Shown here: one piece after another, positions 1 through 64,000 of the stretch
Layout of the letters: each line of letters opens with the position of its first letter
How positions within the stretch are numbered: position 1 is the first letter of the stretch
Assembly (NCBI GenBank): GCA_009773355.1
Contig: WRPG01000019.1
Coordinates: 1-64,000, forward strand
Direction: 5' to 3'
DNA: 64,000 nt
Origin: Limisphaerales bacterium
Lineage (GTDB): Bacteria > Verrucomicrobiota > Verrucomicrobiia > Limisphaerales > SXTU01
The notes under the pieces: model-generated
Databases searched by the model: none
What the model saw: only the letters and a program-made list of their open reading frames with translations
What the model was told of the DNA's origin: nothing
Program-made: the position numbers and the translations under genes

Positions 1-14
1 CTGCCCGGTGCGAT

Positions 15-296
15 TCAATTCCTTTCCTGACGGACGCGGTCCTTCTTCTCCTCCAGCTCGGCGTTCAGCGTCTTGCGGTCGCTGACGAGCTGCTTCTCCA
101 GTTGCTCGTAAGCCTCGGCGTCGCCCTTCTCGGCGGCCTTCTGGAGCTGGCCCTTCACCAGGATTTCGCGGTCGGCGATCTTGGACTTGTAGAGCGAGTC
201 GAGGTCGGCGAGCCGGGCCTTCTGCTCGGCGGTGAGCTTGACGGACGGGGCCTGCTGGTTCAGCCGTTCCATCGCGAGTTCGTAGGCGGATTTCAT
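15..296 (-). CDS. Small charged hypothetical protein (93 aa)
   Basis: The protein is rich in Lys, Glu, Arg, Gln and Ala and has no signal peptide, membrane segment or cysteine. Heptad-like spacing of Leu/Ala in roughly residues 20-88 suggests one long helical hairpin or coiled coil. The ATG at 296 opens MKSAYELAMERL. I do not recognise a characterised family; proteins of this look are common as unannotated small genes in Verrucomicrobia and Planctomycetes (recollection, not tested). It is co-oriented with the Rieske gene, 56 nt downstream of it, so the two could share a transcript. Confidence 0.6.
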   Translation of the reverse strand: MKSAYELAMERLNQQAPSVKLTAEQKARLADLDSLYKSKIADREILVKGQLQKAAEKGDAEAYEQLEKQLVSDRKTLNAELEEKKDRVRQERN

Positions 297-352
297 GCGG
301 GGAGGTTAGCCGCGAACGGCCGCAAAGAGCACAAAGATTTTTCGGCCCTGAT

Positions 353-664
353 TCACAGGGCGACCTCCACCTTCCCGTCCACCACGCGCACGGGATGGGC
401 GCGCACGGGGCGGGCGGGGACGGTGACGCCCGCGCCGGACTTCAGGTCAAAGGCCCAGCCGTGGAGCGGACAGGTGACCTGGCACGCGGCGGCGTCCACC
501 CAACCGGAGCCGAGCGGGCCGCCGCGATGCGGGCACTCGTCGTCCAGCGCATAGAACTGCCCGCCCACGTTGATGACGGCGATGCGCCGGCCGGCCAGCT
601 CGACGGTCTCGCCCCGGCCGGGCGGCAGGGCGGCGGCGTCAAGGGCGGGGAGGAAGTCAGGCAC
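353..664 (-). CDS. Rieske [2Fe-2S] ferredoxin, NirD-like (103 aa)
   Basis: Single-domain Rieske protein. The two cluster-binding motifs are visible as CPHRGGPLG and, 16 residues on, CPLHGW, giving the C-x-H ... C-x-x-H ligand set. Length fits the small-subunit nitrite reductase/ferredoxin type (about 100-110 aa), which passes electrons to a partner oxygenase or reductase. An upstream ATG at 850 would add about 60 low-complexity Arg/Gly residues with no family counterpart, so I place the start at the GTG at 664 (PDFLPALDAAALPPGRG). No partner enzyme is adjacent, so the electron acceptor cannot be named. It is divergent from metG. Confidence 0.8.
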   Translation of the reverse strand: MPDFLPALDAAALPPGRGETVELAGRRIAVINVGGQFYALDDECPHRGGPLGSGWVDAAACQVTCPLHGWAFDLKSGAGVTVPARPVRAHPVRVVDGKVEVAL

Positions 665-864
665 GCGCGGAGTTTGAGTTTTCCACCGGTTGAATGCAAC
701 CCACCGCCCGTCGCCGCGCCGGCTTCCCAAGCCCCGCCGCCGGCCGCACCTGGCAAGCCAGGCCCTGAATGGGCGTGGAAGCGGCGCGATCAAGCTGGCC
801 GTCCTGGGCGCATTTCCCCCGCCGTTGCCTTCCGCCGTTCCCTCCCGCACACTCCGCGCGCCAC

Positions 865-2472
865 ATGAGCAAGCGTTTCTACATCACGACGGCGATTGAC
901 TACGTGAACGGCCAGCCGCACCTCGGCCACGCCTACGAGAAGATCATCGCCGACGTCATCGCCCGCAGCCGGCGCGCGCTGGGCGAGGAGGTCTTCTTCC
1001 TCACCGGCCTGGACGAGCACGGGCAGAAGGTCCAGCAGGCCGCGCAGGCCGACGGCAAGTCCGCCCAGGCCTACTGCGACGAGCTGGCCGCGAGCTGGCA
1101 GTCCTTCGTCGCCAAGCTTGGGCTGACCAACGACGATTTCGTCCGCACCACCTCGGCACGGCACAAGGAGTTCGTGCAGGCCATCCTGACGAAGCTCCAT
1201 GCGGAGGGGCATTTTTATCAGGCCAGCACCGAGGGCTTTTACTCCACGAAGGAGGAAACCTTCGTCACCGAGAAGGAGCGGCTGCCCGACGGCACGTTTC
1301 CCCCGCACTACGGCGAGGTCGCGAAGCTCTCCGAGACCAACTGGTATTTCAAACTCGGCGCGCACCAGCAGTGGCTCATGGACCACATCGAGGCCAACCC
1401 GTTCTTCATCCAGCCCGACAACCGGCGCAACGAAATCCTCGGCTTCCTGAAGAACCACACGCTGGAAGACCTCTGCATCAGCCGCCCCGCTGCGCGGCTG
1501 ACGTGGGGCATCCCCATCCCCTTCGACCCCGCCTATGTCACCTACGTGTGGTTCGACGCCTTGGTGAACTACATCTCCGTCCCCGCCGCGCTCGGCGATC
1601 CGGGAGTGGGTCTAGGGTCTGGCGTCTCGGGTCTAGGGACCGAGGCGTCCGAACACTCTCCCCAGACCCCAGACCCTAGACGCCAGACCCCGCTTTCCCT
1701 CTGGCCTGCCGACGCCCACGTCATCGGCAAGGACATCATCAAGTTCCACGCCGTCTATTGGCCCATCATGCTCAAGGCGATGGGCCTGCCGTTGCCGAGG
1801 CAGCTCCTCGTCCACGGCTGGTGGCAGAAGGACGGCGCGAAGATGAGCAAGACCACCGGCAACGTCGTGGACCCCGTCGCGGTCATTGACGACTGGGGCC
1901 TCGACGCCTTCCGCTTCTACGTCGTGCGCGAGCTGGACATCGGCCCCGATGGCAACTGGACCGACGCCGGGTTCGCCGCGCGCTACCAGGCCGAGCTGGC
2001 CAACGGCCTCGGCAACCTCGTCAATCGCTCCCTCTCGATGCTCAAGCGCTACCGCGCCGGCGTCGTCCCCGCGCGTCACGACGAACTCGCGCCCGACGCC
2101 GCAAAGGCCGCCGCCGACACCGTGGCCCACCTCCGCGCCAGCGAACTTCAGAAGGCGCTCCACAGCATCTGGACCCTCGTCACCCGCGCGAACCAATACG
2201 TGGACCAGACCGCGCCGTTCAAGCTGGCGAAAGACCCCGCGCAGGCCGCGCGCCTCGACGAAGTGCTCTACAACCTTTTGGAAAGCTGCCGCGTGCTGGC
2301 CGTGCTGCTGCATCCGTTCATCCCCGGCACGGCGGCGAAAATCTACGCGCAGCTCAACCTTCCCGGCACGCCGGACAAACTCGCGCTCGCTGACTGGGGC
2401 GGCCTGCCGCCGGGCCACGCCATCGGCGAACCCGCCGCGCTCTTCCCGCGCCGCGACCAGCCGAAGGCGTGA
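865..2472 (+). CDS. metG: Methionyl-tRNA synthetase
   Basis: Class I aminoacyl-tRNA synthetase that charges tRNA-Met. The HIGH signature appears as HLGH about 19 residues in, and the KMSKS loop as KMSKTTG. At 535 aa it lacks the C-terminal dimerisation domain of longer MetRS. The start is the ATG before SKRFYITTAIDYVNG; a longer frame from 769 adds no family-like residues. Between WFDALVNYIS and the conserved WPADAHVIGKD lies an extra segment of about 30 residues (about 245-276) rich in Gly, Pro, Thr and Asp, encoded by an inverted repeat at 1608-1691. The frame stays open, so the gene is probably functional with an inserted surface loop. Confidence 0.95.
   Translation: MSKRFYITTAIDYVNGQPHLGHAYEKIIADVIARSRRALGEEVFFLTGLDEHGQKVQQAAQADGKSAQAYCDELAASWQSFVAKLGLTNDDFVRTTSARHKEFVQAILTKLHAEGHFYQASTEGFYSTKEETFVTEKERLPDGTFPPHYGEVAKLSETNWYFKLGAHQQWLMDHIEANPFFIQPDNRRNEILGFLKNHTLEDLCISRPAARLTWGIPIPFDPAYVTYVWFDALVNYISVPAALGDPGVGLGSGVSGLGTEASEHSPQTPDPRRQTPLSLWPADAHVIGKDIIKFHAVYWPIMLKAMGLPLPRQLLVHGWWQKDGAKMSKTTGNVVDPVAVIDDWGLDAFRFYVVRELDIGPDGNWTDAGFAARYQAELANGLGNLVNRSLSMLKRYRAGVVPARHDELAPDAAKAAADTVAHLRASELQKALHSIWTLVTRANQYVDQTAPFKLAKDPAQAARLDEVLYNLLESCRVLAVLLHPFIPGTAAKIYAQLNLPGTPDKLALADWGGLPPGHAIGEPAALFPRRDQPKA
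1608..1691. repeat. In-frame inverted repeat inside metG
   Basis: The arm at 1614-1637 matches the reverse complement of the region just before 1691 at about 21 of 24 positions. Both arms are built from the repeated word GGGTCTAGGGTCTGG or its complement CCAGACCCCAGACCC. The same word set fills the loop of the element at 48259-48352. The insertion sits in the variable stretch between the catalytic core and the WPADxHVIGKD motif. Confidence 0.85.
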
Positions 2473-2530
2473 GGAAGATCCGGCTTCCAACGGAACACAA
2501 CCGGTTCTGCTTCCGCTTCCTCCGGCAGGC

Positions 2531-2620
2531 TCACGCCGCCTCCGCGAGGACCACGTCAGCGGAGAGCTTCACGCCGGTTTCGCCCAGCTTGCCGGGCAGT
2601 TCAGCGATGACGGCGAGGAC
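2531..2620 (-). pseudogene. Remnant of a second moxR gene (C-terminal 29 codons)
   Basis: On the minus strand these bases read as 29 codons plus TGA. The peptide, ending KLGETGVKLSADVVLAEAA, aligns without gaps to the last 29 residues of the intact MoxR protein encoded at 5906-6946 (ending KLDETGLKLPQDVALEQAA), with 16 identities. No start or ATPase motifs lie upstream; the frame runs into the end of the 1028-residue gene region. I read it as the tail of a duplicated and mostly deleted moxR copy. Confidence 0.7.
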
Positions 2621-2663
2621 GGGTGGTGAGCCGGCGGTTCGAGGTCGCGCTTGCTAGCGCCCC

Positions 2664-5600
2664 TTACCGCGCCGGATTCCGCGTCACGACGGCGGCGTGC
2701 AGGTCGGGGGCGAGGACGGCGGCGGTGCGGGCCGGCGCGAGCGAGCCGCGCGTCAGGAACATCGTGTTGCCCGCGCTGTCCCGCAGCTTGAGGGCCACGC
2801 GCACGAGGTCGCTGAGATTGCCCCGGTTGCAGTAGCCCTGCCGCGTCATCGCCACGGACAGGACTTCGCGCACGGCGCGGAAGCGCGCGTCGGTGCGCAG
2901 CCCGCTCTGGTCAATCATCGTCAACACCGTCGCCGCCGCGATGCGCAGTTGGTCCGCGTCGCCCGCGAGCGTGTCGAACGAGGCGAAGGCCGTCCGCTCT
3001 CCCGGGGCATGGGTCGTGATGAGGCTGCGCAGCGCCTCGAACTGGTGCAGGAGGATGCGCGCCCGGATGAGCGCGTCCGCGTGCGCCTGGTCGCGGACAT
3101 CGAACTGCCGGAGGAATTGTTCGCGGTCCGAGGCCGCTTCACAGGCGGACCAATAGGCTTCCGTGCCTGTGGCAAAGGTGCCCTGGCGTTCCGCCATGCA
3201 CGTCAGCGGAATCAGCAGGGCGAGGCCTGGGTCTTGCCGGCGATGCAGGTTCCTGCGAGTGGCTTCGGCCAGCGCCGGGCCAAGCGCGGCGGCCTGGCCG
3301 AGCAGGTGGTCGAGGCTGGCGTGCAGCGGGTCGAAGATGATCTCCAACTGATGGGCCGCCTCTTGCAGCAGGAGGAACAGCGGCTCCTGGTCGGCGATGA
3401 CTTTGGCCCGCAGCGACCGGATCACCGCCATCTGCCGGGCGATGGAACCGCCGGCATCGTCGCCTTCGGCGGGCCGGGTCAGCACGTCCGGCAGCTCGCG
3501 GACACTCTCGGCCATCCGCGCCGCCACGTAAAACTCCACCAGCGCTTGATGAGTGATCTCCTCCAGCGTGTCGTAGTCGTCGCGATGGTCCAACACGTAG
3601 TCCACGACGGGTTGGAGGTCGAGGAAGGTGAGGCGAATGGAAATCTGTCCGAGCGGCTTGGGCGGCACGCCTTCGCCGCCCCAAAAGCCCAGCAGGGCGA
3701 GCACCGGCTCGTTGGCCTGGCCGTCAACGCCGCGTCGTGCCAGCATCCTCCGCAGCAGCGTGGCGCGCTGCGGATTGTAATGCGGGTCAAACGCCTGCGG
3801 CTCCACGAGCAGGCTGTCCGTGCCGGCGCGCGACTGTTTGTTCAGCTTCGCCGCCAGCCCCGTGCGCGCGGCCTCGTGGATGGCCCCGGCCAGCACGCCC
3901 AGAGTGCGTTGATCTCCGGCGCAGGCGTCCAGCCACTCCCGCAAGTGCCGTGTGGGCAAGTCCTCGGCGTTGGACATGGCCGGGTGCTTCTTCACCGCGC
4001 CCGCGCGCTGGATTTCCTCCAGCGCCGGCGCCACGCCCCGACCGTCGCCCAGCTTCAAGCGCAACCGATGTCCCGCCGGCAGCGGGAGGGCGGACTTGAT
4101 GCGGTATATCAAGCCGGCGATTTCGGCGGGCGGCAGTCCGTAGTCGCATTCGCCCGCCGCCTGCCGGGCCTGCAACCGCTCCAAGGCCGGGAGCGTGAAG
4201 GTCAGCGTCGCGTGGTAGAGCCGCGCGTCGCGCCGCCGGCCCAGCGGGTTCTCCGGGTCAATCTGCCGCAAACGCCAGAGCAGTCCGCCGAGGAAGAAGC
4301 TCAGGAGCAGCGCCCGCCGCTGGCCCGGCGTGAGGGCTTGCGCTGCGAGGCATTCGGTGAGGTGCGCGACGCGGGCTTCGTCCAGTTCCGCCGGGAAGTC
4401 ATGGTGCAGGGCCTGGACGGCCCGTTGCCGCTCCACCTGACTGTCGCGGTCCGGCAAGGCTTTGGAATTCCTGGCCGCGACCGCCATCAGCGGCGCGTCA
4501 CTAACCAGGATGCCCACCAGCTTGTCCGCGTCGGTCCAAGGGTGACGAAATCTCCGCCAGCGGCGGAGAAGCGGCGCGTAAGCCGCCGGATAACTGCTCG
4601 CCAGCTCCTTCAGGAAAATCAGCGCGACGGGTGAGGCCCCGGTCTGGTCGTAGTCCATGACGTCCTTTGCCGCTCCCAGCAGCAGCGAGGTCTCCTGCGG
4701 ATGCCGGCTGGCGCGTTTCAGCGTGCGAACGATGCGCTTGATTCCCCTCGGGTTCTTGGTGCGCGCGCACAGGAGGTGCACCGCCTCCTTCTCCCGCCGC
4801 GCCTCCTCGCGCACCTTGGTCGAGTCGAGGCCGACAATGAACTGATGCATCTGCCGGCGGTAGTAATAGCGCTCGCGATCCTCCCAGTTCGTCTTGAACT
4901 GGCCGCAGCGGTTCTTCAGCACCGTGTCGAACACATGGGCCATGAAGAGCAGCGCCACGATGTCCATGATGAAGTCCACCGCGCCGCTGCTGGCGGTGTC
5001 GCCCTTGAGCAGCGCTACCAGCCCGTAACTCAGCATCAGCGCGACGGCCTTCTCCATGCCTTCACTCAGCAGCCGCGTGATGATCATCGTGTGGATGCGG
5101 AAGCGCAGCCGCTCCCACCGGCTCAACGTCAGGAAGGGCACGTAGATGTGCCCCTGCTCGAACTGCGGCTCCATTTCCGTCAGCGCTTCCCGGAACAACG
5201 TCGTCGCCCGTGCCAGCAGGACGGGGTCGCCCTCCACGCGGACGGGGCCGAAGCCTCCGGCGGTCGGCCGCATGAGATACCGGTTGATCACGCCCTCCTT
5301 GAAGCACGGACTCAGGAAGAAGCCGTTCTGGTCCAAGTTCTCCTGGAGCGACTTGTCCTCGTCCATGAAGACCAGTTCCGCCACCCCTTGCCGGCGCATG
5401 TGGTCACGCCATTGGTCGCTGGCGTAATAGGCGGCGACGGCCTTGGTGAGATCGTAAAGCAGGCTGACCTCGATGCGGTATTTGAGATTCCGCTTGCCGC
5501 TCGCCACGTAGTCGGCCCAGTGCCGCGCGGCGAAATCCAGGTGCCGCCGCAGACGCCGGACCACGGGTGCGGTCTTGGACTTCGTTTCCTCGTAGCTGCG

Positions 5601-5750
5601 CTTGTCCAGCTTGGCCCGGAGGAACAGGACGCGGTAGATGTAAGGCAGCAGCAGGGCGATGACCACCAGCGCCAGCGGCGACAGCATCAACGCCGTGTCC
5701 CGCGCCGCGCGGATGGCGGACGCAATCAGGTCTGGGTCAATCAAGGCCAT
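2664..5750 (-). CDS. Large membrane-anchored protein of unknown function (1028 aa)
   Basis: I do not recognise a family. A hydrophobic segment at about residues 20-45 and one or two more at about 225-275 suggest an inner-membrane anchor. The remaining 750 residues are Arg/Leu/Ala-rich, helical-looking and probably cytoplasmic, with no ATPase, protease or nucleotidyl motif that I can see. The gene lies 155 nt downstream of moxR on the same strand, so the protein is a plausible client or partner of that AAA+ ATPase, a common arrangement for MoxR proteins. Usual moxR neighbours (DUF58, VWA proteins) are absent. Long antisense frames over it are GC-rich shadows. Confidence 0.75.
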   Translation of the reverse strand: MALIDPDLIASAIRAARDTALMLSPLALVVIALLLPYIYRVLFLRAKLDKRSYEETKSKTAPVVRRLRRHLDFAARHWADYVASGKRNLKYRIEVSLLYDLTKAVAAYYASDQWRDHMRRQGVAELVFMDEDKSLQENLDQNGFFLSPCFKEGVINRYLMRPTAGGFGPVRVEGDPVLLARATTLFREALTEMEPQFEQGHIYVPFLTLSRWERLRFRIHTMIITRLLSEGMEKAVALMLSYGLVALLKGDTASSGAVDFIMDIVALLFMAHVFDTVLKNRCGQFKTNWEDRERYYYRRQMHQFIVGLDSTKVREEARREKEAVHLLCARTKNPRGIKRIVRTLKRASRHPQETSLLLGAAKDVMDYDQTGASPVALIFLKELASSYPAAYAPLLRRWRRFRHPWTDADKLVGILVSDAPLMAVAARNSKALPDRDSQVERQRAVQALHHDFPAELDEARVAHLTECLAAQALTPGQRRALLLSFFLGGLLWRLRQIDPENPLGRRRDARLYHATLTFTLPALERLQARQAAGECDYGLPPAEIAGLIYRIKSALPLPAGHRLRLKLGDGRGVAPALEEIQRAGAVKKHPAMSNAEDLPTRHLREWLDACAGDQRTLGVLAGAIHEAARTGLAAKLNKQSRAGTDSLLVEPQAFDPHYNPQRATLLRRMLARRGVDGQANEPVLALLGFWGGEGVPPKPLGQISIRLTFLDLQPVVDYVLDHRDDYDTLEEITHQALVEFYVAARMAESVRELPDVLTRPAEGDDAGGSIARQMAVIRSLRAKVIADQEPLFLLLQEAAHQLEIIFDPLHASLDHLLGQAAALGPALAEATRRNLHRRQDPGLALLIPLTCMAERQGTFATGTEAYWSACEAASDREQFLRQFDVRDQAHADALIRARILLHQFEALRSLITTHAPGERTAFASFDTLAGDADQLRIAAATVLTMIDQSGLRTDARFRAVREVLSVAMTRQGYCNRGNLSDLVRVALKLRDSAGNTMFLTRGSLAPARTAAVLAPDLHAAVVTRNPAR

Positions 5751-5790
5751 GAGCCGGTGGACTCAGAACGCGCCCGAAGGAGCACCCCAC

Positions 5791-5842
5791 GATTTGAGAA
5801 AGACAAAGACAAGAAGAGTTTCATCTTTGTCTTCCCCAAATC
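5791..5842. repeat. AT-rich hairpin upstream of the 1028-aa gene
   Basis: Arms at 5791-5809 (GATTTGAGAAAGACAAAGA) and 5824-5842 pair with 17 of 19 matches, with a 14-base loop. It lies in the 155-bp gap between moxR and the downstream gene. The composition is far more AT-rich than the surroundings. It may be another word-type repeat, or act as an mRNA processing or attenuation hairpin; there is no clear U-tract. Confidence 0.5.
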
Positions 5843-5905
5843 TTTGGGTCTTCCTCGGGGCGTTCATAGAGAGCGAGCTTCCTCGGAGGGCGCTTCGGTC
5901 CCTCA

Positions 5906-6946
5906 TCACGCCGCCTGTTCCAAGGCCACGTCCTGCGGCAGCTTGAGGCCGGTTTCGTCCAGCTTGGCGAGCAATTCATCCACCACGGCCGTCGTGTCGG
6001 TCTTGTCGAAGCGGGCTTGGTAGTTGAGCAGGATGCGGTGGTTCAGCACGGCGGGCGCGACGGCTTTCACGTCCTCGAAGCCGGCGGTCGGGCGGCCAGC
6101 GACGAGGGCGTGTGCCCGCGCGGCCTCGGCGATGGCGATGGCGGCGCGCGGGGAAGCCCCGTAGTTGACGTATTTGTTCACGGCGTCGGTAGCTTCTCCC
6201 GCCCCGCGATGCGTGGCGGCGACGAGCCGGGCGACGTAGCGCGCGACCGGCGCGGGCATGAAGACGCGTTCCATCACGGCGAAGAGTTCCTCAAGCTGGC
6301 CTTTCTCCATCTGCCAGGTCGGCTCGGGCAGCTCGCCGCGCCGGCGCTCGCCGATGATGCGCGCGAGCACGTCGGCGTCCACATGGTTGAAGAGCAGGCG
6401 GAAGAGGAAGCGGTCGAGCTGCGCCTCCGGCAGCGGGTAGGTGCCTTCGAGTTCGATGGGGTTCTGGCTGGCGAGGACGAAGAAGGGCTGCGGCAGCTTG
6501 CGCGTGACGCCGAGGAGCGTGACGCAGCTTTCCTGCATGGTTTCGAGCAGCGCGGACTGCGTCTTGGGCGAGGCGCGGTTGATTTCGTCGGCGAGGAGGA
6601 TGTTCGTGAAAACCGGGCCGGGCTGGAAGGTCATCTCGCGCTTGCCGCTCGTGGTGTCCTGGAGGATGTGCGTTCCGAGCACATCGCCGGGCATGAGGTC
6701 GGGCGTGAATTGCACGCGCTTGAAGTCGAGCTGCATGATGCGGCCCAGCGTGCGGATGAGCGCGGTCTTGCCCAGGCCGGGCAGGCCTTCAAGCAGGATA
6801 TGGCCGCGACTCAGGATGCCGATGAGCACGAGCCGGTGGACATCCGCGCGCCCGAGCAGGATGCGGTCGAGCTGCTCCAGTGTGCGGGCGCAGAGTTCGG
6901 CGGCGGGTTTCAACTCCTCGGGTTTCAAAACGGTCGGGGTGGTCAT
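5906..6946 (-). CDS. MoxR-family AAA+ ATPase
   Basis: MoxR proteins are cytoplasmic AAA+ chaperones that help mature or activate partner complexes. Walker A is GLPGLGKT (residues about 54-61). Walker B with the MoxR-typical continuation reads LLADEINRASPKTQSALLE, followed by the sensor region SQNPIELEGTYPLPEAQLDRF. The C-terminal lid ends in a motif also found as a remnant at 2531-2620. Length (346 aa) is normal. It heads a likely two-gene transcript with the 1028-residue membrane protein and is divergent from the hybrid kinase gene. Confidence 0.93.
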   Translation of the reverse strand: MTTPTVLKPEELKPAAELCARTLEQLDRILLGRADVHRLVLIGILSRGHILLEGLPGLGKTALIRTLGRIMQLDFKRVQFTPDLMPGDVLGTHILQDTTSGKREMTFQPGPVFTNILLADEINRASPKTQSALLETMQESCVTLLGVTRKLPQPFFVLASQNPIELEGTYPLPEAQLDRFLFRLLFNHVDADVLARIIGERRRGELPEPTWQMEKGQLEELFAVMERVFMPAPVARYVARLVAATHRGAGEATDAVNKYVNYGASPRAAIAIAEAARAHALVAGRPTAGFEDVKAVAPAVLNHRILLNYQARFDKTDTTAVVDELLAKLDETGLKLPQDVALEQAA

Positions 6947-7055
6947 CGCGCGAGATGAAAACGCGGCCGGTTTCGCCTGACGAGCAAAAATGCGCTGGAG
7001 TCGGCGCGGGAGTGTGCCTTAGCTTCGCGCCGGTGAAAGCCCGGCTGCGCAACGT

Positions 7056-9554
7056 ATGAACGGCATGAACGACTTGGAGTTCAAGGTGCTGTTCATTGAC
7101 GACGACCTGAACATGCAGGAGACGGTCGTGAGCTGCCTGCTCGAGAACAAGGTCAAGGTGACCTCGGCCTTCGACGGCGCGACGGGCCTGGCGCTGGCCA
7201 AGGAGCAGAAGTTCGACCTCGTGCTGCTCGACCTCGGCCTGCCGGACATGGAGGGCTTCGCCGTGCTCAAGCAGCTCAAGGAGCATCCCGACATCCAGGC
7301 CATGCCGGTGATCCTGCTCACCGGCCGCAGCAGCACGGCGGAGAAGGTGCAGGCGTTCCGGCAGGGCGCGGTGGACTACGTCACCAAGCCGTTCGACATC
7401 GCCGAGCTGCGCGCGCGGGTCAACTCGACTCTCGCCACCAACCGGCTGCAAAACGAGCTGACCCGCGCGAACAAGGAGCTGGACGCCGCCCGCGCCGCCG
7501 CCGAGGGCGCGGCCCGCGCGAAGTCGGAATTCCTGGCGAACATGAGCCACGAAATCCGCACGCCGATGAACGGCGTCATCGCGATGACGGGCCTGCTGCT
7601 CGAAACCAAGCTCACGGCGGAGCAGCGCGAGTTCACCGAGACCATCCGCAACTCCGGCAACGCGCTGCTGGCGATCATCAACGACATCCTCGACTTCTCG
7701 AAGATCGAGTCCGGCAAGCTCACGCTGGAAACGCAGCCGTTCAATCTCCGCGAGTGCGTCGAGGACGCGCTGGACCTGCTCGCCGCCAACGCCGCGCAGA
7801 AAGGCCTCGACCTGGTCAGCCACATGGACGACGACGTGCCCGAGATGGTCGTGGGCGATGTCACGCGCGTCCGGCAGATTCTCGTCAACCTCATCGGCAA
7901 CGCGGTGAAGTTCACGCACAAGGGCGAGGTGGCCGTCCACATCAAGCACTCCCGGGGCGAGGGCGAAACCGACACGCCGGCGACGGACTACGGCCTGCCG
8001 GTCATGCTGCAATTCGCCGTGCGCGACACGGGCATCGGGATTCCTGAGGACAAGGTGGACCAGCTTTTCAAGTCCTTCAGCCAGGTGGACGCCTCGACCA
8101 CGCGGCACTACGGCGGCACGGGGCTGGGCCTGGCCATCAGCAAGAACCTCGCGCAGCTCATGGGCGGCACGATGTGGGTGACCAGCACGGCGGGCAAAGG
8201 CTCGACGTTTCACTTCACCATCTCGGTGCAGCCCGCGCCGGGCAAGACGGCGGAGACGCCGCCACCGTTGCGCGGCGTGACGACTTTGCTCGTGGACCGG
8301 AACACAACCCAGCGGCACTCGCTCGCGTCGCAGTTCGGCCGCTGGGGGCTGGACGTGAAGGAGGCCGGCAGCTCGGCGGAGGCGCTCGAATGGATTCAGG
8401 GCGGCGGCCGTTTTCAACTCGCGGTGATTGACCGGAACCTGCCGGAGATGAACGGCGTCGCGCTGGGCAAGGAAATCCGCAAGTTCGGCGGGCTGGAGAA
8501 AGTGCCGCTGGTGCTGCTGACCTCGCTGGCGGACCGCAAGGACGATCTGGAGGCGACCGGCGGGAACTTTGCCGCGTGCCTCGCCAAGCCGGTCAAGCAC
8601 GGCCAGCTCCGCGACGCCTTGGTCCGCGCGGTCACGGGCGTCTCGGCGGAGCACAAGTCCGCCACGACGAAGGCCCCCGAAGGCACACTGGCGGACCGCT
8701 ATCCCATCCGCTTCCTGCTCGCCGAGGACAACGCGGTGAACCAGAAGGTCGCGCTGCGGCTGCTCCAGCAGTTCGGCTACCTCGCGGACGTGGCGCACAA
8801 CGGGGCCGAGGCCGTCGCCGCCGTGTCCACGCGGCCTTACGACATCATCTTCATGGACGTGCAGATGCCGGAGATGGACGGTTTGCAGGCCACCCGGCGC
8901 ATCCGCGAATTCGAGCAGGTGCCCGGGGCCGACCGGATGCAGAAGCACATCATCATCGCCATGACCGCCAACGCGATGGTCGGTGACCGCGAGCGCTGCA
9001 TGGCCGCCGGGATGGACGACTACCTGCCCAAGCCCGTCCGGCCCGACGCGCTGCGCACGATGATCGAGAAATGGGGCAAGTCCATTGTCCGCGCGACCGA
9101 AGCCCCACCCGCCGCTCCGTCCGGTGGAACCACCTCCTTCACCCGCAAGCCAAAGACTGGTTTGCCCGCCGCTTCACCCACCATGACTACTCCCGCCAGC
9201 ACCCTGCCCGCGCCCGAAACACCGCCCGTGGACATCGCCAAGCTCACCGACCTCGCCGGCGGCGAAGAGGGCTTGGGCGAACTTGTGGACCTGTATCTCA
9301 CGCAGACCGCCGGGCAGATCGAAACCATCCGCGCCGCCATCGCGGCCGGCCAGACGGGAGAGGTCCGCCGCGTCGCCCACAGCGCCGCCGGCGCGAACGC
9401 GACCTGCGGCATGGAAGGCGTGGTGCCCGCGCTCCGCGCGCTCGAACGCATGGGTGACGCCGGCCAGCTCGACGGGGCCGCCGCCGAGATTGAAACGGTC
9501 GGCCGCGAGTTCGCACGGATCAAAACCTTCCTGGAAAAGCATCTCGGCCGCTGA
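7056..9554 (+). CDS. Hybrid sensor histidine kinase (REC-HisKA-HATPase-REC-REC-Hpt)
   Basis: Soluble phosphorelay kinase of 832 aa with no membrane segment. Domains in order: N-terminal receiver (1-125, acceptor Asp in [11 protein letters not shown]); HisKA around residue 164 ([11 protein letters not shown]); HATPase with NAVKFT near 281 and [11 protein letters not shown] near 352; a degenerate receiver (408-530) that keeps an Asp in [11 protein letters not shown] but has a reduced acidic pocket; a canonical receiver (550-675, [16 protein letters not shown]); and a C-terminal Hpt domain with AHSAAGAN near 774. Having a receiver at the N terminus and no sensor domain suggests input by phosphorylation from another kinase. 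Followed 34 nt later by a matching response regulator. Confidence 0.93.
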
Positions 9555-9588
9555 TGCCGCCGGTTCTCCCCCCATTTCTTCTCCCCCC

Positions 9589-10782
9589 ATGAAGAAACTG
9601 CTCATCATCGAGGACGACCGCATCATCGGGAGCATCTACTCGAAGAAATTCGCGGTCGAGGGCTTCAACGTGGAGGTCGCGGAGGACGGCCAGACCGGGC
9701 TGGAGCGCATCACCGGCTTCCGTCCCGACATCGTCTTGCTGGACCTGATGCTGCCCAAGCTCAACGGACTGGACATCCTCGCGCGCGTCCGGGCAATGCC
9801 GGAGTTCCAGCGCCTGCCCATCATCGTCTTCTCGAACGCCTACATGAGCACCGTGATTGACGCCGCGTGGAAGGCCGGCGCGACGACGGTGCTGACCAAG
9901 TCCAACACCAGCCCGAAGAAGCTCACCGAAACCATCCACGAACTGCTCGCGCAGGTGGAGGCCGCGCCCCCGCCGCCAGCGGCTCCGCCCGCGAAGGCGC
10001 CGGTGGCCGCGCCGGCCCCCGCCCCCGCCGCGCAGGACGACGACGCCTTCCAGGCCGAGCAGCGCCGCCAGTTCCTGACGAGCATCCCGCAGTTCAACCA
10101 GGGCATCCGCGACCTGCACCAGAACTTCCTCAAGACCGAGGATCGCACCGCGAAGATCGCCGCCGTCGGCGAACTCTACCGGCACATCCACGCGCTGACC
10201 GGCAGCGCGGGCATGGTCGGCGCGGACATCATCGCGCGCATTTCCGCCGCCTACGAGGCGCTGCTCAAGGAGATGCACGACAAGCCCGGCAACATCAACG
10301 TCTCCACCACGCGCACCTCCACCCAGACGCTGTTCTTCATCTCCGCGCTGCTGGAGAAGGCCGCGCAGTTGCCCCACCTCACGAGCTTCGATCCCATCGT
10401 GCTCGCGGTGGATGACGAGGAGATTTCCCGTCGCGCCGTGACGTTCTCCATCGAGAAGGCCGGTGTGCGCGCCGTCATCTGCGAGAACGGGGCCGCCGCG
10501 CTGGAGAAGGCGCGCTCGACGCACTTCGACCTCATCGTGCTGGACGTGGACATGCCCGGCATGAACGGCTACGAAGTCTGCACGAAGCTCCGCGCGCAGC
10601 CGGCCTACAAGGACACGCCCGTCATCTTCGTCACCGGCCTGAGCGATTTCCAAAGCCGCGCGCGCTCCACCCTCAGCGGCGCGAACGACCTCATCGCCAA
10701 GCCCTTCGTCTTCGTGGAACTCAGCGTGAAGGTGTTGAGCTATCTGCTGAAGGCCACCCTCGCCACCCAGCGCGTGCTGTGA
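9589..10782 (+). CDS. Double-receiver response regulator with central Hpt-like domain
   Basis: 397 aa. Receiver 1 (residues 1-120) has the acidic pair IIEDDR and acceptor Asp near 50 (VLLDLMLPKLNG). A Pro/Ala linker follows (about 124-148), then an Hpt-like four-helix segment with HIHALTGSAGMVG near residue 199, and receiver 2 (268-390) with AVDDEE and acceptor Asp near 317 (VLDVDMPGMNG, KPFVF). There is no DNA-binding or enzymatic output domain, so it likely acts as a relay hub or by protein contact. I chose the ATG at 9589, because the longer open frame starts inside the kinase gene. It is probably co-transcribed with the kinase. Confidence 0.9.
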   Translation: MKKLLIIEDDRIIGSIYSKKFAVEGFNVEVAEDGQTGLERITGFRPDIVLLDLMLPKLNGLDILARVRAMPEFQRLPIIVFSNAYMSTVIDAAWKAGATTVLTKSNTSPKKLTETIHELLAQVEAAPPPPAAPPAKAPVAAPAPAPAAQDDDAFQAEQRRQFLTSIPQFNQGIRDLHQNFLKTEDRTAKIAAVGELYRHIHALTGSAGMVGADIIARISAAYEALLKEMHDKPGNINVSTTRTSTQTLFFISALLEKAAQLPHLTSFDPIVLAVDDEEISRRAVTFSIEKAGVRAVICENGAAALEKARSTHFDLIVLDVDMPGMNGYEVCTKLRAQPAYKDTPVIFVTGLSDFQSRARSTLSGANDLIAKPFVFVELSVKVLSYLLKATLATQRVL

Positions 10783-10788
10783 CCCTTG

Positions 10789-10853
10789 TTCGGTGTCCAC
10801 CCTTCAGGATGTCGGTCGGGCCGCGAGGGACACGCTGAAGCGTGGACACCGAA
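10789..10853. repeat. Inverted-repeat (REP-doublet-like) element
   Basis: Arms at 10789-10813 and 10829-10853 match at 22 of 25 positions (TTCGGTGTCCAC then a small CTTCAG hairpin). The left edge lies 7 nt after the response-regulator stop codon. It fills most of the gap before the HIT gene. Confidence 0.8.
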
Positions 10854-10898
10854 CGCGCCCTCTTTGACTTCCCGCCTCCTGCTCGCTAGCGTCCGCGC

Positions 10899-11396
10899 AT
10901 GGACAGCCTGCACGCCCCGTGGCGCATCCAATACATTCTTGGTCCGAAGCAAACCGACGCCGACGGCCGCTCGCTGTTCGCCGCCATTGGGCAGTCGTCC
11001 GATGACACGGCGCACCATGTCATCGCGCGCGGCAAGGTGTCCTTCGCCGTCCTCAACACCTATCCTTACAACGCCGGTCACACGCTCATCTGCCCGTATC
11101 GCCAGGTCGCTGATCTGCCGGAACTCACCGATGAGGAGACGATGGAGATGCAGGTGCTCCTCCGCCGCGTGCAAGCCGCCCTCCGGAAAGTCATGCGGCC
11201 CGACGGTTTCAACGTCGGCCTGAACCTCGGCAAGATTGCCGGCGCAGGCATCGTCGAGCATCTGCACTGGCACATTGTCCCGCGCTGGAACGGCGACACG
11301 AACTTCATGCCGGTCATTGGCAGCACCGCCGTCCTGCCCGAGGCGCTCGACGAAACCGCTGCCAAGCTCCGCGCTGCGCTGGCGGAAATCCACTGA
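10899..11396 (+). CDS. HIT-family nucleotide hydrolase/phosphorylase
   Basis: Histidine-triad protein of 165 aa acting on dinucleoside polyphosphates or nucleotide adducts. The triad reads HLHWHIVPRW near residue 115, and an upstream NTYPYNAGHTLICP segment is typical of the Ap4A phosphorylase-like branch. The ATG is clear and the next gene (phoH) begins 5 nt after its stop, so HIT-phoH-ybeY-recO look like one transcript. HIT proteins are frequent neighbours of phoH and ybeY in bacteria. Confidence 0.9.
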   Translation: MDSLHAPWRIQYILGPKQTDADGRSLFAAIGQSSDDTAHHVIARGKVSFAVLNTYPYNAGHTLICPYRQVADLPELTDEETMEMQVLLRRVQAALRKVMRPDGFNVGLNLGKIAGAGIVEHLHWHIVPRWNGDTNFMPVIGSTAVLPEALDETAAKLRAALAEIH

Positions 11397-11400
11397 CCTC

Positions 11401-12366
11401 ATGTCCTCCGAAACCCTCCACTACGAAAACGCGCGGTTCGCCCAGCAGCTTTTTCACAACGACCCGCGCAACCTCAAGGCGCTCGAAGCCCAGCTCGGCG
11501 TCAAGGCCACTGCGCGCGACGCGTGGATTAAACTGGAAGGCGAGCCGGAGCCGGTCGAGCGCGCTCGCCACTTGTTCCGCCAGCTCGAAGCCTCGCTGAA
11601 GCTGGGTGCCGCCATCAGCCAGCGCGACTTCGCCGCCGCGCTGGAAGTCGTGAAGACCGAAGGCGTCGCCGCGTTGCAGGGCCTGCACGCCGAGCGCATC
11701 CAGACCTCGCAGCGCAAGAGCACCGTCCTGCCCAAGACCACCGGCCAGAAGAAATATGTCGAAGCCATCCGCACGCACGATGTGACGCTCGGCGTCGGCC
11801 CCGCCGGCACCGGCAAGACCTACCTCGCGATGGCGATGGCCGTGTCCGCGCTGCGCGAGGGCGTGGTCTCGCGCATCATCCTCACGCGCCCGGCGGTCGA
11901 GGCCGGCGAGGCGCTCGGCTTCCTGCCCGGCGATTTGCACGAGAAGCTCACGCCCTACCTCCGCCCGCTCTACGACGCGCTTCACGACATGCTGCCCGGC
12001 GAGGAAATCGAGAAGCACATGGAGCGCGGCGTCATCGAGGTCGCGCCTCTGGCCTACATGCGCGGGCGCACGCTAAACCACGCCTTCATCGTCCTCGACG
12101 AGGCGCAGAACACCACGCCCGAGCAGATGCTCATGTTCCTCACGCGCTTGGGCTTCAACTCCAAGGCCGTCGTCACCGGCGATCCCACGCAGACCGACCT
12201 GCCCGGCCACAAGACCTCCGGCCTGCGCGAGGCCGTGAAAGTGCTCGGCCAGGTCGAGGGCATCGCCGTCGTCGAGTTCACCAAGCGGGACATCGTGCGC
12301 CACCCGCTCGTGCAGCGCATCATCGTGGCCTACGAGGAGCATCGCGGGAAGGCGATGAACGGTTAG
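11401..12366 (+). CDS. PhoH-like ATPase
   Basis: 321-aa P-loop NTPase of the PhoH/PhoL type, linked by family knowledge to RNA metabolism and typically encoded beside ybeY, as here. Walker A GPAGTGKT near residue 133 and Walker B FIVLDEAQNTT near 229 are intact, and GDPTQTDLP, the family's sensor motif, follows. The N-terminal 100 residues resemble the KH-like extension of the family. I start at the ATG at 11401, immediately after the HIT gene; an earlier in-frame start lies within that gene. Confidence 0.92.
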   Translation: MSSETLHYENARFAQQLFHNDPRNLKALEAQLGVKATARDAWIKLEGEPEPVERARHLFRQLEASLKLGAAISQRDFAAALEVVKTEGVAALQGLHAERIQTSQRKSTVLPKTTGQKKYVEAIRTHDVTLGVGPAGTGKTYLAMAMAVSALREGVVSRIILTRPAVEAGEALGFLPGDLHEKLTPYLRPLYDALHDMLPGEEIEKHMERGVIEVAPLAYMRGRTLNHAFIVLDEAQNTTPEQMLMFLTRLGFNSKAVVTGDPTQTDLPGHKTSGLREAVKVLGQVEGIAVVEFTKRDIVRHPLVQRIIVAYEEHRGKAMNG

Positions 12367-12370
12367 AGAT

Positions 12371-12467
12371 GGAGCGCGGGCTTCAGCCCGCTTCAATGTC
12401 CGAGTGTCCAACGAGTCCCGATGTCATCTGCCGCATCCAGCCTGAAGCGGGCTGAAGCCCGCGCTCC
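12371..12467. repeat. REP-doublet-like element (GGAG head) spanning the ybeY start
   Basis: Arms at 12371-12395 and 12443-12467 are perfect 25-base inverted repeats. Each begins GGAGCGCGGGCTTCAGCCCG when read inward, that is a GGAG head followed by a self-complementary GCGGGC/GCCCGC stem with loop TTCA. The loop between the arms contains the ATG at 12421 used by the ybeY frame, and the right arm encodes LKRAEARAP. Confidence 0.9.
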
Positions 12468-12993
12468 GCTCGCTTCGCTGACATTCCGCAATCGCCAGCG
12501 CGACCGCCGCCTCAACCTCCCCTTCCTCCGCCGCATTCTCCGGCACGTCCTGACCGAGCAGCTCTGTGTTCCCGCCGCCGAACTCTGTTTCCACTTCGTC
12601 AGCGCCGAGGAGATGGCCCGCGTGAACTGGCAGTTCCTCCAGCACGAGGGGTCCACCGACGTCATTACCTTCGACTATGTAGCCGACGACGTGAGGAGGC
12701 GGAACTCATCGCAACCCGATCCTGTCCGCCTCCTCACGTCGGCGGCTACGCCACTTAACGGCGAGGCGTTCATCTGCGTGGCGGATGCGGTGAAGCAGGC
12801 GCGCGAGTTTGGGACAAGCTGGCAGAGCGAGGTCATCCGCTACGCCGTCCACGCGCTGCTGCACCTCTGCGGCTACGATGATTTGCAGCCCGCCAAGCGC
12901 CGCGTGATGAAGTGCGAGGAGAACCGGCTGATGCGGGAGCTGGCACAGGCTTTCGACCTCGACCAACTCCAAACCCCAAACTCCAAACCCTGA
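12421..12993 (+). CDS. ybeY: Endoribonuclease/rRNA maturation factor YbeY with two repeat-derived segments
   Basis: YbeY is a metal-dependent RNase in 16S rRNA 3'-end maturation and ribosome quality control. The metal motif reads HALLHLCGYDD; the last ligand is Asp instead of His, as I recall for the Bacteroidetes-type HLCGYxD form. Two parts look foreign. The N-terminal 18 residues (MSSAASSLKRAEARAPLA) are encoded by an inverted repeat that also supplies the only ATG. A segment of about 25 residues between DVITFDY and GEAFICVADAV is encoded by a second inverted repeat at 12679-12749. Both keep the frame open, so the protein is likely made. Confidence 0.88.
   Translation: MSSAASSLKRAEARAPLASLTFRNRQRDRRLNLPFLRRILRHVLTEQLCVPAAELCFHFVSAEEMARVNWQFLQHEGSTDVITFDYVADDVRRRNSSQPDPVRLLTSAATPLNGEAFICVADAVKQAREFGTSWQSEVIRYAVHALLHLCGYDDLQPAKRRVMKCEENRLMRELAQAFDLDQLQTPNSKP
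12679..12749. repeat. In-frame REP-doublet inside ybeY
   Basis: Arms 12679-12703 and 12725-12749 match at 24 of 25 positions and begin GTAGCCGACGACGTGAGG, a variant of the GTAG-headed family seen at 20245, 42974 and 48259. It is translated as VADDVRRR on one arm and VRLLTSAAT on the other. The position lies between the conserved TDVITFDY strand and the substrate-binding helix of YbeY. Confidence 0.9.
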
Positions 12994-13652
12994 ACTCGGT
13001 CTCTTCGAGCGGCCTCATTCTGCGCACCCGTCCGCTGACGGAGACGAGCCTGATTGTCCACTGGCTGACGCCGGACCTGGGCCGGGTGGCGACGGTGGCC
13101 AAGGGCGCGCGCCGGCCAAACTCCGCGTTTCGCGGCAAGCTCGACCTGTTCTACGAGGCGGACTTCAGCTTCGCCCGGAGCCGGCGCAGCGAACTGCACA
13201 CGCTCCGCGAGGTCAGCCTGCGCCAGACGCACCCGCGCCTGCGCGAGGACATGCACGCGCTCCAGCAAGCCGCCTACTGCACCGCACTCGTGGAGCAAAC
13301 CACCGAGACAGAAACCCCGATTCCAACCGTCCATGCGTTGTTTCGGTCGCTGCTCGGCGAAGTCTCGCGCGGCGTGTGCGAGCCACGCACCGTGCTGGCG
13401 TTCGAGGCGAAGCTGCTCGTCGAACTCGGCCAGCAGCCGGACATGGCCGAGGCGACGTTGAGTCCCGGCAGCCGGCAGATTTACGCACGGCTGGAGACGG
13501 AGGACTGGCCTGCGCTCGCGCGGCTCAAGCTGAGTCCTGGGCAGGAGACGGAGCTGCGCCAGTTCCTCCACGGCTTCCTCATCTATCATCTGGGCAAGAT
13601 TCCGAAGGGCCGGGGAGAGGCGGTGCAGGGTGACTGTGGCGTGGGCCAATGA
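12912..13652 (+). CDS. recO: DNA repair protein RecO
   Basis: RecO loads RecA onto SSB-coated DNA in the RecFOR pathway. The N-terminal OB-fold is recognisable in SSSGLILRTRPLTETSLIV, followed by LGRVATVAKGARRPNS. The C-terminal helical domain carries AFEAKLLVELGQQPD. The start is uncertain. A GTG at 12912 overlaps ybeY by 82 nt and gives a 246-aa protein whose first 26 residues are Pro/Arg-rich and partly encoded by a tandem CCAAACTCC-type repeat. The OB-fold itself starts near a CTG at 12990, and no ATG, GTG or TTG lies between. Confidence 0.82.
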   Translation: MRGEPADAGAGTGFRPRPTPNPKLQTLNSVSSSGLILRTRPLTETSLIVHWLTPDLGRVATVAKGARRPNSAFRGKLDLFYEADFSFARSRRSELHTLREVSLRQTHPRLREDMHALQQAAYCTALVEQTTETETPIPTVHALFRSLLGEVSRGVCEPRTVLAFEAKLLVELGQQPDMAEATLSPGSRQIYARLETEDWPALARLKLSPGQETELRQFLHGFLIYHLGKIPKGRGEAVQGDCGVGQ

Positions 13653-13657
13653 GATTG

Positions 13658-13734
13658 GTAGGGTGCGTCTGTCCTCAGCGCGCCGTCGGTCGGTTGCAGT
13701 CAGAAGCGGCGCGCTGGGGACAGACGCGCCCTAC
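13658..13734. repeat. GTAG-headed REP doublet between convergent genes
   Basis: Arms 13658-13685 and 13707-13734 match at 26 of 28 positions, beginning GTAGGGTGCGTCTGTCC. Each arm contains an internal GGCGCG/CGCGCC-type stem. It lies between the converging recO and lptB genes and could act as a bidirectional 3'-end hairpin. Confidence 0.85.
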
Positions 13735-13738
13735 CCGG

Positions 13739-14548
13739 TCACATGTTAAACTCCGGCCCGAGATAAATTTCGCGCGCCTTCGGATCGTTCACGAGTTCCT
13801 CGGCGGTGCCTTCGTAGATGACCTGGCCGCGGTGGATGAGGTAGGCGCGGTCCACGAGCTTGAGCATCTCGCGGGCGCTGTGGTCGGTGATGAGGATGCC
13901 CAGGCCGCGATCCTTGAGGCGGCGGACGATCTTGCTGACCTCGTATTGCGCGATGGGGTCAATGCCCGCGAGCGGCTCGTCCAGCAGCAGCAGCTTCGGC
14001 GTCGTGACGAGCGCGCGGGTGATTTCCAGGCGCCGCTTTTCGCCGCCGCTCAACTGGTAGGCCATGCTCTTGGCGAGCGCGGTCAGGTCCAACTCCTCCA
14101 GCAGATACTTGAGCCGCACCTGCCGCTCGTCCCGGTCCATCACGCACGTTTCAAGGATGGCGAGGATGTTGTCCTCGACGCTGAGTTTGCGAAAGACGCT
14201 CGGCTCCTGCGTGAGATAACCGATGCCCAGCCGGGCGCGCTCGTGCATCGGGCGGTGCGTGATGTCGTGCCCGTTGAAGCGCACCGCGCCCTCGTCGGGG
14301 CGCACGACGCCCACGACCATGTTGAATGTGGTGGTCTTGCCCGCGCCGTTCGGCCCAAGCAGGCCGACGATTTCGCCGGCGTTGACGTGGATGGACACGC
14401 CGTCCACGACACGCCGTTGCCGGTAGGCTTTGGCGAGCTGCCGCGCGGTGAGGAGCGGCTCTCCGCCGGTCGCCACCGCAACCGGCGCCCCGTCACTCGG
14501 CGTTTGCAACCCGGGTTCAGTCTGAGATGTCGGCTCCATCGGGTTCAA
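13739..14548 (-). CDS. lptB: LPS export ABC transporter ATPase
   Basis: Cytoplasmic ATPase that powers LptFG to extract lipopolysaccharide from the inner membrane. Walker A LLGPNGAGKTTT near residue 60, signature LSGGEKRRLEI near 164, Walker B LLLLDEPLAGIDP near 186 and the H-loop ITDHSAREML near 219 are intact. An N-terminal extension of about 30 residues is not family-typical; an internal start is possible. It overlaps the upstream lptA-like gene by 4 nt, so translation is likely coupled. lptF and lptG are not in the window. Confidence 0.93.
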   Translation of the reverse strand: MNPMEPTSQTEPGLQTPSDGAPVAVATGGEPLLTARQLAKAYRQRRVVDGVSIHVNAGEIVGLLGPNGAGKTTTFNMVVGVVRPDEGAVRFNGHDITHRPMHERARLGIGYLTQEPSVFRKLSVEDNILAILETCVMDRDERQVRLKYLLEELDLTALAKSMAYQLSGGEKRRLEITRALVTTPKLLLLDEPLAGIDPIAQYEVSKIVRRLKDRGLGILITDHSAREMLKLVDRAYLIHRGQVIYEGTAEELVNDPKAREIYLGPEFNM

Positions 14549-15198
14549 GGAAGCTTCGGTGCGGGCGCGTTCGTGCGCGCGGCGCCGGGGGTGAGATTGC
14601 CACCGGTGGTGCTTTCGCCTTCGAGAACGAATTCCCGCCGCGCACGCAGGTAGAGGATGCGCGGAGCGGTGTTGGTGATGGCGGTCTCGGCGTTGAAGCG
14701 CTTGACGACGTAGGCGTCGCCTTCGAGCTCAAAGATGTCGTTGGTGGCGAAGTAAATTGCCCGTTTTGCCAAGGCGAAGCTGCCGTCGAGTTTGTTGGAC
14801 AGGAGCACGCCCCCGTCCGCCGTCACCTGGTGAATGAAGGTGCCCATGTGGCTCAACGGCGGGGCTGAATTGGTCGCGGAGTTGGCGGTCGGGGCATTTG
14901 CCGCCACCGGCGACGGGCGCTGGCCTTTCAGGTCGAGCACCAGATGCAAGGTTTGGCTGTGCAGGAAGAACTCGGGATCGTTGACGCGGACGTTTTTCCG
15001 GTAAGTCACCAAGGCCAGGTTGTTCGTTAGTGTGAGCGTGTGGCCTCCGCTGGTGGCGACGTCGATGGGGCGAGGCCCGGCGGCGGGCCGGTTCGTGGCC
15101 GGAGCCGTGGTGGAGGTGCTGAAGAGGCTGTTCTGCGCGCGAGCGAACCCGAGTTGGGCCAGCAACAAGGCAAGGGTCAGGAGGCGGTGGACATTCAT
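14545..15198 (-). CDS. lptA: LptA/OstA-like periplasmic LPS transport protein
   Basis: A cleavable signal peptide (RLLTLALLLAQLGFARAQ) leads a 217-aa secreted protein. The body shows beta-rich repeats with TLTNNLALVTYRKNVRVNDP and ADGGVLLSNKLDGSFALAKR, consistent with the beta-jellyroll LptA bridge. The identification rests mainly on its place between lptC-like and lptB genes with 4-nt overlaps on both sides. It ends in a low-complexity Pro/Ala tail. Confidence 0.8.
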   Translation of the reverse strand: MNVHRLLTLALLLAQLGFARAQNSLFSTSTTAPATNRPAAGPRPIDVATSGGHTLTLTNNLALVTYRKNVRVNDPEFFLHSQTLHLVLDLKGQRPSPVAANAPTANSATNSAPPLSHMGTFIHQVTADGGVLLSNKLDGSFALAKRAIYFATNDIFELEGDAYVVKRFNAETAITNTAPRILYLRARREFVLEGESTTGGNLTPGAARTNAPAPKLP

Positions 15199-15749
15199 GG
15201 CGCAACAGCCCGGACGGGCTTGGGATCATTCATGGAGATGTGGGTCGAGACTTCGTTGGAAACCGTGAGCAACGAGTTCTGCTGCTGCCACTCAAAGCCC
15301 GAACTGCCCCGCGTGAGCAGCCGGTTGCCGCCCTGGCTCAAGGACATGACAAAGAGGCCATCCGAGCTGGCCACTTTCCGTGCCGGGTCAATCAGGCAGC
15401 GTGGAGCCTCGATGACAAAGTTGGTCACCGTGCCACCGGGGCCGTAGGAGTAGTTCTCCACGCGCAAGTCATTGACGAGATATTTTCCGCCCTCCATCGG
15501 CTCGGCCGTGCGGCCCAGCATGACGGACGTGGGTTGCCCTGCCCCGCCCTCGTAGAACGGGATGCGGATGCCGCGCGCGGTGCCGAGGCTGGTGGCGTTC
15601 GAGGCCTCGGTTTGCAGTGCGGCCACCGCAAGCGCGCCGGCCACGGCCAGCCGCTTCTCGTGCCGCTTCGCCAGCACCACCGCCAGTATGCCGGCGGCGA
15701 TGACCAGCCCCGCGCCCAGCGCGAGAAGTTTTGTCGGGCCGATGCTCAT
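15195..15749 (-). CDS. lptC: LptC-like membrane-anchored protein
   Basis: 184 aa with one N-terminal membrane segment (LLALGAGLVIAAGILAVVLA) and a beta-rich periplasmic domain, the layout of LptC, which receives LPS from LptBFG and hands it to LptA. Sequence motifs are weak, so the call depends on context: kdsC upstream and lptA downstream, both with overlapping start/stop codons (ATGA). The start at 15749 is preferred over a longer frame because it begins at MSIGPTKLL just before the membrane helix. Confidence 0.72.
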   Translation of the reverse strand: MSIGPTKLLALGAGLVIAAGILAVVLAKRHEKRLAVAGALAVAALQTEASNATSLGTARGIRIPFYEGGAGQPTSVMLGRTAEPMEGGKYLVNDLRVENYSYGPGGTVTNFVIEAPRCLIDPARKVASSDGLFVMSLSQGGNRLLTRGSSGFEWQQQNSLLTVSNEVSTHISMNDPKPVRAVAP

Positions 15750-16294
15750 TTCGCGTGTTGTTCCACCACCGTCGCCCATCTGCCCTGGGCTTTCAAAATC
15801 ATTTCCACCACCTCGCGCACGCAGCCGTTGCCGCCGCTGGCCTTCGTGAGGAAGTGGGCCAGTGCCCTGGCCTCTGGCCGCCCGTCCGCCGGCGCAATCG
15901 CCAGCCCGACGCGCCGCAGCACGCCGAGGTCCACCACATCGTCCCCGACGAAGCACGCGTCCGCCCAGCCGAGGCCCGTCTCCGCGAGGATGCGCTCCAC
16001 GGCCGGCACCTTGCCGTCGCGCGTCTGCACGATGAAGTCCGTCTTCAGCTCCTCCGCGCGGCGCGTGGTGACGGCCGAGGGCCGCGCGGACACCCAGCCG
16101 ACCTTCAGCCCCGCGCGAGCCGCGAGCCGCTGCCCCAGCCCGTCGTGGACGTGGAAGCGTTTGAACTCGCCCTCGCTCGTGATGAAGATCGCGCCGTCCG
16201 TCAGCACGCCGTCCACGTCGCAGAGCAGCAGCTTGATGCGCTTGAGGCGGGAACGGAGTTGGGCGGCGGAAAGTTTTCGACGCAGGTCAGGCAT
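15746..16294 (-). CDS. kdsC: 3-deoxy-D-manno-octulosonate 8-phosphate phosphatase
   Basis: HAD-type phosphatase that releases free KDO for lipid A-core synthesis. The HAD motif reads LLLCDVDGVLTDG and the metal site VGDDVVDLGVL. At 182 aa it matches the C0-type KdsC. The start at MPDLRRKL (16294) is chosen; the open frame continues 16 codons upstream through a word-type repeat (ELLWDLELGIWSF), which is repeat-encoded and not family sequence. It overlaps the next gene by 4 nt. Confidence 0.92.
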   Translation of the reverse strand: MPDLRRKLSAAQLRSRLKRIKLLLCDVDGVLTDGAIFITSEGEFKRFHVHDGLGQRLAARAGLKVGWVSARPSAVTTRRAEELKTDFIVQTRDGKVPAVERILAETGLGWADACFVGDDVVDLGVLRRVGLAIAPADGRPEARALAHFLTKASGGNGCVREVVEMILKAQGRWATVVEQHAK

Positions 16295-16301
16295 GGTGGG
16301 G

Positions 16302-16444
16302 AAGCTCCAAATCCCAAGCTCCAAATCCCAAAGTAGCTCCAAACATCAAGCTCCAATCGAAGCCGGGCGCACTGGGTGAAGCTGTCAGATTGGGCATTGG
16401 AGCTTGGGATTTCTTTGGGATTTGGAGCTTGGATTTTGGAGCTT
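16302..16444. repeat. Word-type inverted repeat between kdsA and kdsC
   Basis: Left region 16302-16356 is a string of CTCCAAATCCCAAG words. Right region 16396-16444 holds the complementary string (GGAGCTTGGGATTT). The loop (about 40 nt) is unrelated. It fills the whole gap in the operon, and its right edge overlaps the kdsA stop codon by two bases. Same family as 39604-39779. Confidence 0.85.
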
Positions 16445-17261
16445 ACTTCACTGCCGCGCGCACCTTGAGGAAGCCTTTCAGCAGCCCCTCCATTTCCTTC
16501 AGCGGAATCATGTTCGGCCCGTCGCTCATCGCCTTGTCCGGCTCCGGGTGCGTCTCGATGAACAAGCCATCCGCGCCGGCGGTGAGGGCACAGCGGGCGA
16601 GCAGCGGCGCGAACTCCCGCTGGCCAATTGTGCGGTCGCCGCCAGCGCCGGGCTGCTGCACCGAGTGCGTGGCGTCGAAGACCACCGGGCAGCCCGTCTG
16701 CCGGAGCACGGGGATGGCGCGCATGTCCGAGACGAGGTTGTTGTAGCCGAAGGTCGTGCCGCGCTCGGTCACGAGCAGGCGTTCGCCGCCCGCAAGCTTC
16801 GCTTTCTCCACCACGCGGCCCATCTCCTGCGGCGAGAGGAACTGGCCCTTCTTCAGGTTCACGATCTGGCCCGTCGCCACCGCCGCCTCGATCAAGTCCG
16901 TCTGCCGGCAGAGGAAGGCGGGGATTTGCAGGATGTCCACCACTTCGCCGGCGGCGAGCGCCTGCACCTCGTTGTGAACATCCGTGATGACCGGCACGCC
17001 GAGCTGCGCACGGATTTTCTCCAGGATGACCAGCCCGTCATCGAGGCCGGGGCCGCGAAACGCCTTGCCGGAGGTGCGGTTGGCCTTGTCGTAGCTGGCC
17101 TTGAAGACGTAGGTGATGCCCAGCCGCGCGCAGACCTTCTGCAAATGCCGCGCGACCTCGAAGCACAGCGCCTCGCTCTCGATCACGCACGGCCCGGCGA
17201 GCAGGAAAAGCCGTTTGCGCGCCGCGAGCGTCTTCCAAAGTGAATCGGTGGTGTTCCGCAC
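16443..17261 (-). CDS. kdsA: 2-dehydro-3-deoxyphosphooctonate aldolase (KDO-8-P synthase)
   Basis: Condenses arabinose 5-phosphate with phosphoenolpyruvate to form KDO 8-phosphate. Motifs include LLAGPCVIES near residue 20, FKASYDKANRTS, VITDVHNEVQ and the C-terminal DATHSVQQPGAGG. Length 272 aa is typical. It is first in the minus-strand series kdsA-kdsC-lptC-lptA-lptB, which joins KDO synthesis with LPS export. The 148-nt gap to kdsC is occupied by the repeat at 16302-16444. Confidence 0.95.
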   Translation of the reverse strand: MRNTTDSLWKTLAARKRLFLLAGPCVIESEALCFEVARHLQKVCARLGITYVFKASYDKANRTSGKAFRGPGLDDGLVILEKIRAQLGVPVITDVHNEVQALAAGEVVDILQIPAFLCRQTDLIEAAVATGQIVNLKKGQFLSPQEMGRVVEKAKLAGGERLLVTERGTTFGYNNLVSDMRAIPVLRQTGCPVVFDATHSVQQPGAGGDRTIGQREFAPLLARCALTAGADGLFIETHPEPDKAMSDGPNMIPLKEMEGLLKGFLKVRAAVK

Positions 17262-17427
17262 GCGGAGTTTGTAGCAAGGGCACGCGGGACGGGAAAGGAG
17301 TGAAATCAGTTCGCGTCAAGCAGCGTGAAGTCCTGCTCCCCCGAGCACGGTGGCCTTGCTCCAACCCGCCCGTCCCGCCCTGCGGGAAGCCAAAGCAATG
17401 CGGCCGCCCGACGCGGATCAGGCTGCG

Positions 17428-18837
17428 TCACTTCTTCTCCGGCAGCGGCTGCACTTCCAGGAGCTGGCTGGGCGCGGGCTGGAGCGCTGCCTTGTGCTTT
17501 TCGACGGCCTGCGCGATTTGACTCAGCACCGCCGGATGGTTCGTCGCCACGTTGAAGGTTTCGCTGGCGTCCACCTTGAGGTTGAAGAGCAACGGCACGG
17601 GATGCTCCTCGTGCTTCGGCTGGCCGTAGGCGGATTGCGTCATGAAATGGGCCTTGAAGTCGCCGGCGCGCGCCGCCATGAGGCGCGTGCCGCGATAGTA
17701 GAAGTAGGCCTCGCGGGACACGGTGCCGGTCCCGAACAGCAGCGGGCGGATGTCCACGCCGTCAATGGGCCGGTCCGCCGGCACGTCCGCGCCCGCAAGC
17801 TTCAGGCTGGTGGTGAAGAGGTCCATGGTGCTCGCCAGCGTGCGCTGCGTCTGCGCGGCCTTGATTTTGCCCGGCCACCACGCGATGCCCGGCACGCGCA
17901 TCCCGCCCTCCCACGTCGAGCCTTTGCCATCCCGCAGCAGGCCCGCCGAGCCGCCCTGCTGGTTCATGATGAGCCACGGGCCGTTGTCGCTGGTGAAGAA
18001 GACCAGCGTGTTCTCGGCGAGCTTCTCCTGCCGCAGCGTGTCGAGGACTTTGCCCACGGCGGCATCGAGTTCCTCCACCACGTCGCCATAGATGCCGCGA
18101 GGGCTTCTGCCGAAGAAGTCCTTCGAGGCGAACAGCGGCGTGTGCGGGAACGTGGACGGAAAGTAGAGGAAGAAGGGTTTCGCCTTGTTCGCTCTGATGA
18201 ACTTCACCGCCTCGTCCGTGTAGCGGCGCGTGAGCGTGGTCTGGTCGGCGGGACGCTCGATGATCTGGTCGTCGCGATAGAGCGGGGCGTTCCACCACTC
18301 AGCCTTCTGCTCGGCGAGCTTGCCCGCGCCTTTGGGGGCGAGCGGCGTTGGGTCCATGTCGTTCGAGTGCGGCAGGCCGAAGTAGAAGTCGAAGCCGTGC
18401 TTGCGCGGGTGCCCGCCGGGATTGAACTGCGGCACGCCGAGATGCCACTTGCCGACGCAGCCGGTGGTGTAGCCCTTCGCCTTGAGCGCTTCAGCCAAGG
18501 TGATTTCACTGTCCGGCAACTGGCCAAGGGAACGACCGCGCAGGACGCGGAACTGGTCGTGGCACATGCCGCTGCGGATCGGGTAGCGGCCCGTGAGCAG
18601 CGCCGCGCGGCTGGGCGTGCAGACCTCGGCGGCGGAGTAAAACTCAGTGAACCGCATCCCCTCCGCCGCCATGCGGTCGAGGTTCGGCGTGCGGATGTTC
18701 GGATGGCCGTAGCAGCCGAGGTCGCCGTAGCCGAGGTCGTCGGCCAGGATGATGACAATGTTCGGGCGGGCGGAGTCGGCGGCGCGACTGGGAAGTGCAA
18801 ACAGTGCGAGGAGCGCAAGCGCGAGGAAAAGTTGCAT
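17428..18837 (-). CDS. Secreted arylsulfatase-type sulfatase
   Basis: 469-aa sulfatase with a signal peptide (LFLALALLALFALPSRAA). The Ca-binding start IVIILADDLGYGDLGCYGH and the active-site motif CTPSRAALLTGR near residue 70 are present; the Cys is the one converted to formylglycine. HLGVPQFNP and FFTSDNGPW complete the alkaline-phosphatase-like fold. The likely substrate is a sulfated polysaccharide or glycan, as for the many such genes in Verrucomicrobia and Planctomycetes, but specificity cannot be read. The anaerobic or aerobic formylglycine enzyme is not in the window. Confidence 0.93.
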   Translation of the reverse strand: MQLFLALALLALFALPSRAADSARPNIVIILADDLGYGDLGCYGHPNIRTPNLDRMAAEGMRFTEFYSAAEVCTPSRAALLTGRYPIRSGMCHDQFRVLRGRSLGQLPDSEITLAEALKAKGYTTGCVGKWHLGVPQFNPGGHPRKHGFDFYFGLPHSNDMDPTPLAPKGAGKLAEQKAEWWNAPLYRDDQIIERPADQTTLTRRYTDEAVKFIRANKAKPFFLYFPSTFPHTPLFASKDFFGRSPRGIYGDVVEELDAAVGKVLDTLRQEKLAENTLVFFTSDNGPWLIMNQQGGSAGLLRDGKGSTWEGGMRVPGIAWWPGKIKAAQTQRTLASTMDLFTTSLKLAGADVPADRPIDGVDIRPLLFGTGTVSREAYFYYRGTRLMAARAGDFKAHFMTQSAYGQPKHEEHPVPLLFNLKVDASETFNVATNHPAVLSQIAQAVEKHKAALQPAPSQLLEVQPLPEKK

Positions 18838-18897
18838 GACGAAACGCTAGCGAAGTCGGGAAGGCGACGGAAGCGGGGATTTGCAACCGGACGATCC

Positions 18898-18962
18898 GGT
18901 GGGGCGAGGCTCTAGCCGAGCCGGAGGATGCCACGCCGGCTCGGCAGGAGCCTCGCCCCACC
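18898..18962. repeat. GTGG-headed REP doublet
   Basis: Arms 18898-18924 and 18936-18962 match at 25 of 27 positions. They begin GGTGGGGCGAGGCTC and contain a GGCTC/GAGCC stem. It lies between the sulfatase start and the comB stop. A half copy of the same arm occurs at 21805-21820. Confidence 0.85.
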
Positions 18963-18975
18963 CGCACGCCCAGAC

Positions 18976-19734
18976 TCACTCCTCCATCAACCGCACCACA
19001 CCACTTGTGTCCAACTCCGCGAGCACGTTGGCCGTGTCGCGTTGAAAGCAAACCGCCACGTCGTCGCGCAACTCGGGCAACGCAAGCAGACGGCGGGCGT
19101 TGCGGGCGCGCTGGACGGCCGCGAGCAAGTCTCCCCTGCCCTGCCGGAAAATTTCGCACGCGACCTGCGCCGAGTCTGCCACTGGGCCGCTGGAAAATTG
19201 TTCCCAGACGGCGTCGCAGAGCGCCCCCGCGCCCAGCACGTCCTCGTAGGAGGCCTCCTCGTGCGTGCCGGAACAAACGATGAGCAGGTCCGCCACGCGT
19301 TCGCGCACCAGCCAGTTGGCCACCGCGCCGAGATTCAGGAAGCTCCCCACCAGCACGCGCCGCGCGCCACGACACGCTTGCAACGCGCGCGTGCCGTTGG
19401 TCGTCGTCATCGCAATGCTGCGCCCGCCTACGCGCTCGCGGGTGAACTCGCGCGGCGAATTGCCAAGGTCGAAGTCCACGCTGCCGGTGAGCTGCCGCAG
19501 GATGCGCACGCCGTCGCGCTCGCCTGCGAGCAGGAGGTCCGGCCGCGCCGCCCGCAACGCCACGGCCTCGGCGATTTCGCAGACGGGGATGATTTCACGC
19601 GCGCCATTCGCCAGCGCCGTGACCATTGAGGAGGTCGCGCGCAGCACGTCGAAGACGACGCAGACGGTCTGGGACAGGTCGCGCTGCCGGAGTGCGGCGA
19701 ACTCGGCGGGCGTGAAGGTGACTTCGAGGGGCAC
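18976..19734 (-). CDS. comB: 2-phosphosulfolactate phosphatase-like protein
   Basis: ComB-family phosphatase (252 aa); in methanogens it converts 2-phosphosulfolactate to sulfolactate in coenzyme M synthesis, and in bacteria the role is mostly unknown. Family motifs: VVFDVLRATSSMVTALANGA near the N terminus, then LAGERDG, DLGNSPREF and TTNGTRAL. No other CoM or sulfolactate genes are nearby, so the substrate is not established. It is followed by a word-type inverted repeat (19744-19816) on its upstream side. Confidence 0.88.
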   Translation of the reverse strand: MPLEVTFTPAEFAALRQRDLSQTVCVVFDVLRATSSMVTALANGAREIIPVCEIAEAVALRAARPDLLLAGERDGVRILRQLTGSVDFDLGNSPREFTRERVGGRSIAMTTTNGTRALQACRGARRVLVGSFLNLGAVANWLVRERVADLLIVCSGTHEEASYEDVLGAGALCDAVWEQFSSGPVADSAQVACEIFRQGRGDLLAAVQRARNARRLLALPELRDDVAVCFQRDTANVLAELDTSGVVRLMEE

Positions 19735-19743
19735 GGGCAGTAA

Positions 19744-19816
19744 TCAGTTTTCAGTGTTCAGTAATCAGTCCGAAGGACACCGCACGCCCAACTGAATACT
19801 GAACACTGAAAACTGA
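19744..19816. repeat. Word-type inverted repeat (CAGTTTTCAGTGTTCAGT family)
   Basis: Left arm 19744-19769 and right arm 19791-19816 match at 25 of 26 positions. The arms are AT-rich and made of the repeated word CAGT-T/A. It fills the gap between the glycosylase stop and the comB start. Confidence 0.88.
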
Positions 19817-19821
19817 ACACC

Positions 19822-20778
19822 TCATTCCTTCGTCCGCAGCGTGCGGACGTAGTGAAACAGATACTGCTGCGCATACCCGGCGTTCGGCCCGAAGTGCGAG
19901 TTGGCAAATTTCTCCAGCCGCTTCGCCGACGGCCGGCGGCGCGGGAAATACAACTCCTTCAACGCGCGCCGCACCCAGACATCCACCGGGAAGGCGTCCT
20001 GCTTGCCGTAGGCGAAGAGCAGCACGCAGTCGGCAATCTTCCGGCCCACGCCATGCAAACTCATAAGCGCGGCCCGAGCTTCGCTTGTCGTGAGGGCGTG
20101 CAGCCGAGCCAAATCCAGCTCGCCGCTCGCGACGGCCTGTGCGGCCGCCCGCACGTAGGGCGCGCGGAAGCCCATCTTGCAGGCGCGCAGCTCGGCCTCA
20201 GAACACGCCGCCAGCCGCGCGGCGGTGGGGAAGGCTCGTCCCGCGTAGGAGACGACGTGAGGAGTCTCTGACTTTCTCTCCGTATTCCCCGTTCCGCGTT
20301 CCGCGTTTGAAGTGAGACTCCTCACGTCGTCTCCTACGAGGATTGGCTGCCCGAACCGCTCGCAGAGCAGCGCGATGATTTGCTGGATTTGCACAATCTG
20401 CTTCGTGGACGAGCAGATGAAGGTGACGAGCGTTTCCCACGGTTCCTGTCGCAGCAGCCGCAGCCCGCGACACGCGGCCACGGACGCGCGCATCGGCTCG
20501 TCGTCGGGAAAGGTCGCGACCACGGCGGTAAGGTTCACATCGAGCTGGAGGAACTCGCGGAGCCACTGCCAATCCGTCTGCGGCACGGCGGTCTCGGCTC
20601 GAATGCTGTCGCCTGTCTGCTTCAAGCACACCCAGCGTCCGGCCACGATGCCCTTCCACGCCTCGTCCACCGGCCGCCAGCGAAACGCTTGTCCGGACGC
20701 AAGCGTCGCGGCGAGGTCATAGTCGCGGACGGGGAAGGAAGCCTTGGTGGCCCGCGAATCACGCGAATGAACGCGCAT
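19822..20778 (-). CDS. 8-oxoguanine DNA glycosylase (OGG1-type) with in-frame repeat
   Basis: Base-excision glycosylase/AP lyase. The helix-hairpin-helix reads LHGVGRKIADCVLLFAYGK followed by PVDVWVRR, keeping the catalytic Lys and the Asp of the OGG family. The OGG N-domain appears as LAATLASGQAFRW. Two repeat-derived parts are seen: the first 14 residues (MRVHSRDSRATKAS) come from the outer arm of the nested repeat at 20750-20978, and about 31 residues (VGDDVRSL ... ETPHVVSY) between FGQPIL and AGRAFPTA come from the element at 20245-20337. The start is uncertain; a longer frame reaches 20961 through the repeats. Confidence 0.87.
   Translation of the reverse strand: MRVHSRDSRATKASFPVRDYDLAATLASGQAFRWRPVDEAWKGIVAGRWVCLKQTGDSIRAETAVPQTDWQWLREFLQLDVNLTAVVATFPDDEPMRASVAACRGLRLLRQEPWETLVTFICSSTKQIVQIQQIIALLCERFGQPILVGDDVRSLTSNAERGTGNTERKSETPHVVSYAGRAFPTAARLAACSEAELRACKMGFRAPYVRAAAQAVASGELDLARLHALTTSEARAALMSLHGVGRKIADCVLLFAYGKQDAFPVDVWVRRALKELYFPRRRPSAKRLEKFANSHFGPNAGYAQQYLFHYVRTLRTKE
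20245..20337. repeat. In-frame GTAG REP doublet inside the glycosylase gene
   Basis: Perfect arms (25 of 25, counting one flanking base on each side) starting GTAGGAGACGACGTGAGG face each other. The loop holds a second, word-type string (TTCCGCGTTCCGCGTT). The GTAG-to-CTAC span is 93 bases, exactly 31 codons. The coding strand reads it as VGDDVRSL on one arm and ETPHVVSY on the other. Confidence 0.93.
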
Positions 20779-20978
20779 GGGGATTGGAGCGCGGACGCCC
20801 ACGTCCGCAGCCCGTGCCGGCGATTTGCAATCGCCGTCCGAAGCTTCCGTTCCCTCCGTGCCGTGGAAGTGCTCTGCGCCCTCGGCGGCGACTACAAGTC
20901 GCCGGCACGGGGATGCGGCGGACGTGGGCGTCCGCGCTCCTTGGCTCTTATTCGCGTCCATTCGCGTGTTTCGCGGGC
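20750..20978. repeat. Three nested inverted repeats
   Basis: Outer arms 20750-20775 and 20953-20978 (GCCCGCGAATCACGCGAATG, 24 of 26). Middle arms from 20786 and ending at 20940 (GGAGCGCGGACGCCCACG, GGAG head with GCGGAC/GTCCGC stem). Inner arms 20811-20836 and 20886-20911 (CCCGTGCCGGCGATTTGC, 23 of 26, with a CGGCGA/TCGCCG stem). Each pair brackets the next with little between, so they are nested like boxes. The locus fills the gap between the glycosylase and the glycosyltransferase fragment. Confidence 0.92.
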
Positions 20979-20979
20979 A

Positions 20980-21753
20980 TTACTTCAGCTCCCGGCACAG
21001 CAGCAAACGCACGGTGTGGATGGGCCGCCCGCGATGCTCGATGTCCCGCGTGCCGAGGTCTTCGATGCGTGTGAACTCCGCCGCGAGCCGTGCGGGCGGC
21101 GGCTCCGGCTGCGCGCCCTTCTTCAACTGCTGCACGTAGATGGCGCTGTGCCCCTTGCGAGACGCGTAGCCCGGCCAGAAGCCATATTGGTTCTCCGGCT
21201 TCTCGGACGATTGATAGAACACGATGGGCGTGTGCGGCACGCCGGCCTTGGCCTCGGGGATGTAGAACGACAGCAAGCTCGTGATGCCGTAGTGCGCGCC
21301 GATGAGGAAGACCGGCTTGCCCTCGGCGGCGAGAATCTTCTGGCGCTCGGCCTCGACGGTCTCGGCCATCGCATTCCAGCCGCGCACGCGGACAAGCGGG
21401 TCGAGTTTCATCGGGAGCGTCTGGCCGACCAGTTTTCCGGTTAGGTTGGTGTCGTGCAGCAGGACGACGAGCGGCAAGCCCAGCGCGAGGCCGGCAATGA
21501 ACCAGACGCGCACGGAGCGCACGCCGCGTCGCCAGCAGGCGTCGGCCTGAATCGCCGCGAGGCAGAGCAGCGGGATGACGGCGGGCACAATCCAGTTCGG
21601 CTGCACGCGGGCGCGGAGGGTGTAGAGAAAGTAGCCGAGGAGAAGCGGCAGGCCCATGCAGAGGAGGAAGATGGGGAGCGCGGATGCCTTGGTGATGCCC
21701 GACTTTACAACCGGGCCTTCAGAGTTTTTCACGGCTTGGCAGATTCTCAGCAA
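20980..21753 (-). pseudogene. C-terminal fragment of the PAP2-glycosyltransferase gene
   Basis: 257 aa. Residues about 27-105 hold three hydrophobic segments with LPLLLGYFLYTLRARVQPNW, the pattern that follows the PAFL...FGA region in ArnT-like GT39 proteins. The soluble C-terminal domain includes NQYGFWPGYASRKGHSAIYV. It lacks the N-terminal catalytic half, which lies just upstream at 21876-23534. The two frames are separated by 122 bases containing two half repeats. I read this as the detached tail of one ancestral gene; the ATG at 21753 may be fortuitous. Confidence 0.75.
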
Positions 21754-21770
21754 CCTTGCTGCCTCTGATT

Positions 21771-21820
21771 GTGCCGGCGATTTGCAATCGCCGTCCGTGA
21801 TGCTGGTGGGGCGAGGCTCT
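21771..21820. repeat. Two half repeat arms at the gene break
   Basis: Bases 21771-21797 match the inner arm of the nested locus (GTGCCGGCGATTTGCAATCG), and 21805-21820 match the arm of the 18898 element (GGTGGGGCGAGGCTCT). Neither has its inverted partner. They lie exactly between the two halves of the PAP2-glycosyltransferase gene, next to a GGGGATATTTCCCC palindrome at about 21835-21848. Confidence 0.8.
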
Positions 21821-21875
21821 TAGAGCGCCTCCAGGGGGATATTTCCCCGGTTGCGCAGGTCGAGCGGGCTCCCAT

Positions 21876-23534
21876 TCAAGAGGGCCGGTTCGTTTTCATG
21901 ACGGTTGCTCCAAAGTAGGAGAGGAACGCCGGGTTCAGCAGCGCGAGTTCCGCCAACACGAAATCAATCAGGTAGTTCGGCGTGAACTTCCATGCCTGCG
22001 TGAGGCCGGCGCGGTTGTGCAGGTGTTCGACGGTCGCCCAGCCGTGCTGCGCGTTCCAGACGAGTTGGGGCAGCACGGCGAGCGCGGCGATACCGAGCGC
22101 GAGCCACGGGCCGGCGGTGCGGAGTTGGGCGCGGGCGGGCTTCCACAGCACGAAGAACAATGCGAAACAGGCGAGTTGGAAGGCGTTCGTGTTCTTCGAG
22201 AGGAAGCCGAGCGCGAGCCAGAGGCCGGTGAGCAGCCACGGGCGGAGCGCCGAGCATTGCTCGGCATTGAGAACGCTTGCACCTCCTGCCGAGCAATGCT
22301 CGGCGCTCCGCACCGCCTGCCAGCCGCTCAACATGGCCAGCGTCCAGAACAGCACGGAGAGGCAGTCCACCGTCATCAGCACCGCGCCGACAGACAGCAG
22401 CGGCGTGGCAGTGGCGGCAAGGACGACGAAGAGGCCGAGCTTTGCCGTGGCCTCGCGGGCGAAGAAGCGCAGCAGCAGCACGGAAATTAGAGCGGTGACG
22501 CACGGCGCAAGGAAGCGCACGCCGAACGCGGTGTCGCCCCACAGGTGCGTGCCAATCCATTGCGCAACGGCAATGCCCGGCGGTTTGCTGTAGTAGGCGA
22601 GCGCGGGGTGTTTGGACCACTGCCATTGGTAAGCTTCGTCCTCGCTGAGTTCGATGGTGGAACTGCCGATGTAAGCGAGCCGCGCGAGGAAGAAGACGGC
22701 GATGATGATGTAGCCGAGGCGAAGCCAGTGGAAGTTGAGTTCTCGCGCCTCCAATTCCTCAACCGCTGCGCGCGCCTTTTGCCGTTCAGCAATCGTCTCG
22801 CGGAGTCCTCCGAGCAGGCGCGTGGTGAAACGCATGGCCCATCGCTTCGCCAGCGCATCAGCGCGAGTCGGAGCATCCTTGCGCCAACGCATTGCCAGCC
22901 GAGGACGGTCGCGCCGATGCCGGGCCACTGCGTCACCCGCCGTCAGATACAGCGACGGCAGCCGCGCCCACCACAGCGGAAACCACTTCCGCCCCGCCCA
23001 TGTCCAGCAACGGTCCAACGCCCACACCATCACCGCCGCGTAGCCCGCGCCGAGCGCCGCGCCGATGAGCACATCGCTGACGTAGTGGACGCCGTTATAG
23101 ACGCGGGAGAAAGCCACGGCGGCGGCCAGGGGCACCATGAAGCGCCAGCTCCCGCGAAAGAACAGGAAGGCCACCATCGCCGCCGCCGCCATGTTTGCCG
23201 CGTGCGCGGACGGCAGGCTGAAGCTGCTCGTGCGCCCGACCAGCGTGATGGCCTCCGGCATCGGCACGAACGGGCGCGGGCGGGCGACAGCGTGCTTGAT
23301 GGAGTTGATGATGAGCGGGTCGCCCAGCGCGACAGCCAGCAGGATGAACAAGACACACAGCGCCCCGCGCGTCCGCTGCTTCCAGATGAGCACAGCCGAC
23401 GCGACGATGACCATCGGCACGAACAGCTTGTTCCCGCTCAGGACGGGCATGAGCCAATCGCCGAGCGGGTTGCTCAACGACTGGTTGATGAAGCGGAACA
23501 GCGCCGCGTCGAGCGATTGGAGCCAGGCGGTCAA
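21876..23534 (-). CDS. PAP2 phosphatase fused to GT39 (ArnT-like) glycosyltransferase, C-terminally truncated
   Basis: 552 aa. The N-terminal 200 residues are a membrane PAP2 phosphatase with KHAVARPRP, PSAHAAN and SRVYNGVHYVSD (the KxxxxxxRP / PSxH / SRxxxxxHxxxD triad). After a linker, a GT39 domain begins near residue 270 with LSEDEAYQWQWSKHPALAYYSKPP, typical of ArnT-like enzymes that use polyprenyl-phosphate sugars. Coupling a phosphatase to such a transferase suggests cell-envelope or lipid A modification (inference). An in-frame repeat at 22244-22309 adds 22 residues. The frame stops after PAFLSYFGATV, and the rest lies at 20980-21753. Activity is doubtful. Confidence 0.82.
   Translation of the reverse strand: MTAWLQSLDAALFRFINQSLSNPLGDWLMPVLSGNKLFVPMVIVASAVLIWKQRTRGALCVLFILLAVALGDPLIINSIKHAVARPRPFVPMPEAITLVGRTSSFSLPSAHAANMAAAAMVAFLFFRGSWRFMVPLAAAVAFSRVYNGVHYVSDVLIGAALGAGYAAVMVWALDRCWTWAGRKWFPLWWARLPSLYLTAGDAVARHRRDRPRLAMRWRKDAPTRADALAKRWAMRFTTRLLGGLRETIAERQKARAAVEELEARELNFHWLRLGYIIIAVFFLARLAYIGSSTIELSEDEAYQWQWSKHPALAYYSKPPGIAVAQWIGTHLWGDTAFGVRFLAPCVTALISVLLLRFFAREATAKLGLFVVLAATATPLLSVGAVLMTVDCLSVLFWTLAMLSGWQAVRSAEHCSAGGASVLNAEQCSALRPWLLTGLWLALGFLSKNTNAFQLACFALFFVLWKPARAQLRTAGPWLALGIAALAVLPQLVWNAQHGWATVEHLHNRAGLTQAWKFTPNYLIDFVLAELALLNPAFLSYFGATVMKTNRPS
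22244..22309. repeat. In-frame GGAG REP doublet inside the GT39 domain
   Basis: Perfect 21-base or longer arms read GGAGCGCCGAGCATTGCTCG inward: GGAG head plus CCGAGC/GCTCGG stem. The span from GGAG to CTCC is 66 bases, 22 codons, translated as SAEHCSAGGASVLNAEQCSAL. It lies between two predicted membrane helices. Confidence 0.92.
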
Positions 23535-23638
23535 AGCGCCGACAGGTTGGCGAAGCGGCGCGGAAGCTCAAAGCGGAAAGTGCGGCGCGCCTTTGCACTT
23601 GGAGCCGCCCCGCCGCCTGACTAGCCTCGCCGCCACAT

Positions 23639-24748
23639 ATGACCGACCCGCGTTTCGCCAAGCTCGCTGACTTGCTCATCAACTATTCCTGCGACCTCCA
23701 GAAGGGGGAGAACATCCTGCTCGACATGATTGACGTGCCGGATGAGTTCACCGTCGAGCTGATGCGCGCCACGCGCAAGGCCGGCGCGACACCCATCGTC
23801 GAGGTGCGGCACAGCCGCGTCACCCGCGAGGTGCTCAAGGACACGAACGAGAAGCACGCCAAGCTCGTCCACGACATCGAACTGCGCCGCATGAAGAAGA
23901 TGGCCGCCTACATCGCCATTCGCGGCGCGCACAACGCCACCGAGTCCGCCGACGTGCCGACCGAGAAGCTCGCGCTCTACTCGAAGATGCTCCGCCCCGT
24001 GCAGAACTACCGGGTCAACAAGACCAAGTGGTGCGTCCTCCGCTGGCCCACGCCCAGCATGGCGCAGGCGGCCAGCATGAGCACCGAGGCCTTCGAGAAC
24101 TTCTACTTCGACGTCTGCACGATGGACTACCGCAAGATGGCCAAGGCGATGGTTCCGCTGGAAAAGCGCATGATGAAGGCCGACCAGGTCCGCCTCACCG
24201 CGCCTGGCACCGACCTGACCTTCAGCATCAAGGGCATCGGCGCGCGCAAGTGCGAAGGCATCCGCAACATCCCCGACGGCGAGTGCTTCTCCTGCCCCAT
24301 CAAGACCAGCGTCAACGGCGCGATCCAGTTCAACACCCCCACGCTCTACAGCGGCACGAAGTTCGAGAACATCCGGCTGGAGTTCAAGGACGGCAAAGTC
24401 GTCAAGGCCACCGGCTCAAACGAGAAGCGACTTAACGAGATTCTCGACACCGACGCGGGTGCGCGCTACGTGGGCGAGTTCTCGCTCGGCTTCAATCCCT
24501 ACATCCAGTCGCCCATGTGCGACATCCTCTTCGACGAGAAGATCGCCGGTTCGCTGCACTTCACGCCGGGCCAGGCCTATGAGGACTGCGACAACGGCAA
24601 CCGCTCCGCCGTCCACTGGGACATGGTGCTCATCCAGCGCAAGGAATGGGGCGGCGGCGAGGTGTGGTTCGACGGCGAGCTGATCCGGAAGGACGGGATT
24701 TTCCTGCCGAAGGATTTGCAGGGGCTGAACCCGGAGAATTTGAAATAG
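23639..24748 (+). CDS. M29-family aminopeptidase
   Basis: 369-aa metallopeptidase of the thermophilic aminopeptidase type (AmpS/aminopeptidase T/PepS), removing N-terminal residues from peptides in the cytoplasm. Recognisable are the N-terminal KLADLLINYSCDLQKGENILL, the central GTDLTFSIKG, the NIPDGECFSCP metal-site segment and LHFTPGQAYEDCDNGNRSAVHWDMV near the end. There is no signal peptide. The ATG at 23639 is well placed. A GCCTCC/GGAGGC hairpin lies right after the stop. Confidence 0.9.
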   Translation: MTDPRFAKLADLLINYSCDLQKGENILLDMIDVPDEFTVELMRATRKAGATPIVEVRHSRVTREVLKDTNEKHAKLVHDIELRRMKKMAAYIAIRGAHNATESADVPTEKLALYSKMLRPVQNYRVNKTKWCVLRWPTPSMAQAASMSTEAFENFYFDVCTMDYRKMAKAMVPLEKRMMKADQVRLTAPGTDLTFSIKGIGARKCEGIRNIPDGECFSCPIKTSVNGAIQFNTPTLYSGTKFENIRLEFKDGKVVKATGSNEKRLNEILDTDAGARYVGEFSLGFNPYIQSPMCDILFDEKIAGSLHFTPGQAYEDCDNGNRSAVHWDMVLIQRKEWGGGEVWFDGELIRKDGIFLPKDLQGLNPENLK

Positions 24749-24763
24749 CCTCCACGCGGAGGC
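24748..24763. repeat. Short perfect hairpin after the aminopeptidase gene
   Basis: GCCTCCACGCGGAGGC forms a 6-bp stem with a 4-base loop, overlapping the last base of the stop codon and ending 5 nt before the next start codon. It could affect coupling between the two genes or be a solo repeat remnant; there is no U-tract. Confidence 0.5.
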
Positions 24764-24767
24764 CCGC

Positions 24768-25532
24768 ATGAGCGCCTGTTTGGTCCAGCTTGAACCGCCG
24801 CCCGTCACCGAGCCGCAATGGCGGCGGGCGCTCTCGTTGGTGCCCGGCTACGTCGAGGCCGACGCGGTGCGGCTGGCCCGCGAGGCGCACGGCATCCTCC
24901 TCAAGAACCTGGCCACGCCAAAGGCGGTTGCCCTGCAACTGGCCTTCCGCTCCGCGGGCGTTGAGACGGCTGTGGTGCCCACCGAGGAGTTGCGGCTGGT
25001 GGACGCCAAGTTCACCCGGCGCCTCGAAGTGACCGATGACGCGCTGCGCATTTGTGATCCGCTTGGCCGGCTGGTGCCTGTGCCGTGGGCGCATGTGGCG
25101 TTGATCGCCGTCGGAGCCGTCCGCCAATACGACATCGCCCAGACCGTCACCTATGAGAAGCAGCACGCCTACAATCCCGTGCAAGGCGTCCATCAGGAGG
25201 TTGTCCGCGAAGTGCGGACCTCGCTGCAGGAGAACCTTCCGTGGTTGATCGAGATATTCCTGACCGGCGGGGCCATGCGTTTTCAGACGGAGGGCGCGCA
25301 ACTGGCCTGGGGCTACCTGTTCAAGCATGCGCCGCCTGAGCTGCCGCCCCGGCTGGTGGCGCTGGTGCGGCTGCTGGTGAAGCACGCGCCACACGCGATG
25401 CTCAACCGGGGCGCCCTCGCGCTGCGGGACGGCGGAGACGGTGGCGTGGCCTACGCCAGCCGCCCGGCTTTCTCCGACGAGTCGGCGTGGCTGCTCTGGC
25501 GCGCGCGTCAGCCAGGCGGACGCGGTGCTTAG
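24768..25532 (+). CDS. Hypothetical protein (254 aa)
   Basis: I do not recognise a family. It has no signal peptide and no clear membrane segment. The first 90 residues alternate short helices and strands (RALSLVPGYVEADAVRLARE, GILLKNLATPKAVALQLAFR), which could be a regulatory or ACT-like fold. The middle contains RYDIAQ-like and TVTYEKQHAYNPVQ segments. The start codon ATG at 24768 lies 19 nt after the aminopeptidase stop, so it is probably co-transcribed, but no functional link can be read. Confidence 0.65.
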   Translation: MSACLVQLEPPPVTEPQWRRALSLVPGYVEADAVRLAREAHGILLKNLATPKAVALQLAFRSAGVETAVVPTEELRLVDAKFTRRLEVTDDALRICDPLGRLVPVPWAHVALIAVGAVRQYDIAQTVTYEKQHAYNPVQGVHQEVVREVRTSLQENLPWLIEIFLTGGAMRFQTEGAQLAWGYLFKHAPPELPPRLVALVRLLVKHAPHAMLNRGALALRDGGDGGVAYASRPAFSDESAWLLWRARQPGGRGA

Positions 25533-25586
25533 GCGGATGCGACGGGATTGAACTCCTTCCCCGGCCCCACCGTCGGAATCTCTCGT

Positions 25587-28367
25587 ATGTTTTCCCGTAT
25601 GCGTTGCCTGGGCCTGCTGTTCTGTTCGTTGCTTCAACTCCACGCCGCTGAGGCACCACCGCTCGACCTCGGCCCCGTGCGCGAGGAGCATGTGATGATT
25701 CCCATGCGCGACGGGAAGCACCTCTCGGCGTGGCTCTACTTCCCGCCCGGCAAGGGGCCGTGGCCCGCCGTCTTCGAGCAGCGTTACGCGGACATCCGGG
25801 GCACCGGCTCGCGCAAGGCGGCGGCGAAGTTTGCGGAGGGCGGCTTCGTCATCGCGCTGGTCAACTACCGGGGCGCGGGCCTCTCCGAGGGCCAGTGGCG
25901 CGGCTACCGCGCGTTGGCGTGGGGCGAACTCAAGGACGGCTACGACATCTGCGAGTGGCTTGCCACGCAGCCGTGGAGCACGGGCAAGATCGGCACCTAC
26001 GGCGGCTCGCAGGCCGGCTACGCGCAGAACTTCCTCGCCATCACCCAGCCGCCGCACCTCGTCGCGCAATACATGACCGACACCGGCCTGAGCCTTTACC
26101 AGGAGGGCTACCGCATTGGCGGCGTGACGCGGCCCGAGCGCTTCAAGGCGATGGGCAAGATCGCGCGCGATCCGGCGGACAACGTCGCGTGGCTTGAAGA
26201 GACGTTCCGCCACCCGCACTACGACGCCTACTGGCGCGACGAGGATTGCTCGCTGCACTTCCCGAAGATGAACGTCCCCGCCTTCACCATCGGGAGCTGG
26301 TATGACTTCATGTGCCAGGGGTCAGTGATGAGCTTCATCGGCCGGCAGCATCAGGCGGGGCCGAACTCGCGCGGTCAGCAGCAGCTCCTCATCGGCCCGT
26401 GGCTCCACGGCGGCTACCCGAAGTCGAACAAGATCGCGGAGATGACCTATCCGACGAACGCCTTCTTCGACGTGTATGCGCACATGACGACGTGGTTCAA
26501 CCACCACCTCAAGGGCACGAACAACGGCGTGATGCAGGACCCCGCCGTGCGCTACTACGTCATGGGCGCGACCGGCGAGACCAACGCGCCGGGAAACATC
26601 TGGCGCACCGCGCAGGACTGGCCGCCGCACGCGACACCGCAGAGCTTCTTCCTCAACGAGAACGGCCGGCTCTCCACCGCCACGCCCACCGCCGCCAAGT
26701 CCGCCACCAGCTACATCAGCGACCCGTTCCACCCGATGAGCATTCCGGGCACGGGCTTCCCCGGCGCGAAGGACGCGCGCCCCTTCGAGACGCAGGCGGA
26801 GGTCCGCACGTTCACCACCGAGCCGCTGGCCGAGCCGGTCGAGTGGACCGGCCTGGTGAAGGTCGAGCTGTGGGCCAGTTCCACCGCGCGCGACACCGAC
26901 TTCCTCGTGCGCGTGAGCGACGTGTATCCCGACGGGCGCTCGATGCTGCTGATGGATTACCCGCGCCGCGCCCGTTACCGCGAGGGCTTCGATCACGAGA
27001 AGCTGCTCAAGCCCGGCGAGCCGGCGAAGCTCGCCTTCGATGTGGGCTGGACGAGCATCATCTTCAACCAGGGCCACCGCATCCGCGTGACCATCGCCAG
27101 CACCGGCGCGCCGCTCTACGAGCCGAACCCGCAGACCGGCGGCCCGCAGACCATCGAGTTCCCCAAGGACGCGAAGGTCGCAACCAACACCATCCATCAC
27201 AGCCAGCTCTTCGCGTCGCGCATCATCGCGCCGACGCCCTCGGCGGATGCGCCGGGCGTGCGCGCGGTTCTCCGTGCCCTGGGTGCGGGCCGGGCGGCGG
27301 AGGTGGCCGCACAGTTGAAGCTGATTGCCGACCCGCAGCTCCGCGAGCGCGTGCAGAAGGAACTGCCGGCGCTGCAAGCCGCGCTCGCCTTCCGCTCCCA
27401 AGCTCAAGCCGTGGACGCCGCCGCGCAGGAAGCCGGCGGCCTGACCGCGTGGGCGGCCAGCGCACCGGGCTGGCTGACCGATCTGGCCGGCAGCGAGGTG
27501 CTCGCGCCATTCCGCACGCTCGTCTCGGTGAATCTCTATAACGGCAACAACCCGCTCAAGGGCAAGGGCGGCCTCAACCTCGCCGTCAACGACGAGTGGC
27601 TGTCGCGCGTCGCCGGCCTCACCACGCTCACGAACCTCGACGTGGCCAATTGCGACGTGCGCGGCCCCGGCCTCAAGCACATCGGCACGCTGAAGAACTT
27701 GGAGCGCCTGAACTTCACCCTCACCCCGCTCACCGACCCGCACCTCAAGCATCTTGGCGGACTCACGAAGCTGCGCATCTTCTCCTTCGCCTCCGCCAAA
27801 TGCACCGGCGAGGGCTTCGCGCACCTCGGCGCGTTGCAGGCGGTCGAGAACCTGAACTTCCACTACACGCCCGTGAACGACGCCGGGCTGAAGGAGATCG
27901 CCCGGCTCCAGCACTTGGAGCGTCTCGAAATCGTCCATACGCACTTCACCGACGCGGGCGCGCCAAACTTGTCCAAGCTCACCTCGCTGCGCCGGCTGCA
28001 AATCGGCAGCCAGGACGCCACGGGCGCGGCGGTCGCCAGCCTCGTCCCGCTGCGCAACCTCCGTGAGCTGGACCTGAGCGACAAGCAGGCCTCGCCCGAA
28101 GGCGCGAAGTGGGCCGGGCTGATTCCCAGTCTGCGCGTGCTGCGCATCTCCGGCGGGGCCATCAAGGACGAGGGCGTGAAGCATCTCGCCAGCCTGCCGA
28201 ACTTGGAAACCCTGCTCATCCCCGGCGCGCAAATCACCGACGCCGGTCTGGACTCCCTGGCGCAGCTCAAGACCCTCCGCCTGCTCGACCTCAAGGGCAA
28301 CAAGGTGAGCGACGCGGCGGTGGCGAAGTTGCAGACGGCACTCCCAAACCTGACAGTGGTGCGCTGA
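25587..28367 (+). CDS. Secreted CocE/NonD-type hydrolase fused to leucine-rich repeats
   Basis: 926 aa. Signal peptide (MRCLGLLFCSLLQLHAAEA). An alpha/beta-hydrolase of the CocE/X-Pro dipeptidyl-peptidase family follows, with nucleophile GGSQAGY near residue 139, Asp in GSWYDF near 239 and His in GPWLHGG near 270. A jelly-roll C-domain includes TDFLVRVSDVYPDGRSMLL. From about residue 670 to the end there are eight or more leucine-rich repeats (LTNLDVANCDVRGPGLKHI, LRLLDLKGNKVSDAAV). The family hydrolyses esters or amides; the LRR domain presumably binds a protein or glycan. I start at 25587, not at an ATG 13 codons earlier, because the signal peptide then has a normal length. Confidence 0.88.
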   Translation: MFSRMRCLGLLFCSLLQLHAAEAPPLDLGPVREEHVMIPMRDGKHLSAWLYFPPGKGPWPAVFEQRYADIRGTGSRKAAAKFAEGGFVIALVNYRGAGLSEGQWRGYRALAWGELKDGYDICEWLATQPWSTGKIGTYGGSQAGYAQNFLAITQPPHLVAQYMTDTGLSLYQEGYRIGGVTRPERFKAMGKIARDPADNVAWLEETFRHPHYDAYWRDEDCSLHFPKMNVPAFTIGSWYDFMCQGSVMSFIGRQHQAGPNSRGQQQLLIGPWLHGGYPKSNKIAEMTYPTNAFFDVYAHMTTWFNHHLKGTNNGVMQDPAVRYYVMGATGETNAPGNIWRTAQDWPPHATPQSFFLNENGRLSTATPTAAKSATSYISDPFHPMSIPGTGFPGAKDARPFETQAEVRTFTTEPLAEPVEWTGLVKVELWASSTARDTDFLVRVSDVYPDGRSMLLMDYPRRARYREGFDHEKLLKPGEPAKLAFDVGWTSIIFNQGHRIRVTIASTGAPLYEPNPQTGGPQTIEFPKDAKVATNTIHHSQLFASRIIAPTPSADAPGVRAVLRALGAGRAAEVAAQLKLIADPQLRERVQKELPALQAALAFRSQAQAVDAAAQEAGGLTAWAASAPGWLTDLAGSEVLAPFRTLVSVNLYNGNNPLKGKGGLNLAVNDEWLSRVAGLTTLTNLDVANCDVRGPGLKHIGTLKNLERLNFTLTPLTDPHLKHLGGLTKLRIFSFASAKCTGEGFAHLGALQAVENLNFHYTPVNDAGLKEIARLQHLERLEIVHTHFTDAGAPNLSKLTSLRRLQIGSQDATGAAVASLVPLRNLRELDLSDKQASPEGAKWAGLIPSLRVLRISGGAIKDEGVKHLASLPNLETLLIPGAQITDAGLDSLAQLKTLRLLDLKGNKVSDAAVAKLQTALPNLTVVR

Positions 28368-28370
28368 CCC

Positions 28371-28437
28371 GTAGTCGCAACCTTCAGGTTGCGGATAGGT
28401 TCCAGCATATGATGCGCAACCTGAAGGTTGCGACTAC
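28371..28437. repeat. GTAG REP doublet between convergent genes; supplies a stop codon
   Basis: Perfect 23-base arms at 28371-28393 and 28415-28437. Each begins GTAGT and continues with the self-complementary CGCAACCTTCAGGTTGCG. The doublet lies between converging hydrolase and epimerase genes. The TAG within the right-hand GTAG head, read on the minus strand, is the stop codon of the epimerase. Confidence 0.95.
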
Positions 28438-29180
28438 AGCACTTCCGGTGGCAAGCCATCCGGCCACTTCTCCTGCGGCTCCCAGCCGAGCAGTTCCTTC
28501 GTCGGCCCCAGGTCAAAGCGCGGCAGCTTGAGGTGTTTGCTCGTCGCATAGACGACCGCGAAGCGGATGGTGAGCGGCGCGCGGACGGCGGCGTGGAAGA
28601 AACGACCTGCGTCGCCGGGGCTGAGGTAAAGATCCTTGGCCCAGTCGAGCGCGGCGACTTCCTTCTCCTGCCCCGGACGCGGACACCAGCCCAGCCGCGC
28701 GGCAATCACGCTCAGGCCATGTGACTCCGCATAGCCCTGCCCGATGCCTTCCGCAAAAACTTTCGCCGCCGCATACCAATGGCGCGGCGTGGTCGGCTCG
28801 TCCGGGCGGATGGCGTGCTCGGTGCGCTCGCGCTGCCACCAGTTCACCTGGCCGGTGCTTGCGAGCACGAGGCGCTTTGCGCCCGCGAGCCGGGTCGCTT
28901 CGAGGACGTGGTGCAGGCCGATGATGTTATTCGGCAGGATTTCGGACATGAAGTCCGCATCATCCGGCGTGGCGGCGAGGTGGATGACGGCGTGCGCGCC
29001 CACGGCGGCGCGGCGGACGGCTTCAGCGTCGGTGAGATTGCCGACGTGCGAGTCGGCGACCCCGGGTGTGGGCACGCGGTCGAAGCCGCGCACGCGCTCG
29101 CCGCGCGCGATCAATTCCTTCACGACGGCCTGGCCGACACGTCCGGCGGAACCAGTGACGAGGATGAGTTCGGCAGGCAT
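28434..29180 (-). CDS. NAD-dependent epimerase/dehydratase
   Basis: 248-aa extended short-chain dehydrogenase. The Rossmann motif is ILVTGSAGRVGQAVV (TGxxGxxG), and HLAATPDDADF and the catalytic YAAAKVFAEG (YxxxK) are present. It probably acts on a nucleotide sugar or similar substrate; which one cannot be read. The C terminus LGWEPQEKWPDGLP is family-like, and the stop codon lies inside a REP arm, suggesting the last one or two residues are repeat-determined. Confidence 0.87.
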   Translation of the reverse strand: MPAELILVTGSAGRVGQAVVKELIARGERVRGFDRVPTPGVADSHVGNLTDAEAVRRAAVGAHAVIHLAATPDDADFMSEILPNNIIGLHHVLEATRLAGAKRLVLASTGQVNWWQRERTEHAIRPDEPTTPRHWYAAAKVFAEGIGQGYAESHGLSVIAARLGWCPRPGQEKEVAALDWAKDLYLSPGDAGRFFHAAVRAPLTIRFAVVYATSKHLKLPRFDLGPTKELLGWEPQEKWPDGLPPEVL

Positions 29181-29190
29181 GGAAGGAGCG

Positions 29191-29210
29191 GGATTAGGAT
29201 TAGGATTACG
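29191..29210. repeat. Short tandem GGATTA repeat
   Basis: Three GGATTA units in a row upstream of the epimerase start. This is AT-rich against the GC-rich background and resembles the other word-type elements, without a visible inverted partner. Confidence 0.5.
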
Positions 29211-29231
29211 AGCAGGAGGAGCACAGCGCGC

Positions 29232-31457
29232 TCAGTAACGCAGGTGCAGGCTCAGGCCGATGGCGTGGAGGTCGAAGAGGTTGTGCGACTCGTAGCGGTA
29301 GGTCGGCTGCAAACTGAAGTGTTCGTTGAAGCCGTATTTCAAGTCCACGCCGACGCTCTGAAAGTTCTTCTCGCCGATGAGGCCCTTGATGAGCTGCGAG
29401 GCGTTCTCCTCGCCAATCGCGTAGCTCAGGCTCGTGGAGGAGAGCGGCGTGAACTGCCACGTCGTGCTGAGGAGGCCCGCGAAGCCGGTGCTGACGCGCC
29501 CACCCTTCGGCTCGGTGTGCGTGACATACATCCGCGCGTGCGAGGACCACTGCGGGTGCCACTGCCAAGTCACGCCCGGCACGATCTGCAACACCGGCTC
29601 GTCCGCGAAGCGCAGGTGGCTCACGGCGAGGTTCGCGGAGACAGTGTCGGAGAAGAGGTATTCCGTCTGCGCGCCAACCCGCCAGCGCGGGATGAAGCCG
29701 CCGTTGAGGGCGCCGCCGGCTTCGAGGCCGAGAATCCAGCTCGGCGTGACGTGGGTGTTCCAGCCGAGGAGCAGTTGGTTCGCCGACGCGCCGAAGCGGG
29801 AGAAGGTGCGATACTCGCCGGAGACGGTCATGCCCAGTTGCCGCCGCCAATACGCGGCAAGATAACCCTCGTGCCACTCCTGCAAACGCGCGCCTGCGCC
29901 GGTGGTGTCCTGCAAGGTCGCAAACTCGTAGCCCGTGCTCACGCCGATGACCGTGGGATCGGCCACACGCACCTGCTTGCCGAGCTTCTCGTGCGCGGCG
30001 TCCTGCAAGTCGGCGCTGGGCGCGGCGGGCACGCGCAGGACGGCGCGCTGGAGCGGCTCGCCGGTCTGCTTGCGCAGCAGGCGCAGCGCCTCGCCGCTGA
30101 CTTCGGGCGCGAGCGGGTCGAGCAGCGATTGGAGCGCGGAGCCATTCACTTCGCCGCCGTGGGCGTCGGCCCACTTCTGCGCCCACAGCTCCGGCCACGC
30201 GTCCACCGGTTGCGCGCGTTGGTAGTCGCGCAGCACGCCGAAGAACGTGTCGGCATCCTGCTCGCGGAAGGCAATTTTCAGCCGCTCGCGATAGACCAGC
30301 GCGGAGCCGGGTGCGACGCGTTGCGCGGAGTCGAGCGCCTGCCATGCGCGGGTCAAGTCACCGCGAAGTTGCGCCACGTCCGCGATGCCGAGCCAGCCGG
30401 GCAACGACTCCGGGTTGCGCGCGACGACGTCCTCGTAGAGCGCGAGGCTGTCGCGCTGTTTGCCTTGCTGGCGGGTGGTGCGGGCGAGGCCGAGGATGGC
30501 CTCGTCGCGATCCGGTGCGAGCTGGGCCGCGCGGTCGAAGAAGCCGCGCGCGTCGCGATGTTCGCCCGCTGTGGTGAACGCCTCGCCGGCGGCGACCAGC
30601 GCGTTGTAGTCGCGCGCCCGGGCTTCCGCAAAACTGGCGATGAGGTTCAGCCCCTCGTCCTTCCGCCCGCGCGCGATGAGGCGCTGCGCTTGGAACGCCG
30701 TTTGCCGCAAGCGCACGTCGGGATCGCTGGTTCGGCGGCTGGCGAGGGCAAAGGCCGCGTCGTCGTTGTCCACCGCCCCGTGAATGGTGGCGAGGAACAG
30801 GCCGATCTCGGCGTCGGAGCGTCCGGTGCGGTGGTCGAGGTCCACCGCCTGCCGGTAAGCGGGCGTGGCGCGGCCGGCGGCGAGCAGCGCGCGTTGGAAG
30901 CCGAGTTGCGCGGTGACGTTGTCCGCCCCGGAAGTTGAGATGGCATTCGCGTAAGCCGCCTGGGCTTCGCGCCAGTTGCCGCGCCAGAGCTGGGTGTTGC
31001 CGTAGCCTTCCAGCGAGGCGGCATCGCTGGGATTTTCCTGCGTCAAGCGCCGGTAGCGCTCGCCCGCACTGGCTGTGCGACCGAGCCAGGCGAGATACTG
31101 CGCCTCCATCTGGCGATACTGCGCACTGGCCGCGTCGGTGCGGAGCAGCCGGCGGACAATCGCAAGCGCCTCGCCGATTTGACCGCGCTTGGCCAGCGCG
31201 TCGGCCCGGAGCCGGGCGGTTTCCGGGTCTTCACTGGCCACCGGCGGCGCGGAGCGGGCACCACCCACGGGCGGCTGGCCGATGGGGAAGCCGGCCTGTC
31301 CCGAGGCCGTCGGGATGAGGCCGGTGAACACCGCGCCGACCACTGCGAAGAGGAGCCAGCCGGACGCCAGCCGGCGCAGGGCGGGAAATGGGTCGCGCCG
31401 GGGCGGGCGCGGTGAAATCACTGACAGGGCCGTGTCTAGCTGCGGGATTGCCATCAT
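29232..31457 (-). CDS. TPR-repeat protein with C-terminal outer-membrane beta-barrel (YaiO-like)
   Basis: About 741 aa. A hydrophobic segment (GWLLFAVVGAVFTGLIPTA) acts as signal or anchor. Residues about 75-480 form tetratricopeptide repeats (for example DALAKRGQIGEALAIVRRLL). From about 505 to the end, alternating aromatic/polar strands (YRTFSRFGASANQLLLGWN, SAHARMY-like) finish in a terminal Tyr, the signature of an outer-membrane barrel. The layout resembles YaiO/BcsC-type polysaccharide export proteins, so a role in exopolysaccharide secretion is possible but unproven. An ATG 21 codons earlier exists. Confidence 0.78.
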   Translation of the reverse strand: MMAIPQLDTALSVISPRPPRRDPFPALRRLASGWLLFAVVGAVFTGLIPTASGQAGFPIGQPPVGGARSAPPVASEDPETARLRADALAKRGQIGEALAIVRRLLRTDAASAQYRQMEAQYLAWLGRTASAGERYRRLTQENPSDAASLEGYGNTQLWRGNWREAQAAYANAISTSGADNVTAQLGFQRALLAAGRATPAYRQAVDLDHRTGRSDAEIGLFLATIHGAVDNDDAAFALASRRTSDPDVRLRQTAFQAQRLIARGRKDEGLNLIASFAEARARDYNALVAAGEAFTTAGEHRDARGFFDRAAQLAPDRDEAILGLARTTRQQGKQRDSLALYEDVVARNPESLPGWLGIADVAQLRGDLTRAWQALDSAQRVAPGSALVYRERLKIAFREQDADTFFGVLRDYQRAQPVDAWPELWAQKWADAHGGEVNGSALQSLLDPLAPEVSGEALRLLRKQTGEPLQRAVLRVPAAPSADLQDAAHEKLGKQVRVADPTVIGVSTGYEFATLQDTTGAGARLQEWHEGYLAAYWRRQLGMTVSGEYRTFSRFGASANQLLLGWNTHVTPSWILGLEAGGALNGGFIPRWRVGAQTEYLFSDTVSANLAVSHLRFADEPVLQIVPGVTWQWHPQWSSHARMYVTHTEPKGGRVSTGFAGLLSTTWQFTPLSSTSLSYAIGEENASQLIKGLIGEKNFQSVGVDLKYGFNEHFSLQPTYRYESHNLFDLHAIGLSLHLRY

Positions 31458-31614
31458 CACTCCGCGCCACCGGTCACGCGCGGGATTCGCCGACGCTACC
31501 AACGCACCTTCCTCAAGCAAGCTGAAAGGCCGCGCCGAATTTTGCTTTTGCCGCCGCGCGCGGGGGGACTAGGCTCGCGCAGACTCCGAACCTGCGGCGG
31601 CCCGCCGCGCTCAA

Positions 31615-32325
31615 ATGAAAGCACTTGGCCTCGACCCCGACAGCATCCTTGCCCGCGTGGGCAGCGCGGCCGTGCCGCCGCGCGTGCCGACGTTCCGCCA
31701 GTCGCTGTTCATCGGCGGCGTGGGCTTCGGGCTGGTGGGGCTGGCGGCGTTTGCGGTGTGGGCGGTCGGCGGCAAGATCCTGACGAAGGCCATCGGCGAA
31801 CCGGGACTCTACGCCGTGTGTGCGCTGGTGTTCATCGGGCTGGCCGGGCTGGTGTTCGGCCAACTGGTCATCGGGCCGGGGGGCACGCGGCGGATTTACG
31901 GGCTGTTCACGCTGGCCTTCGTCGCCTACTCGGTGGTGTGGAGCGCGGCGTGGTTCGGCCTGCGCGGCACGCTGGCGGCGGAGGTGGCGGGCGCAGTGCT
32001 GGGTTCGGCGGCGATGGGGGCGTTGCTGGCGTGGGGCTTTGGCGCGGGCCGGGAATTCGCCCGCGTGGCGGCGGTGCTGATCCTGCTGAATGCCCTGGGC
32101 TATTTCCTCGGTGAAGTCTGGTGGCGCTGGCTGCCCGGCGAGGGCGGCGCAGCGTTGTTCGGCAACTGGTTCAACCGCCCGCAACGCGTGATGCTCGCGA
32201 TGCTCGGCTGGGGCGTGCTGTTCGGCGCGTTCTTCGGCGCGGGCGTGGGCCATGCCATCCACCGCTGCCAAGAGGAGGTCCGGGCGCGGCTGCGGACCGG
32301 GATTCCGCTGAAGATCGGCGCTTGA
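31615..32325 (+). CDS. Multi-pass membrane protein of unknown function (236 aa)
   Basis: About six hydrophobic segments (residues about 38-55, 70-92, 100-118, 125-145, 148-170 and 195-215) separated by short loops. No catalytic motif is seen. Several Gly-rich helices (GVGFGLVGLAAFAVWAVGG) suggest tight helix packing. I do not recognise a family. It precedes two peroxiredoxin genes but the 65-nt gap and lack of shared motifs give no functional link. Confidence 0.7.
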   Translation: MKALGLDPDSILARVGSAAVPPRVPTFRQSLFIGGVGFGLVGLAAFAVWAVGGKILTKAIGEPGLYAVCALVFIGLAGLVFGQLVIGPGGTRRIYGLFTLAFVAYSVVWSAAWFGLRGTLAAEVAGAVLGSAAMGALLAWGFGAGREFARVAAVLILLNALGYFLGEVWWRWLPGEGGAALFGNWFNRPQRVMLAMLGWGVLFGAFFGAGVGHAIHRCQEEVRARLRTGIPLKIGA

Positions 32326-32390
32326 ATCCCCCGTTGCCGCCCCGTATATGTCCCGCCGTCTGTTGCTCAAACCCAAAACTCGAAAAAACT

Positions 32391-32870
32391 ATGCCCATCG
32401 CCGTCGGAACCAAAGCCCCTGATTTCTCCCTCAAGTCCAAGAACGCCGCCGGCGTCACGGACGTGAAGCTCTCCGCCAACCTCGGCCAGAAGAACACCGT
32501 CATCCTGTTCTTCCCGCTCGCCTTCACCGGCGTCTGCACCACCGAGATGTGCGACATCACCGCCGGCCTCTCGGCCTACTCCGGCCTGAACGCCGAGGTC
32601 ATCGCCATCAGCGTGGACAGCCCGTTCGCGCAGGAGGCCTGGGCGCAGAAGGAGAAAATCAGCATCACCATCGCCAGCGACCTGAACAAGAAGACCGCCG
32701 CCGATTACGGCGTGCTGCTCCCCGACCTCGCCGGCTTCGGCGCGGTCAGCGCCCGCGCGGCCTTCGTCGTGGACAAGGCCGGGGTCGTCCAATACAGCGA
32801 GCAGACCGCAACCGTGAAGGACCTGCCCAACTTCGCCGCCGTGAAAGACTGCCTCGCCAAGCTCCAGTAA
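32391..32870 (+). CDS. Peroxiredoxin (AhpE/Prx5-like, cytoplasmic)
   Basis: 159-aa thioredoxin-fold peroxidase that reduces peroxides. The peroxidatic Cys is in [14 protein letters not shown] (PxxxTxxC). A second Cys four residues later and another near the C terminus could resolve it. There is no signal peptide. The ATG at 32391 is preceded by an A-rich stretch. It lies 34 nt before a secreted peroxiredoxin gene, forming a cytoplasmic/periplasmic pair. Confidence 0.92.
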
Positions 32871-32904
32871 CCCCCGCCGGCCACGCGCCGTCCTTACCAA
32901 GACC

Positions 32905-33444
32905 ATGAAAACCCTCTCCCTCCTCTGTGCCGCCGCCGCGTTCGCCCTCACGGGCCTGACCAGCCTCGCGGCGGAACTCAAGGCCGGCGACCCCGCGCCC
33001 AACTTCAAGCTGCAAGGCAGCGACGGCAAGACCTACAGCCTCGCCGACTTCAAGGGCAAGCAGGCCGTCGTCATCGCGTGGTTCCCGAAGGCCTTCACCG
33101 GCGGCTGCACCGCCGAGTGCAAGCACCTCAAAGCCGAGGGCACCGCGTTGAAGAAGTTCGACGTGGCCTACTTCACCGCCAGCGTGGACTCACACGATGG
33201 CGAGAAAGGCAACGCCGCCTTCGCCAAGTCCCTCGCCCTCGACTATGCCATCCTCAGCGACCCGAAGAAGGAATTCGCCGGAGCGCTCGGCGTCCTCAAC
33301 GAGCGCGGCATGGCGGCACGCTGGACCTACTACATCGGCAAGGACGGCAATATCCTCCATGTGGACAAGGCCGTGAAGCCGGCCACCGCCGCCACCGACA
33401 TCGCCGCCAAGCTGAAGGAACTCGGCATCGCGGCGAAGAAGTAA
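32905..33444 (+). CDS. Secreted peroxiredoxin (BCP/PrxQ-like)
   Basis: 179 aa with a signal peptide ([19 protein letters not shown]), so periplasmic. The active site reads [14 protein letters not shown]: peroxidatic Cys with a second Cys four residues on, the PrxQ spacing being five. The body ([20 protein letters not shown]) is typical AhpC/TSA. Followed by a rho-independent terminator at 33466-33501. Confidence 0.92.
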
Positions 33445-33465
33445 GCCACCCGCAATCCGTTCTCG

Positions 33466-33501
33466 AAATCCCCGTCTTCGCGAGAGGATGGGGATTTTCT
33501 T
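33466..33501 (+). terminator. Rho-independent terminator
   Basis: AAATCCCC pairs with GGGGATTT around a loop that itself contains TCTTCGCGAGA, and a T-rich run (TTTTCTTT) follows. It lies 22 nt after the second peroxiredoxin stop codon, as expected for the end of the two-gene unit. Confidence 0.8.
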
Positions 33502-33580
33502 TGGCCGTCCCGCCCGTCTGCCCGGCACCGATCTTCCGTCCGCGCCACGGGACGGGCGTCAACCACTCTCACTCTCACTC

Positions 33581-34873
33581 TCAGGGCGGCTCGTAGATCG
33601 CCAGCCGCCGGTATTTGGCCTCCAGACTCAGCACGGCCAGGCTCGTGCAATACACCCGCCCGAGGTTCCGCCCCTCGAAGTTGTCCGTCCACGAGCCGTC
33701 CGGCGACTGGCCGACGACGAAGTTCCGCTCGGCAAACTGCCGCGCGAGCGAGGCGTGCGGCTCGGCGTATCGCTGGAATGCCAGCGTGTTGAAGAACGCG
33801 GCGTGAAACGGCCACGAGCCGTTCGCGAGGACGCGCATCGTCGGGTCCGCCCGCATCGTCTCCAGCAGAAAGGCCGCCGCCGCCACTGCCTCGGGCGCGT
33901 TTGGCTGGCCGCACAGACGCAACCCCAGCAAGCCCATTGCCGAGGTGGAAAAGTGATTCCGCTCGGTGGCGGGCTGGAGGATCGTGTCCGGTGGCCGGGT
34001 CTGGGGAGGGAAATAGTTGACCACGTTGGTGCCGCCTTCGTAATGGCAGGTGTAGCAGACCCGCCCGGCGCGCGGGTTGTAATATGGGGTGCGCGACACC
34101 AGCTTCCGCCCGACCACGCTGGTTCGCCAAGCCTGGGTCACGACCGGCTTGGGGCCGTAGTCGAACACCCCGTAAGCGGCGGCGTGGACATTCTTCAAAT
34201 ACTGTGCCGCCGCCTGGCCGGCGACCGGCGGCACGGCGAAGCCAGCCTTGGTCCCGGCGTGCAGGGACAGCAACTGCCAGGCGGTCACGGGCACGTCCGA
34301 GTCGGTCGCGTCGGGCCGGTAGCGCCAGCCGCCGTAATCCGTGCGGAGCAGCTTCCGCGCGCCTTGCGCCCGCAGGGTGAACTGGTGCGCCGCCGCCGCC
34401 TTGCGCCGGATGAGTTCCTCCAACTCCGGGTCGGTGGAGCGCCGCAGCAGTTCGCACAGCAGGAGCGTCGTCACCGCGTGCCCGTGCATGACGGAGGCGT
34501 CCGCCGAGCCGAAATAGCCATCCGCCGTCTGCCGGTCCGCGCGGAGCACGAAGTAAATCGCCCGCCGCAGCGCGACGCCCTCGGGCGTCTTGTCCTGCGG
34601 CGAATGGCCGGCCCCGATGAACGACAGCGCGGCCAGCGAGGTCAGCGCGGTCTGATAACGATTGCCCAGCCCCACGTCCGCAATCGCCCCGCTGGCCTGC
34701 TGCTGCGTGACCAGAAAGGCGACGCCCGCCTGCACCGCCGTGTCCACGCGCTCGGCGGGCGTGGAGGGCGGCGGCTCCGGCACCTTGCCCGTCGGCACCC
34801 GGACGGCACCGGTGAGCAGCGTCAGCAGCAGGGCTGACACGGCGCAGCAGATGACTTGGGTGGGCCGGCGCAT
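33581..34873 (-). CDS. Secreted terpene-cyclase-like toroid protein with a CxxCH motif
   Basis: 430 aa with an N-terminal hydrophobic export segment (VICCAVSALLLTLLTG). The body is repeats of the prenyltransferase/squalene-cyclase alpha-toroid type (YQTALTSLAALSFIGAG, TAWQLLSLHAG, SAMGLLGLRLCG, TSLAVLSLEAKYR). The DxDD acid motif of true cyclases is not seen. A CYTCH motif near residue 283 could bind heme c. Proteins of this fold are common in Planctomycetes and Verrucomicrobia and have no assigned function. Divergent from the HAF gene. Confidence 0.78.
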   Translation of the reverse strand: MRRPTQVICCAVSALLLTLLTGAVRVPTGKVPEPPPSTPAERVDTAVQAGVAFLVTQQQASGAIADVGLGNRYQTALTSLAALSFIGAGHSPQDKTPEGVALRRAIYFVLRADRQTADGYFGSADASVMHGHAVTTLLLCELLRRSTDPELEELIRRKAAAAHQFTLRAQGARKLLRTDYGGWRYRPDATDSDVPVTAWQLLSLHAGTKAGFAVPPVAGQAAAQYLKNVHAAAYGVFDYGPKPVVTQAWRTSVVGRKLVSRTPYYNPRAGRVCYTCHYEGGTNVVNYFPPQTRPPDTILQPATERNHFSTSAMGLLGLRLCGQPNAPEAVAAAAFLLETMRADPTMRVLANGSWPFHAAFFNTLAFQRYAEPHASLARQFAERNFVVGQSPDGSWTDNFEGRNLGRVYCTSLAVLSLEAKYRRLAIYEPP

Positions 34874-34973
34874 TGGCTTGGGATCGCCCGCAGCGTGCGA
34901 GCGGTGGCGCGCGCGGACAATCAGGTCTTGGCTGTATTTGCCGGGAGGCCCCCGACTTTGGCAAGATGTCCCC

Positions 34974-36035
34974 GTGCCACTTCCCCGTCATGTCCGCACC
35001 GGCTGCCTGCTCCTGGTCGCCGGCCTGGTTTTGGGCGGGGCGGCCGCGCGCGGGCAAGGAGCCTTCTACCAGCTCACCGACCTCGGGGCGCTCGGCGCTC
35101 CAGCGGACAAGCCCGCCGCCTTGAACCGCGCGGGCGTGGTCGTCGGCACGCGCTCGCCGACGGGGCGGGAGGGCAGTTCGTCCAGCCGCGCGTTCATCTT
35201 CACGAACGCGTTTCACGAGCTTGGCCCCGCCGGCACGCCCACGTTCGCCAGCGACCTGAACGAGCCAGGTGACGCCGTCGGCTGGTGCCGCCTCGCGCAG
35301 GCCGGCGGGCGGTTCGTGGACCGTGCGGTTCTGTGGCAGAAGGGCCAGCACATTGAGTTGGGCACGCTCGGCGGCCCGAACAGCCGGGCCTTCGCCATCA
35401 ACGAGCGCGTGGACATCACCGGCGCGGCGCAGACCATGAACGGCGCGTTCCACGCCTTTCTCTGGCGGCAAGGCAAGCTGGAGGACCTCGGCACCCTCGG
35501 CGGACGCAACAGTTACGGCCACGCCATCAACAGCGCGTTCGACATTGCGGGCGTCGCCGAGACCGCGCAGCAAGTGCGGCACGCCTTCCTCCACACCGGC
35601 GGCAAGATGCGCGACCTCGGCACGCTCGGCGGGCTGCTCAGTCAGGCGAACGGCCTGAACGAGGCCGGTGATGTCGTCGGCTTTGCCCAGAACGCCACCG
35701 GCCAGTCGCGCGCCTTTCTCCACACCAAGGGCAAAATGTCGGACTTGGGCACCTTGGGCGGCCCTGGGGCCTTCGCCAACGCCATCAACAACCGCCTGCA
35801 TGTCGTCGGCGCGGCGCAGCTTGCGACCGGCGAGAACCGCGCCTTCCTCTGGCGCGACGGCAAGCTGTCGAACCTGAACCAATTCCTGCCGCCGAACCCC
35901 GGCTGGTTCCTCCTCGAAGCCACGGACATCAATGAATCAGGCCAGATCCTCTGCCTCGCGCGCACGAAGAACGGCCAGCTCCGGGCCGTGCGGCTGACGC
36001 CGCCGGGCGCTGGCGCGGCGGGTGCGGACAGGTGA
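34974..36035 (+). CDS. Secreted HAF-repeat protein
   Basis: 353 aa. A signal peptide (RTGCLLLVAGLVLGGAAARG) precedes seven or so HAF repeats of about 45 residues, each with the pattern LGTLGG..S.A..IN..G.IVG.....G..HAFLW..G (for example LGTLGGRNSYGHAINSAFDI). HAF repeats are extracellular and of unknown function. There is no cell-wall sorting signal. The start is the GTG at 34974 just before the export segment, because the longer frame from 34662 would be antisense to the neighbouring gene. Confidence 0.85.
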   Translation: MPLPRHVRTGCLLLVAGLVLGGAAARGQGAFYQLTDLGALGAPADKPAALNRAGVVVGTRSPTGREGSSSSRAFIFTNAFHELGPAGTPTFASDLNEPGDAVGWCRLAQAGGRFVDRAVLWQKGQHIELGTLGGPNSRAFAINERVDITGAAQTMNGAFHAFLWRQGKLEDLGTLGGRNSYGHAINSAFDIAGVAETAQQVRHAFLHTGGKMRDLGTLGGLLSQANGLNEAGDVVGFAQNATGQSRAFLHTKGKMSDLGTLGGPGAFANAINNRLHVVGAAQLATGENRAFLWRDGKLSNLNQFLPPNPGWFLLEATDINESGQILCLARTKNGQLRAVRLTPPGAGAAGADR

Positions 36036-36157
36036 AGTTTCTTCCAAGCTCCACTGAATGCCCTGCCCCGGTCCCACGCGCGGCGGGCGAACGGCAGCCT
36101 TTGTGACTTGCCAGCCCCGGAGTCGTCCGGCTTACTTCGCCGGAATTTTTTCGCGCC

Positions 36158-37954
36158 ATGCCGCTCTCCGCTGAACAACTCGCCAAAGCCAAGTCGCTCG
36201 GGTTTTCCGACCGCCAAATCGCCGGCCTCGTCGGCCAGTCCGAGGATGAAATCCGCGCCGAGCGCAAACGCCTTGGCCTCGTGCCCAGCTACCGGCTCGT
36301 GGACACCTGCGCGGCGGAGTTCGAGGCTTACACGCCCTACTACTATTCCACCTACGACCGTGGCGACGACGAGGTGAAGGGCAACACGGCGAAGAAGGTG
36401 ATGATCCTCGGCGGCGGGCCGAACCGCATCGGGCAGGGTATCGAGTTCGACTACTGCTGTGTCCACGCGGCGTTCGCGCTCAAGGAGGACGGCTTCGAGA
36501 CCATCATGGTGAACTCGAACCCCGAGACCGTCTCGACCGATTACGACACGAGCGACAAGCTGTTCTTCGAGCCGCTGACGCTGGAGGACGTGCTGCACAT
36601 TTACGAACGCGAGCAGTGCTGGGGGGCCATCGCGCAGTTCGGCGGGCAGACGCCGCTGAACCTCGCGCTGGGCTTGCAGAAGAACGGCGTGAACATCATC
36701 GGCACGTCGCCGCAGAGCATTGAAATCGCCGAGGATCGCAAGCTCTTCGCGGCGATGCTGCACAAGCTCAACATCCCACAGCCGCCCAACGGCCTCGCCA
36801 TCAACGAAGCCGAGGCGCTCGTGGCCTCGAAGCGGCTGGGCTACCCGGTGTTGGTGCGGCCCAGCTTCGTGCTCGGCGGGCGGGCGATGCAGATCGTTTA
36901 TAGCGACGCGGAGCTGTCGCACTACATGAGATTCGCCGTCGAAGCCGGACCGGACCGTCCGGTGCTCGTGGACAAGTTCCTGGAAGACGCAACCGAGGTG
37001 GACGTGGACTGCATCACGGACTGCGGCCAGTTCCAGAACCCGGACGATGGCACCATCGTCATCGGCGGGATGCTGGAGCACATCGAGTTCGCAGGCGTTC
37101 ATTCCGGTGATGCCGCGATGGTTCTCCCGCCGCACACGCTTTCTCCGTCCGTCATCGAAACCATCCGCACTTACACCCACGCCATGGCGCGGGAGTTGAA
37201 GGTCATCGGCCTGATGAACGTGCAATACGCCGTGAAGGGCGAGACGGTTTATGTCCTCGAAGTCAACCCGCGCGCCAGCCGCACGGTGCCCTTCGTCAGC
37301 AAGGCCATCGGCCGCCCGCTCGCCAAACTCGCGGCGAAAGTCATGGCCGGGAAGACCTTGAAGGAACTCGGCTTCACCGAGGAAATCTGGACGAAGTATT
37401 GGGCGGTTAAGGAGTCAGTGTTCCCCTTCAACAAGTTTCACGGACAGGACATTCTGCTGTCGCCGGAGATGCGCTCGACCGGCGAAGTCATGGGCCTGGA
37501 CGCCGACCTTGGCGTGGCTTACGCAAAGTCGCAGATGGCCGCGAACTCGCCGCTGCCGCTCAAGGGCAGCGTCTTCCTCAGCGTGAGCGACGCGCACAAG
37601 GCGCACGCCGCCGAAGTGGCGAAGCAGTTCGCCGACCTCGGCTTCGAACTCATCGCCACCAACGGCACCGCGAGCGTGCTGGAGAAAGCCGGCTTGCCAG
37701 TCCGCCGCGTCTTCAAACTCGCCGAAGGCCGGCCCAACGCGATTGACCTGCTAAAGAACAAGGAAATCCAGCTCGTCATCAACACGCCCGCCGGCCAGAC
37801 CCCGCGCGCCGACGAAATCAAGATTCGCACCACGGCGGTCTATACCGGCACGCCCATCATGACGACGCTCTCCGGCGCCCGCGCCGCCGCCCTCGGCATC
37901 GCCGCGCTGCAAAAGAGCGGCTACGCGGTCCGCACCGTGCAGGAGTATCACTGA
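36158..37954 (+). CDS. carB: C-terminal half of carbamoyl-phosphate synthase large subunit (split CarB)
   Basis: 598 aa covering only the second half of CarB. It opens in the oligomerisation region (LGFSDRQIAGLVGQSEDEI), then the second ATP-grasp domain (KVMILGGGPNRIGQGIEFDYCC, VRPSFVLGGRAMQIVY, EVNPRASRTVPFVSKA) and the C-terminal allosteric MGS-like domain (ATNGTASVLEKAGL). The N-terminal ammonia-activating half is not upstream: 36036-36157 is non-coding and the next gene is unrelated. This matches the split-carB arrangement known from Aquifex and methanogens, with the first half presumably elsewhere. Role: pyrimidine and arginine precursor synthesis. Confidence 0.93.
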   Translation: MPLSAEQLAKAKSLGFSDRQIAGLVGQSEDEIRAERKRLGLVPSYRLVDTCAAEFEAYTPYYYSTYDRGDDEVKGNTAKKVMILGGGPNRIGQGIEFDYCCVHAAFALKEDGFETIMVNSNPETVSTDYDTSDKLFFEPLTLEDVLHIYEREQCWGAIAQFGGQTPLNLALGLQKNGVNIIGTSPQSIEIAEDRKLFAAMLHKLNIPQPPNGLAINEAEALVASKRLGYPVLVRPSFVLGGRAMQIVYSDAELSHYMRFAVEAGPDRPVLVDKFLEDATEVDVDCITDCGQFQNPDDGTIVIGGMLEHIEFAGVHSGDAAMVLPPHTLSPSVIETIRTYTHAMARELKVIGLMNVQYAVKGETVYVLEVNPRASRTVPFVSKAIGRPLAKLAAKVMAGKTLKELGFTEEIWTKYWAVKESVFPFNKFHGQDILLSPEMRSTGEVMGLDADLGVAYAKSQMAANSPLPLKGSVFLSVSDAHKAHAAEVAKQFADLGFELIATNGTASVLEKAGLPVRRVFKLAEGRPNAIDLLKNKEIQLVINTPAGQTPRADEIKIRTTAVYTGTPIMTTLSGARAAALGIAALQKSGYAVRTVQEYH

Positions 37955-37983
37955 CTTGTGGAAGTGGTGGAGCGACAGAAGTT

Positions 37984-38089
37984 GCCCGCGAAACACGCGA
38001 ATTGACGCGAATGGCTCCAGGCCTTGCGCAATTGCCAGCCGTTCAAGCTCCAGGTCTTTGATTCGCGTTCATTCGCGTGATTCGCGGGC
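37984..38089. repeat. Inverted repeat (GCCCGCGAAT family)
   Basis: Arms 37984-38012 and 38061-38089 match at 26 of 29 positions and are the same family as the outer arms of the nested locus at 20750. They occupy most of the 253-bp gap between carB and the glycine-zipper gene. Confidence 0.9.
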
Positions 38090-38207
38090 CGTATCAGGTT
38101 TTCCCGCTGCCCGCATCAAGTCATTTGATTTCCCCTCCCTTGGGGCCGATGATACGTATGCACACGAATACGACGGGAACGTCGAAGTCGAAACGAAAGA
38201 CACGAAC

Positions 38208-38882
38208 ATGAAAACGCTTCTGATACTCGGTCTCGCCCTTGCCACCACCCTGCCCTCCCAAGCCCAGCTCTTCAGCCGCGACGCCCTTGGCACGGCGGTC
38301 GTAGGCGGCATCCTCGGCGGCGTCATCGGCCACAACAGCGGTCGCAAAACCGCCGAAGGCATCGGCATCGGCGCGGGCACGGGTTTGCTGCTCGGGGCGC
38401 TGGCGAACGACTACAAACGCCAGGCCGGCTACCAGCACGCCTACTCGTCTGAGCCAACGTATTACGGCGGCAACCAATACCGCTACTCCACGACCGGCGC
38501 GGTGCTGGGCGGCATTGCCGGCGGTGTGATTGGCCACAACAACGGTCGCCACACGGCGGAAGGCGTGGCCATCGGTGCGGCGTCCGGCCTCGTCCTCGGC
38601 CATATCGCTGACCAAAGCCTGCGCTACCCGGCGAACTACTACCACCCACCGGTGGCTTATGGGCACATTCCCGCCGCCACCCACGCGTTTCGTCACCACC
38701 ACCCGCACGCCGTGCCGGTCGTCGTGGCGCAACCCGCCGTCGTGACTACCCCCATTGCAAGCGGCTACGTCGCGCCCGCCGCGACTGGCACCGCCCCCAT
38801 CCAGGCGCAGACCGTCATCATCAACAATTACTACGGTGGTGGCAGCCCGATGGGCCAGGCGAACGCGCTCTTTGGTCGCTAA
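38208..38882 (+). CDS. Secreted glycine-zipper protein
   Basis: 224 aa. Signal peptide (MKTLLILGLALATTLPSQAQ). Two near-identical glycine-zipper modules (VGGILGGVIGHNSGRKTAEG and GGIAGGVIGHNNGRHTAEG) of the outer-membrane/17-kDa-antigen type are separated by a Tyr-rich linker. The C-terminal third is His/Pro/Val-rich (HAFRHHHPHAVPVV), possibly metal-binding. Such proteins associate with the outer membrane. The ATG at 38208 is chosen; the frame upstream runs through a repeat. Confidence 0.83.
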   Translation: MKTLLILGLALATTLPSQAQLFSRDALGTAVVGGILGGVIGHNSGRKTAEGIGIGAGTGLLLGALANDYKRQAGYQHAYSSEPTYYGGNQYRYSTTGAVLGGIAGGVIGHNNGRHTAEGVAIGAASGLVLGHIADQSLRYPANYYHPPVAYGHIPAATHAFRHHHPHAVPVVVAQPAVVTTPIASGYVAPAATGTAPIQAQTVIINNYYGGGSPMGQANALFGR

Positions 38883-38933
38883 GTCGTCGCCCGTATTGCT
38901 TCGGCGGGGCAACCCGCCCAACATCCCCTGACT

Positions 38934-39566
38934 ATGAAACTGAACCTTGACCGTTGGAGTGTGTCCCTGAGCTGCGTTGCTGCTGCTGGCCTGCTGGCCG
39001 GTTGCGCGAGCGGCGTTCAAAACCCCCGTGGCGTCTCCGTCACCGAGATGAAGGCCGACGAGCGCGGCTTCGTCGCCGGCACCGGCGTCGAGTCGCAAGA
39101 CCTCGTGCGCGTGGCCGACAAAATGGCGCGCGGCATCCTCGCCGTCCCGCAGGTCGCCCGCGCGCAGGGCACCCCGCGCGTCGTGCTCGATCCCGTGGTG
39201 AACGAGACCCGTTTCCCCATCAGCAAGGACATCTTCCTCACCCGCATTCGTGCGCAGCTCAACTCCCAGGCCACCGGCAAGGTGCTCTTCCTTGCCCGCG
39301 ACAAGATGACGGCGCTCGAACGCGAGCGCGACCTCAAGCGCTCCGGCCAGGTGACGACCGGCAGCGACCCGAACACCGTCGAGTTCAAGGGCGCGGACTT
39401 CTTCCTCACCGGCAAGCTGTCCAGCCTCACAACGCGCTCCTCGAAGGGCGTGAGCGACTATATCCTCTACACCTTCCAGCTCATTGACGCGCGCACCAGC
39501 GACATCGTGTGGGAAGGCTTCGAGGAAATTAAGAAGCAAGGTCTGGAAGACGCGGTGTATCGGTAG
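38934..39566 (+). CDS. lpoB: LpoB-like outer-membrane lipoprotein
   Basis: 210 aa. Lipobox LLAGCAS near residue 23. The body contains RVADKMARGILAVP, KVLFLARDKMTALERERDL and FLTGKLSSLTTRSSKG, matching the LpoB/YcfM fold that in E. coli reaches from the outer membrane to activate penicillin-binding protein 1b. Here it is followed by several further lipoprotein genes including a YcfL-like one; ycfL is lpoB's neighbour in E. coli too, which supports the call. Confidence 0.85.
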   Translation: MKLNLDRWSVSLSCVAAAGLLAGCASGVQNPRGVSVTEMKADERGFVAGTGVESQDLVRVADKMARGILAVPQVARAQGTPRVVLDPVVNETRFPISKDIFLTRIRAQLNSQATGKVLFLARDKMTALERERDLKRSGQVTTGSDPNTVEFKGADFFLTGKLSSLTTRSSKGVSDYILYTFQLIDARTSDIVWEGFEEIKKQGLEDAVYR

Positions 39567-39571
39567 GCTGC

Positions 39572-39779
39572 GGAGCGCGGACGCCCATGTCCGCCGCCGT
39601 GAAACTCCAAATCCCAAGCGCCAAGTTCCAAAGAAGCGCCAAACTCCAACCTCCAAAGAACTCGGTCCAACTCGCCATTCCGGTGAACGCTTCCGCCCAA
39701 AGCAACCCGTCCGCCCGCCGTTCCTTGGGATTTGGAACTTGGAGCTTCTTTGGGGTTTGGAGCTTGGGTTTTGGAGCTT
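39572..39779. repeat. REP half arm plus word-type inverted repeat encoding a signal peptide
   Basis: Bases 39572-39594 are a solo GGAG-type arm (GGAGCGCGGACGCCCATG). The left string 39604-39660 (ACTCCAAATCCCAAGCG words) is complementary to the right string 39721-39779 (CTTGGGATTTGGAACTTGG words). It is the same family as 16302-16444. The right string is translated as LGFGTWSFFGVWSLGFGA, immediately before the lipobox LFLFTGC of the next gene. Confidence 0.88.
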
Positions 39780-40888
39780 TGTTTCTGTTCACCGGCTGCG
39801 CCACGTATTCTGAAGGCTCAACGGCTCAAACTGGTTCCGCTTCCAACGGTGCCGCCGCTGCATCTCGCCGCGACCAAGTCCTCTGGAGCTACCGCAACGC
39901 CGCGCTCGCCATGCGCGCGGGCCGCTTCGACCAGGCCAAGACCGAGCTTGAGGACGCGCTCGCCCACCTCGGCGGCATTTACGGGCCCGACAAAGCCGCC
40001 GCCAGCGCCCGCCGCCTATTCAACGAGGAGGCCAGGAAGATGTTCATCGGCGAGCCTTACGAGCGCGTGATGGCCTACTTCTATCGCGGCATCCTCTACT
40101 GGATGGACGGCGAGCCCGACAACGCCCGTGCCTGCTTCCGCACCGGCCAGCTCCTCGACAGCGACGCCGAGAACAAAACCTACGCCGGCGACTGGGCGCT
40201 GCTCGATTACCTCGACGGTCTCGCCTCCGTGAAGCTCGCCGCCGATGGCTCCGACGCGCTCGCCCGTGCACAGTCGCACACCCGCGCCACCCCGCTCCCG
40301 CCCTACGCCCCGCGCGCGAACGTCCTGTTCTTCGTCGAGTTCGGCAACGGCCCGTTGAAATACGCCACGGGGGCGTTCCGTGAGCAGCTCCGCTTCAGCA
40401 AAGGCACCTCCAACGTGAAGTCCGCCGCCATCAAAGTCGCCGGCCAAACCCTCGCCGCACCCAGCTACGACGACCTCTACTTCCAAGCCACCACGCGCGG
40501 CGGCCGCGTGATGGACCACATCCTCGCCGGCAAGGCGCAGTTCAAGGCCGGCTCCGACGCCGTCGGCGACGCCGCCATCATCAGCGGAGCCGTGCTCGCC
40601 GCCACGCAGCAAGGCCGGCGCAACGCCGGCGACGAAGTCGGCGCGGGCCTGCTGCTCTTCGGCCTCGCCACCAAGCTCATCTCCGGTGCGACCAACCCGA
40701 CCGCCGACACCCGCTGCTGGGAGAACCTCCCCGGCCACCTCAGCTTCGCCGCCGCCGAGCTCCCGCCCGGCCAGCACACCGCCACCGTCGAATTCCTCAA
40801 CGCCGCCGGCACGCCGCACCGCGTGAAGACCGCCACCTTCACCGTGCAACCCGGCCGCGACACCGTCGTCTTCCTCAGCGACCACTGA
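39683..40888 (+). CDS. Lipoprotein of unknown function with a repeat-encoded signal peptide
   Basis: About 401 aa (433 if started at the ATG at 39587). After a lipobox LFTGCATYSEG, the mature protein has TPR-like helices (MRAGRFDQAKTELEDALAHL, GILYWMDGEPDNARACFR) and a C-terminal beta domain (LSFAAAELPPGQHTATVEF). It resembles COG3014-type lipoproteins. The whole hydrophobic core of the signal peptide is encoded by a word-type repeat. The start is unsettled: the GTG at 39683 gives a long but workable n-region with an Arg pair, while the TTG within SARRS-LGFG is another choice. Part of the lpoB cluster. Confidence 0.8.
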   Translation: MNASAQSNPSARRSLGFGTWSFFGVWSLGFGALFLFTGCATYSEGSTAQTGSASNGAAAASRRDQVLWSYRNAALAMRAGRFDQAKTELEDALAHLGGIYGPDKAAASARRLFNEEARKMFIGEPYERVMAYFYRGILYWMDGEPDNARACFRTGQLLDSDAENKTYAGDWALLDYLDGLASVKLAADGSDALARAQSHTRATPLPPYAPRANVLFFVEFGNGPLKYATGAFREQLRFSKGTSNVKSAAIKVAGQTLAAPSYDDLYFQATTRGGRVMDHILAGKAQFKAGSDAVGDAAIISGAVLAATQQGRRNAGDEVGAGLLLFGLATKLISGATNPTADTRCWENLPGHLSFAAAELPPGQHTATVEFLNAAGTPHRVKTATFTVQPGRDTVVFLSDH

Positions 40889-40892
40889 CCAT

Positions 40893-41137
40893 GAGCCACA
40901 AAGAGGCACAAAAGGCGCAAAGAGCAGAGGCGTTTCCGAACGCCCACCCGCGTCTTGGACTGCGGCGGCAAGCGGAGCGCGACGCCGCTTTTCCGTCCTG
41001 CGGAGCGGGCTTAATCTCGTCAACGTGTTCCGCTTCGCGGGAAACCAAAGCGCCGTCGCCGCTGCGCTCTGCCAGCGCACTCCAAGACGCTACCGTCCCT
41101 CCCGTTCCTTTTGTGCTTTCTGTGCCTCTTTGTGGCT
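40893..41137. repeat. Nested inverted repeats in a 270-bp gap
   Basis: Outer arms: AGCCACAAAGAGGCACAAAA at 40893 and its complement ending at 41137 (with a 9-base insertion in one arm). Inner arms: 40951-40991 and 41047-41089 (CGTCTTGGACTGCGGCGGCA and imperfect complement). The gap between the two lipoprotein genes consists almost entirely of this composite. Confidence 0.87.
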
Positions 41138-41158
41138 AAATCAAAACCATCCATCCCT

Positions 41159-41572
41159 ATGAAACACCTGTTCCTCCCCACGCTCGCCGCCCTTGCCGTC
41201 GCCGCCCTCGCCGGCTGCACGCATGGCGGCGCGTATGAAGCCCGCAACGCCCAGCGCTACGACCTCGAAAACAAGGCGCCCTTCGCGCTCATGGACTCGA
41301 TGGTGCAGCGCTCCGTGACCAGTTCCGGCATCCAGAAGCAGACCTTGGAGGACGGCCGCCTGCGCGTCGTCGCCAACGTGCGCAACCGCGAGGCCCGCCG
41401 CATTCAGGTGCAGATTAGCTGTGTGTTCAAGGACGAGAACATGGCCGCCACCGGCGACGAAACCCCGTGGACCAACCTCATCCTCACCGAGAGCGCGCAG
41501 GAAGCCGTCGAGTTCGTCTCGATGAACAACAAGGCCAAGAATTTCACCGTCCGCGTGCGCCAGGCGCATTGA
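41159..41572 (+). CDS. YcfL-like (DUF1425) lipoprotein
   Basis: 137 aa with lipobox LAALAVAALAGCTHG. The mature part (RLRVVANVRNREARRIQVQI, CVFKDENM, ETPWTNLILTESAQEAVEFVS) matches the small YcfL/DUF1425 periplasmic beta fold. In E. coli ycfL sits next to lpoB; the same association is seen here with one extra lipoprotein between. The precise function is unknown. Confidence 0.78.
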   Translation: MKHLFLPTLAALAVAALAGCTHGGAYEARNAQRYDLENKAPFALMDSMVQRSVTSSGIQKQTLEDGRLRVVANVRNREARRIQVQISCVFKDENMAATGDETPWTNLILTESAQEAVEFVSMNNKAKNFTVRVRQAH

Positions 41573-41580
41573 GGTGCCAT

Positions 41581-41952
41581 GTGAAAACCATCGGAGCAAT
41601 TGCGGTGCTGGCTTTGGCCGTCGTGATTTATGGCCAACTCAACATGCGCTCTCTTCGCTCTGTTGGCCTCATGGAGGCCCGCATGTGTTTGAAACTCGCC
41701 AACGATGACTTAGCCAAATCCGGCTCAGTCACCAACTACAACGACAGTTGGAAAGTTTGGGTGAACACCAGCGTCGTGAACGTGAATGGCACAAACTACG
41801 GCTGCAAGCTCATGGTTCAGGTTCACAAGTTCTACAACGAAGGCACGCTGGCTCAGACGACGAATGACGTGCTCATCTGGCTTGGAAACGGCAAACCGCC
41901 AAAGCTCATCACCGCCGACTATCGGCCGAGACTCTTTCCGCCTGGATTCTGA
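41581..41952 (+). CDS. Small membrane-anchored hypothetical protein (123 aa)
   Basis: Begins with a GTG 9 nt after the upstream stop. A single N-terminal membrane segment (IGAIAVLALAVVIYGQL) is followed by a polar domain with NYNDSWKVWVNTSVVNVNG. Codon use is noticeably less GC-biased than that of its neighbours (for example several AAC/AAA and TTG), which could reflect recent acquisition. No family recognised. Confidence 0.6.
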   Translation: MKTIGAIAVLALAVVIYGQLNMRSLRSVGLMEARMCLKLANDDLAKSGSVTNYNDSWKVWVNTSVVNVNGTNYGCKLMVQVHKFYNEGTLAQTTNDVLIWLGNGKPPKLITADYRPRLFPPGF

Positions 41953-41973
41953 TTGGTTTCAACCGACTGAACT

Positions 41974-42966
41974 ATGAAAACGCAACTCCTCCTCACCGCG
42001 CTCACCCTCCCGCTCGCCGCGTTCGGACAGGCCCGCCCGCCCGCCGCGCCGCCTGCGAACGCCCCCGTGCCTGTCACCACCGCGCCCGCCGTGCCCGGCG
42101 CGACGCCCGGTGCCTACGTGTATGAGCAGAAGCCCATCACCGGCCTGCCGCAGCTCATCACGCCGCAGCAGGCGCAGACCGTCATCGAGAAGTTCAAGGC
42201 CGCCTACCCCAAGCTCGGCAGCCCGCGCTTCCTCATCCATGTGAACCGCGACCTCGTGGACGAGAAGACCGGCACGCGCCTCGCCTCCCGCAACGAGCGC
42301 ACCGAGACCACGCGCACGACGGTTGACTCCACCATCGCCGCCGCGAACGCCGCGCAGCCGAACAACGCCGTGACCATCAACGCCGGCGGCGCAGTCACGC
42401 TCTCCGGTGGCGCGGTGCAAGGCCAGTTCCCGCCCGGCCCCGGCAAGGTCACCACCACCAATCAGCGCCAGACCCGCGACAACCGCTTCACCGACACCGC
42501 CCGCCCCGAGCCGACGCTCGCCGACAAGCAGACCGCCCGCGATGTCGAGCGCCTCTTCGGTCGCCCGCTGCGCATGGGCGGCGCGTCGCTCGCCGACCAG
42601 CGCATCGCAACGCAGCTCATCCCGAGCCGTTCGCTCGACGCGATTCTCAAGGACACCAACGGCGAGGCCGCCCGCAAGGACCGCGAGGCGCTGGCGAAGG
42701 TTGCCGATGTGGCGCTCGAAGTCCTCATCTCCAGCCGCCAACTCGTCATCCGCGAAGTCTCCGGCGACAAGGTCTATCAAGTCCCCGACATCCAGGTCTC
42801 CGCCATCCGCCTGAAAGACGCCGCCATCCTCGGCCAGGCCAGCGCCTCCGACATCCTCGGCCGCGACCGCTACGCCGGCCGCATCATCACGACCTTCGAC
42901 GTGCGCGAAATCACCGAAGCCGTCGCCCTCGCGCTGATGGAGGACATGACGCTGACGGTGAAGTAA
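41974..42966 (+). CDS. Secreted hypothetical protein in the lpoB cluster (330 aa)
   Basis: Signal peptide (LLLTALTLPLAAFGQA) then a Pro/Ala-rich stretch. The rest holds PKLGSPRFLIHVNRDLVDEK, an Arg/Thr-rich region, a VERLFGRPLRMGG segment and a C-terminal domain with DVALEVLISSRQLVIREVSG and FDVREITEAVALALMEDM. The latter is reminiscent of CsgG/LpoB-like alpha/beta folds, but I cannot assign it. Its place at the end of the lpoB-lipoprotein-ycfL series suggests a role in the same envelope complex. Confidence 0.65.
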   Translation: MKTQLLLTALTLPLAAFGQARPPAAPPANAPVPVTTAPAVPGATPGAYVYEQKPITGLPQLITPQQAQTVIEKFKAAYPKLGSPRFLIHVNRDLVDEKTGTRLASRNERTETTRTTVDSTIAAANAAQPNNAVTINAGGAVTLSGGAVQGQFPPGPGKVTTTNQRQTRDNRFTDTARPEPTLADKQTARDVERLFGRPLRMGGASLADQRIATQLIPSRSLDAILKDTNGEAARKDREALAKVADVALEVLISSRQLVIREVSGDKVYQVPDIQVSAIRLKDAAILGQASASDILGRDRYAGRIITTFDVREITEAVALALMEDMTLTVK

Positions 42967-42972
42967 AACCCT

Positions 42973-43213
42973 CGTAGGAGACGACGTGAGGAGTCTCACG
43001 CCAACTCTGAACGAGACCCTGCGGAATCGCCAGTTGGCCGCTGCGTTCTTCCCTCCCTCTCCCTACATCGGATGAGGGGAGAGGGCCGGGGTGAGGGGTT
43101 TCATTCGGACACCGCTGGCGTTCGCACCCCTCATCCGGCCTGCGGCCACCTTCTCCCCTCGCTTCGCGAAGGGAGAAGGAAAACAGTCAGAGACTCCTCA
43201 CGTCGTCTCCTAC
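42973..43213. repeat. GTAG REP doublet with a second inverted repeat in its loop
   Basis: Arms 42973-42997 and 43190-43213 match over 24 bases and are identical to the arms at 20245 and 48259 (GTAGGAGACGACGTGAGG). The 190-bp loop contains another pair (GGAGAGGGCCGGGGTGAGGG near 43079-43098 and its imperfect complement at about 43125-43158). The doublet lies between converging genes. The TAG in its right head is the stop codon of the ceramidase-like gene. Confidence 0.93.
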
Positions 43214-44577
43214 TTGGACAACAACCGGTTCAACTCCCGCACCTGGCTGATGATGCGCTCCTCGACCGACTCCGCCCACGGGCCGGGATGCGTGGTGCTG
43301 AAGCGCATTGCGCCGCCGCCCTCGTAGCCGCCTTCCTTGAGCACGCGCGCGCTCGGGATGTAGCCCATCACGTCGTTCGAGTAGCCCGCGACCCACACGG
43401 CGGGGCCGGCCAGTTCCCTCTTCAAGCGCAGCGCGTAATCCACCACCACCTCGCCGCCGAGCGCGACCATCGTCACCGCGTCGCCGAAGCGCACGACCTG
43501 CACGGGATACGGATACTGCGTCGGCAGCTTCTCGCCCTTCTCCAGCCGCTCCAGCATCCGCTTCGCGTGCGACACCTCGTATCGGTCCTTCGACGCGAGC
43601 CGCGCCTTGAACTCGTCGCGTGTCGGAGCAGGCGCGTAATCCAACTGAATCTCCGCATACGAGCTGCGGACCGGGCCGTTCACTGCCTTGAGCGTGGTCG
43701 CCAGCGCGGCTTCCACCGCCGTCGCGAGCGCTCGGCCATGCTTCTGCGCCAGTTCCACCGTGCCGCGCGGGTAAGGATTCTGGTCGCCGCCGCAGCCGAG
43801 CATGAAGAGCGCGACCGCGCCGGGGTGGTCGGCCTCGAAGTATTGCTGCGCGTAGCCCGCGTAGTCGCCGCTGAACTGGTAGAGCGCGAGCGTCGTGTTG
43901 TGGCACGCGTAGCCAAAGAGCACCGCGCGCAGCTTGCCGTCAGCGCCCTCGACGCGCAGCACCGGCACCGATTGGTCCACGGGGCCGTCGGGATAGGGGC
44001 TGTTTTGGTAGCCGGTCTTCGTCGGCAGGCGACGGTTCATCGCGAAGCCACAGCGCGCGAAGCTGTAGGCCAGCCGGGCCGGCGCGCGGCTTTCGAGCGC
44101 CTTGCTGATGAGCGTAAACAACTTCTCCTCCAGCTCCCGCCCGTAGCTGTCGCCGAGCGAACTCGGCTTGAACTCCCCGTCATCCGCCGGAGCGCGTCCG
44201 ACGCGGAACTCCGGCCCGCTGTGCGTGTGCGAGGCGTTCAGCAGCAGCCCGCCCGGCGGCAACTGCCACGCCTTCTCCGCCCGCGCCTCCAGCGACTTGC
44301 GCAGCGTGCGCGGGATGCCGATAAGGTCGAGTGTGATGAAGATCATCCGCCCGCCGCGCTCGTCCTCCAGCGCGAGCGCCTTGGCAAAGAGGTCCAAGGT
44401 CTTCCCCTGGCTGACGTTCGTGCGGCTGGCGTAGCCCGCCATCCACATCGCCTGCTCTGGCGTGATGACGGCGGTGGCGACCCCGGCCTTCCACACGGCG
44501 GGCGAAGGCGCGGGCGCGGCGAAGGAAACGCCAGCGGTGAGCACCGAGAGCAGGCAGAGAAGGAGGCGAATGTTCAT
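43210..44577 (-). CDS. Secreted neutral/alkaline ceramidase-type protein
   Basis: 455 aa with a signal peptide (LLLCLLSVLTAGVSFAAPA). Matches the N-terminal domain family of neutral/alkaline non-lysosomal ceramidases: AGVATAVITP near the start, LALEDERGGRMIFITLDLIG, the metal-site LLNASHTHSGPEF and FGYACHNTTL. In PVC bacteria such proteins often act on unknown amide or ester substrates; ceramide is not implied. The start at MNIRLLLC is preferred over a longer frame. The stop codon TAG is inside a REP arm. Confidence 0.85.
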   Translation of the reverse strand: MNIRLLLCLLSVLTAGVSFAAPAPSPAVWKAGVATAVITPEQAMWMAGYASRTNVSQGKTLDLFAKALALEDERGGRMIFITLDLIGIPRTLRKSLEARAEKAWQLPPGGLLLNASHTHSGPEFRVGRAPADDGEFKPSSLGDSYGRELEEKLFTLISKALESRAPARLAYSFARCGFAMNRRLPTKTGYQNSPYPDGPVDQSVPVLRVEGADGKLRAVLFGYACHNTTLALYQFSGDYAGYAQQYFEADHPGAVALFMLGCGGDQNPYPRGTVELAQKHGRALATAVEAALATTLKAVNGPVRSSYAEIQLDYAPAPTRDEFKARLASKDRYEVSHAKRMLERLEKGEKLPTQYPYPVQVVRFGDAVTMVALGGEVVVDYALRLKRELAGPAVWVAGYSNDVMGYIPSARVLKEGGYEGGGAMRFSTTHPGPWAESVEERIISQVRELNRLLSK

Positions 44578-44687
44578 GGTTGAGCGAGGTTCTGACGCCG
44601 CGCGGAGCGAGCGGAATTCACAACGCGGGCGAGTCTCGCGCAGTGCTCCGGGGTTGTTCACTTGCGCCTCGGTGCTAGACTGCCCCC

Positions 44688-45869
<1,182 letters not shown>

Positions 45870-45893
45870 GCTGCTCACGTCGGCTCCTGCGCC
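45870..45893. repeat. Degenerate solo REP arm after mqnC
   Basis: The reverse complement (GGAGCCGACGTGAGCAGCTC) resembles one arm of the GTAGGAGACGACGTGAGG family, with several changes and no inverted partner nearby. It starts right after the mqnC stop codon. Confidence 0.55.
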
Positions 45894-45935
45894 GGAAGGC
45901 TTGAATCATCTCCGCCCCGCGTTAGCTTCGCCCCG

Positions 45936-48900
45936 ATGCGCTTCCGCTGCCTGTTTCCCCTCGCCGCCGCTTTGCTGGCTGGCGCGTTGCCGCTTTCCGC
46001 CGCTGAACCCGCCAACAGCGCGACTCCCATAGCCAAGGCCAAGGACGACAAGACCCCCGCCGGCGTCTCCGCGACCGACTCGCCCGAGACCGCCCGCAAG
46101 CGTCTCGTCGTCGCGCCCGGCCTGAAGGTGGACCTCTGGGCCGCCGAGCCGCTCATCGAGAACGTCGTCAACTTCAGCTTCGACGAGCAGGGCCGTGCTT
46201 ACGTGGTCGAGACCGGCCGCCGCCGCACGAGCGTCTTCGACATCCGCAGCTATCGCGACTGGGTGGATGCCGACCTCTCCTTCCGCACGCCGTGGGACCG
46301 CGCCGCGTTCCTCAAGCAAAACGTCTCGCAGGACAACGCCGCCTTCATGCGCCAGATGAGCACCGCCAAGACCGGCGGCTTCGCGGACTTCAACAAAGAT
46401 GGCCGCCTCGACTGGCGCGACCTGGAAGTCGAGTCCGAGCGCATCAAGCTCGTGTGGGATTCGACCGGCAGCGGCATCGCCGACAAATCCGCCGTCTTCG
46501 CCGACGGCTTCAACACCAGCATCAGCGGAGTGGCGGCCGGCGTGCTCGCGCGGCGCGGAGAAGTCTATTTCACAAGCATCCCCGACGTTTGGCGATTTAA
46601 GGATTACGTTTTACGTTTTACGAACGGCCAGCCCGCGCTGTCGCTTCCCTTCACCCCCGCGACCAGCACCCGCCTCCACACCGGCTTCGGTGTCCACATT
46701 GCCTACGGCGGCCACGACATGCACGGCCTCAAGTTCGGCCCCGACGGCAAGCTCTACTGGACCATCGCCGACCGCGGGGCCGCGCTCACCAACCTCTCGC
46801 GCACGCTCAACCCCGACCTCGATTACCTGCTGAAATTCCTCCCCGACACCGGCGCGGTCTTCCGCAGCAACCCGGACGGCAGCGAACTGGAAGTCGTCGC
46901 CATCGGCCTGCGCAACCCGCAGGAGCTGGCCTTCGACGACTTCGGCAACCTCTTCACCGCCGACAACAACGCCGACGGCGGCGACAAGGCCCGCTGGGTC
47001 CACATCGTCGAGGGCGCGGACTACGGCTGGCGCTACGGCTGGCAGCACCTGCCCAAGCTCGGCGCGTGGAACGCCGAGATGCTCTGGGGCCTCGCGCCGT
47101 CGAACACCGCGCTCTCCTACCCGCCGCCCGTCGCGCACATCGGCCACGGCCCGGCGGGCATCGCGCACTATCCCGGCACCGGCCTGCCGGACACCTTCCG
47201 CGACTGCTTCTTCTACGCGGACTTCCCCGGCGGCATCCGCTGGTTCCGCCTGGAGCCGAGCGGCGCGAGCTTCAAGGTCGCGAACGCCGGCAAATGGCTC
47301 GAAAGCAACTCGCCCGACGAACGCGAGGGCAAGCTGCTCTGGAACCTCTACCCCACGGACATCGAGTTCGGCCCCGACGGCGGCGCGTATGTGCTCGACT
47401 GGGTGGCGGGCTGGGAGAAGACCGGCAAAGGCCGCATCTGGCGCGTGCATGACCCGGCGGTGGATGCGGGGAAGGAAGTGCAGGAGGTAAAGGCATTGTT
47501 GGCGGCGGATTTCGACAAGATGCCCGCCGGGCAACTGGCTCAGTTGCTCCGTCACAAGGATGGCCGGGTGCGTAACGCTGCTCAGGAGGGAATGCAGCAT
47601 CCGCGATTCGACCAAGGTCGCACGGTCGTAGTTGGAGGACAGAATGTTGGTGCTTTGAGTCCCACGCAAAGCCTGCTCTCACTTGCCATGCAAGGAACGG
47701 ACCCGCTTGGTCGCTCCCAAGCAGTCTGGACTTGCCGAAACCTTGCTGTGCGGGGTGTGAGTTGGGCTGAATCCATGCTTCGCTTGGCCTTGTCCGGTTC
47801 TCGCAGCCCAGAACTGCGGGCGGAAATCGCGCGCTCTCTCGGTGACATTGGTAAAACGCATCAGGACTCTGCGACACTCCAAAGCCTGCTTGGTGGCGCG
47901 TCCCCTCGTGTCCGTTTCTTGGCAGCCCAAAGCCTCGGCAAACTTGGCAAGAAGGAAGCCGTTCAGCCACTGCTCAATTTGCTGCGCACCAACGCCGACC
48001 AGGACACCACTATCCGTCACGCCGCCGTCCACGCCCTCGTCCGCATCGGCGACACGGACGCGCTGCTCGCCGCTGCGAAGGACAGTTCCGCCAGCGTGCG
48101 CCTCGGCGCGTGCCTTGCCTTGCGCCGGCTGATGCACCCCGACATCGCGCAGTTCCTCGATGACCCCGACCCGCGCATCGTCCTCGAAGCCGCCCGCGCC
48201 ATCGCCGACCTCCCCATCGAACCCGCGCTGCCGAAGCTCGCCGCCCTCCTCGACCCCAGTAGGAGACGACGTGAGGAGTCTCTAACTAATTCCCCAGACT
48301 CCAGACCCAAGACCCAAAACCTTAGTCAGAGACTCCTCACGTCGTCTCCTACGGAGGGGTTTGTCCTCCGCCGTGCGCTCAACGCCCACTTCCGCCTCGG
48401 CCAGCCCACGAACGCTCTCGCCCTCGCCGCCTTCGCCGCGCGCAACGAAGCCCTGGAAGCCCTCCGCGTCGAAGCCCTCGAAATGCTTGCCGACTGGCCG
48501 CAGCCCAGCAGCCGCGACAAAATCACCGGCCTCTGGCGTCCGCTCGCCCCGCGCGATGCCAAACCCGCCGCCAGCGCACTCGGCCCGCTTGCACCGGCGC
48601 TGCTTGCCGCTAAGGACGCGACCGTTGCCACCGCTGCGCTCGCCGCCATTGAGAAACTCGCGCTCACCGACCTCGCGCCTTCACTTCTCGCTTTGGTGAA
48701 GAATGTTTCCACGCCTGCCGAAGTCCGCGCCGCCGCCTTGCGCACGCTCGGCCATTCCGTATTCCGCACTCCGCATTCCGCATTGTTCGAGACCGCGTTG
48801 AAGGCCGCCCTCGCGGACGCTTCCGAAACGCTCCGCAAGGAAGCCTCCCGCCTCAGCGCCGCCGGTGGTGGAGTTGACGCCATTGCCCGCCTCGCCGCCA

Positions 48901-49577
48901 CGCTTCAGACCGGCACGCTGGGCGAACGCCAGTCCGCGCTGCAATCCCTCGCCAGCCTCAAGGGCAAGGAGGCCGACGACGCGCTGCGCAAGTCGCTCAC
49001 GCAGTTGCTCGAAGGCAAGCTCGCGAAGGAACTTCACCTCGACCTGCTCGAAGCCGCCGCCCAGCGCACGTCGCCTTCCATCAAGGAGCGCCTCGCGCAG
49101 TTCGAGGCCAAGCGCGACGTGAAAGACCCCTTGGCCAAGTGGCGCGAGTGCCTCACCGGCGGCGATGCCAAGGCGGGCCGGATACTCTTCCACGAACGGC
49201 AGGAAGCCGCCTGCGCCCGCTGCCACAAGCTCGCCGGTGAGGGCGGCGACGTTGGCCCCGACATCGCTGGCCTCGTCGCGAAGCGCGGCCGCGAGTATGT
49301 GCTCGAAAGCATTGTCCTGCCGAACCGCGTCATCGCGCCCGGCTTCGAGTCGTTGCTGGTGGTGATGAAGAGCGGCCAGAGCTTCGCCGGCCTCGTGAAG
49401 GGCGAGACCGGCGACGAACTCACGCTCAACTCACCCGAGGACGGCCTGCTCAAGCTCAAGAAGTCCGACATCGCCAGACGCACCCCCGCGCTCTCCCCGA
49501 TGCCCGAATCGCTCATCGAGGTGCTGACCAAGCGCGAAATTCGCGACCTCGTCGAGTTCCTCGCCACCGCCAAGTGA
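45936..49577 (+). CDS. PVC-type membrane-dehydrogenase propeller with HEAT repeats and C-terminal heme domain
   Basis: 1213 aa, secreted (LFPLAAALLAGALPLSAAEP). Residues about 40-510 form a sugar-dehydrogenase-like beta-propeller (VDLWAAEPLIENVVNFSFDE, HDMHGLKFGPDGKLYWTIAD, LRNPQELAFDDFGNLFTADN). Residues about 520-1070 are HEAT-like repeats. A heme c site CARCHKLAGEGGDVGPDI near 1090 starts the typical planctomycete/verrucomicrobial cytochrome domain. Probably oxidises a sugar or alcohol in the periplasm and passes electrons on. It contains three repeat insertions: 46603-46622, 48259-48352 and 48754-48784, all in frame. Confidence 0.9.
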   Translation: MRFRCLFPLAAALLAGALPLSAAEPANSATPIAKAKDDKTPAGVSATDSPETARKRLVVAPGLKVDLWAAEPLIENVVNFSFDEQGRAYVVETGRRRTSVFDIRSYRDWVDADLSFRTPWDRAAFLKQNVSQDNAAFMRQMSTAKTGGFADFNKDGRLDWRDLEVESERIKLVWDSTGSGIADKSAVFADGFNTSISGVAAGVLARRGEVYFTSIPDVWRFKDYVLRFTNGQPALSLPFTPATSTRLHTGFGVHIAYGGHDMHGLKFGPDGKLYWTIADRGAALTNLSRTLNPDLDYLLKFLPDTGAVFRSNPDGSELEVVAIGLRNPQELAFDDFGNLFTADNNADGGDKARWVHIVEGADYGWRYGWQHLPKLGAWNAEMLWGLAPSNTALSYPPPVAHIGHGPAGIAHYPGTGLPDTFRDCFFYADFPGGIRWFRLEPSGASFKVANAGKWLESNSPDEREGKLLWNLYPTDIEFGPDGGAYVLDWVAGWEKTGKGRIWRVHDPAVDAGKEVQEVKALLAADFDKMPAGQLAQLLRHKDGRVRNAAQEGMQHPRFDQGRTVVVGGQNVGALSPTQSLLSLAMQGTDPLGRSQAVWTCRNLAVRGVSWAESMLRLALSGSRSPELRAEIARSLGDIGKTHQDSATLQSLLGGASPRVRFLAAQSLGKLGKKEAVQPLLNLLRTNADQDTTIRHAAVHALVRIGDTDALLAAAKDSSASVRLGACLALRRLMHPDIAQFLDDPDPRIVLEAARAIADLPIEPALPKLAALLDPSRRRREESLTNSPDSRPKTQNLSQRLLTSSPTEGFVLRRALNAHFRLGQPTNALALAAFAARNEALEALRVEALEMLADWPQPSSRDKITGLWRPLAPRDAKPAASALGPLAPALLAAKDATVATAALAAIEKLALTDLAPSLLALVKNVSTPAEVRAAALRTLGHSVFRTPHSALFETALKAALADASETLRKEASRLSAAGGGVDAIARLAATLQTGTLGERQSALQSLASLKGKEADDALRKSLTQLLEGKLAKELHLDLLEAAAQRTSPSIKERLAQFEAKRDVKDPLAKWRECLTGGDAKAGRILFHERQEAACARCHKLAGEGGDVGPDIAGLVAKRGREYVLESIVLPNRVIAPGFESLLVVMKSGQSFAGLVKGETGDELTLNSPEDGLLKLKKSDIARRTPALSPMPESLIEVLTKREIRDLVEFLATAK
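46603..46622. repeat. In-frame tandem ATTACGTTTT repeat
   Basis: ATTACGTTTTACGTTTTACG is strongly AT-rich in a GC-rich gene and is translated as DYVLRFT in the propeller domain. A short word-type element. Confidence 0.65.
48259..48352. repeat. In-frame GTAG REP doublet in the HEAT region
   Basis: Arms starting GTAGGAGACGACGTGAGG match at 28 of 29 positions. The loop contains CCAGACTCCAGACCC words as in metG. It is read in a different phase from the copy in the glycosylase: SRRRREES on the first arm, QRLLTSSPT on the second. It falls in the linker between two HEAT-like helices near residues 774-805. Confidence 0.93.
48754..48784. repeat. In-frame tandem ATTCCGCATTCCGC repeat
   Basis: Four copies of ATTCCGC/ACTCCGC in a row, translated as HSVFRTPHSAL within the HEAT region. 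It resembles the string in the loop of the 20245 element. Confidence 0.7.
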
Positions 49578-49606
49578 GAATCCCGCCCGGAAACTCCCCG
49601 CCGAGC

Positions 49607-49673
49607 GGAGCGCCGGAGTCCATCCGGCGCGGGGCGCGAACGCATGAACGCGCAGGTTGGACACCTGCGCTCC
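49607..49673. repeat. GGAG-headed REP doublet with compensatory stem differences
   Basis: Left arm 49607-49629: GGAG head, stem CGCCGGA/TCCGGCG, loop GTCCA. Right arm 49651-49673 (read on the minus strand): GGAG head, stem CGCAGGT/ACCTGCG, loop GTCCA. The two stems differ at two base pairs, each changed on both strands of the hairpin. It lies in the gap upstream of the 312-aa gene. Confidence 0.88.
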
Positions 49674-49677
49674 TGAC

Positions 49678-50616
49678 GTGAACACCGAACCAAACACTCA
49701 GCCCGTGCCCGCCAAGGGCCGCCTCGTGCTGTGGCTGCTGGCGCTGGGCGTGCCGCTGCTGCTCCTGGTGGCGTGGTGGCCGAGCGGAAAACCAAAGTCC
49801 CGCCCCACGCTGCCGAATCCGAACGGATATGACTACTTCGTGAAGGCGGGCGGGGCGCTGACCGGCATTTGGACTAACCGAATGTTGAGCACCGTGCCGC
49901 TGCCCGATCTACAGGCTTACGTCGCGGCGAACCAAGCAAGCCTGGAACTGGCGCACGAAGGGCTCAAATACGGGAGCCTCTCGCACTTCAATCCAGCTTA
50001 TCACGCGGCCACCAAAACCTACCACTTTGGCGATGCCCTCCTCCCACTGAAGCGGCTGGGCTACTTGATGTCAGGTCAAGGACGGCTGGCTGAGTTGGAA
50101 GGTGACTTGGCGGCCGCTGTCGATGGCTACACAACTGCGATGCGTTACGCTCAGGAAGCATGCCGAGGCGGAGTGACAGTGGAGCGATGGGAATTGATGC
50201 GCGTTGAACAAGTCTCGCTTACCGAGCTACGCCGCTTGTTGCCGTTGTCCGAGGCAGCGAATGTCCGGCGAAGTCTGATTGGCCTTCAAAAATTGGACGC
50301 CAGCCACGAACAACCTTCGGTCAATATTGAGTCGGAGGAGGCATGGATTTCTCAGGCGTTTCCCGTTTGGAGAAGGGTGATGCTTCAATTTCACCCCACA
50401 TCGCGTAGCGGTCTGCGCCAGCATCGACATAACCTCGTCAACGATGTGAACGCACTTCAAGTAGATCGCCGCCGCGCCATCGTCGAGGCGGCCGCGCGGC
50501 TGTTCGAGTTGGAAAAGGGTCGCCGCCCCACGGGCTACGCGGACTTGGTTCCCGCTTACCTGCCCGCCGCGCCGCTCGATCCGACCACGGGCAAGGAAAT
50601 CGCCCACCCGTTCTAG
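49678..50616 (+). CDS. Membrane-anchored hypothetical protein (312 aa)
   Basis: Starts at a GTG right after a REP arm. An N-terminal membrane segment (LVLWLLALGVPLLLLVAWW) anchors a mostly helical domain. The C terminus, AAARLFELEKGRRPTGYADL followed by VPAYLPAAPLDPTTGKEI, has the pseudopilin-like tail seen in many unannotated PVC membrane proteins. Codon use in the middle is less GC-rich than its neighbours. No family name can be given. Confidence 0.7.
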   Translation: MNTEPNTQPVPAKGRLVLWLLALGVPLLLLVAWWPSGKPKSRPTLPNPNGYDYFVKAGGALTGIWTNRMLSTVPLPDLQAYVAANQASLELAHEGLKYGSLSHFNPAYHAATKTYHFGDALLPLKRLGYLMSGQGRLAELEGDLAAAVDGYTTAMRYAQEACRGGVTVERWELMRVEQVSLTELRRLLPLSEAANVRRSLIGLQKLDASHEQPSVNIESEEAWISQAFPVWRRVMLQFHPTSRSGLRQHRHNLVNDVNALQVDRRRAIVEAAARLFELEKGRRPTGYADLVPAYLPAAPLDPTTGKEIAHPF

Positions 50617-50620
50617 CCGC

Positions 50621-51439
50621 ATGGTCCACGTCCACCCGATTTCGACGCTCGACCACCCGGCGCTCCAGCCTTACCTCACGATGCGCTGGCAGCAGGAACA
50701 CCGCGAGCAGCGCATCTTCGTGGCGGAGGGCGAGAAGGTTGTGCGGCGGCTGTTGGAAAGCGAGCTGGAGGTCGTTTCCCTGCTGCTGCCGGAGAAGTGG
50801 CTGGAGCACTTGCGGCCCTTGCTGGAGCGGCGGACCAACGAGGACATCCACGCCTTTGTCGCGCCGAAGGAGGAACTGGAGAAGCTCGCGGGCTACACCA
50901 TGTATCAGGGCGTGCTGGCGGTGGGCCGGATTCCGACGACGCTCACGCTGGCCGGGGCGTTGCAGCGCAGCGCGTCGCCGCGTCTCTTTGCCGCCGTGGA
51001 CGGCGTGGCGAACGCGGAGAATCTCGGCAGCCTCGTGCGCAACTGCGCGGCCTTCGGCGTGCAGGCGCTCGTCGTCAGCGAGACGTGCAGCAGCCCGTGG
51101 CTCCGCCGTGCCGTGCGCGCCTCGATGGGGACGATTTACGACCTGCCCGTGGTGGAGCCGGTCACGCTCGCGGGCGCGCTGCGGGACTTGCGCTTGGCCG
51201 GCGTGCGCTGCGTGGCGGCGCATCCGCACACGGACCGGCGCACGCTGGCGCAGGCGGACTTGCGTGGCGACTGCTGCCTCGTCTTCGGCAGCGAGGGCCA
51301 CGGGCTTGCGCCGGAAGTGCTCGCCGCGTGCGATGAAGCGCTGCTGGTGCCGATGGCCAACGGAGTGGACTCGCTCAACGTCGCCAGCGCGTCGGCGGCG
51401 TTTCTCTACGAGGCCGCCCGCCAGCGCGGGCGCGGCTGA
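50621..51439 (+). CDS. SpoU/TrmH-family RNA methyltransferase
   Basis: 272-aa 2'-O-methyltransferase of tRNA or rRNA with the knotted SPOUT fold. The three motifs are VDGVANAENLGSLVRNCAAF, VFGSEGHGLAPEVL and NVASASAAFLYEA. The N-terminal substrate-binding domain (EGEKVVRRLLESELEVVSLL) is present. The exact target nucleotide is not determinable. The start ATG lies 5 nt after the previous gene. Confidence 0.9.
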   Translation: MVHVHPISTLDHPALQPYLTMRWQQEHREQRIFVAEGEKVVRRLLESELEVVSLLLPEKWLEHLRPLLERRTNEDIHAFVAPKEELEKLAGYTMYQGVLAVGRIPTTLTLAGALQRSASPRLFAAVDGVANAENLGSLVRNCAAFGVQALVVSETCSSPWLRRAVRASMGTIYDLPVVEPVTLAGALRDLRLAGVRCVAAHPHTDRRTLAQADLRGDCCLVFGSEGHGLAPEVLAACDEALLVPMANGVDSLNVASASAAFLYEAARQRGRG

Positions 51440-51574
51440 CTCCCTGAGGATCGAGCGGGTGACGCGGATGCAAACCCGCCTCAGGTCCGCGCCGTCCAGG
51501 GCAACCGAGGGTTCATCGGCTCCCTGCCTAGGTTGACGGTTGACACTGCGTCGGGTCTGGAAAAAGGATGCCGC

Positions 51575-52966
51575 GTGACCACACCGCTGATCCCCCCCAC
51601 GTCCCGCCGTGAATTCCTGAAAACCTCCGGCCAGCTTGCCGCCGCAGGCGCGCTCGCGGGCGTCGCCCTGCCGCACGTTCACGCCGCCGGCAGCGACCAG
51701 GTCAATGTCGCGCTCATCGGCTGCGGCGGGCGCGGCGGTGGCGCGGCCTCCAACGCCATGCAGCAGAGCGGCCCGCCCAAGCTTGTCGCGATGGCGGATG
51801 TCTTCGACCATCGCTTGAAGGGCAGTTACGAGACCCTCAAGCGCAAGCACAAGGACCAGGTGGACGTGCCCGATGACCGCAAGTTCATCGGCTTCGACGC
51901 CTACAAGGGCGCGATGGACTGCCTCAAGAAAGGCGACGTGGCCATCTTCACCACGCCGCTGGCCTTCCGCTGGGTCCACTTCAAATACGCCGTCGAGAAG
52001 GGCCTCAACGTCTTCATGGAAAAGCCGCTGACCGCCGACGGCCCGACCTCGCGCCGGATGCTCAAGCTCGCGGAAGAGGCTTCGGCGAAGAAACTCAAAG
52101 TGGGCGTGGGCCTCAAGTCGCGCCACAGCCGCGCGCTCCAGGAGCTGCACCAGCGAATCCAGGACGGCGAGATTGGCGACATCACCCTCATGCGCGGCTA
52201 CCGGATGCAGGGGCCGATTGGCTCGGCCTTCTCGACGAAGTGGCCCGGCCAGCCCAGCGAGCTGATGTGGCAGATCTCGCGCTTCCACAGCTTCCTCTGG
52301 GCGAGCGGCGGCGGCTTCAGCGACTTCTGCATCCACCACATTGACCACCTCTGCTGGATGAAGAACGCGTGGCCGGTGAAGGCGCAGGGCGTCGGTGCGC
52401 GGCATTACCGCACCAGCCCCGACGGCGCGCCGTATGTGGACCAGAACTTCGACTCCTACTCGGTGGAATACACCTTCGCGGACGGCGCGAAGATGTATAT
52501 GGACGGCCGCAACATGGTGGGGGCCGTGCCGATCTACGCCAGCTACGCCCACGGCACCAAGGGCATGGCCATCGTCTCCAAGCAGGGCGACTGCGGCCGT
52601 CCCTCCAGCACGTATCGGACACAGAGTCCGACCAGTGAAAGCCTGCTCTGGAAATCGAAGGACGCGAAGGACGGCATTGACGACCCGTTCAACAACGAAT
52701 GGGCCGACCTGCTCGAAGCCATCCGCAACGACAAGCCGTTCAACGAGGCCGCGTCCGGCGTCAACGCCAGCGTGGTCACTTCAATGGGCCGCTATGCCGC
52801 GCACACCGGACAGGAGGTGACCTTCGACGAGTTCCTCAACCACGAGCACGAGTATGCGCCGGGCGCGGACAAGTTCACGTTCGACAGCCCCGCCCCGGTG
52901 CAGGCGGACAAGGATGGGAAGTATCCCGTCCCCCAGCCGGGCATCAAGACCAAGCGCGAGTATTGA
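51575..52966 (+). CDS. Tat-exported Gfo/Idh/MocA-family oxidoreductase
   Basis: 463 aa. A twin-arginine signal (TSRREFLKTSGQLAAAGALA) leads to a Rossmann domain (VNVALIGCGGRGGGAASNAM) and the family's EKPL-type motif (VFMEKPLTADGP) with a C-terminal domain (GGGFSDFCIHHIDHLCWMK). NAD(P)-dependent oxidation or reduction of a sugar derivative in the periplasm is likely. I start at the GTG at 51575, preceded by a good ribosome-binding site (AAAAAGG, 7-nt spacing), rather than the TTG at 51533. Confidence 0.9.
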   Translation: MTTPLIPPTSRREFLKTSGQLAAAGALAGVALPHVHAAGSDQVNVALIGCGGRGGGAASNAMQQSGPPKLVAMADVFDHRLKGSYETLKRKHKDQVDVPDDRKFIGFDAYKGAMDCLKKGDVAIFTTPLAFRWVHFKYAVEKGLNVFMEKPLTADGPTSRRMLKLAEEASAKKLKVGVGLKSRHSRALQELHQRIQDGEIGDITLMRGYRMQGPIGSAFSTKWPGQPSELMWQISRFHSFLWASGGGFSDFCIHHIDHLCWMKNAWPVKAQGVGARHYRTSPDGAPYVDQNFDSYSVEYTFADGAKMYMDGRNMVGAVPIYASYAHGTKGMAIVSKQGDCGRPSSTYRTQSPTSESLLWKSKDAKDGIDDPFNNEWADLLEAIRNDKPFNEAASGVNASVVTSMGRYAAHTGQEVTFDEFLNHEHEYAPGADKFTFDSPAPVQADKDGKYPVPQPGIKTKREY

Positions 52967-52993
52967 GCCTCGGGCCGCAGTGCCGGCGCGATC

Positions 52994-58159
<5,166 letters not shown>

Positions 58160-58190
58160 GAACTGGGATGGATACGGAGGAGTTACGAGA

Positions 58191-59219
58191 TTACTTGGAT
58201 TTGGGCGCGAAACTTGCCGGGGTCAGCTTCTCAGCCGTCCAGACGGAATCGGCGAGGGCACCGGTCGGACGCGGCTGGTAGTCGTCAACGAACGAGACAT
58301 CGGTCCGCTCCGGAATTTCCTTCTCGTGGCCGGTCAGGGATAGCATCGCGTTGACCATCATTCGCCTTAAGTCCTCGTTCAGCCAGTCCAAAGACGCCCC
58401 GGCGGTCGTCGTGAAGGAGCGGCCCTGCCTGCCGGAGGGCGCGGTGTAGGTCTTGAACCAGGCGAAGGGCATCCGGACGTCTTTGCGCTGGTCGGTCACG
58501 GGCGGATCGGCCGGTTTCAGGCCGGACAGCACCTGGCCGCGAAAGAGCACGACCTCGTCCGCCGTGAGCCGCTCGACCGAGTTCACGTCCGTGTGGCAGA
58601 AGAGCTTGTCCCCGACGCCCCGCAGCACCGGGTGGCCGCGCTGCTCCGGGTTGACATGCACCAGGGTGGCTTCCTTCTGAAACTTGCCGTAATGGGCAAT
58701 CCAGGTGTCGCCCAGGATCTGCTGGCCGAATCCGCCACGCCATTCCTTGCTCTGGAAGTCCCAGCTCCGGTAGGCGCTCGAACTGCCCGGCGAATAGCGG
58801 AAGGCGTGGGTCGCGTTGCGGATGCCGAGGACGGGTTTGCCCGCGTTCACGTAGTCCACGATGTGCTTCATGTCCGCGTCCGGCAGCTCGCGGAAGCGGG
58901 CGAAAATCACCATCAAGTCGGCGCGGTCCAAGGCGGCGAGTCCCGGGATGTTCTTATTGCGGTTGGGATTGATGTGGCCTGAGGCCGGGTCGGTCGCAAA
59001 CAGCACGGTGCAATTGAAGCCATGATGCCGGGCCATGAGCTTGGCGAACATGCTCATGCCTTCCTCCGAGCGGTAGTATTCCTCGCCGGTGACGAAGACG
59101 ATGTGCTGGCCCTGGCCCAGCCCGGCCTTGCCTTCGATGGTCAGCGTCGAATCGGCCGCCGTGCCGACCGCGAGCGGCAGCATCCAAGCGAGCAGGGCGA
59201 TGAGGCGATGGAGAGTCAT
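58191..59219 (-). CDS. Secreted ThuA-domain protein
   Basis: 342 aa, signal peptide (LIALLAWMLPLAVGTAA). ThuA (trehalose-utilisation-like, class I glutamine-amidotransferase fold) with IVFVTGEEYYRSEEGMSMFA and ADLMVIFARFRELP. It is clearly paralogous to the N-terminal domain of the 1721-residue fusion next to it (shared EEYYRSEE/DHEYRSEE, ARHHGFNCTVLF and IRNATHAFRYS-type segments), so a tandem duplication is likely. The catalytic role of ThuA is not settled; it acts on sugars. Confidence 0.88.
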   Translation of the reverse strand: MTLHRLIALLAWMLPLAVGTAADSTLTIEGKAGLGQGQHIVFVTGEEYYRSEEGMSMFAKLMARHHGFNCTVLFATDPASGHINPNRNKNIPGLAALDRADLMVIFARFRELPDADMKHIVDYVNAGKPVLGIRNATHAFRYSPGSSSAYRSWDFQSKEWRGGFGQQILGDTWIAHYGKFQKEATLVHVNPEQRGHPVLRGVGDKLFCHTDVNSVERLTADEVVLFRGQVLSGLKPADPPVTDQRKDVRMPFAWFKTYTAPSGRQGRSFTTTAGASLDWLNEDLRRMMVNAMLSLTGHEKEIPERTDVSFVDDYQPRPTGALADSVWTAEKLTPASFAPKSK

Positions 59220-59297
59220 AAGCTGGGCGTTTAGGTTGAGAGGCGGAGTGTGGCTGGCTGCGGGGACGGAAACTGGGAACGCCGGACAGGGTTGCGC

Positions 59298-60161
59298 CTA
59301 CTTCAAGGCCCGCTGGATGGAGGCCGCCACGGTCTCACCGAGGAAGTCGTAGCCCTTGGCGTTGAAATGCACGTCGTTCGGCGGCTGCATTTCAGCCAGG
59401 CGCGGAGCAATGGCCGCAAACAGGTCATCCGTGAGAACCCCGTGCTTTCTCATCACGGCCGCCGCCGCCTGGTTCCGCTCGACAATCGAGGCGGCGGTTT
59501 GCTTGCCATCCGGCGAGTCGGGGATGGGCGTGGTGCTGGCCCAGATGAGCTTCGCGCCGGTCTGCTTCATGCGCCCGATGAGCTGCTCCAGTCGTTGAGT
59601 GTAGTCGGGCAGTGGAGTGTTGCGGTCGTGGATGCCGAAGTTGAAGTGGATCACGGCCCACTTCCCGTCCCCGAGCCACACGTCCAGGTTCTTCAAGCCG
59701 CTGGCCGTAGGGCCGCAGTTCGCCGGCGCCCGGTGGACGTTCGCCTTCCCCGCCATCGCCTTTCTCACGGCCTGGGTGTAGCCGCGCGAGACGGAATCGC
59801 CGATGAGCAGCACGCGGGGAAGCTTGGGATCGTCCTGAACGAAGTCCCAGGCATTCGACCGGCCCGCGACCTTCTCGCGCTTGTGAATGGGCAGGTAAAA
59901 TCCGCCGAGCTGGGCCTGCAACACGCGTTCCCAAGCCTGCTGCTCCGGCGGCAGCTTCGCGACCAGGGCTTGATACTTTGCCTCCAGCTCCGCATCAGCC
60001 TTCGCCTTCTGCGCGGCGGCCTCGGCGGCGTTGGTGGGTTCGCGCTTGGCGGGAGACGCGGCTGCCTGCGCGAGAAGCTGGCGCGCGGGCCGGACTTCAT
60101 CAGCGGTGAGGCGCGGGCCAGACAGAAGAAGCACGGCGAGAAGAAGCAGATGGTGGTTCAT
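59298..60161 (-). CDS. Secreted SGNH/GDSL hydrolase
   Basis: 287 aa (294 from an earlier ATG at 60182). Signal peptide (LLLLAVLLLSGPRLTADE). SGNH block I is LLIGDSVSRGYTQ with the nucleophile Ser, block III HFNFGIHDRN and block V DVHFNAKGYDFLG with the catalytic Asp/His. Deacylates an ester on a polysaccharide or lipid; rhamnogalacturonan or xylan acetyl esters are common family substrates, but none is indicated here. It lies among other secreted glycan genes. Confidence 0.9.
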   Translation of the reverse strand: MNHHLLLLAVLLLSGPRLTADEVRPARQLLAQAAASPAKREPTNAAEAAAQKAKADAELEAKYQALVAKLPPEQQAWERVLQAQLGGFYLPIHKREKVAGRSNAWDFVQDDPKLPRVLLIGDSVSRGYTQAVRKAMAGKANVHRAPANCGPTASGLKNLDVWLGDGKWAVIHFNFGIHDRNTPLPDYTQRLEQLIGRMKQTGAKLIWASTTPIPDSPDGKQTAASIVERNQAAAAVMRKHGVLTDDLFAAIAPRLAEMQPPNDVHFNAKGYDFLGETVAASIQRALK

Positions 60162-60201
60162 GAAAGTGTGCGGGAGAAACAATTACGCGGGCGGTCGCGG
60201 C

Positions 60202-61629
60202 TCAGGCCAGCACGCCCCTGACCACTTCGCCGTGGACATCGGTGAGCCGATAGTCGCGGCCTTGGAAGCGGTAAGTCAGCCGCTGGTGGTTGATGCCCAG
60301 CAAGTGCAGGGCCGTGGCGTTGAGGTCGTGGATGTGGACGGGATCCTTGACGATGTTGTAGCTGAAGTCATCGGTCTCGCCGTGGACATGGCCGCCCTTC
60401 ACGCCCGCGCCGGCCAGCCACACGCTGTAGCAGCGCGGGTGGTGGTCGCGGCCGTAGTTGTCCTTCGTCAGCACGCCCTGCGAATAGACCGTGCGGCCGA
60501 ATTCGCCGCCCCAGATGACCAGCGTGTCCTCCATCATGCCGCGTTCCTTCAGCTCGCCCAGCAACGCGGCGGTCGGCTGGTCGGTGTCGTGGCACTGGCT
60601 GCGGATGCCGCCGGGCAGGTTGTTGTGCTGGTCCCAGCCCCGGTGATAAAGCTGGATGAACCGCACTCCCCGCTCGGCCAGTCGGCGGGCGAGGATGCAG
60701 TTCGCCGCGTAGGTGCCGGGCTTCCTCGATTCCGGCCCGTAGCGTTCGTAAATGCCGGCCGGCTCCTTCGACAGGTCCGCCAGCTCCGGCACGGCGGTCT
60801 GCATGCGGAAGGCCATTTCATACTGGTCCATGCGCGCCTGCGTCTCGGGGTCTTGATGCTCCGCGAGCTTCATCCGGTTCAGCGCGGCCACGTCGTCGAG
60901 CATCGCGCGGCGGCGCTCGGGCGTGATGCCGGGCGGGTTCGAGAGAAACAGCACGGGGTCCTTGCCCGAGCTGAACCGCACGCCCTGATACTTCGCGGGC
61001 AGGAAGCCCGCGCCCCACATCCGCTCATGGAGCGGCTGCGCGTTGGTCGGGCCGCTGGGCCGCGAAATAAGCGCGACGAAGGCCGGCAGGTCTGCGTTCT
61101 CCGCGCCGAGGCCATACGAAACCCACGCGCCAAACGCGGGCCGGCCGCCGATCTGGTGGCCGGTTTGCAGCAGCGTCATGGCGGGGTCGTGGTTGATGGC
61201 CTCCGTGTGCAGCGAGCGGATGACGCAGAGGTCATCCGCGAACCGCGCCGTGTGGGGCAGCAGTTCGCTCAACCACAGGCCCGCCCGCCCGTGCGGCCGG
61301 AACTGGAACACCGACGGCGCGACGGGGAACCGCTTCTGCCCGGCCGTCATGCCCGTGAGCCGCTGCCCCTGGCGGATCGAGTCCGGCAAGTCCTTGTCAA
61401 ACTGCGCGGCCAGTCCCGGCTTGGGGTCGAACAATTCCAACTGCGACGGCGCTCCGGCCTGCGTGAGCCAGATGATGCGCCGGGCCTTGGGCGCGAAATG
61501 CGGCGGCTGCGCGGCGGAAGCCAGTCGGGGAGCGAGCAGCGAGGCGAGCGCGGCGGCCCCGAGCGCGGTGCCCGATCGGCTGAGAAACTGGCGACGGGCG
61601 AGGTGGCGTTGCAGGGCGTCGGCAATCAT
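60202..61629 (-). CDS. DUF1501 secreted protein
   Basis: 475 aa with a Tat-type signal (LARRQFLSRSGTALGAAALA). DUF1501 proteins (alkaline-phosphatase-like fold) carry RRIIWLTQAGAPSQLELFDP, LSELLPHTARFADDLCVIRS and IWGGEFGRTVYSQG as here. They are almost always paired with a DUF1549/1553 gene in Planctomycetes and Verrucomicrobia, and the partner starts just upstream on this strand. The function of the pair is unknown; secreted glycan or sulfate ester breakdown is often suggested. Confidence 0.92.
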   Translation of the reverse strand: MIADALQRHLARRQFLSRSGTALGAAALASLLAPRLASAAQPPHFAPKARRIIWLTQAGAPSQLELFDPKPGLAAQFDKDLPDSIRQGQRLTGMTAGQKRFPVAPSVFQFRPHGRAGLWLSELLPHTARFADDLCVIRSLHTEAINHDPAMTLLQTGHQIGGRPAFGAWVSYGLGAENADLPAFVALISRPSGPTNAQPLHERMWGAGFLPAKYQGVRFSSGKDPVLFLSNPPGITPERRRAMLDDVAALNRMKLAEHQDPETQARMDQYEMAFRMQTAVPELADLSKEPAGIYERYGPESRKPGTYAANCILARRLAERGVRFIQLYHRGWDQHNNLPGGIRSQCHDTDQPTAALLGELKERGMMEDTLVIWGGEFGRTVYSQGVLTKDNYGRDHHPRCYSVWLAGAGVKGGHVHGETDDFSYNIVKDPVHIHDLNATALHLLGINHQRLTYRFQGRDYRLTDVHGEVVRGVLA

Positions 61630-61633
61630 GAGT

Positions 61634-64000
61634 TCACTCCTTGGTCACGACTTCGTCCAGGTTGAGCAACGTGCTGGCCACGGTGGTGAGGGCGGCGAGG
61701 TCCACAGCGTCCAGCCTGGCATCCGTGGCCGCCTCGCCCACGGCCAGCAGCGCCTTGGCCGCCGCCGGGTCGCGCGTGAAGTCGGTTCGGGCGCGCTCAA
61801 ACGCGGCCGACAGCACGGCCAGCTCCCGCTGGCTCGGCGAGCGCGCCAGCAGCAGGCGGAAGCCGTGGGTCACCCGGGCCGCCGTGGTGTCGCCGCCCTC
61901 GCGCATCATGCGCTGCGCGAGCCAGCGGGCGGCCTCGACGTAGGTCGGGTCGTTCATCAGGTTGAGCGCCTGCAACGGCGTGTTCGAGCGCGGACGGCGC
62001 AGCGTGCAGCTCTCGCGGAACGGCGCGTCGAACAGGAGCATCGCCGGGTGCGGCACCGAGCGCTTCCAGTAAGTGTAGAGGCTGCGGCGGTGAAGGTCGT
62101 CGCCCTTGCCCGCCACGTAGGTGTTGTAGCCCTTGCCGGCGGTGATTTGCTCGTAGAGCCCGGGCGGATGATAGGGCTTCACCGAAGCTCCGCCGAGCTT
62201 GGGGACCAGCAAGCCGCTCGCGGCCAGGGCCTGGTCCCGCACGAACTCACCCATCAAACGGTGCCGCGCGCCCCGGGTGAGCAGGCGATTCTCCGGATCG
62301 CGCTCGCGCAACGCGGGCGTGAGCTGTGACTGCTGCCGGTAGGTGGCGCTGGTCACGAGCAGCCGCAGGAAACCCTTCACGTCCCAGCCGCTCTCCCGGA
62401 AGGTCACCGCCAGCCAGTCGAGCAGCTCGGGATGGCTCGGCGGCTCGCCTTGGGAGCCGAAATCCTCGCTGGTGCGCACCAGCCCGGTGCCGAACAACTG
62501 CTGCCAGAAGCGGTTCGCCACGACGCGCGCGGTCAGCGGGTTCTGCGGGCTGACCAGCCAGCGCGCCAGCCCCAGGCGGTTGCGCGGCAGGCCTTCCTCC
62601 AGCGCGGGCAGCACGGCGGGCGTGCCGGCGGTGACGGGCGCGCCGGGCCTGTCATACGCGCCGCGCATCAGCACGAAGGTCGCGCGCGGCTCCTTGAGTT
62701 CCTCCATGACCAGCGTGGTGGGAATCTCGCCCTCGGCGTCCGCCACCTGGCGCTTCAACGCCGCCACCGCGTCGCTCAGCCGCCGATGCTCCGGCTGCTG
62801 CTGGAGCCGGAACTCCGCGAGCTGCCTGCGCTCGGCGGCGGTGCGTTGGGCGGCGGGTTTCTGAGCAATGGCCAGCACGCTCGTGGGAACCAGCCGGTCC
62901 GGCTCCGCGCCGCTGACGAACACGCGCCAAAGCGTTGGGCCGCCCGCGTGCTCCACGCCCAGCTCCAGCTCGACTTCCGACGGCGCGGAACTGGCCAAGG
63001 CCGGCTCCAGCTCGAACACCGCCTGCGCGGCCAGCGCGGGTTTCACGACGAGCACCGCGCGCGTCCGGCGGTCGTTGTCCAGCACCTTGACGGTCTCGGT
63101 GGCCGCCAGCGAATCACCGGCAGTCACCGCCCGCAGCCTCACTGCGGCCGGCTTGGCGACCTTGAGCTCGCTCCACTGGAAGCTCGCCTCCGCCACAGTC
63201 GTCGCGCACTCGAAGCGCAGGGCGGTGAAAGTTCCGGCGGGCAGCCGGGCCGTGAGCTTGAGGGTGTTGGCGCGCGTCTCCTGCGGCCCGACTTCCACCG
63301 CGCGGGCCGGCTCGTCCACCCGTGGCGGCTGGTCGCCGCCGCTGGCCGCGAGCAGTTCCACCTGCGTCCAGCTCACCCCGGCGGCGACCCGCTCCGCCCA
63401 CGCATCCAAGCCGGCGGTGGACTGCTGGTTCAGCGCGGCGAGCTGTTCCGTTGCGCCTTTCAGCTTCGCGTTCAACCCGGCGAGCTTCGCCTCCAGCTCG
63501 GGGGACGGCAGCTTCACGAACGGCGGCGCGTTCTGCCGGATGGGGTTCGAGTAGTTGCCCACGCCGCGCTCCGGCACGTTGTGGAAGAACGCCTTGAGCG
63601 CGTAAAAATCCCGCTGCGTGAACGGGTCGAACTTGTGGTCGTGGCAGCGGGCGCAGTTGAACGTCTGCCCCAGCCACACGGCGGCGGTCGTCTCCACGCG
63701 GTCGGCGGTGTATTCCGCCAGGAACTCGTCCGCGAGGACGCCGCCCTCCTCGTTCAGCATGTGGTTGCGGTGAAAGCCCGTCGCCACGCGCTGCTCCAGC
63801 GTCGCGTTCGGCAGCAGGTCGCCCGCGAGCTGCTCGATGGTGAACTGGTCGAAGGGCAGGTTCGCGTTGAACGCGCGGATCACCCAGTCCCGCCACGGCC
63901 ACAGCTCGCGGTCGCGATCCACTTGATAGCCGTTCGAGTCCGCGTAACGCGCCGCGTCCAGCCAGTCCACGGCCATGCGTTCGCCGTAGTGCGGCGACCG
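61634..64000 (-). CDS. DUF1549/DUF1553 secreted protein, 5' end outside the window
   Basis: The frame is open from 61634 to the right edge and enters from outside (HYGERMAVDWLDAARYADSN), so the true start lies beyond 64000. DUF1549 contains NCARCHDHKFDPFTQRDFY, a CxxCH motif possibly binding heme c. A long middle section with a coiled coil (LEAKLAGLNAKLKGATEQLA) leads to DUF1553 at the C terminus (LARWLVSPQNPLTARVVANR, TPLQALNLMNDPTYVEAAR). Partner of the adjacent DUF1501 gene, 4 nt apart. Confidence 0.92.
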   Translation of the reverse strand, partial: RSPHYGERMAVDWLDAARYADSNGYQVDRDRELWPWRDWVIRAFNANLPFDQFTIEQLAGDLLPNATLEQRVATGFHRNHMLNEEGGVLADEFLAEYTADRVETTAAVWLGQTFNCARCHDHKFDPFTQRDFYALKAFFHNVPERGVGNYSNPIRQNAPPFVKLPSPELEAKLAGLNAKLKGATEQLAALNQQSTAGLDAWAERVAAGVSWTQVELLAASGGDQPPRVDEPARAVEVGPQETRANTLKLTARLPAGTFTALRFECATTVAEASFQWSELKVAKPAAVRLRAVTAGDSLAATETVKVLDNDRRTRAVLVVKPALAAQAVFELEPALASSAPSEVELELGVEHAGGPTLWRVFVSGAEPDRLVPTSVLAIAQKPAAQRTAAERRQLAEFRLQQQPEHRRLSDAVAALKRQVADAEGEIPTTLVMEELKEPRATFVLMRGAYDRPGAPVTAGTPAVLPALEEGLPRNRLGLARWLVSPQNPLTARVVANRFWQQLFGTGLVRTSEDFGSQGEPPSHPELLDWLAVTFRESGWDVKGFLRLLVTSATYRQQSQLTPALRERDPENRLLTRGARHRLMGEFVRDQALAASGLLVPKLGGASVKPYHPPGLYEQITAGKGYNTYVAGKGDDLHRRSLYTYWKRSVPHPAMLLFDAPFRESCTLRRPRSNTPLQALNLMNDPTYVEAARWLAQRMMREGGDTTAARVTHGFRLLLARSPSQRELAVLSAAFERARTDFTRDPAAAKALLAVGEAATDARLDAVDLAALTTVASTLLNLDEVVTKE

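Follow-up and report, generated by a model that had tools for sequence, protein, structure and literature searches.

The analysed window, a stretch of 64,000 nucleotides comprising positions 1 to 64,000 of contig WRPG01000019.1 of an uncultured Limisphaerales bacterium (assembly GCA_009773355.1), carries a gene for a TPR lipoprotein in which a complete inverted repeat, both arms and the loop between them, falls inside the first 71 residues of the open reading frame. The features of this N-terminus, the gene upstream of it and a sister copy of the repeat elsewhere in the window are as follows.

38934-39566, + strand: upstream LpoB-like lipoprotein gene, with its stop codon TAG 23 nt before ATG 39587
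39587-40888, + strand: TPR lipoprotein gene, 433 aa plus stop, with a predicted signal peptide encoded by the repeat; TPR_2 match at the cut-off; orthologues in 10 of 10 congeners
39587-39589, + strand: candidate start, the first in-frame ATG, 15 nt 5' of the left arm
39599-39601, + strand: alternative start GTG, abutting the left arm and giving MKLQIPSAK..., by analogy with the placement of ATG or GTG in other cases
39602-39656, - strand: left arm of the word-type inverted repeat; its + strand reading is the Lys-rich n-region KLQIPSAKFQRSAKLQPPK
39657-39724, + strand: loop, unique to this copy and in frame, holding GTG 39683 and the residues ARR before the core
39725-39779, + strand: right arm, in frame A, encoding LGFGTWSFFGVWSLGFGA, the h-region
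39779-39799, + strand: native remainder LFLFTGC with the lipobox, Cys71 at 39797-39799; TGCAT(Y/D)S in all congeners
16302-16444: sister element between two genes, left arm 16302-16356 (16301-16356 in the alignment with the window gene's left arm), right arm 16390-16444

The N-terminus of the ORF (39587-40885, + strand) reads MSAAVKLQIPSAKFQRSAKLQPPKNSVQLAIPVNASAQSNPSARRS-LGFGTWSFFGVWSLGFGA-LFLFTGCATYSEGS, and the left arm, taken as an outward arm on the - strand, fits the arm template at 34 of 34 positions. The first-pass annotation had assigned the hydrophobic core to the right arm of an inverted repeat with an intergenic sister copy, and both statements were confirmed: the arm is in frame, and the sister element lies between two genes. 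It had also placed the core directly before the lipobox LFLFTGC; the two do adjoin, although LFLFTGC, which is followed by the conserved ATYS, is native sequence and not repeat, and it is the whole element, not the right arm alone, that lies in the ORF. All three in-frame starts (ATG 39587, GTG 39599 and GTG 39683, the last inside the loop) have the right arm as their core. As just LFLFTGC separates the arm from the lipobox Cys, a downstream start would supply no other signal peptide; a single TTG lies between the right arm and the Cys, where it would leave a leader of six residues, and the repeat arm is thus the core, if the lipoprotein is exported. A conventional signal peptide from an alternative start, which the first-pass annotation had raised as a counter-argument, was found from no other start in this ORF, and the next ATG lies within the conserved mature part.

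The resulting leader has the parts expected of a Sec lipoprotein signal. Lys and Arg residues in the left arm, and ARR right before the core, provide a basic n-region; the 18-aa right arm contains no D, E, K or R and forms a core comparable to that of the orthologues, with a hydrophobicity of 1.94 versus 1.79 and 1.95 when gauged by 12-residue Kyte-Doolittle means; and the lipobox LFLFTGC corresponds to STGC, ATGC or LTGC in congeners. Two features count against the signal peptide reading, namely the less usual Phe at lipobox position -3 and the length of the n-region, which is 46 residues from ATG 39587 and 14 from GTG 39683.

The window and sister copies are 85% identical in the right arm and 84% in the left. 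Blastn found 152 matches to the element in the genome, and a pattern scan of its 6.16 Mb recovered 134 arms versus 3 for the reversed control; the element is far beyond chance. Sixty complete pairs could be reconstructed, invariably in the order left arm to right arm, with loops of 11-171 nt that are unique to each copy. Each arm consists of seven variable 7-nt words, built of a constant TTGG plus three free bases and split by TT(C/G)T after the third word. In the outward direction the peptide is LxxGxWSFFGxWSLGFGA in frame A, LGAWSxxxLWSxxxGIWSF in frame B and a more acidic one in frame C. Translated along the element, the left arm looks like a Lys-rich n-region and the right arm like a hydrophobic core. 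Of 196 genomes of the order, 32 contain the exact core pattern, with the reversed control at zero in each genome listed; the genomes used are draft MAGs.

The window holds further repeats. A second inverted-repeat family (GTAGGAGACGACGTGAGGAGTCTC) is present at 20241-20341, 42967-43004, 43178-43217 and 48254-48357 in near-identical copies of several orientations, and 30-nt repeats of the GCGAATCACGCGAATGAACGCGCAT type lie at 20749-20778, 20950-20979, 37983-38012 and 38061-38090, as pairs that are 97% complementary and about 17 kb apart. Another word repeat (CACAAAGAGGCACAAAAGGCGCAAAGAG ... CTTTCTGTGCCTCTTTGTGGC) occupies 40893-41145, directly 5' of the next lipoprotein ORF (41160). A search of the window against Rfam gave no match at the gathering score.

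Orthologues of the lipoprotein were found in all 10 genomes of the same genus, at 74-88% identity. The N-termini of all 10 are unrelated to that of the window protein, TGCAT(Y/D)S is kept in 10 of 10, and the Trp-rich core is present in 0 of 10. The native signal in its shortest form, found in G002, G008 and G009, is MSNVPPTPLAKWLAVASLVLSTGC. In G007 and G010 the n-region of the gene contains a different inverted repeat (CACCCGGCTTCAGCCGGGTG with CCGTTTCAACGGTTTC, at L062 1488-1643 and L069 2948-3113), and in G035, from another family, the gene carries a repeat of AACATTC/GAATGTT words encoding WMLSVECWMLNVLLLTSLLFTGC. The 5' DNA of this lipoprotein gene thus appears to be a recurrent site for repeats. 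The proposal that repeat DNA, and not an inherited peptide, was the source of the core gains support here, as the orthologues do not share the peptide. A de novo origin of the sorting signal, as originally worded, does not describe the case: the gene already encoded a lipoprotein, and the front of an existing signal was replaced with retention of the native c-region and lipobox. What had been called de novo origin is recurrent takeover of existing signal peptides.

A search of the proteome for similar cores, as the first-pass annotation had proposed, yielded about fourteen further repeat-encoded candidate signals, so that about 15 genes for exported proteins of this genome contain the element within their coding sequence, immediately ahead of the mature part. 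This list is based in part on reading N-termini, and Pfam matches back 13 of the 14 genes scanned. The further genes, with contig and element start, are given below.

C121:25119, sulfatase, reading ...FGARCLVLLWSLGFGIWSFAAQA-APRPPNFIVILADD
C62:64981, DctP, reading ...LGVWSLRFLWSLGFGIWSFFACSALAAA-PVKIRLA
C145:4249, DUF7133 protein, reading ...LGTWSLVFLWSLGFGFWSFARA-ATT
C59:150659, PSCyt1/2 protein
C143:8855, outer membrane efflux protein (TolC)
C57:9983, DUF3999 protein
C161:9321 and C26:2799, TPR proteins
C3:4197, PDZ protease
C56:2609, squalene-hopene-cyclase-like protein
C159:30571, DUF362 protein
C27:168843, phosphodiesterase, with a full native core still behind the element
C149:9532, protein without a Pfam match, with orthologues in three congeners
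C1:2716, sulfatase-like protein, assigned by motif and outside the 14 genes scanned

In the DctP, sulfatase, DUF7133, PSCyt and TolC genes the first mature residues follow directly after the arm, and in C27, where the native core is left behind the element, the repeat may be a mere extension. Open frames that run through arms and lack Pfam matches (C139, C50, C51, C104, C52, C2, C56 on the minus strand and C62 on the plus strand) are apparent shadow frames and were not counted.

Comparison with relatives revealed both plain leaders and other repeats at the same place. The sulfatase orthologue of G007 (89% identical) has a plain leader starting MPTLHRMALFLFATLCVLCGQSTAAG; the C161 TPR protein has plain-leader orthologues in three congeners, that of G005 beginning MKLRFLLILCGFLTLTAHARLAP and those of G004 and G010 being similar; and the C149 orthologue in G007 starts MSALSLLLFIPFVPA. 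The element itself is present in the same gene in congeners for C161 (G006), DctP (G003), DUF3999 (G005), and PSCyt and C26 (G004). Other word lexicons occupy this position elsewhere: DctP of G004, G005 and G010 carries GTCCAAA/TTTGGAC words encoding WTLDLGLWTLLLLLGTT, and C161 of G002 carries TTGGTCATT words encoding VIGHWSFIGPWSLAIGH. The plain-looking G007 sulfatase leader (L212) is itself partly encoded by CTTTGTG-type words; such words are common to it and to the window repeat region at 40893-41145. Cases of repeat-encoded signals are also present in other families.

The position of the elements relative to start codons follows a pattern. In nine cases the TGA of the upstream gene overlaps the start codon, forming ATGA (in C56, GTGA), and the element follows immediately; such overlapping stop-start pairs place the element in codons 2-4 of the downstream gene. 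Across congeners, the DNA around DctP is conserved through the start codon and all that lies directly behind it differs, which indicates that the element lands behind the stop codon of the upstream gene; empty sites were aligned for the window gene and DctP only. A further 42 ORFs of this genome have an element just upstream of their ATG. A heuristic flags five of these as bearing a signal, of which by reading about two (C125 and C27:102247) truly do so, the others being cytosolic, multi-membrane or spurious. Elements before the start codon serve any gene, and elements behind it only exported genes, a pattern that is the expectation from tolerance alone. The outward arm often ends 0-40 nt before a start codon, as at 16302-16356 before a KdsC-like gene on the - strand, and its repeated GGAG words could act as Shine-Dalgarno sites.

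The first-pass annotation had described the repeat as a ready-made export signal. It does supply the core, but non-coding copies read in the same frames average 1.5 acidic residues in frame A and 2.1 in frame B, which coding copies have mostly shed; the sister arm at 16390-16444 would contribute two Asp in the frame of the window gene. As the coding arms for the first version of this test had been picked partly by eye, it was repeated and superseded using an automated criterion combined with Pfam. The criterion, which is blind to hydrophobicity, requires an ATG between 30 nt upstream and 15 nt downstream of the element start and a frame that stays open through the element and for 100 codons on. 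It selects 30 ORFs in eight genomes, 15 Pfam-positive, all of which read as exported types of protein, and 15 Pfam-negative. Pfam-positive arms contain 0.4 acidic residues per arm versus 1.6 in Pfam-negative arms (Mann-Whitney p=2e-4), use frame C in 0/15 versus 6/15 cases (Fisher p=0.017) and have a best hydrophobic window of 2.05 versus 1.48 (p=0.0014). The test is conservative, as at least three Pfam-negative ORFs also resemble exported proteins. An excess of open frames after an ATG that precedes an element was considered and rejected: before elements, frames are open after 30 ATG versus 27 AGT and 14 GAT control triplets, so openness alone proves nothing and was left out as evidence. Judged from the sequences, the loss of acidic residues shows selection acting on the putative signal peptide after insertion.

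In five genes the element signal is common to species, with no acidic residue gained. The shared arms of these five pairs differ at 21 of 214.5 non-synonymous and 11 of 55.5 synonymous sites (pN 0.098, pS 0.198). For the same arms (L223/L208, L241/L007, L287/L146, L289/L199 and L293/L193) the synonymous divergence of 0.20 is mostly lower than that of the mature parts, at 0.24-0.55, hinting at a constraint at the level of DNA or RNA or at exchange between copies.

This low divergence is one of several observations that fit a different explanation, in which selection favours the element for the RNA or DNA hairpin that it forms at operon junctions, through REP-like mRNA protection, decoupling or translation control, the open frame is tolerated and the signal role is a by-product. 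As RNA, the window copy has a strong predicted fold (-99.8 kcal/mol, z -5.5), coding and non-coding copies fold alike, and elements lie at gene junctions regardless of the gene. However, the arms do not covary: in the 60 pairs, facing arms are identical at 42.6 of 55 positions versus 44.2 of 55 in random re-pairings, with 0 of 3000 shuffles as low, and native arm pairs fold worse than swapped pairs. As facing arms match less than re-paired arms, pairing is not preserved at the level of single words, and upkeep of the hairpin by compensating words was rejected. A hairpin function also leaves unexplained both the loss of acidic codons and the avoidance of frame C in real genes. We consider it an unlikely account of the coding copies, and a hairpin role would in any case be compatible with an additional signal function. 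Perfect palindromy seems to be avoided, and the low complementarity of facing arms looks as if perfect palindromes had been removed or words exchanged against the partner.

Elements close before an ATG, as in the 42 ORFs, would also suit a model in which translation begins downstream, leaving the element as 5' untranslated DNA, and export of the proteins has been lost. This is very improbable given that LFLFTGC alone stands between the arm and the Cys of the window lipoprotein, with the next ATG in its conserved mature part, that mature residues directly follow the arm in the DctP, sulfatase, DUF7133, PSCyt and TolC genes, that lipobox and cleavage motifs are conserved, and that it is these very arms that have lost acidic residues. 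Shuffling of a protein module, with the signal peptide copied from gene to gene and intergenic copies as its decayed remains, would account for one peptide type before unrelated mature proteins, but deserves almost no credence when intergenic copies are complete inverted pairs of the same arm structure that exceed the coding copies in number by about 3:1, loops bear no relation to one another, the same DNA is read in two different frames and other word lexicons do likewise.

Taken together, our analysis indicates that takeover of the signal peptide by a repeat, with the left arm as n-region, the right arm as core and the lipobox native, has probably occurred in the window lipoprotein and recurred in about 15 genes and in relatives. 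The case is built from features read in the DNA: the repeat family, its in-frame position, the absence of another signal in the ORF, the unrelated signals of orthologues, the acid loss and some shared inheritance. From these we infer export, lipidation, processing and the manner in which the element spreads. Elements would land at gene junctions, necessarily within codons 2-4 of the downstream gene at ATGA/GTGA overlaps, and only the signal peptide would tolerate the insertion, as it is loose in sequence and cleaved off. In the lipoprotein gene, the element would have inserted in frame at the 5' end, a place taken by a plain signal peptide in congeners, with its left arm (KLQIPSAKFQRSAKLQPPK) becoming the basic n-region, its right arm (LGFGTWSFFGVWSLGFGA) the hydrophobic core and native LFLFTGC remaining as the lipobox. 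The native core would then decay or be deleted, and selection would strip acidic words from the arm. The nascent chain would enter the Sec pathway, receive its lipid on Cys71 and be cleaved by signal peptidase II, as other lipoproteins are.

This suggests that export signals are borrowed repeatedly from "junk" repeats. A broader and more tentative proposal, which we think somewhat less than evenly likely, is that across this order of Limisphaerales/Pedosphaera-like Verrucomicrobiota several word-repeat families serve as a continuing source of signal peptides, inserting behind start codons, preferably at stop-start overlaps, taking over n- and h-regions, being purged of acidic residues and replacing one another. 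If true, capture of repeats would account for most of the turnover of targeting signals in the exported proteome, in place of point mutation of inherited peptides. Signal peptides are loose in sequence, and their origin and replacement can seldom be observed. In about fifteen genes of this genome the source DNA can still be identified, intergenic copies form a built-in control and congeners show the replaced signals, making it testable how easily arbitrary DNA encoding hydrophobic peptides becomes an export signal and which changes selection makes first. For annotation, the N-termini of many exported proteins in the phylum may be repeat DNA, where start-calling and repeat masking would err.

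Rickettsia palindromic elements (RPEs) occur at many positions within proteins and are not known to favour signal peptides. They are the classic in-frame palindromes (Ogata 2000, as described in PMC2229807), and by that description they resemble the window family in being inverted repeats, about 100-150 bp long, that occupy both intergenic sites and in-frame sites in unrelated protein genes. The window family likewise combines intergenic copies with coding copies compatible with protein function. Unlike RPEs, compared by description, its coding copies follow the start codon at the very beginning of the protein and have arms of variable words and unique loops. Bacterial MITEs and REP sequences (PMC10969869) are also short, repeated, non-autonomous inverted-repeat DNA at gene junctions, but variable 7-nt words, a constant TTGG skeleton and a loop unique to each copy set the window family apart. 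Recruitment of non-genic DNA whose base composition gives hydrophobic peptides is a further likeness, to the system of PMC7005711; there, whole new small yeast proteins arise from T-rich DNA, whereas here a dispersed repeat supplies the leader of existing conserved genes. In a partial literature search we found no report of this system of repeat-derived signal peptides in Verrucomicrobiota, and no precedent for its scale, the split of n- and h-regions between arms, the evidence of tuning or the turnover of lexicons. The kind of event is already known from RPEs (PMC2229807) and from the Yersinia RU-2 (YPAL) repeat in YPO1552 (Delihas 2007, PMC2759123; also PMC2229807), a single-gene precedent; a repeat-derived signal is therefore not unique to the window gene. 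As in YPO1552, the window family puts copies of a dispersed repeat in frame at the N-termini of conserved proteins, and relatives have unrelated signal peptides at the same place. RU-2 partly encodes one small hypothetical exported protein of 144 aa, described without a test of selection; the window family, by comparison, extends to about 15 conserved exported proteins and to relatives, supplies both n- and h-region, and displays acid loss and inheritance across species.
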